37,600 bases of DNA from Prochlorococcus sp. AG-436-C05 (lineage in GTDB: Bacteria > Cyanobacteriota > Cyanobacteriia > PCC-6307 > Cyanobiaceae), in NCBI GenBank assembly GCA_003209795.1, contig QCPB01000012.1:1-37600 (forward strand). The letters run 5' to 3'. A model generated the notes under the pieces. The model searched no databases, had not been told where the DNA came from, and saw only the letters and a program-made list of their open reading frames with translations. The first letter of the stretch is position 1. Each line of letters starts with the position of its first letter. Shown in pieces: positions 1 through 37,600 of the stretch. Position numbers and translations under genes: made by a program.

Positions 1-630
1 TATCTTATCTTGAAAGTCTTTAAATTTTCTTAAATTATTTATTAATTCAATCATATATAAACATGAAGGTTTTTCAGGAATTTTTTTCTCTAATAATTTA
101 AATAAAATAGGTTGCCAAAATTGATTTGACTTTAAATTCTTAAAAAGATTTAGCGAATTTATTTCATATCTATTCCATTCAGCAATCATTTCAGGTCTAA
201 AAATAAGATAATCAATAAAATTATTCGTGATCTTTTTTGTCAGATTATATATATCTCCATCAATTGTCTTTTTATTATCCAAATATTTATTAATCCAATT
301 GCTAAGTGGCCATGATTCTTTAAAGCTATTTAATTCTTCTAAGGAATCAATAATGCCCCATTTAATTGACTCAAAATTCCATAAGCCCAAATCAATATCA
401 GGGAAAAAAAATGTCAATAATGACTCTGTATAACTTGATATTGTCTTTAATTCGTAAAGAGTACTTATTTGGTTTTTTATGGTTATTTGTTCCCTTAACC
501 ACTGACCCAAAAAGTAATTAGGAACAGCTATTTCTAATTGCTCAGTAATAAAAGGAGGACATATTTTTAATTCTTCTGCTAACAGATCACTAATTACTTC
601 AATTTTGTTTGATTTATAAATATTGAGCAA
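1..630 (-). CDS. recC: RecC, exodeoxyribonuclease V gamma subunit (N-terminal part, cut by window edge)
   Basis: An uninterrupted reading frame of about 210 codons runs off the left edge, so only the N-terminus is here. It starts MLNIYKSNKIEV, matching the MLRVYHSNRL-type start of RecC, and contains a NYFLGQWLREQI stretch equivalent to the RecC helicase-like core 'AQWLQ' region. The start is TTG at 630-628; an in-frame stop lies just upstream and no ATG is available. RecC is the Chi-recognising scaffold subunit of the RecBCD helicase-nuclease in double-strand break repair. It lies 17 bp downstream of ycf54 on the same strand. The frame and family look good; the remainder of the gene is outside the window. 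Confidence 0.8.
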   Translation of the reverse strand, partial: MLNIYKSNKIEVISDLLAEELKICPPFITEQLEIAVPNYFLGQWLREQITIKNQISTLYELKTISSYTESLLTFFFPDIDLGLWNFESIKWGIIDSLEELNSFKESWPLSNWINKYLDNKKTIDGDIYNLTKKITNNFIDYLIFRPEMIAEWNRYEINSLNLFKNLKSNQFWQPILFKLLEKKIPEKPSCLYMIELINNLRKFKDFQDKI

Positions 631-647
631 TTTACTTTTTAATTTTA

Positions 648-965
648 TTATTCAACTTTAAATGGATCAGTTATTTCTGAACTAGGGCATTCGAATTCCC
701 CTACAGCAACAAATTCTAAACGAAGCTTTAAGAAAGTTATAAATTTTTTGTCGGTTGATAAAACTACTGCTGGAGAGGATGGGATCTTTACTGTTAGATC
801 AGAAAATTGAGTAGTTTGTAAAAAAGATGGATTTTTTAAAAGCCAAAAATCTATTTCTTTATTATTTTCTTTATAGTTTCTTACTCTCTCTTTTAAGATT
901 TCCTCAAGTGGTTCTTCTACCGTTAAAAATTTTTCACTTGCTGCGACGAAGAAATATGTTGTCAT
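648..965 (-). CDS. ycf54: Ycf54-like protein, factor for Mg-protoporphyrin IX monomethyl ester cyclase
   Basis: This 105-residue protein begins MTTYFFVAASEKFL and contains KERVRNYKENNKEIDFW and FLKLRLEFVAVGEF, which I recognise as the Ycf54 (DUF2488) family pattern of cyanobacteria and plastids. Ycf54 binds the aerobic cyclase (AcsF/CycI) that forms ring E of chlorophyll and is needed for its accumulation. Length is typical. It sits between pdxJ and recC on the minus strand with 13-17 bp gaps, so co-transcription is likely. Confidence 0.9.
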   Translation of the reverse strand: MTTYFFVAASEKFLTVEEPLEEILKERVRNYKENNKEIDFWLLKNPSFLQTTQFSDLTVKIPSSPAVVLSTDKKFITFLKLRLEFVAVGEFECPSSEITDPFKVE

Positions 966-978
966 TTTAAAATTGAAT

Positions 979-1695
979 TTAATTTAATGAAATAAGGGAC
1001 TTCATTTCACGAACAGACTTTTCTAAACCTACCGCTAGAGCCCTTGCAACAATACTATGGCCAATGTTTAACTCATTAATATTGTTAATAGATGCAATCT
1101 TTTTTACATTCTGGTAATTTAGTCCATGGCCTGCATTAACAACTAATCCAATATCATTTGCTGTATAAGTAGATTCTATGATTTTTTGGAGCTCTTTATA
1201 TTGATCCTCACCATTTAATTCGGCATATTTACCAGTATGTAATTCTATAAAATCAAAACCTATTTCTTTTGAATAAGTTATCTGTTCACTTACTGGATCA
1301 ATAAATGCACTCACTTGTATATTTGAAGCTTTTAAAGATTTAACAAAGTTTTTGAGATTTTTCTCATTATTTTTGACATCTAAGCCTCCCTCTGTTGTTA
1401 CTTCTTCTCTTTTTTCTGGGACAAGAGTTACATAATCAGGAAGAAGCTTTTTGGAGATCACTAACATTTCTTCTGTTGCAGCCATCTCTAAATTGAGTTT
1501 TGTTTTAATAGTTTCTTTAAGAATAAATACATCTCTATCTTGTATGTGTCTTCTATCTTCTCTTAAATGAACTGTTATTGAATCTGCTCCACCTAATTCT
1601 GCTAAAAAAGCAAATTGAACAGGATCTGGCTCAATTGTCTTCCTAGCCTCCCTGACATTCGCAATATGATCTATATTCACTCCTAAAGTAGCCAT
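979..1695 (-). CDS. pdxJ: Pyridoxine 5'-phosphate synthase PdxJ
   Basis: The 238-residue protein starts with MATLGVNIDHIANVREAR, has TVHLREDRRHIQ near residue 43 and a C-terminal NIGHSIVARAL segment, all diagnostic of PdxJ TIM barrels. The enzyme condenses 1-deoxyxylulose 5-phosphate with 3-amino-2-oxopropyl phosphate to make pyridoxine phosphate (DXP-dependent vitamin B6 route). Length matches the family. It is divergent from the acyltransferase at 1791 and is first in a likely pdxJ-ycf54-recC run. Confidence 0.97.
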   Translation of the reverse strand: MATLGVNIDHIANVREARKTIEPDPVQFAFLAELGGADSITVHLREDRRHIQDRDVFILKETIKTKLNLEMAATEEMLVISKKLLPDYVTLVPEKREEVTTEGGLDVKNNEKNLKNFVKSLKASNIQVSAFIDPVSEQITYSKEIGFDFIELHTGKYAELNGEDQYKELQKIIESTYTANDIGLVVNAGHGLNYQNVKKIASINNINELNIGHSIVARALAVGLEKSVREMKSLISLN

Positions 1696-1790
1696 AATTT
1701 AAAAGGATCTTATTTGCTGGACAATATAGTAACCGCCCAATAATAGCTAATAAAAAATTACAAACCTATAAATTATTAATATATAGTTAA

Positions 1791-2471
1791 TTGAAATTGA
1801 AGAAGAAATCTATTGATATTTGGTACGGTATTAATCCTGTTTTGGGTTATATAGCAATGTTTGTAACCCAAGATATTGTTATGAATGTGTTTTTTAATCA
1901 AAAGAAAATAATTAAAAATAGTTTTTCTATTCCAACAAACTCTTCAATTATTCTTGCTCCTACACATAGATCTAGATGGGATGGATTAGTCCTCACTATG
2001 GCTATGGGTAGAAGAGTAACTAAAAAGGATTGTAGATTTATGGTTACAAAATCTGAAATGAAAGGAGTTCAAGGTTGGTTTTTAAAGAGACTTGGTTGTT
2101 TTTCAATAAACCAACTATCTCCTTCTCTCTCTGCATTGCGATATGCAGTCAATCTAATAGCAAAAAGAAAGCAACTTGTAGTTTTCCCTGAAGGTAAGAT
2201 TAATAAGCATGGAAAAAAATTAGCCCTCAAAGAAGGTCTTTACAGGTTAGCCAGATTGGCTACAAAAAAAACAAATTCCATAACTATAATTCCAATTGGA
2301 ATTGCTTACAGCAACGTCTCTCCTAAATTTAGGGATAAATTTTGTTTATGCTTTGGAGAACCTTTATTTTTGAATGATAATCTAAATTTATCTATCAAAG
2401 AATTTAATGAAATTTTGCATAAAAGAATGATGAAGGCTGAAAAGGTAGCCTTAGGAAATGTCGGTAGATGA
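1791..2471 (+). CDS. 1-acyl-glycerol-3-phosphate acyltransferase (PlsC family)
   Basis: The 226-residue protein carries the acyltransferase motif HRSRWD (H59, D64) and a later FPEG motif that binds the glycerol phosphate, the two hallmark boxes of PlsC-type enzymes. It probably acylates lysophosphatidate, or a related acceptor, at the inner membrane. The start is TTG; no ATG exists near the conserved N-terminus. Its paralogue relationship to the main plsC of the organism cannot be judged here, so I give no symbol. Confidence 0.85.
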   Translation: MKLKKKSIDIWYGINPVLGYIAMFVTQDIVMNVFFNQKKIIKNSFSIPTNSSIILAPTHRSRWDGLVLTMAMGRRVTKKDCRFMVTKSEMKGVQGWFLKRLGCFSINQLSPSLSALRYAVNLIAKRKQLVVFPEGKINKHGKKLALKEGLYRLARLATKKTNSITIIPIGIAYSNVSPKFRDKFCLCFGEPLFLNDNLNLSIKEFNEILHKRMMKAEKVALGNVGR

Positions 2472-2513
2472 TTCCATAATCAGTTAGTATTAAATTGAAT
2501 AAATCACAAGAAT

Positions 2514-3092
2514 ATGAGATTCTTTAAATTCATTACAGTTCTTTTTGTAATTTTTGGAATTTTCCCATTAACTGGTTGCTCTAATTCGGGAAGCAAAGAT
2601 TTAAGAAATGAAAAGGTTATTTCAAGAGATAATAAAAAGACCTTAATCGAAAGTGATGATACCAAAAACTATAAGGTTCTATCAACTAGTAATAAAAACC
2701 TTACAATTACTAATGTCAAAGCTTATTTAACAGAGGGGGATAACTTAATAGCAAATGGTAATTTCGAAAAAGCCAAAGAAAATTATGACAAGGCAAGGAA
2801 TCTATCTAAACAACTTTCTGGGTTCTATAGAGATCTAAATGGTTCGTTTAGAGGTTTAGACGCAAGAATACCATTAGAAATGGATAAGAAAGGAAGAGAG
2901 TCTTTAAAACTCTGGGCGGAATCTAATTCAAGATTAGCTTCCCTTTATAGAAGGAAAAAACAACCTGAAGTAGCAGTACCATTACTTGTTGAAATAATTA
3001 GATTAATGTCTCCTAATAGCCCTCAAGGTAAAGAAGCATATGAAAATTTAATTCAACTTGGCTTTGTTAATACATCTTATAAAGGATTTTAG
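2514..3092 (+). CDS. Conserved lipoprotein with helical tetratricopeptide-like repeats
   Basis: The N-terminus is a lipoprotein signal: basic start, hydrophobic stretch and a lipobox ending LTGC at about residue 22. The middle (about residues 65-120) reads like one TPR unit ([24 protein letters not shown] has the usual A/G spacing) and a second helical pair follows near 140-180. I recognise no named family. It lies 42 bp after the acyltransferase and 10 bp before bolA. Confidence 0.75.
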
Positions 3093-3102
3093 AATATTTA
3101 TC

Positions 3103-3333
3103 ATGATTACAAAAACAGATGTTATAAACTTAATTACTAAAAAAATTCCAGATTCGGAAGTTTTAGTTGACAATTTAAAAGGTAATGATCATTTACAAGT
3201 AACTGTAATCTCTTCTAAATTTAATGGATTATCATTAGTTAAACAACATCAGCTAGTTTATTCTGCTCTAAAAGAAGAATTAGCCTCAGAGGCTATCCAT
3301 GCACTGGCATTAAAAACAGAAACACCTAATTAA
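3103..3333 (+). CDS. bolA: BolA family protein
   Basis: The 76-residue BolA/YrbA-type domain includes the conserved [20 protein letters not shown] helix-turn region. An upstream in-frame ATG at 3058 would overlap the lipoprotein gene; ATG 3103 gives the normal BolA N-terminus and is preferred. BolA proteins bind monothiol CGFS glutaredoxins through a shared iron-sulfur cluster. The gene next door encodes exactly that partner, 3 bp downstream, which supports a functional pair. Confidence 0.92.
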
Positions 3334-3336
3334 ATT

Positions 3337-3660
3337 ATGCAAAACTCAACTAAAGATAAAATTAAAAGTTTAATTGATGCTAATCCTCTTATGGTTTTCA
3401 TGAAAGGGACTAAATTAATGCCTCAATGTGGGTTCTCCAACAATGTTGTACAAATTCTTAATTCTTTGGGAGTCGAATTTAATACATTTGATGTCTTAAG
3501 CGATTACGAAATAAGAGAGGGAATTAAAGAATATTCAGATTGGCCAACAATACCTCAAGTTTATTTAAAAGGAGAATTTCTTGGGGGGTCAGACATTCTG
3601 ATAGAAATGTACAATTCTGGGTCTTTAAAAGAAAAAATCGAAATTGAATTAGCTTCTTGA
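3337..3660 (+). CDS. grxD: Monothiol glutaredoxin (CGFS type)
   Basis: This 107-residue single-domain glutaredoxin has the active-site motif CGFS (C31), the [16 protein letters not shown] cis-proline and GG region, and normal Grx4/GrxD length. CGFS glutaredoxins carry and transfer [2Fe-2S] clusters together with BolA proteins. It is translationally close to bolA (3 bp gap). Confidence 0.95.
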
Positions 3661-3710
3661 GAAAATCAAATAAGTATAAATACTGATATTAGTTAATAAA
3701 AATTAATATT

Positions 3711-3980
3711 TTAAATTATTTTTTTATCAAAAAATCCTTTGTTTTCACCTCCACCTGGATCTATAAAGCTAGATGGATCTAGTATCCATCGTTCTATTAA
3801 TCTTTCTAATTTATCCAGATCTACTTGCTCTAAAGTACTGCAATTCCTTAAGGCTTGGAGATAACCGTCACTATATAATTTAAGATCTGATGGTGTATGA
3901 AAACGAGTAACCAAGTCTTGGCAATTATCACAAATTGATTGAAAATGACGAATTGCTTTTGGATTTTCAAATGATGTCAT
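3711..3980 (-). CDS. Conserved cyanobacterial protein, probably DUF6761
   Basis: The 89-residue soluble protein begins MTSFENPKAIRHFQ and has a mid-region YSDGYLQALRNCSTLEQ and a late helix LERLIERWILDPS. This pattern resembles a small cyanobacterial family I know as DUF6761, which has no assigned function. Two cysteines sit near residues 17-20 (CDNC). It is convergent with grxD and divergent from the response regulator. Confidence 0.7.
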   Translation of the reverse strand: MTSFENPKAIRHFQSICDNCQDLVTRFHTPSDLKLYSDGYLQALRNCSTLEQVDLDKLERLIERWILDPSSFIDPGGGENKGFFDKKII

Positions 3981-4066
3981 AATTCGATAAAATCAGATTT
4001 TTATTTAGCATTTGTTATACCTTATTAAGGATGATAAAAAATTGCCTGGCCCAACAGTAATTAAGA

Positions 4067-4804
4067 ATGCAATCAACTGAGCAAATCTTAGCTTCAACCC
4101 CTGGCAGTTATCAATTGCCTGCTAGCTCTCAAACTCCTTCGAGAGTTCTTGTTGTTGAACCTCACCCCACACTAAGAACTGTCTTAGTGCAAAGACTTCG
4201 TCAAGATGGACATCTAGCCGCTGCGGTTGGATCAGCTGCAGAAGCAGTTGATTTATGCAGGGAACAGTCACCTGACTTACTAGTAAGTGCAGAGATCCTT
4301 GAACAAAATACAGCGATGAGATTAGCTCATCAACTTGGATGTGCCGTTATTGTTCTAACCGCAAGATCCGGTGTAGAACCATTAGTTAGTTTGTTAGACG
4401 AAGGTGCAGATGATGTCCTGAGAAAACCTTTTGGGCTAGAAGAGTTAGCAGCAAGATGTAGAACTCTCTTAAAAAGAGGGAGAATAGGGTTACAAGAAAA
4501 AGTTGAAGTTGGCCCATTAGAAGTTCATCTTCTTTTAAGACAAGTTACTCTAAGCGAGAAGCCCGTAGAATTAAGCCCAAGAGAGTTTGCATTACTTTGC
4601 GCCTTACTAATGCCTCCAGGCATGGTAAGAAGCCGACAAGAGCTTTTAAGGATGGCATGGCCTCCATTCAGCGGAGGTCCACGATCAGTAGATACCCAAG
4701 TGTTGACATTAAGAAGAAAGCTAGAACAGGCAGGTTTAGGTGATGGAGGAGGAATAACTACTGTAAGGCAACAAGGTTATAGATTCAGCATAGATAATAT
4801 CTAA
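4067..4804 (+). CDS. OmpR/PhoB-type response regulator with a degenerate phosphoacceptor site
   Basis: The 245-residue protein has a receiver domain (about residues 25-137) and a C-terminal winged helix (about 145-243, with LSPREFALLCALL and the VDTQVLTLRRKL recognition helix). The usual Asp-Asp pair is Glu31-Pro32 and the phosphorylated Asp aligns with Ala75, while the switch Lys120 (RKPFGL) is kept. It therefore probably works without aspartyl phosphorylation, as known for atypical receivers. No histidine kinase gene is adjacent. The first 25 residues are polar and may be an extension; ATG 4067 is the only clear start. Confidence 0.88.
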   Translation: MQSTEQILASTPGSYQLPASSQTPSRVLVVEPHPTLRTVLVQRLRQDGHLAAAVGSAAEAVDLCREQSPDLLVSAEILEQNTAMRLAHQLGCAVIVLTARSGVEPLVSLLDEGADDVLRKPFGLEELAARCRTLLKRGRIGLQEKVEVGPLEVHLLLRQVTLSEKPVELSPREFALLCALLMPPGMVRSRQELLRMAWPPFSGGPRSVDTQVLTLRRKLEQAGLGDGGGITTVRQQGYRFSIDNI

Positions 4805-5307
4805 ATTAAAAACGCAATCAGCTCACCAAGAATCATTAGCAAAGAAAGGAAAGTTAGTAACCGATATGTCCACAAAGGTGAAATATATGAAAAACCTTCA
4901 ACATTAAGTCCCGTTTTTTCAGTAATTAATAATAAAAATTTTTCATAATTCTCCAACCTTTGAGGTAAAAGATAATTATCATCTTTATTATTAACAAAGT
5001 AATATACCTTACTGCCCTGGCTAGTTGGCAAAGCTTTGATGAACTTTATATCTGTCCAATAAATTTCCCAATTTTTTTTGCCAAAAGTTTTAGAAAGAAA
5101 GCTTGACTTATATATAATTTTTTGACTAGTAGTTTCTAAATAATCATTTGTGATATTAAAAATTAAAAATAATCCTAAGACAAAGAGTATTATTGAGAAT
5201 ATTTTTAATTTTTCATTTGAAATAAATGGTAGAGGAATTGTTAGTGCTAGATATAATGAAATTAATGAAGTTTTTACAATAAAAAGAGTATGAAACTTTT
5301 CTGTCAT
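4801..5307 (-). CDS. Conserved membrane protein of unknown function
   Basis: The 168-residue protein has two hydrophobic helices near residues 12-55, a central soluble beta-rich part (about 60-135), and one or two helices near the C-terminus. The layout resembles small PH-like membrane proteins, but I cannot assign a family. Its 3' end overlaps the response regulator stop by 4 bp in convergent orientation, and it lies 20 bp downstream of crtH. Confidence 0.65.
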   Translation of the reverse strand: MTEKFHTLFIVKTSLISLYLALTIPLPFISNEKLKIFSIILFVLGLFLIFNITNDYLETTSQKIIYKSSFLSKTFGKKNWEIYWTDIKFIKALPTSQGSKVYYFVNNKDDNYLLPQRLENYEKFLLLITEKTGLNVEGFSYISPLWTYRLLTFLSLLMILGELIAFLI

Positions 5308-5327
5308 CTTATTTTATTTTGGGTTTA

Positions 5328-6869
5328 TTAGTCCGGCAACTTAAAACTATTTATATTAAGTTTTGAACCTATTTTATGAGCGCAAGCATAACCACTAAAA
5401 GCAACTGCATTTAGACCTTGACCAGGGAAACATGAATCTCCAACGCAATAGAGGTTATTTATTTTTGTAGTATTAAATGGCATAGGAAGAAGCCCAAGTA
5501 ACTTTTTATTAGGAATTGGTCCATAGCTACCTTGAAATCTTCCAAGAAATTTTCTATGAGTTTTAGGAGTACCAATTTCTTTATGATCAATATTTTGTTC
5601 AAGATTAGGAATTATCTTAGAAATCTTTTCAACAAGAAATAAAAAATAGTTTTCTTTCTTATGAAGATATTCTTCTCTTGATAGGTTTTCCCATTCATTT
5701 ATAGATGAAGGAGTAAATGCATGGATAATGTGTTTATCTTCAGGAGCTAAAGATGGATCTAGCAAGGTAGGGATAGAAATAAAAACAACACCTTTTTCAT
5801 TTTCTAATTCATCCCAATTCTCAACAATAATGTGATGACAATTAAAGTCTCTACTTATTATTTTTTTTTCTACCCCAAGATGAATTGAGACAAAGGAGGG
5901 AGAGGGTTTATAAGTTTTTGACCACTTATATTCACTTTTAGGTACATATTTCCTATTAATTAATCCTTTATTATTATCAAGGCCAAAAGTATCCCATCTA
6001 GTTGAATTTGAAACAACAATATTTGAATGAATTTCTTCTCCATTTGATAACTTTACTCCTATTGCCTTTTTATTCTTTAAAAGTATTTCAGTAACATTTG
6101 CTCTATAACGAATCTTACTTCCTAAGGCTTCAATTCCAGAAACTAACTTCTCTGCAATCTTTCCTACTCCACCTTTTGGATAATTTATACCTCCAGCATG
6201 TCTATCAGTAAAAACCATTCCTGCATTTATCATAGGAGTTTTAATAGCTGGCATTACTGACCAACAAAAACATTCGATATCAATAAATTTTAAAAGTTCA
6301 GAATCAGTAATAAACTTTCTTGCTACATCTCCTGCGTTTATAGGCAACCATCTAGCTAATCCTAGACAGGATAGTGGAGCTTTAAAGAAAACCTTAAAAA
6401 GATAGCTAGGGTCCTCTATTGACAATAGAGGCATAGAATCTAAACAATTAAAGACTTTTGCACAAGTTCCATAAAATTTCCTTATCCCTTCTTTTTCTTT
6501 AGGGAAACGATCTGATAATTTTCTAATAAATTGTTCATATTCCTTATCAACAGAAATACTGAAATTATTTGGCAAATGATATTCAAGTTGAACAGGATCA
6601 GGAATAGTTTCACATTTCTCATTTACATCTTTTAGAGCACGAGTTAATAAATTTGTATATCCTTTTTCTCCAAAACCAAAGATCATTGAAGCCCCAACAT
6701 CAAAGGTATAACCTTTTCTCTTAAAAGAACCCCCACTCCCTCCAGGAATAATATATTTTTCCAGAACTAGAACTTTTGCTCCCTTAGCAGCTAATTGTGA
6801 TGCTGTTACTAATCCTCCTATTCCAGAGCCAATAATAATTGCATCAAAATTTTCTTTATTAGATATCAT
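5328..6869 (-). CDS. crtH: Carotenoid isomerase CrtH (prolycopene isomerase)
   Basis: The 513-residue flavoprotein has the dinucleotide motif GSGIGG at residues 14-19, VLEKYIIPGGSGGSF, DVGASMIFG and a C-terminal YCVGDSCFPGQGLNAVAFSG signature. These fit the CrtISO/CrtH branch of the phytoene desaturase-like family. CrtH converts the poly-cis lycopene made by CrtP and CrtQ to all-trans lycopene. Length is typical. It lies 32 bp after trmFO on the same strand. Confidence 0.93.
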   Translation of the reverse strand: MISNKENFDAIIIGSGIGGLVTASQLAAKGAKVLVLEKYIIPGGSGGSFKRKGYTFDVGASMIFGFGEKGYTNLLTRALKDVNEKCETIPDPVQLEYHLPNNFSISVDKEYEQFIRKLSDRFPKEKEGIRKFYGTCAKVFNCLDSMPLLSIEDPSYLFKVFFKAPLSCLGLARWLPINAGDVARKFITDSELLKFIDIECFCWSVMPAIKTPMINAGMVFTDRHAGGINYPKGGVGKIAEKLVSGIEALGSKIRYRANVTEILLKNKKAIGVKLSNGEEIHSNIVVSNSTRWDTFGLDNNKGLINRKYVPKSEYKWSKTYKPSPSFVSIHLGVEKKIISRDFNCHHIIVENWDELENEKGVVFISIPTLLDPSLAPEDKHIIHAFTPSSINEWENLSREEYLHKKENYFLFLVEKISKIIPNLEQNIDHKEIGTPKTHRKFLGRFQGSYGPIPNKKLLGLLPMPFNTTKINNLYCVGDSCFPGQGLNAVAFSGYACAHKIGSKLNINSFKLPD

Positions 6870-6901
6870 TTTAAATCTTTAAATAATTCATTTTAATTAA
6901 T

Positions 6902-8305
6902 CTAAACAGATAAATGAACTTTTTTAAAAGATTTATCCAATAACTTTTTAAACTCATGTAATACCTCAAGAGATCTCTCTTGATAAGCTTTATATCTTAA
7001 TTTTTTCTCTTTTATTTTATTATTTAATTCTGGTACCAAGCCAAATGAAGCAGGCATTGGTTGAAACTTATTTTTCTTCTGATTTGCCATCATTTCATTT
7101 TTAGTACTAATAAAGTTCATTAAAGAACCAATAATTGATTCGTTAGGAAAAGTTACTGGACTTTTATTTTTTGCTAATAAGGAAGCGTTTATTCCTGCCA
7201 ACAAACCTCCTGCAGCGGCGGCGGCATAGCCCTCTGTACCAGTTATTTGACCAGCTGCTAGAAGAGTTTCTCTTTTCAAAAATTGAAGTGTTGGCAAAAG
7301 TAATTTAGGGGATTCTAAAAAAGTATTTCTATGCATTACTCCAAAACGTACAAACTCAGCTTTTTCTAAGCCCGGAATCATTCTAAATATTCTTTTTTGC
7401 TCTGACCATTTAAGATTGGTTTGAAAACCAACCATATTTAGTAATTTCCCTTCAAGATCTTCTTTTCTTAATTGAACAATTGCATGAGGCCTTTTTTTTA
7501 ATCTATTTTCTCTATCAAATAAATCTCCCCATTCTGGATTCCACAAACCAATAGATTTCAAAGGACCATATCTCATTGTATCGACACCTCTTCTAGCTAT
7601 CTCTTCGATTGGTAAACAAGCTTCAAAAAAATTTGCAGATTCTTTTTCGAAATCTTTTAAACTAGCCTGCTCTCCCTCAATCAATTGGTTCCTAAAATTT
7701 AAGTAATGTTTTTTATCCATAGGGCAATTAAAGTATGCCGGATCACCTTTATCGTATCTACTTGCCTTAAAAGCGATATCAAAATTTATTGAGTCACCAT
7801 AAATAATTGGACTTGCCGCATCAAAAAAATGGCACGAATCAATACCTGTAAATTTTCTTATTTGAATAGCAAGTTCATTTGAAGTTAGGGGACCAGTGGC
7901 AATTATGCTAATGGTTTCTTTTTTTGGAAGATCTAATTGTTCAATTCTCTGTATTTCAATTAGAGGATGAGCTGATAAAGTCTCTGTCAAGAAATTACTG
8001 AATTTAGATCTATCAACAGCCAAAGCACCCCCAGCAGGAACTGAAAATTGATCAGCAGTTTTAATAATCAAAGAATTAAAAGTTCTTAACTCTTCTTGCA
8101 ACAGTCCTGCTGCTCTATCTGGACTTAAAGCTCCAAAACTATTACTGCACACTAATTCTCCAAATTCCCCAGTGTGATGTGCTGGAGTTGACAAGGAGGG
8201 GCGCATTTCAATTAATTTTACAGATATCCCAGCATTAGCTATTTGCCATGCAGCTTCGCTACCTGCAAGGCCAGCTCCAATTACAATGACCTCTTTATCA
8301 AACAA
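6902..8305 (-). CDS. trmFO: Folate-dependent tRNA (uracil-54-C5)-methyltransferase TrmFO
   Basis: The 467-residue protein starts with [15 protein letters not shown] (FAD fold), has [20 protein letters not shown] and [19 protein letters not shown], and ends with the [16 protein letters not shown] region, the classic Gid/TrmFO layout. It makes ribothymidine 54 in the T-loop of tRNA using methylenetetrahydrofolate and FADH2. The start is TTG at 8305. It is followed at once by crtH and preceded by a small photosystem gene on the same strand. Confidence 0.95.
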
Positions 8306-8318
8306 TTAAAGAATTAAT

Positions 8319-8423
8319 TTATGAATTAATTTTTTTATTTAATTTATTTATATTTAGCCCAATGAACAGCGCCCAAATAAGTGCAGCGAATATTGGTATT
8401 AAAACAATAGAAAGCCTTAACAT
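8319..8423 (-). CDS. psbY: Photosystem II small protein, probably PsbY
   Basis: A 34-residue reading frame starts ATG at 8423 (MLRLSIVLIPIFAALIWALF) and gives one membrane helix with a short basic tail (NKLNKK). The RLxIVLxPIxxALxWALF pattern resembles cyanobacterial PsbY, a single-helix subunit at the edge of photosystem II near cytochrome b559. The gene sits 13 bp upstream of trmFO. The call rests on a short match, so another single-helix protein is possible. Confidence 0.6.
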   Translation of the reverse strand: MLRLSIVLIPIFAALIWALFIGLNINKLNKKINS

Positions 8424-8599
8424 TTTTTAAATAGTGTTATTTACTAAATATATTACCTTTTAACTGCAAATAAAGAGAGAATTTTTAATTTTTTATTTCA
8501 TAAGTTAAGAATTGTATTTCAATTGTTCAAGTTAGGATAATAAGTTGTTTTTTTTACCTTAAAAAGGGATAATTTTTAATGTACTCAATTTTACGAAAT

Positions 8600-8671
8600 G
8601 GGTCGCTAGCTCAGCGGTAGAGCATCCGGCTTTTAACCGGCTGGTCCTGAGTTCGAATCTCAGGCGACCCA
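8600..8671 (+). tRNA. tRNA-Lys (TTT)
   Basis: The 72-nt sequence folds with acceptor arms gggtcgc/gcgaccc, a D-arm, an anticodon arm ccgg/ccgg with loop cttttaa (anticodon TTT), and a T-arm with gttcgaatc. The discriminator base is A and CCA is not encoded. Confidence 0.97.
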
Positions 8672-8757
8672 CATTTAAATAAATTGAGTTAATTATTTGA
8701 ATTAATTAATTATAAGAATAAACTAAACTTATATTCTATTAAAAACCATATTTAATA

Positions 8758-9072
8758 ATGCAGCTATACGTTATTGACTGGTCATTCCAGAATTCAGAAG
8801 ATCAATTATTTGCTACAAATGAATTTTGTGAATATTTAAAACAAAACAAATTTAATAATTTTGAACAAGGGGTCGAACTAATATGTATAGCTCATACACC
8901 TCAAAATGGATCAGGAACTATTATTTGTAAAGCTAAAAATACTAGATCGATTTTTACTCCTCTTAAAATGTGGAGAGAAAATTATAGCATTGACTTTAAC
9001 ATCAAACCTGCCCTATCAAATGAAGAATTAGTTGAATTACATTCATCGAAAGATTACTGGGAGAATAATTAG
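8758..9072 (+). CDS. DUF3303 domain protein
   Basis: The 104-residue protein has the layout of DUF3303 proteins: an N-terminal strand MQLYVIDWSF, a central GVELICIAHTPQNGSGTIIC segment, a KAKN turn, and C-terminal DFNIKPALSNEELVEL. The fold is expected to be a small ferredoxin-like alpha-beta barrel. The biochemical role is unknown. It stands alone between tRNA-Lys and the hli genes. Confidence 0.8.
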   Translation: MQLYVIDWSFQNSEDQLFATNEFCEYLKQNKFNNFEQGVELICIAHTPQNGSGTIICKAKNTRSIFTPLKMWRENYSIDFNIKPALSNEELVELHSSKDYWENN

Positions 9073-9214
9073 GTAAGGCACATATATGTATCATTACTGA
9101 GCAAAAACTGGCTGTTTGTTAAGAAAAGAGTCAACCATATTCAATAAAACAAATATTACTTCACAAAGCTTCATATAATCTGTTACAATCATTTACATAA
9201 ATTATTTTCTTATT

Positions 9215-9322
9215 ATGACTCCTGAAGCAGAACGTTTTAATGGTTGGGCAGCAATGTTAGGTTTCATTGCAGCTGTAGGCGCATACGTAACTACTGGGCA
9301 AATTATTCCTGGTTGGTTTTAA
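9215..9322 (+). CDS. hli: High-light-inducible protein (Hli/SCP), short form
   Basis: A 35-residue frame, MTPEAERFNGWAAMLGFIAA..., carries the chlorophyll-binding ExxNGxxAM-like helix (ERFNGWAAMLGF) and ends in TGQIIPGWF, the standard C-terminus of many Prochlorococcus Hli proteins. These one-helix proteins bind chlorophyll and carotenoid and protect photosystems under stress. A second hli frame begins 6 bp downstream. Confidence 0.93.
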   Translation: MTPEAERFNGWAAMLGFIAAVGAYVTTGQIIPGWF

Positions 9323-9328
9323 GTCTTA

Positions 9329-9520
9329 ATGACTGAAGTTACTGAAAGCGGTGGTCGTCAAAATATATATAATATTGAGCCCTGCATTCAAATTGATAAC
9401 AATTACAAGGGTTATCCTCAAGAGGCGGAAAAGGTAAATAGTCGTTTTGCTATGATTGGTTTTTTAGCTTTTTTAGGAGCTTAAATAACAACTGGTCAAA
9501 TAATTCCAGGAATTAACTAA
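9329..9520 (+). pseudogene. hli: Hli gene with an in-frame TAA stop
   Basis: From ATG 9329 the frame reads MTEVTESGGRQNIYNIEP, then a helix with NSRFAMIGFLAFLGA, and meets TAA at 9482-9484. After the stop the same frame continues ITTGQIIPGIN to a normal stop at 9518. In homologues the position of the stop is Tyr (TAT/TAC), so one base change is enough. As read, a 51-residue protein lacking the TTGQIIPG tail would be made. It is either a recent nonsense mutation, a truncated but functional form, or a sequencing error. Confidence 0.8.
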
Positions 9521-9658
9521 TAGACAATAACTATTAGTTAATAGCAGAAATAACAAAGGTTAATTTAAAAGCTTAGATTTCCTTAACTTATATTCAACTA
9601 TTTATTTTTGTTTGTTTTTACTTTGTACTTTATAAGTACATTAATTAAAAATATAATA

Positions 9659-9692
9659 AATACCTCTAATTAATTTTTAGAGGTATTTTTTT
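9659..9692. terminator. Bidirectional hairpin terminator
   Basis: aatacctct and agaggtatt pair around an AT-rich loop and are followed by a T run; the A-rich left side gives a T run on the other strand as well. It can end the hli transcript and the small minus-strand gene whose last codons it overlaps. Confidence 0.7.
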
Positions 9693-9810
9693 CTTTTTCA
9701 ATGTTGTCTAGGCAAGAAGAACATAATAAATGTCCTTTCTTAATCCAAAAAGATTTAGTTGACCTTTCAATATCCTTTCTACAAACTAAGCACTTAAATA
9801 ATGGTGTCAT
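9670..9810 (-). CDS. Small zinc-ribbon-like protein
   Basis: A 46-residue frame from ATG 9810 (MTPLFKCLVCRKDIERS...) has two CxxC pairs, C7-C10 and C30-C33, separated by about 20 residues with a basic hydrophobic centre and a lysine-rich tail. That spacing suits a one-zinc ribbon or treble-clef. No family is recognised and no ribosome-binding site is striking, so the gene is plausible but unproven. Confidence 0.5.
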   Translation of the reverse strand: MTPLFKCLVCRKDIERSTKSFWIKKGHLLCSSCLDNIEKEKNTSKN

Positions 9811-9897
9811 TCTTCTGTATAACTATTTTTAATATAATTAAATTACTAAAAAAAGTATAAGGTAAAATACAAATAAATTTGAGATTAAACCTTTCAA

Positions 9898-9926
9898 TAA
9901 AAAACCTCCCAAAAGGGAGGTTTTTT
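9898..9926 (-). terminator. Terminator of the first porin gene
   Basis: aacctccc / gggaggtt with an aaaa loop, flanked by an A run on the left (T run on the minus strand). It follows the porin stop by about 40 bp and is duplicated after the second porin at 11195. Confidence 0.8.
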
Positions 9927-9963
9927 ATTGTGTGTAAGATTTTCTAAATTATTTAATAACTTA

Positions 9964-11100
9964 TTAGAAGCTAAATGATGTCTTAACAATTACACCTGTG
10001 TCATCATCTCCTGATTCTTCTTTTAAGTAAATCACAGGAGTGACGGTCATTGAATCATTTATTGGATATGAATAGAATGCCTCATACATTATGTATTCAG
10101 TTGCATTGTCATCAATATGCTCCGTTGTACCGAATGCAGCACCAAGTGTTCCATCACCAACCTCATCCCACTGGAATCCTACAAAGTAGTGTCTTGAATC
10201 AGTATTACTATCGTCAGGGTTACCTACTTCAAAACCAACACTGATTGAAGGGATAGCCCCTACATCTTCAGGTGTCCAGTATCCATTAAGACCCCAGTAA
10301 GCCGTGTCTGTAGATGAAGTGTTGTAATTTGCATAAGTTACAGAAGCTCCATACTGGTCAGCTTGGTAAGCTGCTTGTAAACCGAAAGTATCACTACCTT
10401 CTTTAGTTAGCAGACCACTAGAGGTATCTCCATTACCTTCGTAACCGAAACCAAGTGTGAATCCGTCACCATTATCATAACTAGCAGAAAGTGCAGTAGC
10501 TTGACCATTATCCATAGCTGAATTTGCATTACCGCAGTCATCTAATGTGTCAGTGATTCCACCGTATACACAAGCAGTATTGTAAAGAGAACTTCCTGCA
10601 ACATCATTACCAACCATAACGGTTAGCGAATCACCTAGAGGGAAAGTATAAGAAATACCATCAACAGCTAAAACATCATCAGTACCTGCATCGTTAAGGT
10701 CTAATTCAGTTAAGCCACCTCCACCGTTACCAGCGTCTATTGAAACATCAAAAGAATCATCACCTGTGAAACTAGTGTTTAAATCGATTTGGAAACCGTA
10801 AACACCTTGAACAGCGTCTTCAGATGTATCGCCATCTACTGAACCGATAGCAAAATCAGCTGAGAATGTTGCAGTTGTTGTTTCTGAGAAATCATCCCCA
10901 TAATCAACTAATCCTTCACCACCAGCAATTAAATTGGTTTCAGTTGATTCTTCAAGTTTAAATGAGTTAGCAAATTCTATACTATCTACATCAGAGTAGT
11001 TAGTAATATCATTGAGATTAATCTCAGTAGCATTTGCAGAAATAGGCGATAATAAACCTAATGCTGCTGGAGCTACCAACAAACGTTGGAAAAGCTTCAT
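9964..11100 (-). CDS. Outer-membrane porin (Som-like), copy 1
   Basis: The 378-residue protein has a signal peptide ending near ISANA (about residue 24), then acidic alternating strands typical of a beta-barrel and a C-terminal aromatic residue (VIVKTSFSF). It lacks the coiled-coil linker seen in the two other porins here. A block of about 190 nt is almost identical to the neighbour at 11257, including the FTGDDSFDVSIDAGNGGGG region. The ribosome-binding site is GTGTGAGGA. A Cys pair (TACVYGG, LDDCGN) probably forms a loop disulfide. Confidence 0.85.
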   Translation of the reverse strand: MKLFQRLLVAPAALGLLSPISANATEINLNDITNYSDVDSIEFANSFKLEESTETNLIAGGEGLVDYGDDFSETTTATFSADFAIGSVDGDTSEDAVQGVYGFQIDLNTSFTGDDSFDVSIDAGNGGGGLTELDLNDAGTDDVLAVDGISYTFPLGDSLTVMVGNDVAGSSLYNTACVYGGITDTLDDCGNANSAMDNGQATALSASYDNGDGFTLGFGYEGNGDTSSGLLTKEGSDTFGLQAAYQADQYGASVTYANYNTSSTDTAYWGLNGYWTPEDVGAIPSISVGFEVGNPDDSNTDSRHYFVGFQWDEVGDGTLGAAFGTTEHIDDNATEYIMYEAFYSYPINDSMTVTPVIYLKEESGDDDTGVIVKTSFSF

Positions 11101-11194
11101 GAAAAATTGTCCTCACACAAAAAAGGTATCTTAAATATATAGTAAAAATTTGATTTGAACAAGTTACAGTAGACAAAATATTAGCTGTCTAAAA

Positions 11195-11224
11195 CAAAAA
11201 ACCTCCCATAAGGGAGGTTTTTAA
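11195..11224 (-). terminator. Terminator of the second porin gene
   Basis: acctccc-ata-agggaggt hairpin with an A run on the left (T run on the minus strand). It is a duplicate of the one at 9898, along with the downstream 3' untranslated sequence gtgtgtaagattttctaa. Confidence 0.8.
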
Positions 11225-11256
11225 AGTGTGTAAGATTTTCTAAATTATTTAATAAC

Positions 11257-12426
11257 TTAGAAGCTAAATGATGTCTTAACCATTACACCTGTTTGATCAT
11301 CTCCTGATGTTTCCTTTACGTAAATTACAGGAGTGACAGTCATTCCATCATTTATAGGATATGAATAGAATGCCTCATACATTAAGTATTCAGTTGCATT
11401 GTCAGCAGTATGCTCTGTTGTACCGACTGCAGCACCAAGTGTTCCATCGCCAACTTCATCCCATTGGAATCCTAAGAACCAATGTGTTGTATCAGTAGTA
11501 CTATCGCTAGGGTTACCTACTTCATAACCAACACTGATTGAAGGGATAGCACCTACATCTTCAGGTGTCCAGTATGCATTAAGACCCCAGTAAACATCGT
11601 CTACAGTTGAATCCTCTTCTTCAGTTGCATAAGTTAGAGAAGCGCCATACTGACCATCTTCGTCTTCATAACTTACTTGTAAACCGTAATAATCAAGACC
11701 TTCTTTAGTCATTAGACCACTAGAGGTATCTCCATTACCTTGATAACCGAAAGCAGCTGTAAATCCGTCACCAAAGTCATAACTAGCAGAAAAAGCAGTA
11801 GCTTGACCACTATCCATAGCTGACTTTGCATTACCGCAGTCATCTAATGTGTTAGTGATTCCACCGTATACACAAGCAGTATTGTAAAGACCACTTCCTT
11901 CAACGTCGTTACCAACCATAAGGGTTAGGTTGTCGCCAACAGGGAAAGTATAAGAAATACCATCAACGACTAAAACATCGTCATTTGTAGTAGCATCAGT
12001 ATCTGCATCGTTAAGGTCTAATTCAGTTAAGCCACCTCCACCGTTACCAGCGTCTATTGAAACATCAAAAGAATCATCACCTGTGAAACTAGTGTTTAAA
12101 TCGATTTGGAAACCGTAAACACCTTGAACAGCGTCTTCAGATGTATCGCCATCTACTGCACCGATAGCAAAGTCAGCTGAGAATGTTGCAGTTGTTGTTT
12201 CTGAAAAAGAACCAGCTTCAAAATTGTTAATTCTGGCTTCTAAACCATCTACACGGCTGTTAGTAACAGCAAGTTCTGTAGAATTAAATTCGCTAATGTT
12301 CTGAACTTCTTCTGATGAAGAATAGCCAGATACTTCAGCAAGGTTAAGCTCATTAGCTGATACTGACATTGGCGCAAGAAGGCCTAATGTCGCAGGAGCT
12401 ACAAGCAAGCTCTTAAAAAGCTTCAT
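11257..12426 (-). CDS. Outer-membrane porin (Som-like), copy 2
   Basis: Starting at ATG 12426, which has a good GTGTGAGGA site, the protein is 389 residues. It has a signal peptide (MKLFKSLLVAPATLGLLAP), an N-terminal ELNLAEVSGYSSSEEV segment, a short coiled-coil TNSRVDGLEARINNFEAG that probably trimerises or anchors, then the barrel ending in KTSFSF. A longer reading frame to 12456 lacks a ribosome-binding site. It is a tandem duplicate of copy 1, and its N-terminal part is closer to the third porin at 21266. Confidence 0.87.
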   Translation of the reverse strand: MKLFKSLLVAPATLGLLAPMSVSANELNLAEVSGYSSSEEVQNISEFNSTELAVTNSRVDGLEARINNFEAGSFSETTTATFSADFAIGAVDGDTSEDAVQGVYGFQIDLNTSFTGDDSFDVSIDAGNGGGGLTELDLNDADTDATTNDDVLVVDGISYTFPVGDNLTLMVGNDVEGSGLYNTACVYGGITNTLDDCGNAKSAMDSGQATAFSASYDFGDGFTAAFGYQGNGDTSSGLMTKEGLDYYGLQVSYEDEDGQYGASLTYATEEEDSTVDDVYWGLNAYWTPEDVGAIPSISVGYEVGNPSDSTTDTTHWFLGFQWDEVGDGTLGAAVGTTEHTADNATEYLMYEAFYSYPINDGMTVTPVIYVKETSGDDQTGVMVKTSFSF

Positions 12427-12632
12427 AAATTTCCTCACACGAAATTTAAAGGACACTTTATATTAAGGTACTTCTATATACGAAATCAAGTATCAATTGC
12501 TACTGTTTAAATTGTTATGTGCCAGTTTATTAATCTATCCAATAGAAATAAATTTCTTAAAAATGGTTAATTAAGGGGTAAAAATCAATAAAATTTATTA
12601 GTAATTTATGATTTTAAAATTATTTAATAAAC

Positions 12633-12800
12633 TTAATTTGTTTTTTTAGAAATTTTGAAGGGCACCTCAATAGTCTTATATTTCTTTCTCTTATTACTTC
12701 CTAACGAGTCCACGTACCATCCCGAAGCTAACCTTGTATCAATTTCTTCGTAACTTTCATTACGATTTAGTTTCTTCAGAGATTTCTTTTTATAATCCAT
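12633..12800 (-). CDS. Small basic protein, unknown
   Basis: A 55-residue frame from ATG 12800, MDYKKKSLKKLNRNESYEEI..., is rich in Lys/Arg with a central SGWYVDSLGS motif and a basic end. No family is recognised. The even composition and clean stop suggest a real gene, but there is no clear ribosome-binding site. Confidence 0.45.
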   Translation of the reverse strand: MDYKKKSLKKLNRNESYEEIDTRLASGWYVDSLGSNKRKKYKTIEVPFKISKKTN

Positions 12801-13033
12801 TTTTATTGCTTGGAATAAAAACCTTTTTATGAATATAGCATTAAAAAAAAATCACCTCAATAATATATATATGAAGCTTAAATTTATAGAAATTAATCTT
12901 AAATTCGAAATTTAGATTTGGAATATTCTTAAATTCTTTAGAAAAAAGAAAAAAAAACAAGTTTTATCCTCAACAAAAAAAATTATTAGTTATATTCTTC
13001 TGAAATTAATTAACCTGAGGAGCACAAGGTAAA

Positions 13034-13138
13034 ATGACTCAATTGAATTTAATAGTGAATTCCTTACCAAGGGATTTACTAGAATTTACATTCTTTTTAA
13101 TAGTAGGTTTTACTGCAGGATCAATAGGATTAATCTAA
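13034..13138 (+). CDS. Single-helix membrane microprotein, unknown
   Basis: A 34-residue frame (MTQLNLIVNSLPRDLL, then one hydrophobic helix ending TAGSIGLI) starts 12 bp after a gaggag ribosome-binding site. The amphipathic start plus one helix resembles small photosystem or NDH subunits, but I cannot name it. Confidence 0.55.
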   Translation: MTQLNLIVNSLPRDLLEFTFFLIVGFTAGSIGLI

Positions 13139-13321
13139 TTAAACCTATTTTACCGTTTTAAATTTGATAAAAAAGCTTAAAAATTCTATATTTAATATTT
13201 AAGAAACTATTTAATAAGGAATAAGTATTGTAGGGAGGTTATTTCAAACTCTCAAATTAATGTAGAGATTTTTTTGATTTAGTCTTTTATTAATGTCTTT
13301 GATGAACTAAGATCTTATGAG

Positions 13322-13395
13322 CGGGGCGTGGCGCAGCTTGGTAGCGCGGGTGCTTTGGGAGCACTAGGTCGCAGGTTCGAATCCTGTCGCCCCGA
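13322..13395 (+). tRNA. tRNA-Pro (TGG), intact; integration hot spot
   Basis: The 74-nt sequence has acceptor arms cggggcg/cgccccg, discriminator A, and the anticodon arm ggtgc-tttggga-gcact with anticodon TGG. Its 3' part from gtgctttggg onward (13350-13397) is copied at least seven more times downstream in the same orientation, so it is the target of repeated site-specific integration. Confidence 0.97.
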
Positions 13396-13416
13396 CTCTT
13401 CAAAACCAAGTCATAT

Positions 13417-13443
13417 AGAGAGTTTTCCCAAGCTCTCTTTTTT
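13417..13443 (+). terminator. Terminator after tRNA-Pro
   Basis: agagag / ctctct hairpin followed by tttttt. A similar hairpin follows most of the tRNA-Pro fragments, so the duplicated module includes the terminator. Confidence 0.75.
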
Positions 13444-13469
13444 ATTGTCTACAATCTCAAATGAGAAAA

Positions 13470-13488
13470 GGGATCTGTAGGGGGATCT
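13470..13488 (+). repeat. Phased direct-repeat pair S0 (gggatct x2, period 12)
   Basis: gggatct occurs at 13470 and 13482, 73 bp after the end of the tRNA-Pro att sequence. Directly after comes the perfect 16-bp palindrome gaatgtttaaacattc (13490-13505). It is the first of a series of similar pairs at near-constant distance from each att copy and may be a recombinase or accessory protein arm site. Confidence 0.55.
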
Positions 13489-13566
13489 AGAATGTTTAAA
13501 CATTCCAAAAAGGTGCTTAAATTTACTCCTTATATATAGATTAATTATTCCTGATATTACTTACTA

Positions 13567-13836
13567 TTATTTACTTGAAAAAAAGTTATTAAACCAAAAA
13601 AGACCCACGTTACGCTTCGCGTTTCTCCTTTTCAACTTCATGGGAACCCTTTTCCACTCTCTATACCACTGGCGATCATCAAGCCATCTAATTAGAGGCC
13701 AATTAATGAGTATGGATACAATCAGAACTGCATAAGCAGAAAATCTTCCTGAATTAATAACGAATAGAAGAGTCGGAGGTACAGACATAATTACGGCTGT
13801 AAGACAAGCTCTTCTAGGGGACATCTTTGTTCTCAT
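13567..13836 (-). CDS. Small membrane protein, unknown
   Basis: The 89-residue protein has a basic start (MRTKMSPRRACL), two hydrophobic helices (about residues 13-27 and 32-48, the second ending INWPLIRWLDD) and a strongly basic soluble tail with WKRVPMKLKRRNAKR. An inner ATG at residue 5 is an equally possible start. I see no named family. It is the first gene inside the tRNA-Pro hot spot. Confidence 0.6.
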   Translation of the reverse strand: MRTKMSPRRACLTAVIMSVPPTLLFVINSGRFSAYAVLIVSILINWPLIRWLDDRQWYREWKRVPMKLKRRNAKRNVGLFWFNNFFSSK

Positions 13837-13848
13837 ATATAGATCTTA

Positions 13849-13932
13849 TCAATTTTCAGTACTTATTCCTTCTCTCATTAAGTCTCTAATAATCTGTAGA
13901 TTTTCTTTTTTCTTACGTGTAGCTAATTTCAT
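13849..13932 (-). CDS. Possible 27-residue microprotein
   Basis: ATG 13932 opens MKLATRKKKENLQIIRDLMREG, a basic helix. It overlaps, in another frame, the end of the possible gene at 13913. Only one of the two is likely to be real. Confidence 0.25.
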   Translation of the reverse strand: MKLATRKKKENLQIIRDLMREGISTEN

Positions 13933-14041
13933 ATTGATTAATTAATTTTTTAAAATCATCAACTCTTTTTTGTCCGTTATTTAATGGTCTTGCGGAGTCA
14001 AGTAAAGCAGCACAACATAATAACAGTCTCTGTAGATACAC
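13913..14041 (-). CDS. Possible 42-residue protein
   Basis: A frame opening at GTG 14041 (MYLQRLLLCCAALLDSARPL...) ends with KRVDDFKKLINQYE. The frame stays open further upstream but has no better start. Composition is protein-like, but support is weak. Confidence 0.3.
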   Translation of the reverse strand: MYLQRLLLCCAALLDSARPLNNGQKRVDDFKKLINQYEISYT

Positions 14042-14095
14042 AAAAATTCCATCACAAAGTATTAGGATACTTTTACTAAAGTTAAGGTATTCAAT

Positions 14096-14344
14096 ATGTC
14101 ACTAAAAAATCAACCTAATGGAATTTATCCATGGGATCATCAAATAGGAGATGAAAATTTCCAATTGGAGCCTTGGATTCTAGAGAAAGGGAAAGAATAT
14201 GTGTCTATTGAGAAAAATATAGATAACAAAGGTTTTTTTTATTTACAAAAGAATGCGGAGAAACGTCTTTCTCTCAACGCTATACAAATAAAATCGACGT
14301 ATAACCATTTGATGAATTTTGGATATAAGTTGCGAATTAGCTAG
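14096..14344 (+). CDS. Hypothetical protein
   Basis: The 82-residue soluble protein begins MSLKNQPNGIYPWDHQIGDE and is acidic in the first half and basic in the second. No domain, signal or helix is evident. It is cargo between the intact tRNA-Pro and the 15.1 kb att copy. Confidence 0.5.
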   Translation: MSLKNQPNGIYPWDHQIGDENFQLEPWILEKGKEYVSIEKNIDNKGFFYLQKNAEKRLSLNAIQIKSTYNHLMNFGYKLRIS

Positions 14345-14495
14345 TTCTAATTTTCTAAAACTAAATTTAGCGATATTTAACTTTGGTTTTACAAAATTAA
14401 ATAAGAATATGAAATGATTTATAGGTGTTGAATCAAAAACTAATTATTTGTTTTAAATAATAAAAATATATTATTAAGTTATTATTTTACAAAAA

Positions 14496-14636
14496 ATGGA
14501 AATAACTTTAAAAGGAGATACCTTATTAGGTTTAGATTCCTACGATGATTTAGGTTTTAATTCTGAAGAGGAGCTTGAATTGGAAATTTCAAAACTTATT
14601 AAAATTAGACCTGAATTTGAAAATAATCTAAATTAA
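14496..14636 (+). CDS. Small acidic protein, unknown
   Basis: A 46-residue frame (MEITLKGDTLLGLDSYDDLG..., acidic helix EEELELEISKLIKI). The start looks reasonable (ATG after an A-rich leader). No family is recognised. Confidence 0.4.
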   Translation: MEITLKGDTLLGLDSYDDLGFNSEEELELEISKLIKIRPEFENNLN

Positions 14637-14709
14637 ATTTCATAATCGAGTGTAATTTAATAAAAAGTTAAAAGGAAAATTAATAGCTATTAATAAATAA
14701 AGGATACTA

Positions 14710-14859
14710 ATGAACCTAAAAATCAATATAAATTTTTTAGAAAAATATTTAGCTAATTTTGTAAATGATATTGAATATAAAAGGATTACAAAAAAATTGA
14801 AAGAATATGATTTAATGGCGGACGTTGATGATCAAAGATTTCATCATTTTTGTTCTTAA
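14710..14859 (+). CDS. Small hypothetical protein
   Basis: A 49-residue frame (MNLKININFLEKYLANFVND...) with an amphipathic helix and a C-terminal RFHHFCS, after an ataaaggata leader that contains a plausible ribosome-binding site. Unknown family. Confidence 0.4.
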   Translation: MNLKININFLEKYLANFVNDIEYKRITKKLKEYDLMADVDDQRFHHFCS

Positions 14860-14914
14860 ATTTAAGTGTATGGTCAACATTGAAAACCATCATTTTTACG
14901 ACCCAAGTAACCTT

Positions 14915-14952
14915 AGGCACTAGGTTGACCAGGGGGATCTCTAGGGGGATCT
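14915..14952 (+). repeat. Degenerate att trace plus phased repeat pair S0b
   Basis: ggcactaggttg at 14916-14927 matches the core of the tRNA-Pro fragments (gcactaggtcg) with one change, and gggggatct follows at once at 14932 and 14944 (period 12). It looks like a decayed att with its repeat pair, and a 120-bp gene-free stretch leads on to the better att copy at 15079. Confidence 0.45.
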
Positions 14953-15078
14953 CTTTGATATAAACATACTAAAAGATGTTTAAACAATATGCCATAGTCA
15001 GTCTCAAACCCATTGATATAGCTAAACTAACCCTAGTCCTCAACTGAAGTCTTAAGAATTTCTCAAAACAACGCACCA

Positions 15079-15126
15079 GTGCTTTGGGAGCACTAGGTCG
15101 CAGGTTCGAATCCTGTCGCCCCGACT
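15079..15126 (+). repeat. tRNA-Pro 3' fragment (att copy 1)
   Basis: 48 bp identical to the 3' half of tRNA-Pro, from gtgctttggg through cgccccgact. The 5' half of the tRNA is absent, so it is not a working tRNA. It marks the left boundary of the phosphate/arsenate unit. Confidence 0.92.
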
Positions 15127-15143
15127 CTTAGAATCCAAGTTAT

Positions 15144-15170
15144 AGACTGGTTTCCCAGCCTGTCTTTTTT
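15144..15170 (+). terminator. Terminator following att copy 1
   Basis: agac-t-gg / cc-t-gtct hairpin followed by a T run, at the same distance from the att as in the intact locus. Confidence 0.6.
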
Positions 15171-15198
15171 ATTTCTCAGAAGTCTCAATAATTCAAAA

Positions 15199-15255
15199 AG
15201 CGATTAAATAGCGATTGTTTGTATAGGTTTGATATACCTAGTAGCCTTAATCGCT
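15199..15255 (+). repeat. Phased repeat array S1 (agcgatt x2 plus inverted copy)
   Basis: agcgatt at 15199 and 15210 (period 11), then a ttgtata/ttgatata pair, then the inverted copy aatcgct at 15249. It begins 73 bp after att copy 1. The dyad of outer words around a phased core looks like a nucleoprotein assembly site. Confidence 0.6.
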
Positions 15256-15315
15256 AAAGATAAAAGAAATTTATTGATCTCCTCGATAACAATTTTCTTT
15301 AAGGTGCAAAAAAGT

Positions 15316-15582
15316 TCATTTTTTTTGTATCGAATTCATACTTGGACATCTTTGACGCGTAGATTTAATTATATTTTCCAAATTACACTTACATTGTTTA
15401 TAAACGCTCAAAGCTTCAAGATCAATACCTTGTTTAACAGCATAATTCATCGAGAAGGCATAACAGCGATCCATAAAGAAACTACCTGTTTCAGTTTTTG
15501 TTCCATAAGAATCCCTCCATGGATGGTTAGCTAAAGTTGGCAATGAAAAAGTTGTTAATAATGCTAAAGCTAATTTCCACAT
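15316..15582 (-). CDS. Small secreted cysteine-containing protein
   Basis: From ATG 15582 the protein has 88 residues with a clear signal peptide (MWKLALALLTTFSLPTLA). The mature part has four cysteines (RCYAF, QCKC, RCPS), suggesting two disulfides. The frame is open to 15705, but that extension would place 41 residues before the signal peptide. No family is recognised. It is the first cargo gene after att copy 1 and is divergent from the next gene. Confidence 0.6.
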   Translation of the reverse strand: MWKLALALLTTFSLPTLANHPWRDSYGTKTETGSFFMDRCYAFSMNYAVKQGIDLEALSVYKQCKCNLENIIKSTRQRCPSMNSIQKK

Positions 15583-15675
15583 AAGCACAAACCTTACTAT
15601 TAATTTAAAAAATAATTTTTCTTTAACTTTACTTAACCATAGGTGAATATTATTTATTAAATAGAAATTGTGGGG

Positions 15676-15882
15676 ATGTTTAAATACAGGGAATTCATTG
15701 CTCAAATCAAATATAAAGAAGTAATATCTTCACCTGTATATTTTATTCCTGTTTTGCTTTTATCCATAATGATTATTATTGAAGGTTTTCACATCTTTAA
15801 TCACAAACAAAATTGCAAAACTAAAGCTGAGTGGATGGAACAATCAGGAATGACTTATGACAGGGAATCAGAAGTTAATTAA
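15676..15882 (+). CDS. Small single-helix membrane protein
   Basis: A 68-residue frame from ATG 15676 (a GTG two codons earlier is possible) with a membrane helix near residues 22-40 (PVYFIPVLLLSIMIIIEG) and a soluble tail ending YDRESEVN. Unknown family. It is convergent with arsR, 18 bp apart. Confidence 0.5.
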   Translation: MFKYREFIAQIKYKEVISSPVYFIPVLLLSIMIIIEGFHIFNHKQNCKTKAEWMEQSGMTYDRESEVN

Positions 15883-15900
15883 TAAAATCTAAAATATAAT

Positions 15901-16221
15901 TTATTCGCAGCAACGTTTTTTATTTGAAGAATAATCTGTCAAAGAAGTTATCCATTCCTTGATCAAAAAGAGAGCTTCTTTATTTAGGCTGTAATACACC
16001 CATCTACCTTCTTGTCTGTCTGAGATAAGACTAGCTTCCTTCAAAATTTTTATGTGATATGAAATTCTTGATTGAGATAACTTTGTTAATTTCATAATAT
16101 CGCAAACACAAACTTCTCCATCCATCATTAGGTCAATTATTTCTAGCCTAAAAGGATCAGAAAATGAAACCATCAACTTAGATATATTTTCTTTTTTTAC
16201 TTTGCTAATATCTTTTAACAA
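15901..16221 (-). CDS. arsR: ArsR-family arsenic/metalloid-responsive repressor
   Basis: The 106-residue winged-helix protein has the alpha-3 type As(III) site C38-V-C40-D and the recognition segment LSQSRISYHIKILKEA, then the wing RQEGRWVYYSLN and a C-terminal CC pair. It should release DNA when trivalent arsenic or antimony binds. The start is TTG 16221. It is divergent from gap-arsJ, whose promoter carries an ArsR-type dyad. Confidence 0.9.
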   Translation of the reverse strand: MLKDISKVKKENISKLMVSFSDPFRLEIIDLMMDGEVCVCDIMKLTKLSQSRISYHIKILKEASLISDRQEGRWVYYSLNKEALFLIKEWITSLTDYSSNKKRCCE

Positions 16222-16286
16222 TTTTAAAGTAATTAAATTTTCCTAAATATAGCTTAAATAAAAAAGATTTCATTAATAAAAACATC

Positions 16287-16316
16287 TTGATACATCAAAA
16301 TATTTTGATGTATAAT
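16287..16316 (+). promoter_or_regulatory. Promoter of gap-arsJ with overlapping ArsR operator
   Basis: A -35 box ttgata (16287-16292) and a -10 box tataat (16311-16316) are 18 bp apart. A perfect 24-bp palindrome (16290-16313) containing ATCAA-N6-TTGAT, the usual ArsR dyad, fills the spacer. A bound repressor would block the polymerase directly. Confidence 0.75.
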
Positions 16317-16338
16317 TTCAATAGAAAATTTCAAAGTT

Positions 16339-17361
16339 ATGAAAATTGGAATTAATGGTTTTGGAAGAATTGGCAGATTAGTTTTCAGAGCATTATGGGA
16401 TAGATCTGATATAGAAATAACTCATATAAATGAGATAGCAGGAGATTCGAATGCTGCTGCACATCTACTCGAATTTGATTCAGTCCATGGTAGATGGTTG
16501 AAAGATATAAAGGTTAAAGGAAAAGAAATAATAATTGATGGAAAGAAATTAGCTTACACCTCTTTTAAAAATTACCTTGATGTTCCTTGGGAAAAATCTT
16601 CTGTAGATATTATTTTGGAATGTACAGGAAACAATAAAAAGCCAGACAAACTAAATCCCTACTTTGATTCTCTAGGGATGAAAAGAGTAATAGTAGCTTG
16701 TCCAGTAAAGGGAATTGTTGCAGAAGCTGAATCACTTAATGTTGTTTATGGCATAAATCAAAGTCTTTATGACCCTTCCAAACATAAATTAGTAACTGCA
16801 GCATCCTGCACTACAAATTGTTTAGCTCCGATAGTAAAGGTAATTAATGAAAATTTTTCAATTAAACACGGTGCTATTACAACTATTCACGATGTCACGA
16901 ACACTCAAGTTCCTGTAGATTTTTATAAAAGTGATTTAAGGAGAGCAAGGGGATGTATGCAAAGTTTAATACCGACTACCACTGGATCTGCTAAAGCTAT
17001 CGCTGAGATCTTTCCAGAATTAAAAGGAAAATTAAATGGACATGCAGTGAGAGTTCCTCTACTTAATGGTTCTTTAACTGATGCAGTTTTTGAATTAAAT
17101 AAAGAAGTGACAACTGAACAAGTAAATTTGGCACTTAAGGAAGCTTCAGAAACTTATTTAAAAGGAATTCTTGGCTACGAGGAAAGACCTTTAGTTTCTG
17201 CAGATTATGTAAATGACTCTAGAAGTTCAATAGTTGATAGTTTATCGACGATGGTTGTTAATTCAAATTTATTAAAGATATACGCTTGGTATGACAACGA
17301 GTGGGGTTACAGCTGCAGACTTGCAGATCTAACTGAATATGTAATCAACAAAGAGATTTAA
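16339..17361 (+). CDS. gap: Glyceraldehyde-3-phosphate dehydrogenase in an arsenate-efflux operon
   Basis: The 340-residue enzyme has the NAD site INGFGRIGR at the start and the catalytic ASCTTNC (Cys157). In ars operons with arsJ, such a GAPDH uses arsenate in place of phosphate to make 1-arseno-3-phosphoglycerate, which ArsJ exports. The 12-bp gap to arsJ and the ArsR operator in front support that role rather than central carbon flow, which the organism's other gap gene would serve. Confidence 0.9.
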
Positions 17362-17372
17362 TTTATGTCTTT

Positions 17373-18632
17373 ATGAAGTTATCTAATATTCAACAATATA
17401 GTGTTGTAACAGCAAACTATTGGGCGTTCACGCTTACTGACGGCGCATTAAGATTATTAGTTGTTGGTCACTTTCATGAGCTAGGTTACACAACTCTACA
17501 AATTGCTTTACTTTTCCTTTTTTATGAGTTTTTTGGAATAATTACTAATCTTTATGGTGGTTGGATAGGAGCAAGATATGGTTTAAGGCTTACTTTATGG
17601 ATTGGGACTATCCTGCAAATCATCGCTCTTTTTATGCTTATTCCAGTTAAGGAAGATTGGCCAGTAATTTTTAGTGTGGCATACGTTATGGTTGCTCAAG
17701 CAGTTAGCGGGATAGCAAAAGATTTAAACAAAATGAGTGCTAAAAGTGCTGTTAAGACAGTAGTTCCAGAGACAAATGATGGCAATGATACTGGCCAAAA
17801 ACAACTTTTTAAATGGGTTGCTATTTTAACTGGATCTAAAAATGCTCTTAAGGGAGTTGGCTTTTTCTTGGGTGGACTTTTATATAAGTTATTTGGATTC
17901 AATAATGCTGTAGGAATTATGGGTTTTGGACTCTGCTTAGCCTTTTTATTGACATTAATTTTGCCTGGAGAAATTGGCAAGATGAAAACCAAACCAGCTT
18001 TTAATGATCTTTTTTCAAAATCAAATGCAATAAATATTCTTTCAGCAGCAAGATTCTTTCTTTTTGGAGCAAGAGATGTTTGGTTTGTTGTAGCTCTCCC
18101 AGTATTCCTAGATATGGCATTTGGTTGGGACTACATGGAAATAGGATTATTTCTTGGGGCCTGGGTAATAGGTTATGGAATTGTTCAGGCTTCGGCTCCA
18201 GCAATTAGAAAGATGTGGGGCCAGAAAGAAAGTCCAGATCGTAAAGCTATCCAATTTTGGAGTGCCGTATTAATGGTCATACCATCTTTGATAGGAGTCG
18301 CATTATGGAGAGAAAGTTCTCCATCGATAGCAATAATTTTAGGACTTACTATTTTTGGATTTGTTTTTGCAATGAATTCCTCTACACATTCTTATATGAT
18401 TTTGGCCTACTCTGATAATGAAAAAGTCAGCTTAAATGTTGGCTTCTATTACATGGCAAATGCTGCTGGAAGACTAGTTGGAACATTACTATCTGGCTTA
18501 CTATTTATGATTGGGAGAAATCCAAGTATTGGTCTTCAATATTGTCTTTATTTTTCATCACTTCTAATATTATTATCTTGGATTTCGAGTCTTAAATTAC
18601 CATCAATCAAACAAAGCTTATCATCACCATAA
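17373..18632 (+). CDS. arsJ: ArsJ-type major facilitator, organoarsenical exporter
   Basis: The 419-residue protein has about 11-12 membrane helices and the N-terminal pattern YWAFTLTDGALRLLVVGHFH typical of ArsJ. Family knowledge: ArsJ exports 1-arseno-3-phosphoglycerate, which then falls apart outside. A cytosolic loop lies around residues 120-150. It follows the GAPDH gene by 12 bp, the usual gene pairing. Confidence 0.88.
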   Translation: MKLSNIQQYSVVTANYWAFTLTDGALRLLVVGHFHELGYTTLQIALLFLFYEFFGIITNLYGGWIGARYGLRLTLWIGTILQIIALFMLIPVKEDWPVIFSVAYVMVAQAVSGIAKDLNKMSAKSAVKTVVPETNDGNDTGQKQLFKWVAILTGSKNALKGVGFFLGGLLYKLFGFNNAVGIMGFGLCLAFLLTLILPGEIGKMKTKPAFNDLFSKSNAINILSAARFFLFGARDVWFVVALPVFLDMAFGWDYMEIGLFLGAWVIGYGIVQASAPAIRKMWGQKESPDRKAIQFWSAVLMVIPSLIGVALWRESSPSIAIILGLTIFGFVFAMNSSTHSYMILAYSDNEKVSLNVGFYYMANAAGRLVGTLLSGLLFMIGRNPSIGLQYCLYFSSLLILLSWISSLKLPSIKQSLSSP

Positions 18633-18662
18633 AAGCTAATTTTTAGAAATTAGAATATTTAG

Positions 18663-19889
18663 ATGGCAAAAATATCCTTAATTGAACTTGCAAAAATTTT
18701 TCTAAAAATTGGTATTTTCAGCTTTGGAGGACCATATGCTCATATTTCTTTATTCGAAGATGAACTTATAAATAATAAAAAATTGATCTCAACCCAATCT
18801 TTTGAAAAAGGTATTGGTTTATGTCAATTGCTTCCAGGGCCAATATCCACTCAATTAGCAATATATATAGGTCTTAAAATTAATGGTTATCTTGGTGGAT
18901 TGATATCCGGTACATGTTTCATTATCCCAGGATTCATTTCGGTATTAGTTCTTAGCTTTTTTTGGCAAATTTATTCTGGATCAAAATTTCTAAGTGATTT
19001 AATTTATTTTAATCCTCCTATTATTGCAGGAATAATTTTTTCATTTTCATTAGTTCTATTAAAAAAAAGATTAAAGTTAGATCGAGTATTATTCTCTAGC
19101 TCAATCTTATTTCTACTTATATTTGCCAAATATAATAGTATTCAATTTCCTCTAATAACAATTCTTACTATTGCAGGTTTGATAAATATTTTCTTACAGA
19201 AATGGAAAAATATTTTTTATAGTTTTGTTCCTTTATCTATATTTTCAACAACCTCATTTTTAACTAGCTCAATCTTTTTGGATATTGCCAAGTTTTATAA
19301 TTTTTTTAAGGACTCTACAAACTCAAAGTTTTTAATAGATTATCTTAATCTATTTTTTTTCTTTTTCAAATCAGGACTTTTTATTTTTGGAGGTGGATTA
19401 GTAATCATTCCCCTAATGAGTGATTATGTTGTCTCACAAGGATGGTTAACAAATAATGAATTTATAGATGGGATAATGATTGGCCAAATAACACCTGGTC
19501 CTGTCTTATTAACTACAAGTTTTATTGGATACAAAGCTGGGTTTTCGATCGGAGGAATAAATGGAGCTTTAAAGTATTCATTTATATCAACTTTTGCAAT
19601 TTTTTTACCAAGTTTTTTATTGATTTTTGTTTTTGGAAAAGGCTTCATAAAAAACAGAATTAAATCGATTAATTACTTTATCGAAGGAGTAATCAATACA
19701 ATTCCAGGAGCAGTTATTTTCTCTGGCTTTAATTTAATTGAAGATAGTTATTCATCAAAATTCTTTTTAATTAGCTCTATTTTTATAGTTTTAATCTCCA
19801 CACTATTATCTTTTTTTAAAATAGTTCCAACCTACATACTTATTCTTTTTTCTTTAATATTAGGTTTATCAAAATATTTGTTCGCATAA
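18663..19889 (+). CDS. chrA: Chromate transporter family protein ChrA
   Basis: The 408-residue membrane protein has two CHR half-repeats: an N-terminal one with [18 protein letters not shown] and LPGPIST, and a C-terminal one with [15 protein letters not shown] and [10 protein letters not shown]. The FGG and (L/T)PGP motifs of both halves are present. ChrA proteins move chromate or related oxyanions; in an As/P island the real substrate is uncertain. It lies 30 bp after arsJ and may belong to the same transcript. Confidence 0.9.
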
Positions 19890-19935
19890 AAAAAGGAGGA
19901 AATAAATTCCCCCATTTAAATGTTTGTCTTACGAT

Positions 19936-20910
19936 TTATTTACCGATTCTATTTACAGCAGCCCTTGACTTCTCAAGAATATCTCCTTTCAAAGGAACAA
20001 ATCCTAGTGATGGAGCTTTATCTTGATACTCATCGCTTAAAAGTGTACTTAAAGCTTCTTGGATAGCTTTAGTATTTTTACCATTGCCTTCTTCATAAGC
20101 AAGAATCCAAGTTAAGGATGCTATCGGATAAGCTCCTTTCGCTCTTGGATTAGGATTCTTACCAGCAAGATTTTCATCTAGAGTAATACCATTAAGAGCT
20201 TTTGCTCCTGCCTCAACTGTAGGCTTTACATACTCTCCAGAACGATTCTGAAGTGCAGCAGCTTTAACATTTCCTTTTATATACGATTGATTAACATAAC
20301 CAATTGCACCAGGAGTATTTTGGATAACACCAGCAACACCAGAATTACCTTTAGCACCAACACCTGCAGGCCATTTAACTGATTTTCCTGTCCCTAAAGT
20401 CCAGTTTCTTGAAAAAGCTTCCATAGAGTTTGTAAAGGCTTTAGTTGTACCTGATCCATCAGAACGATGTGTCCAAGTTAACTTACCTGATTTACAGCCT
20501 AATTCTTTCCAATCTTTAATCATTCCCATAGCAACTTTTACTGCTTTCTCTTGGGAAAGTTTCAAATCACAGTCGTAGTTATATCCAAAAGCAATAGTAC
20601 CTCCAACCATAGGTATCTGAACTAATCCTCTAGTAACTTTTGCTATATCCTTATCTTTCATGGGATCATCAGAAGCACCAAAGTTAACTGTTTCGTCAAT
20701 GAATGCCTTACGTCCTGATCCAGAACCAACAGCTTGATAATTTACTTTTGGACCACCTTCATTTGATAAATCCTTGAACCATCTAGTATAAATTTTGGCA
20801 GGGAAAGATGCTCCAGCTCCACTTAACCTCACTGAAGAAGTTGAGGTTCCGCAAGAAGCGATCAAAGTCATTGTAGAAGCTAATAAAAGAGCTTTTTTAG
20901 GAAAGCGCAT
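19936..20910 (-). CDS. pstS: Phosphate-binding lipoprotein PstS
   Basis: The 324-residue protein has a lipoprotein signal (LIASC at residues 16-20) and the PstS core GAGASFPAKIYTRWF, GSGSGRKAF, ASDDPM and RSDGSGTTKAF, which contact phosphate. It delivers phosphate to the PstCAB transporter, whose genes are not here. A candidate PHO box lies about 100 bp upstream of its start. It is divergent from the porin at 21266. Confidence 0.96.
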   Translation of the reverse strand: MRFPKKALLLASTMTLIASCGTSTSSVRLSGAGASFPAKIYTRWFKDLSNEGGPKVNYQAVGSGSGRKAFIDETVNFGASDDPMKDKDIAKVTRGLVQIPMVGGTIAFGYNYDCDLKLSQEKAVKVAMGMIKDWKELGCKSGKLTWTHRSDGSGTTKAFTNSMEAFSRNWTLGTGKSVKWPAGVGAKGNSGVAGVIQNTPGAIGYVNQSYIKGNVKAAALQNRSGEYVKPTVEAGAKALNGITLDENLAGKNPNPRAKGAYPIASLTWILAYEEGNGKNTKAIQEALSTLLSDEYQDKAPSLGFVPLKGDILEKSRAAVNRIGK

Positions 20911-21008
20911 AATTGTCTTTTTAGAAATAGGAAGACTCCATCTTTTATAGCACTTAATTTGAACCCAAATACTTTTTAATTTAAAGTTTATCTTTTAATT
21001 AATTAGTT

Positions 21009-21039
21009 CTTAACCCTCTCTTAAACTAAATCTTGATTA
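21009..21039. promoter_or_regulatory. Candidate PHO box in front of pstS
   Basis: Three 8-bp units, cttaaccc (21009), cttaaact (21020) and cttgatta (21032), fit the cyanobacterial pattern PyTTAAPyPy(T/A) with 3-4 bp spacers. The third has one mismatch. It is about 100 bp upstream of the pstS start. Confidence 0.5.
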
Positions 21040-21142
21040 AAGCTTTTATCGTTTGGTTTTGAAAATATATAAAAATAAATATGTGTTTATTTTTTAACTT
21101 TTATAAAAAAAATTCTCGAAATATATATACATTTTTTATTTA

Positions 21143-21173
21143 ATTTAAGGGAAGTTTAAGTTCTCTTTAAATT
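21143..21173. promoter_or_regulatory. Candidate PHO box in front of the porin
   Basis: tttaa cores at 21144, 21155 and 21166 are exactly 11 bp apart. On the minus strand they read as cttaaatt, cttaaact and tttaaaga. It lies about 93 bp upstream of the porin start, a typical PhoB activator position. Confidence 0.55.
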
Positions 21174-21265
21174 TTCTATTTCCTTATGATCCTTATTCAT
21201 TTCTTAACCTACAACCGTTGAAATGAATATTGGATATTAATCCATTATTTAACGTGTTGAGGAAC

Positions 21266-22396
21266 ATGAAACTATTTAAAAAGCTATTTATAGCACCTGC
21301 TGCATTAGGACTTCTTGCTCCTATGTCTGCAACAGCTAATGAGCTTAACATTGCTGATGTATCTGGTTACTCTTCATCAGAAGAAGTTAAGAACATTAGC
21401 GAATTTGATGCTAAAAAAGAACTTGCTATTACTAATAGCCGTGTAGATGGCATAGAAGCAAAAGTCAACAACTTCGAAGCTGGTGGTTTTACAGAAACAA
21501 CTTCTATGAAAGGAGTAGCTGAATTCTTGATCGGTGCAGCTAGTAATGGTGGTTCTGATGCTGAAGAAGCTGTCATGTTAAACTATCACTGGTCAGTTGA
21601 CTTGGATACTAGTTTTACTGGTGATGATAAATTAAACGTCGAAATTTCATCTGGTAACCAAAATGGTACCAAAACAGTTAATGAAGTTCTCGATTTCGGA
21701 GAGCCCGCATCAGATCAATTAAGAATCGAAGATATTAACTACACTTTCCCTGTAGGAGAATGGACAGTTACTGTTGGTGATTCATTGGATGCTTCCAAAC
21801 AATTCCCAAATGCCTGTGCTGTTGAGGCAGTGGTAGATGGAATAGACAAATGTGGGGTTGAAAAATCTCTTGCATTAGGTGGAGATGTCTCAGTTAGTGC
21901 TGGTACAGAATTAGGAAATGGATGGTCCTTAGGATTAGGTCTTTCTGCTTTAGGTGCTAATGGTTCAGACGGTATCTTTACTAAAGAAGGTACTGATTAT
22001 TATGGTATTGCTCTCGGCTACGCAGCAGATAATTTCGAAGTATCTGCGGCTTTCGGAGATGTCGATTCTGGTTCATACTATGGCTTTGCAGCTTCTTATA
22101 GTTCAGATGACTTTCCAACTATTAGTGGAGGTATTGAATTCGGAAACCCAGATTCAAGTGATGACACCACTCAATACGTAGTGGGTGCTTCTTCTGATCT
22201 TGGCGAAGGTACTATCGCAGCAACACTAGGAACAAAAAAACATTACAAAAGTTCTGAAACAGAACAACTTGCTTACGACATTAGTTACTCTTATCCAATA
22301 AACGATTCAATGTCTATTAAGCCATTTGCTTATGTTGTTGAGCAAACTGGTGATAATGATTCTGGAATTGGTGTAATAACAAAATTCAAGTTCTAG
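21266..22396 (+). CDS. Phosphate-regulated porin (Som/PhoE-like)
   Basis: Starting at ATG 21266 (the upstream ATG 21230 lacks a ribosome-binding site, while ttgaggaac precedes 21266), the protein has 376 residues. It has a signal peptide (LLAPMSATA), the ELNIADVSGYSSSEEV segment, a coiled coil TNSRVDGIEAKVNNFEAG and a beta-barrel ending in VITKFKF. It is a third member of the porin family at 9964/11257 and is divergent from pstS. Its role is probably phosphate entry across the outer membrane under starvation. Confidence 0.85.
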   Translation: MKLFKKLFIAPAALGLLAPMSATANELNIADVSGYSSSEEVKNISEFDAKKELAITNSRVDGIEAKVNNFEAGGFTETTSMKGVAEFLIGAASNGGSDAEEAVMLNYHWSVDLDTSFTGDDKLNVEISSGNQNGTKTVNEVLDFGEPASDQLRIEDINYTFPVGEWTVTVGDSLDASKQFPNACAVEAVVDGIDKCGVEKSLALGGDVSVSAGTELGNGWSLGLGLSALGANGSDGIFTKEGTDYYGIALGYAADNFEVSAAFGDVDSGSYYGFAASYSSDDFPTISGGIEFGNPDSSDDTTQYVVGASSDLGEGTIAATLGTKKHYKSSETEQLAYDISYSYPINDSMSIKPFAYVVEQTGDNDSGIGVITKFKF

Positions 22397-22430
22397 TCTT
22401 ATCTAAGTTCTTAAAATCCTACGCATATCT

Positions 22431-22457
22431 AAAGCCTGCAAAATTGTAGGTTTTTTT
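22431..22457 (+). terminator. Terminator of the porin at 21266
   Basis: aacctgc-like stem (agcctgc / gtaggtt, one G-U) with a short loop and a run of seven T. Confidence 0.65.
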
Positions 22458-22518
22458 ATTGCAACAAAAAAAAGGTTGTGAATGTATTAAAAACAATCAA
22501 ATAATTTTTATATAAATC

Positions 22519-23673
22519 TCAAGATTCTACCGTCAATGGGAAGATAACTTCTATAATTGCTCCACCATCCTTATGATTAAAAGCCTTTATAAAACCTTTA
22601 TTGTTATTGATTATTTTTTTTGTTATTGAAAGACCTAAACCACTACCACTTTTCTTGAATTTAGTCCTTGATGGATCACCTCTATAAAAACGAGAAAAAA
22701 TATCATTAAATTCATTTTCTTCTAATCCAATACCTTTATCTCTAACTCTCATAACAACCGAGCTATCTCTTTTAAAAATTTCAATTTGAATTTCTTCATT
22801 AGCTGGGGAATAACGAATAGCATTATCCAAAATATTTATAAAAGCTCTTTTTAAATTTTCAATATCCGCAGATATAAAATATTTTGTTGGTATCAGTAGA
22901 TTTATTTTTATATCTTTTTTTTCTGCAAGTGGTTTTAAGGTTTGCCAAGATTCCATCACTAAATCTGAAATAGATATTTTTTTATTTTTATTAAAAGCCT
23001 CGCTACTTTCTAGCTTAGAAAGTTCTAAAGTTTCTTCGACCATTTTTCTTAATCTTTTAGATTCTTTCTTAAGTCTTTTAACGAGATATCTATCTTTCTT
23101 TGATACTACTGATTCCAGTCTTTCGCCTATCAAAATAAGAGATGTAAGAGGTGTTTTCAGTTCATGAGACACATCATTGATTAATTGATTCTGTCTTTTT
23201 TTTATGGATTCAATTGATAATTTACTCTCCAACAATATTAAATAATTTTTTTTCCTTGCTCTAACAATATTTACAGAAATGGGTTCCCCCGAAATAGTGC
23301 AATCTAGGCTGATTGGGAAATCTTTTTTTCTTGAATATAAAATCTTATTTCTTAGTACTTCGAGCTCATTAATATCATTAATTGCTTTTCCAATAACATC
23401 TTTATATTTAATAAACTTAATGAGAGATAAACCTTTCTGATTGATAAATTTTATTGTTAGATCAGATGACAAAATCATCCATCCTTGAGATGAATAATCT
23501 AACCAAGATAAAAGTTGCTGTGGTTTAACTTTATCAAATGGAAAATCAAAAATTTGTTGGTTCTTATTTTTAGTTAATTCAATATTTTTATTATTTTTTG
23601 AAAGTCCTTTAACCTTGGTTTTCCATTTCTCATAAAAGAAAGTTAATACCTCTTGTAGCGTTTTCATTTTCAT
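22519..23673 (-). CDS. phoR: Phosphate sensor histidine kinase PhoR
   Basis: The 384-residue kinase has a PAS-like region (about 54-100), a HisKA box NDVSHELKTP with the phosphorylated His170, an N box NILDNAIRYSP, and GIGLEE/GSGLGLS ATP-lid motifs. No membrane helix is visible, as in other picocyanobacterial PhoR. Its ATG overlaps the phoB stop (ATGA), so the two are translationally coupled. Expected role: phosphorylates PhoB under low phosphate. Confidence 0.92.
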   Translation of the reverse strand: MKMKTLQEVLTFFYEKWKTKVKGLSKNNKNIELTKNKNQQIFDFPFDKVKPQQLLSWLDYSSQGWMILSSDLTIKFINQKGLSLIKFIKYKDVIGKAINDINELEVLRNKILYSRKKDFPISLDCTISGEPISVNIVRARKKNYLILLESKLSIESIKKRQNQLINDVSHELKTPLTSLILIGERLESVVSKKDRYLVKRLKKESKRLRKMVEETLELSKLESSEAFNKNKKISISDLVMESWQTLKPLAEKKDIKINLLIPTKYFISADIENLKRAFINILDNAIRYSPANEEIQIEIFKRDSSVVMRVRDKGIGLEENEFNDIFSRFYRGDPSRTKFKKSGSGLGLSITKKIINNNKGFIKAFNHKDGGAIIEVIFPLTVES

Positions 23674-24413
23674 CCAAACTTATATCCAAAGCCTCTAACA
23701 GTTTTAAGAAACTTTGGAGCTGAGGGATCTTCTTCTAATTTCTCTCTGAGCCACCTAACATGAACATCTACAGTTTTAGTTTCACCGATAAAGTCAATTT
23801 CCCATATTTTTTCAAGTATTAAATCTCTTGACCATACCCTTTTAGGATTTTTCATAAATAATTCTAATAATTTAAATTCTTTTGGAGATAATGTTATTTC
23901 TCTATCGAAAGAAGTTACCCTACATTCTTCCAAAAACATTTTTATATGGTTAAACTCTATGACGGTTTTTGAGTTTTCTATATTTTTTTTATTACGTTTA
24001 GATCTTCTTATTAAGGCTCTTGATCTAGCAATTAATTCATTTAAACCAAAAGGTTTTGTTAAATAATCATCTGCACCAACCTCTAAACCAAGAACCCTGT
24101 CTGATTCATTATCTTTAGCACTCAAAATTAGTATGGGTGTATAGTTTTCTTCATTTCTTATTTTTCTGCATAACTCTAATCCATTTAACCCTGGCAACAT
24201 TAAATCGAGAATTATTAGGTCAACATCATTTTTAGAATCATTAGTAATAAAATCTAATGCAGTTAAACCATCTTTGAAACTTAATACTCTAAAACCTTCG
24301 CTATTCAATGTCTCACTTACTGTCAACCTAATACTCTTGTCATCCTCTACAAGAAGAATTTTTGAGTCTTGCAAACTTTTATGATCTTTAATAGCCATTT
24401 GAAAACCCAACAA
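23670..24413 (-). CDS. phoB: Phosphate response regulator PhoB
   Basis: The 247-residue protein has a full receiver: D24-D25 pair, phosphorylated D70 (LIILDLMLPGLNG) and K120 (TKPFGL). Its C-terminal OmpR-type winged helix includes LSPKEFKLLELF and VDVHVRWLREKL. It should bind the PHO boxes at 21.0-21.2 kb. An inner ATG five codons in is a possible start. Confidence 0.93.
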   Translation of the reverse strand: MLGFQMAIKDHKSLQDSKILLVEDDKSIRLTVSETLNSEGFRVLSFKDGLTALDFITNDSKNDVDLIILDLMLPGLNGLELCRKIRNEENYTPILILSAKDNESDRVLGLEVGADDYLTKPFGLNELIARSRALIRRSKRNKKNIENSKTVIEFNHIKMFLEECRVTSFDREITLSPKEFKLLELFMKNPKRVWSRDLILEKIWEIDFIGETKTVDVHVRWLREKLEEDPSAPKFLKTVRGFGYKFG

Positions 24414-24543
24414 ATTAATTTTATATAATCAAATTTATTTGATGTAATTATTTCACATTTACTTTACATTCAATGCTTATTTTTTTATTCGATCTTATTA
24501 GCTTTTTAATTTTTCCTTAAACCTGTTTATTTAATATAAAAAT

Positions 24544-24582
24544 GCTTCTTTAATTTTCCTCACACAAACATATTAAAGAAGC
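24544..24582 (+). ncRNA. Hairpin with porin anti-Shine-Dalgarno loop, or a decayed porin 5' end
   Basis: gcttctttaat (24544-24554) and attaaagaagc (24572-24582) form a perfect 11-bp stem around a 17-nt loop. On the plus strand the loop contains tcctcacacaaa, fully complementary to the ribosome-binding region of the porin at 9964 and largely to that at 11257. Read on the minus strand it resembles the leader and first codons of those porins with the ATG changed, so it may be a relic. No T run follows. Confidence 0.35.
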
Positions 24583-24702
24583 AAACTTATTTACTTTTAA
24601 GGAAGATCATGTAATTTAATATCCCATCTAAGCGTAAAAATAATCGTCATCTTCATATATAGTTGTCAACAAATATCATTTGCATGACTTATTCAAAATA
24701 AA

Positions 24703-25980
24703 TTAGTTTTTTATTAACTTCTTATCAGTATTATTTAATTTGTCGACTATAGGATCAAATGCATTCTCTAAATCTTTTGTATTAAATCTTGAATAACTTT
24801 TTAAATGAGTTTCAAGATCATGTCCCATTGCATCTGCTATTTGTTTTGGTGATCTATAAGTTCCATTTTTATTGATCCTATTATGAGCAACATAGGCGTA
24901 TCTATGCCGGAAAGAATAAGGTGTGCATTCTTGCCCCTCAACTTCAGCTTCCTTGCAAATTGACAACCAAATATTCTTAGGACTTCTATCTCTTAACTGT
25001 TTCCCTAACCTATCTGCGCCTTGTCCTTTCGATATTTGAGGAAGAAGTTCTCCAGCAGCAAACCTTTGCTGCAAAGTAAGGCACCATTCAAAAGGATTTC
25101 CATCTATATCCAAAACAAATAAAGGAAATAATCTTCTTCCATTTATCTTTGAATTCGATTTTTTATAAGTAGTCCAAAGTTCTGTTTTATTATTTTTTAG
25201 AACTAAATATCTAAGTTCTTCAGGCCTTAATCCATAAACTGCACAAAGCTGAGTTGCGAATTGCCATTTTGCTGCATGCTCATTATCTGCAAATGAATCA
25301 ACCAATCTTCCAATTTGGGAATCTGTTAATGGATAACCCACTCTCTTTTCTGTAGTTACTTCTTCTTCAGCTTTATTAAAAACTGGAGGTCTCCAATAGG
25401 ATGGAAAGTCTTCTCTTTCTACGCACCAATTTAAGAATCTATTAAAAGCTAATCTCATATGTCTTCGCATGGTTGTGCCTTTAGCCCAACCTCTTTTTTC
25501 TAAATTTTTACCATGTTGATATTCATTACTGACTTTATTCCATAATCTTTTACCATTTTGAGGTCTTGCCTTTGATCTCTTTACGTAAAAGAAAATTGCT
25601 TTAATTACAGGAAGATGCTTCCTTTTCCAGGTATTTTCTTGAATAGTGTGTCTATTAGAATTTCTATAATTTTCGAGAGCCATATCCCATTCCAGCTCAA
25701 ATTTAGTAGATGATTTCTGTGAAATGTCAAAAGCAGCCTTTAAAGAAATATTGGATTTATAGTTTTCATAAGTATCAGCAGCAGTTTCTATCAGCTTCAA
25801 AGCCTCAACCCATTGATCTTCCTGCCATTTGTAAGGAAGGTTTATTGATAAAAAACCTGATGCTTTTTTTCCATATAAAACACGAATATTTCCTCTATCA
25901 GGTTGAACAGTCCAACCAGTTCCAACAGAGACTTTAATTGCTCTTCTAAATACTTTTATCCAAGAGTTAGTTTCTGCCAC
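24703..25980 (-). CDS. int: Tyrosine recombinase (integrase) of a tRNA-Pro-targeting element
   Basis: The 425-residue protein has a core-binding domain (about 105-205) and a catalytic domain with Arg252 (YGLRPEELRYL), a basic beta region near 273, Arg358 in CTPYSFRHRYA (Tyr at the usual first-His position), His387 (MGHDLE) and nucleophile Tyr396. The N-terminal 100 residues probably bind arm-type DNA. The start is GTG 25980. The gene points into the unit, and its start is 148 bp from att copy 2, as in integrative elements. Confidence 0.9.
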   Translation of the reverse strand: MAETNSWIKVFRRAIKVSVGTGWTVQPDRGNIRVLYGKKASGFLSINLPYKWQEDQWVEALKLIETAADTYENYKSNISLKAAFDISQKSSTKFELEWDMALENYRNSNRHTIQENTWKRKHLPVIKAIFFYVKRSKARPQNGKRLWNKVSNEYQHGKNLEKRGWAKGTTMRRHMRLAFNRFLNWCVEREDFPSYWRPPVFNKAEEEVTTEKRVGYPLTDSQIGRLVDSFADNEHAAKWQFATQLCAVYGLRPEELRYLVLKNNKTELWTTYKKSNSKINGRRLFPLFVLDIDGNPFEWCLTLQQRFAAGELLPQISKGQGADRLGKQLRDRSPKNIWLSICKEAEVEGQECTPYSFRHRYAYVAHNRINKNGTYRSPKQIADAMGHDLETHLKSYSRFNTKDLENAFDPIVDKLNNTDKKLIKN

Positions 25981-26006
25981 AAAGCGTCCGAGTGCTCCTC
26001 TTTTAT

Positions 26007-26024
26007 TCTACGCAAATCCGTAGA
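26007..26024. repeat. Inverted repeat upstream of the integrase
   Basis: tctacg-N6-cgtaga, 27 bp upstream of the integrase start; a possible operator. Confidence 0.4.
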
Positions 26025-26050
26025 AATATAACCCTACTCAGACAAAAGTA

Positions 26051-26076
26051 TGCAGTCTCGTGCAGTCTCGTGCAGT
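26051..26076 (+). repeat. 10-bp tandem repeat near att copy 2
   Basis: tgcagtctcg twice, then tgcagt: 2.6 copies with a period of 10. It lies between the integrase start and att copy 2 and may bind an excision factor or the integrase arm domain. Confidence 0.5.
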
Positions 26077-26127
26077 TTATGATTGAAGTTATAGCTGAGA
26101 TAACAGAGTCTCACTTAATGCGTGTTA

Positions 26128-26173
26128 GTGCTTTGGGAGCACTAGGTCGCAGGTTCGAATACTGTCGCCCCGA
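26128..26173 (+). repeat. tRNA-Pro 3' fragment (att copy 2)
   Basis: 46 bp from gtgctttggg to cgccccgat with one change (aatcctg to aatactg). It is the right boundary of the integrase-bearing unit and lacks the terminator that follows other copies. Confidence 0.9.
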
Positions 26174-26203
26174 TTGATCTCTCGCAATTCTCAAAAACGT
26201 TTC

Positions 26204-26252
26204 GGGCGAGGAATGGGCGAGGATTTGTATAACTTTGAATAACTTTGGAGGG
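26204..26252 (+). repeat. Phased repeat array S2 (gggcgag x2)
   Basis: gggcgag at 26204 and 26215 (period 11), then ttgtata, ttgaata and ttggag at about the same spacing. It begins 31 bp from att copy 2, closer than elsewhere. Confidence 0.55.
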
Positions 26253-26376
26253 TATCTCAACAGTTTTTAAGATGAATATGCATTAATTAAATAATTTTAT
26301 ATTCTTAGATTTCCCACATTATTTAATGTTTGATTTAAAATTAGAAAAATGAATCTAAATCATTAATATTTAATTT

Positions 26377-26994
26377 TTGGAACTTGAAACTCTTACACAA
26401 AAATTTCAATCCTACAGTGGATTAGTTTTAGTTTTTTTTATTGCAGTACACCTTGCAGGAGTTATTTTTGCAGGAATTAATCCTGATGCTTTTGAAATAT
26501 ACGCGTCAAATTTACATTCAAGTTTATTTTTACCTTATTCTGAAATAGTACTTGCCACAACATTCATAATTCATATTTTTCTAACCTTAAAAAAGGTTTT
26601 AAAAAATAGATCAAGTGGTAATAAAGCAATATTAAAGACTAGGAGAAATGATTACCTAGGAGTACTTGCATCCAAAGTTCAACCTTTTACAGGCGTAATC
26701 TTAGCTTCCTTTTTAATAATTCATCTCTTGCAATTGAGATTCCCTAGACCAGACGATAACTTGGAGTTAATTTCTCTAAAAAATAAATTGGGAGGTGTTC
26801 ATATTTTAGTTCTTTATTCTTTAGCATCCATCTCACTTTTTTTTCATATGGTACAAGGTATTGAATCAGCTCATAGAAGTTTAGGCATCTTAAGTCAAAG
26901 TAATTCGTTAAACATAAGATATATAAGTAGATTTATATCTATATTTTTTGGATTTTCTTATTTAATAATGACTTTTTACTTAAGATTTAAGTAA
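26377..26994 (+). CDS. sdhC: Succinate dehydrogenase/fumarate reductase cytochrome b subunit
   Basis: The 205-residue protein has five membrane helices, with histidines at membrane positions (near residues 25, 66, 115 and 157) able to ligate two haems. This is the single-subunit diheme anchor of B-type enzymes (Bacillus, Wolinella). The start is TTG 26377. Five bp separate it from the flavoprotein gene. It passes electrons between SdhB and quinone. Confidence 0.82.
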   Translation: MELETLTQKFQSYSGLVLVFFIAVHLAGVIFAGINPDAFEIYASNLHSSLFLPYSEIVLATTFIIHIFLTLKKVLKNRSSGNKAILKTRRNDYLGVLASKVQPFTGVILASFLIIHLLQLRFPRPDDNLELISLKNKLGGVHILVLYSLASISLFFHMVQGIESAHRSLGILSQSNSLNIRYISRFISIFFGFSYLIMTFYLRFK

Positions 26995-26998
26995 TAAA

Positions 26999-28924
26999 AT
27001 GAATAACTTCATTAATCCAAATTTACCAACCGGAGAAGTAGAAGGAGCGTGGCAAAAAACAGTTAAAAACCTATCAAATCTTACTACTGAAAAGAAAAAT
27101 AAATTTGAAATTATTATTGTAGGATGCGGCTTATCAGGCAGTTCTGCTGCAGCTACTCTCGCTGAGGAAGGATTTAAGATTAAACTTCTCACTTATCATG
27201 ATAGTCCCAGAAGAGCACACTCAGTATCCGCCCAAGGAGGTATTAATGCGGCAAGATCATTATCAGATGAAAAATATAAAGTTGTTATAGATCAATTATT
27301 TAAAGACACTTTACTTGGAGGTGATTTTAGAGCAAGAGAAGCAAGTTGCCAGCGTCTTTCTGAATTAAGTAGTTCCATAATTGATCAGTGTGTCTCACAA
27401 GGGGTTCCTTTTGCTCGTGAATATGATGGAACTCTTGCTACTCGTAGATTTGGAGGTGCTGTAGTTAGTAGAACTTTTTACGCCCGAGGTCAAACAGGGC
27501 AACAGTTACTATATGGAGCTTACCAAGCCTTATCGCGACAGGTGAATCTTGGAAATATTGAACTTATCACAAAAAGAGATGTACTTGATTTGGTAATTGT
27601 TAATGATATTGCAAGAGGAGTAATTGCAAGAAATTTAATTAATGGAAATTTAGAGACTTATAAAGCACATTGTGTTGTTTTAGCAACTGGTGGATATAGC
27701 AACGTCTATTACCTATCAACAAATTCATTAAAATCAAATGCCACTGCAATTTGGAGGGCCCACAAAAGGGGGGCGAATTTTGCAAATCCCTCTTTCACAC
27801 AAATACACCCAACATGTATCCCTCCTGGAGGTATTTATCAAAGCAAATTAACTTTAATGAGCGAAAGTTTAAGGAATGATGGAAGAATTTGGTTACCAAA
27901 AAAAATTGATTCCAAAGATGATCCTGAAAATATTCCAGAACATGAAAGAGACTATTTTCTTGAAAGACAATATCCTAAATATGGGAATTTAGTTCCCAGA
28001 GATGTCGCCTCTAGAAGAGCAAGAGAGATCTGTGAAAAAGGTTTTGGCATTGGCTTTGGTGGTAAAGGAGTATATCTTGACTTACAAGACTCAATAAAAA
28101 AAGATGGATTAAAGGTAATAAAGGCTAAATATGGGAATTTATTAGAGATGTATGAACGAATTGTTGGTGAAGATCCAACAAAAGTACCTATGAAGATTTA
28201 TCCAGCCCCTCATTACACAATGGGTGGATTATGGGTGGATTACAATTTAATGAGCAATATAGATGGCCTTTTCGTTTTAGGAGAGGCTAACTATTCTGTT
28301 CATGGCGCTAATCGGCTAGGTGCAAATGCTTTATTGCAATGCTTGTGTGATGGATACTTTATATCACCAAAAACTATCACCTCTTGGTTAGCAAATAATA
28401 AGGGGATAGATAACAGAAGTATTGATGAGGCTTCTAAAGAGGCTTTAAATTACGTCGATAAGAAAATAAAAGCTTTACTAAAAATAAAAGGTGAAAAACC
28501 CGTTGACTATTTCCATAGAGCGCTAGGGGAAATAATGATCTCGAAATGCGGTATTAGTAGAAATAGAAATGACCTAAAAACTGCCCTTGAAGAAGTAGAA
28601 ATTTTAAGTAATAATTTTTATTCCAATTTAAAAATACCTGAAACAAATTCAGGTTTAAATGTAGAGCTTGAGAAAGCTTTAAGGCTAGAAGACTTTATTG
28701 AACTCTCAATACTTATGATTAAAGATGCTATTGAAAGGGAGGAATCATGTGGAGCCCATTTCAGAGAAGAATATCAAACTAAGGAAGGAGAAGCCAAGAG
28801 AAATGATAACCTTTTCTCCCATATAGCAGTTTGGAAATTTAATTCTGGCAATAATTCTCATATAAGATTTTCTGAAGACCTAAACTTCAAGAAGATTAAC
28901 TTAAATACTAGAAACTATAAATGA
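26999..28924 (+). CDS. sdhA: Succinate dehydrogenase/fumarate reductase flavoprotein
   Basis: The 641-residue flavoprotein has the FAD fold GCGLSG (42-47), the covalent FAD histidine H74 in RAHSVSAQGGINAA, HPT in QIHPTCIPP, and HGANRLGANALLQC near the substrate site. Length fits B-type SdhA/FrdA. Its stop overlaps the sdhB start (ATGA). Direction of use (oxidation of succinate or reduction of fumarate) cannot be read from sequence. Confidence 0.93.
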   Translation: MNNFINPNLPTGEVEGAWQKTVKNLSNLTTEKKNKFEIIIVGCGLSGSSAAATLAEEGFKIKLLTYHDSPRRAHSVSAQGGINAARSLSDEKYKVVIDQLFKDTLLGGDFRAREASCQRLSELSSSIIDQCVSQGVPFAREYDGTLATRRFGGAVVSRTFYARGQTGQQLLYGAYQALSRQVNLGNIELITKRDVLDLVIVNDIARGVIARNLINGNLETYKAHCVVLATGGYSNVYYLSTNSLKSNATAIWRAHKRGANFANPSFTQIHPTCIPPGGIYQSKLTLMSESLRNDGRIWLPKKIDSKDDPENIPEHERDYFLERQYPKYGNLVPRDVASRRAREICEKGFGIGFGGKGVYLDLQDSIKKDGLKVIKAKYGNLLEMYERIVGEDPTKVPMKIYPAPHYTMGGLWVDYNLMSNIDGLFVLGEANYSVHGANRLGANALLQCLCDGYFISPKTITSWLANNKGIDNRSIDEASKEALNYVDKKIKALLKIKGEKPVDYFHRALGEIMISKCGISRNRNDLKTALEEVEILSNNFYSNLKIPETNSGLNVELEKALRLEDFIELSILMIKDAIEREESCGAHFREEYQTKEGEAKRNDNLFSHIAVWKFNSGNNSHIRFSEDLNFKKINLNTRNYK

Positions 28925-29652
28925 AAGATTTTATTTCTATTAAATTTAAAGTTTGGAGGCAAGTTAGTAATGAATCTAATGGGTCATATGAAGAATTTAG
29001 TTTAGAAAAAGTATCTGTAAAAATATCTTTACTCGAAGCCTTAGATCAATTGAATGAAGAATTAACAACTAAAAATATTAGGCCCATTACCTTTGACCAT
29101 GACTGTAGGGAGGGAATATGTGGAAGTTGTGGTTTTTTAGTAAATGGTCAACCTCATGGGCCAAAAAGAGGTACAACTACTTGTCAGCTTTATATGAGAA
29201 ATTTTAAAGATAATGCTTTGATAATCCTTGAACCATGGCGAGCAAAATCATTCCCAATTATCCAAGACTTGTCAGTAGATAGAAATGCATTGGATAAATT
29301 AATTATTTCGGGTGGCTATTTCTCTACTCAGACTGGTAAAACACCCGATGCCAATTTAATTCCAATAAGTCCTAAAAAAGCATTTTCGTCTTTTGAAACA
29401 GCTACGTGTATAGGGTGTGGGGCGTGTGTTGCAGGATGTAAAAATGCATCATCAAGTCTTTTTGTGGCTGCGAAACTAGCTCATTTAGGACAACTCCCTC
29501 AAGGGATTAATGGTAAAAAAGAAAGGTCAATAAAAATGCGAAAACAAATGACTATTGAAGGTTTTGGTCAATGTAGTAATAATCTTGAATGCGAGGCTGT
29601 TTGCCCCAAAGAAATATCCGCCGATTGGATTAGCTGGATGAATAAAAGTTGA
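28921..29652 (+). CDS. sdhB: Succinate dehydrogenase/fumarate reductase iron-sulfur subunit
   Basis: The 243-residue protein has the plant-type [2Fe-2S] cysteines C62, C67, C70 and C88, then CIGCGACVAGC (C163-C173) and CSNNLECEAVCP for the 4Fe and 3Fe clusters. All expected ligands are present. It is the last gene of a compact sdhCAB set that fills the unit between att copies 2 and 3. Confidence 0.93.
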   Translation: MKDFISIKFKVWRQVSNESNGSYEEFSLEKVSVKISLLEALDQLNEELTTKNIRPITFDHDCREGICGSCGFLVNGQPHGPKRGTTTCQLYMRNFKDNALIILEPWRAKSFPIIQDLSVDRNALDKLIISGGYFSTQTGKTPDANLIPISPKKAFSSFETATCIGCGACVAGCKNASSSLFVAAKLAHLGQLPQGINGKKERSIKMRKQMTIEGFGQCSNNLECEAVCPKEISADWISWMNKS

Positions 29653-29843
29653 GAAAGTTCTTTGAATTAAATTTATAAAACCTTTTTTAATTGCGGGCGA
29701 CAAACGGTAGAGGAATTGTATATTTATGGATAAATTTGTATACATTTGACCTATCTCTGAGACTAACAACTTCTCTAAAATTACAACTAACTTGCCATAG
29801 CCTGACTTATTTATTTAGGTTACTGACTCAAATTTTAGGGCGG
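29653..29843. other. Gene-free stretch after sdhB with a degenerate phased site
   Basis: gggcga at 29694 followed by aggaattgtata resembles the S2 array with a weaker second word. No gene is seen before att copy 3. Confidence 0.3.
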
Positions 29844-29891
29844 GTACTTTGGGAGCACTAGGTCGCAGGTTCGAATCTTGTCGCCCCGACT
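29844..29891 (+). repeat. tRNA-Pro 3' fragment (att copy 3)
   Basis: 48 bp with two changes from the intact tRNA (gtgc to gtac; cctg to cttg). It closes the sdhCAB unit. Confidence 0.9.
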
Positions 29892-29912
29892 CCATAAAAA
29901 CCAAGTCATACT

Positions 29913-29938
29913 AGAGTGTTTCCCAGACTCTCTTTTTT
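29913..29938 (+). terminator. Terminator following att copy 3
   Basis: agagt / actct hairpin followed by cttttttat; identical in sequence to the one after att copy 4. Confidence 0.65.
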
Positions 29939-29967
29939 ATTGCCTACTATTAAGAAATATAAGACTT

Positions 29968-30024
29968 AGCGATTATATAGCGATTATTTGCTATACCTTG
30001 CATAACTTTGATGCCTTAATCGCT
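29968..30024 (+). repeat. Phased repeat array S3 (agcgatt x2 plus inverted copy)
   Basis: agcgatt at 29968 and 29979 (period 11), ttgctata and ttgcata, then inverted aatcgct at 30018. It begins 77 bp after att copy 3. The following 164 bp up to 30188 hold no clear gene. Confidence 0.6.
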
Positions 30025-30188
30025 AATTAAATCTTGGTTTTGAATCTATAGCTAAATAATTGATTGAAGTTGTTAACTCCCTTAACTGGCTTTATGGCGT
30101 AAATGAAATAACTATGAGATATTGAAGAGATTAATATTTCTAATTTCCTACTTAATTAATTTTTAAATATCCTTACTTTAAATCAATT

Positions 30189-30482
30189 ATGAGTAATAAC
30201 GAAACTGATTTTAAAAAGATAGCAGTTCTTTTCTCAAGAGTTATCTATTTTATCTCGAATATGTTCTTGATTAATTGTTTATTTGCAGTAGAAGAAGGTT
30301 CTTTACTTTTCCCTGTAGATGATTTTGGAGTCCCTGATGCTCTCTTTTGTTCTTTTATATGTATTTTGGCTTCATTTTTCTCAATAAGATTTGCCCTTAA
30401 TAACAATAACAATAATACAAATGAAGTAATCATTCTTATCTCATCTGTTGTCTTAGGGGCAATATTCTGTTTGCCAATTTAA
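30189..30482 (+). CDS. Small membrane protein, unknown
   Basis: The 97-residue protein has about three hydrophobic helices (near 15-35, 50-68 and 78-96), a conserved-looking LLFPVDDFGVPDAL loop and an Asn run between the last two helices. No family is recognised. It is the only gene in the 0.7-kb unit between att copies 3 and 4. Confidence 0.55.
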   Translation: MSNNETDFKKIAVLFSRVIYFISNMFLINCLFAVEEGSLLFPVDDFGVPDALFCSFICILASFFSIRFALNNNNNNTNEVIILISSVVLGAIFCLPI

Positions 30483-30540
30483 AAAATCCTCTAAATATAT
30501 AGCATTAATCTGATTCTCAACAACTTTCAAAATTAATAAA

Positions 30541-30577
30541 GCCCTAGGGCGCAGGTTCGAATCCTGTCGCCCCGACT
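30541..30577 (+). repeat. tRNA-Pro 3' fragment (att copy 4, short)
   Basis: 37 bp from ctaggg-cgcaggttcg to cgccccgact. The anticodon-arm part is lost. The terminator and the repeat array after it match those of att copy 3 closely. Confidence 0.85.
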
Positions 30578-30598
30578 CCATAAAAACCAAGGCATACT

Positions 30599-30624
30599 AG
30601 AGTGTTTCCCAGACTCTCTTTTTT
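30599..30624 (+). terminator. Terminator following att copy 4
   Basis: agagt / actct hairpin and T run, as after att copy 3. Confidence 0.6.
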
Positions 30625-30652
30625 ATTGCCTACTATAAGAAATATAAGACTT

Positions 30653-30743
30653 AGCGATTATATAGCGATTATTTGCTATAACCTTGCAATACTTTGCTGC
30701 CTCATGTCGCTCACTATATAGGCAATGGTTATATCTTAGCGAT
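30653..30743 (+). repeat. Phased repeat array S4
   Basis: agcgatt at 30653 and 30664 (period 11), ttgctata and ttgcaata, then gtcgctca at 30706, which belongs to the gagcgag word type rather than agcgatt, and a further agcgatt at 30737. It looks like a hybrid of two array types. Confidence 0.5.
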
Positions 30744-31119
30744 TATATGTTCTTCTAAGCCATGGAGGGATATCAATAAATATCCGATCTTTTTCTTTTA
30801 TTCCGCTTATTACCTCTGTTCTACTACCTTCCGATTTACCAAGTTCTACCTTTTGGAATACAGGTTCATAATTTTCACCAACAACCAAAACTCCCTTCTG
30901 CCCATTTTCGGTTACTATGCAAACTGTTGGAACTACAGCTACCTTTAAACCTTGAGAAGAAATAGTTGATTCTACAAGAACTGTGTAACCTTCTATTTTT
31001 TTTAGTTCTTGCATCTCTCCTCTCAATTCAATAATTTCTTTAGTTACTGGAATAATGCCGCATCCCGAATTAAGTAATGAACAGGCAAACAAAAGTGTAA
31101 GAGATGATAGTTGTTTCAT
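30736..31119 (-). CDS. Lipoprotein made of an orphan HlyD/DevB-like C-terminal domain
   Basis: The 127-residue protein has a lipobox (LLNSGC, about residues 15-20), a short helix, then VPTVCIVTENGQKGVLVV, VFQKVELGKSEG and EVISGIKEKDRIFID, which read like the membrane-proximal end of periplasmic adaptor proteins of the HlyD/DevB kind. The coiled-coil hairpin and lipoyl domain are missing and no transporter gene is near. It may be a domain relic kept as an independent lipoprotein. Confidence 0.6.
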   Translation of the reverse strand: MKQLSSLTLLFACSLLNSGCGIIPVTKEIIELRGEMQELKKIEGYTVLVESTISSQGLKVAVVPTVCIVTENGQKGVLVVGENYEPVFQKVELGKSEGSRTEVISGIKEKDRIFIDIPPWLRRTYNR

Positions 31120-31196
31120 TTAAAACAAGGTCTCCATAGCTTTTTCTTTATCTTCTGGAGTTTTCATATTATTTATCATCAAATATAAAAAATATC

Positions 31197-31568
31197 TTAC
31201 TTAAAGAAAGTAAAATAAAGTTTTATAATTAGTTCTCTAACTTTCCAAAGAAGGAAGCCAAAACCAAAGACTAAAAAGGCTGGTAAAAATTCTAGGGCAA
31301 GCAAAACGATTCCACCCTTGCCACCTCCCTTTGCAGATAATCTTGCAATTTCAGATGAATCTAATCCTAAATTTATATCAAAACCTATTAGCCATAATTG
31401 AATACCTTTAAATATCATTAAAAAAGAGCCTAAAACACCTAAAAAAAATATAAAACCAAAAATTTTTTCTTTAGAAGAATTAGGAGATACTTGTCTATAT
31501 GGATTCGCACATGACCTTATGATCGTAAAGCTAATGCAGGAAATAAGGAAGTATGTAAAAATAGACAA
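31197..31568 (-). CDS. Membrane protein, unknown
   Basis: The 123-residue protein has about three hydrophobic helices (near 1-17, 36-60 and 87-110), with a polar loop SANPYRQVSPNSSKEK and a Gly/Lys loop SAKGGGKGG. The first helix includes a cysteine and could be a signal anchor. No family is recognised. Confidence 0.5.
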   Translation of the reverse strand: MSIFTYFLISCISFTIIRSCANPYRQVSPNSSKEKIFGFIFFLGVLGSFLMIFKGIQLWLIGFDINLGLDSSEIARLSAKGGGKGGIVLLALEFLPAFLVFGFGFLLWKVRELIIKLYFTFFK

Positions 31569-31599
31569 GAGAAATATAAATCATATATGAATAATTTTA

Positions 31600-31615
31600 G
31601 ATCGACTGTCAATCA
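31600..31615 (+). repeat. 15-bp dyad repeat, copy 1
   Basis: gatcgactgtcaatca. The arms gatcgac and gtcaatc are inverted with one mismatch around a central T. It overlaps the stop codon of the gene at 31613. Confidence 0.6.
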
Positions 31616-31864
31616 AAAACTACTTGCTATGAAACTTGAGACGATAAGACAAATAGTAGCTATCCAACTAGATGCTTTCTGTTCCAAGCTAAATGCGATA
31701 ACAGGTCCAAAAAAGAAACCAGCAATTGCTCCAAGAATAATTCCTACAATGCATTCTGAGTAACTTTCGCTTATACCTAATACACTTGAAAAAATTGGTG
31801 CAAATATAGCATCGGCAACAGCCCAAATCCCGCTAAAAATTATAAAAAAAAGTATTGATTCCAT
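31613..31864 (-). CDS. Small membrane protein, unknown
   Basis: The 83-residue protein is almost wholly hydrophobic, with three helices and a Gly-rich middle (VGIILGAIAGFFFGPV). Its stop codon lies inside one dyad repeat and its start is 25 bp from another, so repeat-gene-repeat looks like a cassette. No family is recognised. Confidence 0.5.
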   Translation of the reverse strand: MESILFFIIFSGIWAVADAIFAPIFSSVLGISESYSECIVGIILGAIAGFFFGPVIAFSLEQKASSWIATICLIVSSFIASSF

Positions 31865-31888
31865 TACCCTAAAAATAGTTTAATTTTA

Positions 31889-31903
31889 AATCGACTGTCA
31901 ATC
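31889..31903 (+). repeat. 15-bp dyad repeat, copy 2
   Basis: aatcgactgtcaatc, one change from copy 1. It lies upstream of the gene at 31613 on the opposite flank. Confidence 0.55.
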
Positions 31904-32020
31904 GTAATTAATATGGCGTTGAAAGGAGTAAGCGTTTCACAGAAAAAGGAGCTAATTGGCCCTTATTGTAGATCGACTGTCAATCAGAACCACTATAAAT
32001 TGATTAGACCTAGTTACTAC
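31904..32020. other. Gene-poor stretch (31865-32624)
   Basis: The 760 bp between the genes at 31613 and 32625 contain only repeats, att copies 5 and 6, arrays S5 and S6 and a terminator. A 48-codon open frame from 31914 crosses a dyad repeat and an att remnant and is not supported. Confidence 0.4.
31971..32001 (+). repeat. 15-bp dyad repeat, copy 3, with extended match
   Basis: gatcgactgtcaatca followed by gaaccactataaatt, identical to 37462-37492. It precedes att copy 5 by 20 bp. Confidence 0.6.
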
Positions 32021-32036
32021 GGAGCACTAGGTTGTA
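32021..32036 (+). repeat. Degenerate tRNA-Pro fragment (att copy 5)
   Basis: ggagcactaggttgta retains only the anticodon-arm 3' side and is followed almost at once by array S5. Confidence 0.6.
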
Positions 32037-32040
32037 GCTT

Positions 32041-32090
32041 AGCGATTATTTAGCGATTATTTGCATACCTATGCTTTGCATTGCTGCATC
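32041..32090 (+). repeat. Phased repeat array S5 (agcgatt x2)
   Basis: agcgatt at 32041 and 32052 (period 11), then ttgcata and ttgcat elements. It lies only 4 bp from att copy 5, so the terminator segment has been lost. Confidence 0.55.
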
Positions 32091-32135
32091 TTTTAGAAAT
32101 ATTGAGACTCAACTAAATCCTAGTATTCCCAACTC

Positions 32136-32189
32136 ATAAGCTATAGCCTCACTTCGTTCTCATGGGTACTGTCGCAAATTGCGTACTGG
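32136..32189 (+). repeat. Conserved block before att copy 6, with hairpin
   Basis: A segment of about 54 bp (ataagctatagcctcact...) almost matches 35147-35200 before att copy 7. Inside is a small palindrome, cgcaaattgcg here and cgcattttgcg there. Confidence 0.6.
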
Positions 32190-32236
32190 GTGCTTTGGGA
32201 GCACTAGGTCGCAGGTTCGAATCCTGTCGCCCCGAC
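32190..32236 (+). repeat. tRNA-Pro 3' fragment (att copy 6)
   Basis: 47 bp identical to the intact tRNA from gtgctttggg to cgccccgac. Confidence 0.92.
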
Positions 32237-32257
32237 CATTTAAAAACCAAGTCATAC

Positions 32258-32284
32258 TAGAGAGTTTCCCAGACTCTCTTTTTT
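32258..32284 (+). terminator. Terminator following att copy 6
   Basis: agagagt / actctct hairpin and T run, as after the intact tRNA-Pro. Confidence 0.65.
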
Positions 32285-32311
32285 ATTGCCAACACTTAGA
32301 AAGATGAGACT

Positions 32312-32371
32312 GAGCGAGCTTTGAGCGAGGATTTGCATAGCCTTGCATAACCTTGCTGTCTGATGTCGCTC
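32312..32371 (+). repeat. Phased repeat array S6 (gagcgag x2 plus inverted copy)
   Basis: gagcgag at 32312 and 32323, ttgcata at about 32333 and 32343, ttgctgt at about 32353, and inverted tcgctc at 32366: a run of elements nearly all 10-11 bp apart. It starts 76 bp after att copy 6. Confidence 0.65.
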
Positions 32372-32378
32372 ATAATGA

Positions 32379-32393
32379 CTACCATCTTGGCTT
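32379..32393 (-). pseudogene. Relic of a DUF1651 3' end
   Basis: Read on the minus strand, 15 bp give Lys-Pro-Arg-Trp-stop, the same ending (and almost the same bases) as the DUF1651 gene at 36969, next to an equivalent phased array. Confidence 0.35.
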
Positions 32394-32404
32394 AATTAAT
32401 TACA

Positions 32405-32444
32405 TAAAAAAGAGATTGACTCCATTCCTAAAATCAATCTCTTT
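32405..32444 (-). terminator. Minus-strand terminator
   Basis: aaagagattga (32409-32419) and tcaatctcttt (32434-32444) form a perfect 11-bp stem; an A run on the left gives a T run on the minus strand. Confidence 0.7.
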
Positions 32445-32624
32445 AACTTATTCAATTGCTAGTAATTTTTTCTAATAGGTTGGCTGCTTATACCAATCTT
32501 GTTAATTTCTCTGGTGGACTATCAATCATTTCTGATCCCTCCATTCGGTTAATAAAATAATAGTCAATCTAATTTATGTTGCATATCAGTAGTTATGCTG
32601 ATTTTTTATGGACTTTACTAATAG

Positions 32625-32762
32625 CTATTCTTTAAAAAAATACTTCTGAAATTTATTGAGTAATAGATTATAAATTATCATCAATACTATTACTCCACCT
32701 ATGCCATAAGCTGCATGAGATGGGTCTTGATGATTCTGCCAAAGCTCCTGTAAAATTTCGAT
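32625..32762 (-). CDS. Single-helix microprotein, family member A, without a standard start codon
   Basis: The frame reads IEILQELWQNHQDPSHAAYG, then a helix GIGGVIVLMIIYNLLLNKF and a basic tail (45 residues). It aligns with three relatives in the window that begin ATG; here the matching codon is ATC, and the frame closes upstream with TAA without ATG, GTG or TTG. It is either a start-loss pseudogene or a rare ATC start. Confidence 0.5.
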   Translation of the reverse strand: MEILQELWQNHQDPSHAAYGIGGVIVLMIIYNLLLNKFQKYFFKE

Positions 32763-32840
32763 AAAAAATTAGTTCTTATATATAGATTAATTATTATCTA
32801 ATTCTAATTAAATATATAGAGTAATTATTCTCTAATTAAA
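32763..32840. repeat. Shared AT-rich leader, copy 1
   Basis: The segment upstream of microprotein A (taattattatctaatt ... agagtaattattctct) is repeated upstream of microprotein C at 36124-36196, so regulatory sequence was copied with the genes. Confidence 0.45.
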
Positions 32841-32875
32841 TATCTATTATTCCAGAGTTATCTCCTTCTAATCGT

Positions 32876-34954
32876 TCAATATGCTCCACTATTTTTTGTC
32901 TTAGGCTTGACCTCTATGGTGCTTATCCTTTGCAAGGTGTTTAATTCTAAATCCATAAATAAGACAAAATTTAGTGCTCTAAAAATAGTATTTTCACTAG
33001 GACTGTATAAATTTACAGTTCCGAAATGTTTATAACTTGTGTCTATAGACACTTTGCTAGCCAGACATTTAGAGTTTTGTTTATCACAACTTATACGATT
33101 ATTAACATCAAAAACAAACCCACCAATGATGTTCCCATTTTTATCTAGGAAATTAAATTGCATAGGATATATTGTTTTTTCTATTTTCAATACATGATAT
33201 GGGTCATGTAAATCCTTAAAAAGTGCTTGACGTTTTTTTGCTTCAGCAAGACAAAATTCATTGGCAGTAGTTCCGTAAGGAGAATAACTATCAGAGTCCT
33301 TACATTTAGTTCTAAACTGACGTAAATTATTTTGGTTAATATCAGAAATGTAGAATGTGGTAAAAGCATTTTTAAACTCTTTATTTTGCAAAGAAAGAAT
33401 AAAATCACTGCTTAATTCCGCATTTCTACCGTATGGATAAATGTTTTTTTTCAATTCATAGATATCCTTGAAAAGGTGCTTTGATTCTTTTCTTGAACTA
33501 ACATTTTCGAGAATATTATTTATATTTTTAAGATAGTCATCATTTAGGGAAAATTTTACACTTATTACTATTGTTCTATTCCTATCAAATGGAGTAGTTT
33601 TTTTCATGTATCCGGACCGCATTTTTGGTCTGTCTCTATCCATCTGTTGAAAATAACCCTCTTTACAAATTGGATGTTTTTCAGAGGTGATTTTTTCTTT
33701 TTTAATTGATTTTTTAAAGGTTTTATTACCTCGTTGTATTAATAACTCAACTTTATTATTCTCTTCGTCTGTTATTGCATCGATTACTTCTTTTAAGTTT
33801 AAAAAGTCACTACTTAATTTATTATTCACAGAGAGTATGTAATCTCCTTCTCTTAAACCTTTTCTGAATGCTGGAGAATTCTCATAAATTTTTTTTAAAA
33901 GAACTTTATCTTTGTTTTTATTAAATTCAAGCCTAGCCCCAATACCGTAAATTACCCTATTTTTTTCATTTTTATCGCAAAAAGATTGGTAAATAAATGG
34001 TTTACCAACATTAACTTCCAATACTTCACCCTTAAATAATGGAGATAAAACTTTTTCATAAAGTAAATCAAACTTACTTTCATTATTTTTTATATCTGTT
34101 GCAATATTAAAAAATATTCCCCTAGAAATTTCATTAGAACCATATGCAATTTTTTTTACATAAGAATTTAATTCTCCTAATCTAATTTCAAATATTCCTT
34201 CAACTTCATATAGAAGTCCATTTTGTTTTGTATTCTTAAGGTCGTAAGACTTGATAAATCCCTGAGAATATTGAGTTGTTTTATTTGAAAATAATTTTAA
34301 TTCCTCAACGACTCCCTCTCTAATAGACTTTTGATTCTTTATTATTAATTCGCTTGATAAATAAGTTCCAATTACTTGATTGAGCGCATTTAGTTTTGCA
34401 TTATAAATTGCATTATCTAAAGTTGATCCTTTCCCATTTGAATATATTTTTTTAGTTTCTGAATCACTTCTTAAATTTGAAGATTTATTTTGGAGTTCTT
34501 CTTTATAAAGAGTCTGCAATACACTTAACTTGACTTCTACTTTAGCAACTATGTAATAAATCAAACCTTCTTTTTTTGTCTCAATTATTTCGAAAGAATT
34601 AATAGAGCCAGGTGCGTAAGAATAATTGTTCTTAATAAAAGATTTATTTATATTTATCTTTTCTTTATCCAAAGTACTATTTTTTGAAAAAATCTTTTCA
34701 GAATCTAAAAAAGATCCAGCCACTTGATTTAATGCATTATTAGCAGCATTGTGTGATGCATCATCAATAGTTTCACCAACACCAACAACAATTACTTCTT
34801 TAATTTTTTCTTCTTTGCTAGCCAATAAATTTCCAACTAAATTTTGATTACCTTTGTTTATAGTCTCTGAAAAATTTCTTCTCTCATATGAATAAGAAGG
34901 GATATAACTTAATAAAAAAAATAAAATAAAAAATACCCTTGAAATATATTTCAC
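32876..34954 (-). CDS. Secreted protein with two tandem LPP20/FlgT-N-like repeats and a PDZ domain
   Basis: The 692-residue protein has a signal peptide (about 1-23). Two homologous segments follow, about 52-145 and 165-258, each with a (V)GxGxTxDxAxxNAxxxALNQVxGxxL pattern and an ending like EVKL/EIRL. Then comes a PDZ domain (about 335-420, with IYENSPAFRKGLREGDYILSVN) and a C-terminal half of unknown fold with a Cys-rich middle. No protease motif is seen. It is the only large gene in the unit between att copies 6 and 7. The domain names are recognised by pattern only. Confidence 0.7.
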   Translation of the reverse strand: MKYISRVFFILFFLLSYIPSYSYERRNFSETINKGNQNLVGNLLASKEEKIKEVIVVGVGETIDDASHNAANNALNQVAGSFLDSEKIFSKNSTLDKEKININKSFIKNNYSYAPGSINSFEIIETKKEGLIYYIVAKVEVKLSVLQTLYKEELQNKSSNLRSDSETKKIYSNGKGSTLDNAIYNAKLNALNQVIGTYLSSELIIKNQKSIREGVVEELKLFSNKTTQYSQGFIKSYDLKNTKQNGLLYEVEGIFEIRLGELNSYVKKIAYGSNEISRGIFFNIATDIKNNESKFDLLYEKVLSPLFKGEVLEVNVGKPFIYQSFCDKNEKNRVIYGIGARLEFNKNKDKVLLKKIYENSPAFRKGLREGDYILSVNNKLSSDFLNLKEVIDAITDEENNKVELLIQRGNKTFKKSIKKEKITSEKHPICKEGYFQQMDRDRPKMRSGYMKKTTPFDRNRTIVISVKFSLNDDYLKNINNILENVSSRKESKHLFKDIYELKKNIYPYGRNAELSSDFILSLQNKEFKNAFTTFYISDINQNNLRQFRTKCKDSDSYSPYGTTANEFCLAEAKKRQALFKDLHDPYHVLKIEKTIYPMQFNFLDKNGNIIGGFVFDVNNRISCDKQNSKCLASKVSIDTSYKHFGTVNLYSPSENTIFRALNFVLFMDLELNTLQRISTIEVKPKTKNSGAY

Positions 34955-35051
34955 TTAAGTCAATTTATTTAATTTATAACTTTATAGGATGTTTCAATAA
35001 TTTGTCTAATAAATTTCTTATTAGTTTAAATTAAAATTAAAACTTTCTTCT
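34955..35051. other. Gene-free stretch (34955-35524)
   Basis: Between the PDZ gene and the gene at 35525 I see only att copy 7, its flanking block, two phased arrays and two terminators. The first 97 bp are AT-rich with no recognisable site and probably hold the PDZ gene's promoter. Confidence 0.4.
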
Positions 35052-35098
35052 GAGCGAGCTTTGAGCGAGATTTTGCATATTTATGCAATACCTTGCTA
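35052..35098 (+). repeat. Phased repeat array S7 (gagcgag x2)
   Basis: gagcgag at 35052 and 35063 (period 11), then ttgcata, tgcaata and ttgctat elements. It is the same word as in S6 but lies upstream of an att copy, at the right end of the unit. Confidence 0.6.
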
Positions 35099-35146
35099 TA
35101 TATTCCAACTTTTTGAGACTCAGATATTTCCCTTTAGTAGCAACTA

Positions 35147-35200
35147 ATAAGCTATAGCCTCACTTCGTTCTCATGGGGGCTGTCGCATTTTGCGTAGCGG
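35147..35200 (+). repeat. Conserved block before att copy 7, with hairpin
   Basis: Near-copy of 32136-32189, including the palindrome cgcattttgcg (35184-35194). Confidence 0.6.
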
Positions 35201-35247
35201 GTGCTTTGGGAGCACTAGGTCGCAGGTTCGAATACTGTCGCCCCGAC
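35201..35247 (+). repeat. tRNA-Pro 3' fragment (att copy 7)
   Basis: 47 bp with one change (aatcctg to aatactg, the same as att copy 2). Confidence 0.92.
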
Positions 35248-35270
35248 CATTTAAAAACAAGTCATAGTAG

Positions 35271-35292
35271 CGAGTCTCCCAACTCGTTTTTT
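35271..35292 (+). terminator. Terminator following att copy 7
   Basis: cgagt / actcg hairpin and T run; the stem sequence differs from the others but pairing is kept. Confidence 0.65.
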
Positions 35293-35318
35293 ATTGCTTA
35301 CTGTCTCATATTGTGAAA

Positions 35319-35338
35319 GGGTAGCTAGAAGGGTAGCT
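35319..35338 (+). repeat. Phased repeat pair S8 (gggtagct x2)
   Basis: gggtagct at 35319 and 35331 (period 12), 72 bp after att copy 7. The word is unlike all the others, but its place and geometry are the same. Confidence 0.55.
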
Positions 35339-35481
35339 CAATAGATATAGTTTGATCTAAGATGTGCCTAGTTTTCTTCTTATCTATTACGGAATATGTT
35401 ATCTCTAAATTTAATATTCATTATTATATAAATAAACTAGTGATTCAAATAATAAAAAATTAATAGAATTTCACACAAAAA

Positions 35482-35503
35482 AAAAGACTCTAATGAGTCT
35501 TTT
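35482..35503 (-). terminator. Terminator of the gene at 35525
   Basis: aaaagactc-taat-gagtctttt hairpin; the A run to its left gives a T run on the minus strand. It lies 22 bp after the stop codon. Confidence 0.8.
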
Positions 35504-35524
35504 AATTCAAATCTATAAAAAAAT

Positions 35525-35662
35525 TTATTGATCAGTGTCAAGTTTACTAAAGTTTGGTCCAAGAATAATCCCTATAAGGGCAAAAAGACCCATAAAAGCA
35601 CCTCCTACGGCAGCTGCAGAAGGATTGAAACCACCTATAGTGATTGTAGTTAATAAATCCAT
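35525..35662 (-). CDS. Single-helix membrane microprotein, unknown
   Basis: A 45-residue frame from ATG 35662 (MDLLTTITIGGFNPSAAAVG, then a Gly/Ala-rich helix MGLFALIGIILGP and tail SKLDTDQ). A clear terminator follows. The style is that of photosystem or NDH small subunits, but I cannot name it. Confidence 0.6.
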   Translation of the reverse strand: MDLLTTITIGGFNPSAAAVGGAFMGLFALIGIILGPNFSKLDTDQ

Positions 35663-35760
35663 TGATTAAAAAACAAATATCATGCAATCATACAGAATTT
35701 TAGAGGAAAATATACATAATATATATAAAAAAGAAATAATCTAAATATCTCTTCATTGGT

Positions 35761-35782
35761 CGATCTACCTGGCAATAGATCG
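35761..35782. repeat. Inverted repeat next to S9
   Basis: cgatcta-N8-tagatcg, 7-bp perfect arms. Confidence 0.4.
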
Positions 35783-35785
35783 CTC

Positions 35786-35806
35786 AGGGGTTCTCTAGGG
35801 GGATCT
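35786..35806 (+). repeat. Phased repeat pair S9 (agggg..tct x2)
   Basis: aggggttct at 35786 and agggggatct at 35797 (period 11), the same word class as S0 and S0b. No att copy is recognisable before it. Confidence 0.4.
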
Positions 35807-35877
35807 AGGAAGTACCTACAAGTACAAATAGATGGGTTATTTATCCTATGAGGATCTAGAAATAGTGTTTAAATTTA

Positions 35878-35994
35878 CTACTTAATTATAAAAACTATCG
35901 AAAATATTAGTGCTAACCCACCTGCACCAACTAACACACCTAAACCAAGAACTGCAGGTTTTTGATTCTGCCAAAGCTGCTTAAAAAATTCCAT
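35878..35994 (-). CDS. Single-helix microprotein, family member B
   Basis: 38 residues from ATG 35994: MEFFKQLWQNQKPAVLGLG, then a helix GAGGLALIFSIVFII and a final Lys. It shares the F(K)xLWQN start and the GLG..GGL helix with members A, C and D. Confidence 0.65.
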   Translation of the reverse strand: MEFFKQLWQNQKPAVLGLGVLVGAGGLALIFSIVFIIK

Positions 35995-36006
35995 AAAAAT
36001 TACTCC

Positions 36007-36123
36007 TTATATATTGAGTAACCATAAACCATATATAAAAGCTATCGACAATGATAGTACTAACCCACCTACACCAATAACTGTATTTGGTTGATTATTC
36101 CAAAGTGCTTTAAAATCTGCCAT
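36007..36123 (-). CDS. Single-helix microprotein, family member C
   Basis: 38 residues from ATG 36123: MADFKALWNNQPNTVIGVGG followed by LVLSLSIAFIYGLWLL. It is directly upstream of member B (12 bp) and probably in the same transcript, and its own upstream leader is a copy of that of member A. Confidence 0.65.
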   Translation of the reverse strand: MADFKALWNNQPNTVIGVGGLVLSLSIAFIYGLWLLNI

Positions 36124-36196
36124 AAAAAATTACCCTTGTATATATAAAGTGTAATTATTATCTAATTAAATATATAGAGTAATTATTCTCTAATTT
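36124..36196. repeat. Shared AT-rich leader, copy 2
   Basis: Matches 32763-32840, including taattattatctaatt and agagtaattattctct; it probably contains the promoter of members C and B. Confidence 0.45.
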
Positions 36197-36287
36197 ATTG
36201 ATTTATAGAATATTTTAAAAAGTATCGCTAGTTGCAGTCAGCTATCAGTAAAACAGCTAAAACTTAATTAAGAACTTGGAAGGTCAA

Positions 36288-36386
36288 ATGCAAAATGATC
36301 AAAGGGTTTTAAGAATAATAGCTGTAGCACTAAACGTACTGATGGTGCTGATAATAATATATCTAGGCGTCTATCCAATAAAGTAA
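36288..36386 (+). CDS. Single-helix microprotein, unknown
   Basis: 32 residues from ATG 36288 (MQNDQRVLRIIAVALNVLM..., ending YLGVYPIK), preceded by a ggaagg ribosome-binding site at good distance. A basic start plus one helix. It is not clearly related to family A-D. Confidence 0.6.
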   Translation: MQNDQRVLRIIAVALNVLMVLIIIYLGVYPIK

Positions 36387-36427
36387 ATAATTCCACCAAC
36401 AAATGTACTTAATACAAGTATGTGTTA

Positions 36428-36443
36428 GATCGACTTTCAATCA
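36428..36443 (+). repeat. 15-bp dyad repeat, copy 4
   Basis: gatcgactttcaatca, one change from copy 1; the following bases (ataccattat) resemble those after copies 3 and 5. Confidence 0.5.
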
Positions 36444-36506
36444 ATACCATTATGCGACTAAATTTAATTAAATTAGCTTTTTATGCCTTTATATCGCATT
36501 ATTTAA

Positions 36507-36662
36507 ATGTATATATTTGCAACTTCTATGATTAACTTCCCTTTATTTGTAGAAGGTTTATCACTTCCCTTATTAGCTTTAGGTGTATTTGTTATTTATA
36601 AGAGATCAAAACGAAAGAAGAGAACATTTCAAGCACCACCTTCGCATCAGCTACCTAGCTAA
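36507..36662 (+). CDS. Single-helix membrane protein with basic tail
   Basis: 51 residues from ATG 36507 (MYIFATSMINFPLFVEGLSL..., one helix, then YKRSKRKKRTFQ). Its stop codon overlaps the ATG of the DUF1651 gene (TAATG), so the two are translationally coupled. Unknown family. Confidence 0.55.
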   Translation: MYIFATSMINFPLFVEGLSLPLLALGVFVIYKRSKRKKRTFQAPPSHQLPS

Positions 36663-36904
36663 TGGCTAAATCTTATTGGTTAATTAATTCAAACAGGTCA
36701 GAGGTTAGAAGGTTTATAAAAAACGATAAGAGTATTGATTTACCTGTCGAGTATATGTTTATTGACTCTGGAGAAATAGTCGGCATATTAGGGAAAGAAC
36801 CACCTGAAATGACAACAACAATTTCTGTAGATATATATTTAGCAAGAGAAATATATGAAAGATTACTTTCTCAGGGATGGATAAAAATTGATCCTGCTTG
36901 GTAA
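36662..36904 (+). CDS. DUF1651 family protein, copy 1
   Basis: The 80-residue soluble protein starts MAKSYWLINSNRSEVRRFIK and ends LLSQGWIKIDPAW. The N-terminal W(L)..S, central FIDSG and terminal GWxxxxPxW pattern is that of DUF1651, a small family of marine picocyanobacteria with no known role. It is convergent with a second member at 36969. Confidence 0.75.
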   Translation: MAKSYWLINSNRSEVRRFIKNDKSIDLPVEYMFIDSGEIVGILGKEPPEMTTTISVDIYLAREIYERLLSQGWIKIDPAW

Positions 36905-36908
36905 TTAG

Positions 36909-36960
36909 TTCCCAAACGAGATTCTGCATAACCTTGCATAGCTTTGCTGTCCGCATCGGC
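36909..36960 (+). repeat. Partial phased array between the DUF1651 genes
   Basis: cgagattctgcataaccttgcata...gctgtc resembles the second half of S6 with ttgcata elements 11 bp apart; only one outer word is left. It occupies the whole gap between two convergent genes. Confidence 0.4.
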
Positions 36961-36968
36961 CGCTATAT

Positions 36969-37232
36969 TTACCATCTTGGCTCAGTAACTTGCCACCCCG
37001 CAGTAATTAATTGTTGGTACTCTTTGCGTGCAACATCTATTTTAATTTCTTTTCTTGTTTTCATAAGTGGTGGTTTATCTCCATTTGCACCAACAACAAT
37101 TCCACTATCAACAAACATATACTCAAAAAACTTATCCTTATTATTCTTATTCTTTGTAAAACGTCTTACCTCAGTCCAGTTGGGGCATATTAACCATGCC
37201 TCCTCAGTAACTTTCCTAGAGTCTCTATCCAT
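36969..37232 (-). CDS. DUF1651 family protein, copy 2
   Basis: From ATG 37232 the protein has 87 residues (MDRDSRKVTEEAWLICPNWT...). It aligns with copy 1 over EVRRF, EYMFVDSG, PPLM and the ending LITAGWQVTEPRW. A longer frame to ATG 37265 adds 11 hydrophobic residues that the family does not have. The two copies are clearly related but well diverged, so the duplication is old or the copies arrived separately. Confidence 0.72.
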   Translation of the reverse strand: MDRDSRKVTEEAWLICPNWTEVRRFTKNKNNKDKFFEYMFVDSGIVVGANGDKPPLMKTRKEIKIDVARKEYQQLITAGWQVTEPRW

Positions 37233-37316
37233 ATTAAATAAGCAATAAACAGACCATAGCCCCAATACTAAAAATTAAACTCCAACCCTGAGATTTAATT
37301 TTCAATTTTAGAAATA

Positions 37317-37430
37317 CTACTTATATATTGAGTAACCATATATAAAAACTATCGACAATATTAGTACTAAGCCACCTAAACCAAGAACTGCCTGTGAGTG
37401 ATTCTGCCAAAGCTCCTTAAAATCTTCCAT
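37317..37430 (-). CDS. Single-helix microprotein, family member D
   Basis: 37 residues from ATG 37430: MEDFKELWQNHSQAVLGLGG followed by LVLILSIVFIYGYSIYK. It is closest to member C in the helix and to member A in the N-terminal part (KELWQNH / QELWQNH). Confidence 0.65.
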   Translation of the reverse strand: MEDFKELWQNHSQAVLGLGGLVLILSIVFIYGYSIYK

Positions 37431-37461
37431 TAAAAAAAAAAGGTTTTATCCCTCTATGTTA

Positions 37462-37492
37462 GATCGACTGTCAATCAGAACCACTATAAATT
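37462..37492 (+). repeat. 15-bp dyad repeat, copy 5, with extended match
   Basis: gatcgactgtcaatca plus the same 15 bp as at 31986; it lies just upstream of att copy 8. Confidence 0.6.
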
Positions 37493-37510
37493 AATGAGAC
37501 CTAATGCCTA

Positions 37511-37550
37511 TGGAGTACTAGGTCGCAGGTTCGAATCCTGTCGCCCCGAT
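37511..37550 (+). repeat. tRNA-Pro 3' fragment (att copy 8)
   Basis: 40 bp from tggagtactagg to cgccccgat with one change (gcac to gtac). It is the most distal copy visible; the array may continue beyond the window. Confidence 0.85.
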
Positions 37551-37600
37551 AGTCATAGCAATAAAGATTAAAGCTTCTATTCAATTTAGAAGAAAGAATA

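Follow-up and report, generated by a model that had tools for sequence, protein, structure and literature searches.

The window, by which we mean the whole stretch of 37,600 nt of Prochlorococcus DNA that was analysed, carries on its minus strand a phoB-like response regulator gene and a phoR-like histidine kinase gene (Table 1). The phoB-like protein had NCBIfam TIGR02154 PhoB as its best match, its 214.9 bits lying under the cut-off of 296.2. Upstream of this gene the plus strand reads GCTTCTTTAAT-TTTCCTCACACAAACAT-ATTAAAGAAGC and forms a hairpin, the arms of which (24544-24554 and 24572-24582) pair over 11 bp with no mismatch, or over 12 bp counting T24543-A24583. Sequence and fold bore out the perfect 11-bp stem and 17-nt loop described in the initial annotation, and the distance of 130 bp given there between hairpin and phoB is right for the listed TTG start, the likely ATG lying 145 bp away. 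Unnoticed at that stage, as were the ordinary Yfr1 and Yfr10 of this genome, was that the loop holds at 24557-24565 the core UCCUCACAC of the cyanobacterial Yfr1/Yfr10 sRNA motif. Directly beyond the hairpin (24588-25980 of the window) are the remnant of a small ORF and a phage-type integrase gene. As the matching sequence in relatives often ends at about 24588, the hairpin marks a recombination boundary. An outer pairing of approximately 24511-24521 with 24606-24616, seen in a 201-nt fold, was missing in most of the relatives shown and was taken as chance, and Rfam matches to SpR14 and mir-1 were discarded as far under the gathering scores.

Table 1. Coordinates of the hairpin, its neighbours and its predicted partners in the window.
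Feature	Position	Strand	Basis
Candidate sRNA hairpin, 11-bp stem and 17-nt loop	24544..24582	+	Sequence, fold, paired changes in relatives
Loop motif UUCCUCACACA	24556..24566	+	Near-invariant in alignment A1; pairs with porin sites
Putative two-repeat Pho box TTTAATTT-ttc-CTTAAACC, facing the hairpin	24505..24523	+	Matrix rank 5 of 75,162; strongly conserved
Candidate -10 element TATAAA (inference)	24535..24540	+	11 bp past the Pho box
phoB-like response regulator, likely ATG 24398 (listed TTG 24413)	23670..24398	-	Pfam Response_reg, Trans_reg_C
phoR-like histidine kinase	22519..23673	-	Pfam HisKA, HATPase_c; NCBIfam PnpS/PhoR best, below cut-offs
One-extra-base site GTGTTGAGG before the Pho-cluster porin (start 21266)	21254..21262	+	Sequence, pairing energies, relatives
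Predicted target site, general porin mRNA (start 11100), 12 nt	11110..11121	-	Pairing energies; weak porin_somb family match
Predicted target site, second general porin mRNA (start 12426), 11 nt	12430..12440	-	Pairing energies; weak porin_somb match

Loci for comparison were taken from the phoB regions on 80 named contigs and from further stretches of the genus, using a sequence anchor that is blind to G-U versus A-C. The anchor search yielded 161 loci with 32 distinct hairpins and 66 distinct fragments of 84-88 nt; some genomes entered the 161 loci twice, along different routes, and all counts use only the 66 distinct fragments. The anchor missed L075 and L171, in which the hairpin is present, and L182, which has part of it. 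Two main stem types were found, GCTTCTTTAA/TTAAAGAAGC and GTCTCTTTAA/TTAAAGAGAC, and in L069/L125 a T-A pair is exchanged for A-T. In the alignment of the 66 fragments (A1), 99.5% of the 660 cells were paired, three of the ten pairs changed on both sides, and RNAalifold predicted the same ten pairs. The covariation score was 0.226 against 0.128 in shuffles, with none of 500 shuffles as high and slid controls at 0.011-0.063; two other measures were less telling, as the number of pairs with change on either side of the stem together was reached in 24 of 500 shuffles and the number of further pair types in all 500. The check on covariation that the initial annotation had proposed showed that paired substitutions keep the stem in relatives. 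The stem type changed seven times on a tree of 70 phoB sequences, at least four of these changes being forced by well-supported branches; whole-hairpin exchange by recombination may account for some of them.

The strand was indicated by the wobble cells, all 13 of which are G-U on the plus strand and none A-C, three further cells being other mismatches; by eye these wobbles represent about eight independent events. Such one-sidedness identifies the plus-strand RNA as the conserved entity. The loop UUCCUCACACA was near-invariant, with departures from the core in L019, L045, L074, L154, L161, L176 and L180. The structure is conserved as RNA, as looked for in a base-pairing sRNA, and this conservation in relatives is the strongest support for the observation; judged from the aligned sequences, the plus strand very probably encodes a conserved hairpin RNA that carries the Yfr1 core. 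One strict hairpin pattern was also run against cyanophages and gave no match in viral_contigs.

The source genome (1.136 Mb, 71.65% complete) contains an ordinary Yfr1 (RF01116, 44.9 bits) and an ordinary Yfr10 (RF02362, 57.7 bits), the latter adjoining a gene of the Cyano-1 type, which we take to be Yfr2; the hairpin is an extra element besides these two. Seven sites with TCCTCACAC occur in this genome, three of them in Yfr1, Yfr10 and the new hairpin, three complementary to the 5' regions of two porins and the inorganic pyrophosphatase, and one on the sense strand within a phosphoglycerate mutase gene. The window itself also has a Yfr11 (RF02363, 101.5 bits) at 32405-32550(-). The Yfr1 motif of cyanobacteria is given as ACUCCUCACAC (PMC2190773, PMC2518516). 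When MED4 Yfr1 was expressed in E. coli, a reporter with the 5'UTR of the porin PMM1121 was repressed 4.7-fold, and a pull-down supports PMM1119, PMM1121 and ppa as Yfr1 targets; in Yfr10 the motif is shown in a loop on a stem, the targets of Yfr1 and Yfr10 overlap, and Yfr10 increases in darkness (PMC6778093).

Like Yfr10 and Yfr18 (RF02362; Prochlorococcus), the hairpin carries the Yfr1 core in the loop of a stem-loop; in the source genome's own Yfr10 a 9-bp stem surrounds CTCCTCACACACTT. Unlike them, it has its own stem and position and UU in place of AC before UCCUCACAC, so that it reads UUUCCUCACAC and shares 9 of the 11 letters of the full undecamer. A terminator scan of 24400-24720 found no terminator-like site and hence no 3' terminator hairpin for the candidate sRNA, in which it differs from Yfr10; as only 11 significant terminators are reported among 337 3'UTRs of MED4, canonical ones being rare (PMC3898218), this means little. 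The RF02362 model gave no match at E<=10 on 24400-24710, nor at E<=1 on L007 and L181, and whereas high-light Yfr10 sits upstream of a Yfr2 homologue, the window has no Rfam match of the Yfr2 type. As the hairpin neither matches the model nor has the full undecamer, a terminator or a Yfr2 neighbour, it falls outside RF02362 as defined, although by its sequence it would work like Yfr10. With Yfr1 (RF01116) it shares the UCCUCACAC core and porin ribosome-binding sites as predicted partners, but in Yfr1 the motif is described as unpaired between two stem-loops (PMC2190773) instead of lying inside a hairpin loop, and the Rfam search gave no RF01116 match to the hairpin.

The 12-nt and approximately 11-nt pairings previously proposed between the loop and two porin ribosome-binding regions were confirmed in the sequence. 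Loop positions 24557-24568 (UCCUCACACAAA) pair over 12 nt with UUUGUGUGAGGA before the porin start at 11100(-), and UUUCCUCACAC pairs over 11 nt with GUGUGAGGAAA before the ATG at 12426(-), the listed ORF of this second general porin starting at an upstream GTG (12456). In the window TCCTCACAC occurs three times against 0.10 expected, a number reached in none of 100 shuffles. The two general porins were the best loop partners among 23 tested start regions of the window, with -19.0 and -18.1 kcal/mol, followed by the Pho-cluster porin at -13.5 and the next region at -9.4 kcal/mol, and no loop shuffle out of 2000 equalled the real pairing for either general porin. Predicted dimer gains of the hairpin were -11.4 and -8.3 with the general porins, -0.6 with the Pho-cluster porin, 0.0 with ppa and -5.5 with Yfr2; in the same order they were -12.4, -12.4, -8.7, -10.9 and -16.4 for Yfr1 and -9.3, -8.2, -4.8, -4.3 and -12.1 for Yfr10. 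Because of these gains the target range of the hairpin looks narrower than that of Yfr1, which is predicted to pair strongly with ppa and less selectively, as far as simple predicted energies can tell; in loop-only pairing the values for the Pho-cluster porin (-13.5) and ppa (-16.4) are weaker, yet not nil. The 5' region of the inorganic pyrophosphatase gene (ppa), a published Yfr1/Yfr10 target, carries GUGUGAGGA (L001, G000:C3:21707-21715), and it was the best partner of the Yfr1 loop (-20.8), the best partners of the new loop being porins (-19.0); these modelled values hint at a division of labour, with the Yfr1 loop for ppa and the new loop for porins. Pairing of a stem arm, GCUUC, with porin codons 2-3 is feasible in the GC stem type only and was not used.

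Between phoB and the hairpin lies a promoter block with a putative Pho box. In a scan with a matrix built from the boxes in Table 1 of PMC1906773, the site at 24505(+), TTTAATTTttcCTTAAACC, ranked fifth among the 75,162 positions of the two strands, and it kept this rank when the MIT9312 pstS box, which lies in the window, was left out of the matrix. Three of the four sites outranking it are in the pstS/Pho-porin intergenic region and the fourth is at 15621; the latter belongs to the window's second-best Pho box (15621-15639, +), about 700 bp before a gene row (16339-19889) of ArsJ-associated GAPDH, ArsJ and a chromate transporter. A repeat pair starting at 24516 was rejected as the Pho box for its poor score (rank 5167). 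The best Pho site was at the same offset in 61 of the 66 fragments, and it is oriented toward the hairpin and away from phoB, with 20 nt between box and stem. The consensus sigma-70 scan did not report the TATAAA at 24535-24540; with this candidate -10 element, transcription would start near the first stem bases.

The tandem 8-bp repeats with a 3-bp linker resemble those of the cyanobacterial Pho (SphR) regulon and of the window's own pstS, and the box stands in promoter position facing the unit, as far as sequence can tell. Unlike the SphR regulon members named in the literature consulted, which are protein genes, the hairpin would be an RNA. The sphS and sphR genes are themselves described as unlikely to be SphR-regulated in most genomes studied, including MED4 and MIT9312 (PMC1906773). 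On the position and conservation of the box, control of the hairpin RNA by PhoB appears likely.

R1, a covariance model covering the promoter block together with the hairpin, matched 100 of the 266 genomes of the genus, once per genome, the element being kept in high-light Prochlorococcus. In a family sample of 400 genomes from 59 genera it gave 33 matches, all in Prochlorococcus, under stricter filters that may have removed weak matches in other genera. The element was present in 97 of the 108 genomes with phoB (E<=1e-100) versus 3 of the 158 without it, leaving 11 genomes with phoB only and 155 with neither. In eight of these 11 only a few bases separate the phoB start from the end of its contig, and in the other three (G116, G186, G229) the promoter block is absent. 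Among the three genomes with the element only, phoB is gone beside pstS in G085, and block and hairpin are located elsewhere in G086 and G119; in G107 the phoB contig is without the block (L072, L228), which is found on another contig. The arrangements in G107, G086 and G119 indicate that block and hairpin stay together without phoB. At the 80 phoB loci, CCTCACAC was found within 420 nt upstream in 66, the remainder comprising two hairpins with a changed motif (L045, L074), four loci cut in the hairpin region (L088, L105, L109, L113), four with another hairpin (L042, L043, L044, L078) and four without the block (L066, L072, L079, L087). Simple linkage may account for part of the tie to phoB and may be all that lies behind co-loss with phoB.

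Six of the 100 matching genomes (G011, G085, G095, G115, G160, G227) have a different hairpin, GTCTCC...GGAGAC, in which the motif is lost. Replacement by this hairpin with another loop, the promoter block being kept, was seen in L042, L043, L044, L078, L183 and L186-L190, upstream of a former or present phoB; in the loci read further it is followed by a stretch resembling the 3' half of tRNA-Pro, and ARAGORN found no intact tRNA in the five such loci scanned; the arrangement resembles the border of a mobile element. In L175, L176 and L180, from three genomes, block and hairpin lie away from phoB and immediately before the ATG of a short predicted membrane peptide (MQTD...), and the hairpin there may be the leader of a tiny ORF.

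The MED4 genome (G033) has the element at 669212-669295(-) (E 1.2e-11), with phoB on one side and a TrkA-type channel gene on the other. Of its nine TCCTCACAC sites, 346670(+) is within the published coordinates of Yfr10 (346661..346738) and 972304(-) within those of Yfr18 (complement 972284..972388). Along with Yfr1, Yfr10 and Yfr18, the new element makes four such sites in an sRNA-like context. Transcription start sites of MED4 and MIT9313 have reportedly been mapped, and such data may show a start at the element. Table 1 of the MED4 ncRNA survey has no entry at 669212-669295(-), and its arrays gave no phosphorus-responsive ncRNA, a result the authors called 'very surprising' (PMC2518516); together, and to the extent of that table and the array results, these are the main evidence against expression. 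The 54-nt Yfr1 was possibly lost during cDNA clean-up according to the same authors (PMC2518516). Exact undecamers number three in MED4 by published counts (PMC2190773, PMC2518516), and exact searches for ACUCCUCACAC miss the new loop because it is without the 5' AC. In the open-licence literature, supplements excepted, on phosphate-linked sRNAs, on Pho boxes of Prochlorococcus and cyanobacteria or on the motif, the element was found unreported.

Computation showed that a hairpin with the Yfr1 core is conserved on the plus strand, that it is tied to phoB and that a site resembling a Pho box faces it. These features are best explained, with a probability of roughly 0.55, by a PhoB-driven, Yfr10-like sRNA that represses general porins. 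The plus strand, divergent from phoB, would encode a short regulatory RNA; phosphorylated PhoB would bind the box, and the transcript would begin at about the first stem bases. Its loop would pair with the ribosome-binding sites (GUGUGAGGA) of the general porin mRNAs and block translation while the phosphate genes are on, the Pho-cluster porin being largely spared by a site that usually has an extra base. Repression of the general porins taken by itself appears somewhat better than an even chance. Of the porin-repressing small RNA proposed initially, the plus strand, the porin pairing and the tie to phosphate genes stood, on the evidence of conservation, covariation, one-sided wobbles, the orientation of the Pho box and the Yfr1/Yfr10 precedent (PMC6778093), while transcription and repression are predictions. 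Against the explanation as a whole is that Yfr1 already covers porins.

The most serious alternative is a conserved sRNA with the Yfr1 motif but without PhoB control, a constitutive or light-driven copy of Yfr1/Yfr10 that acts on porins or Yfr2 and stands beside phoB by history. The overlapping targets of Yfr1 and Yfr10 and the rise of Yfr10 in darkness (PMC6778093) fit it, as do the want of a phosphorus-responsive ncRNA in the MED4 arrays (PMC2518516) and the predicted pairing of the loop with Yfr2 (-16.4 kcal/mol, dimer gain -5.5). It leaves the conserved Pho box that faces the hairpin unaccounted for, as well as the near absence of the element from phoB-less genomes, of which linkage is possibly part of the cause, and the gain with Yfr2 is weaker than those of Yfr1 (-16.4) and Yfr10 (-12.1); we regard it as unlikely. 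A functional minus strand, with the hairpin in the phoB leader and its loop GUGUGAGGA as a decoy or target for Yfr1/Yfr10, is improbable: in its favour are the minus-strand loop, complementary to the Yfr1 motif, and the place of the hairpin upstream of phoB on the phoB strand, but all 13 wobbles would be A-C on that strand, and block and hairpin persist away from phoB. About equally improbable is a transcription terminator or a DNA site for a protein, the motif being incidental. The minus strand of the window does run on as ATTTTTATATT past the stem, and hairpin-flanking sequence varies between lineages; set against this are the near-invariant loop and the one-sided wobbles, and a terminator in particular is disfavoured by the negative scan and by the GTCTC type, which is without a U-run after the stem on either strand. 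The decayed porin start on the minus strand that the initial annotation had offered as its alternative can be dismissed as highly improbable, for although GTGTGAGGAAAATTAAAGAAGCATTTTTA of the window's stem type resembles the porin-start GTGTGAGGAAATTTATGAAGCTTTTTA, paired changes keep the stem, the GTCTC type shows no such likeness outside the loop, and what lies beyond the hairpin is a small-ORF end and an integrase gene, with no porin remnant; a distant origin of the hairpin from an inverted porin start is conceivable.

The PhoB-driven sRNA also bears on the porins near phoB. A pattern search of the phoB loci on the 80 named contigs recognized 60 porin-type starts, 56 of which had extra bases in the site (53 with one, GTGTTGAG, and three with two); the four plain starts were in L056, L086, L087 and L114, L087 having one of each kind. 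A search for GTGTTGAGG-N2..9-ATGAARCT across the 266 genomes gave 88 matches, comprising 76 on phoB contigs, all 76 within 8 kb of phoB, four on other contigs and eight in genomes without a listed phoB. For the plain form (121 of 266 genomes; 72 matches typed, from G001 and the genomes with phoB), at least 21 of the 72 matches listed were on a phoB contig and none of those listed was within 8 kb of phoB, although plain forms near phoB do exist, as the four among the 60 starts show. PMM0709 and PMT9312_0721 are, we assume, porins of the Pho cluster. Table 2 of PMC1906773 names both in its list of genes that have putative SphR sites. That selection has favoured the sparing of the Pho-cluster porin is a tentative proposal, to which we would give somewhat less than even odds. 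Slightly more doubtful is the fuller picture of a porin switch in high-light Prochlorococcus, in which the PhoB-activated sRNA would silence general porins at GUGUGAGGA and the Pho-cluster porin would escape through the extra base (GUGUUGAGG).

If true, this would explain the extra base in the ribosome-binding region of porins near phoB, would connect the ultraconserved motif of Yfr1 with a stress regulator and would give PhoB a repressive arm. The element, present in MED4, is a direct candidate for the phosphorus-responsive ncRNA missing from the survey described in PMC2518516. Through such a porin switch, phosphate status would reshape the outer membrane of high-light Prochlorococcus, and phosphate-short cells of a very common ocean bacterium might change the outer-membrane pores they make.
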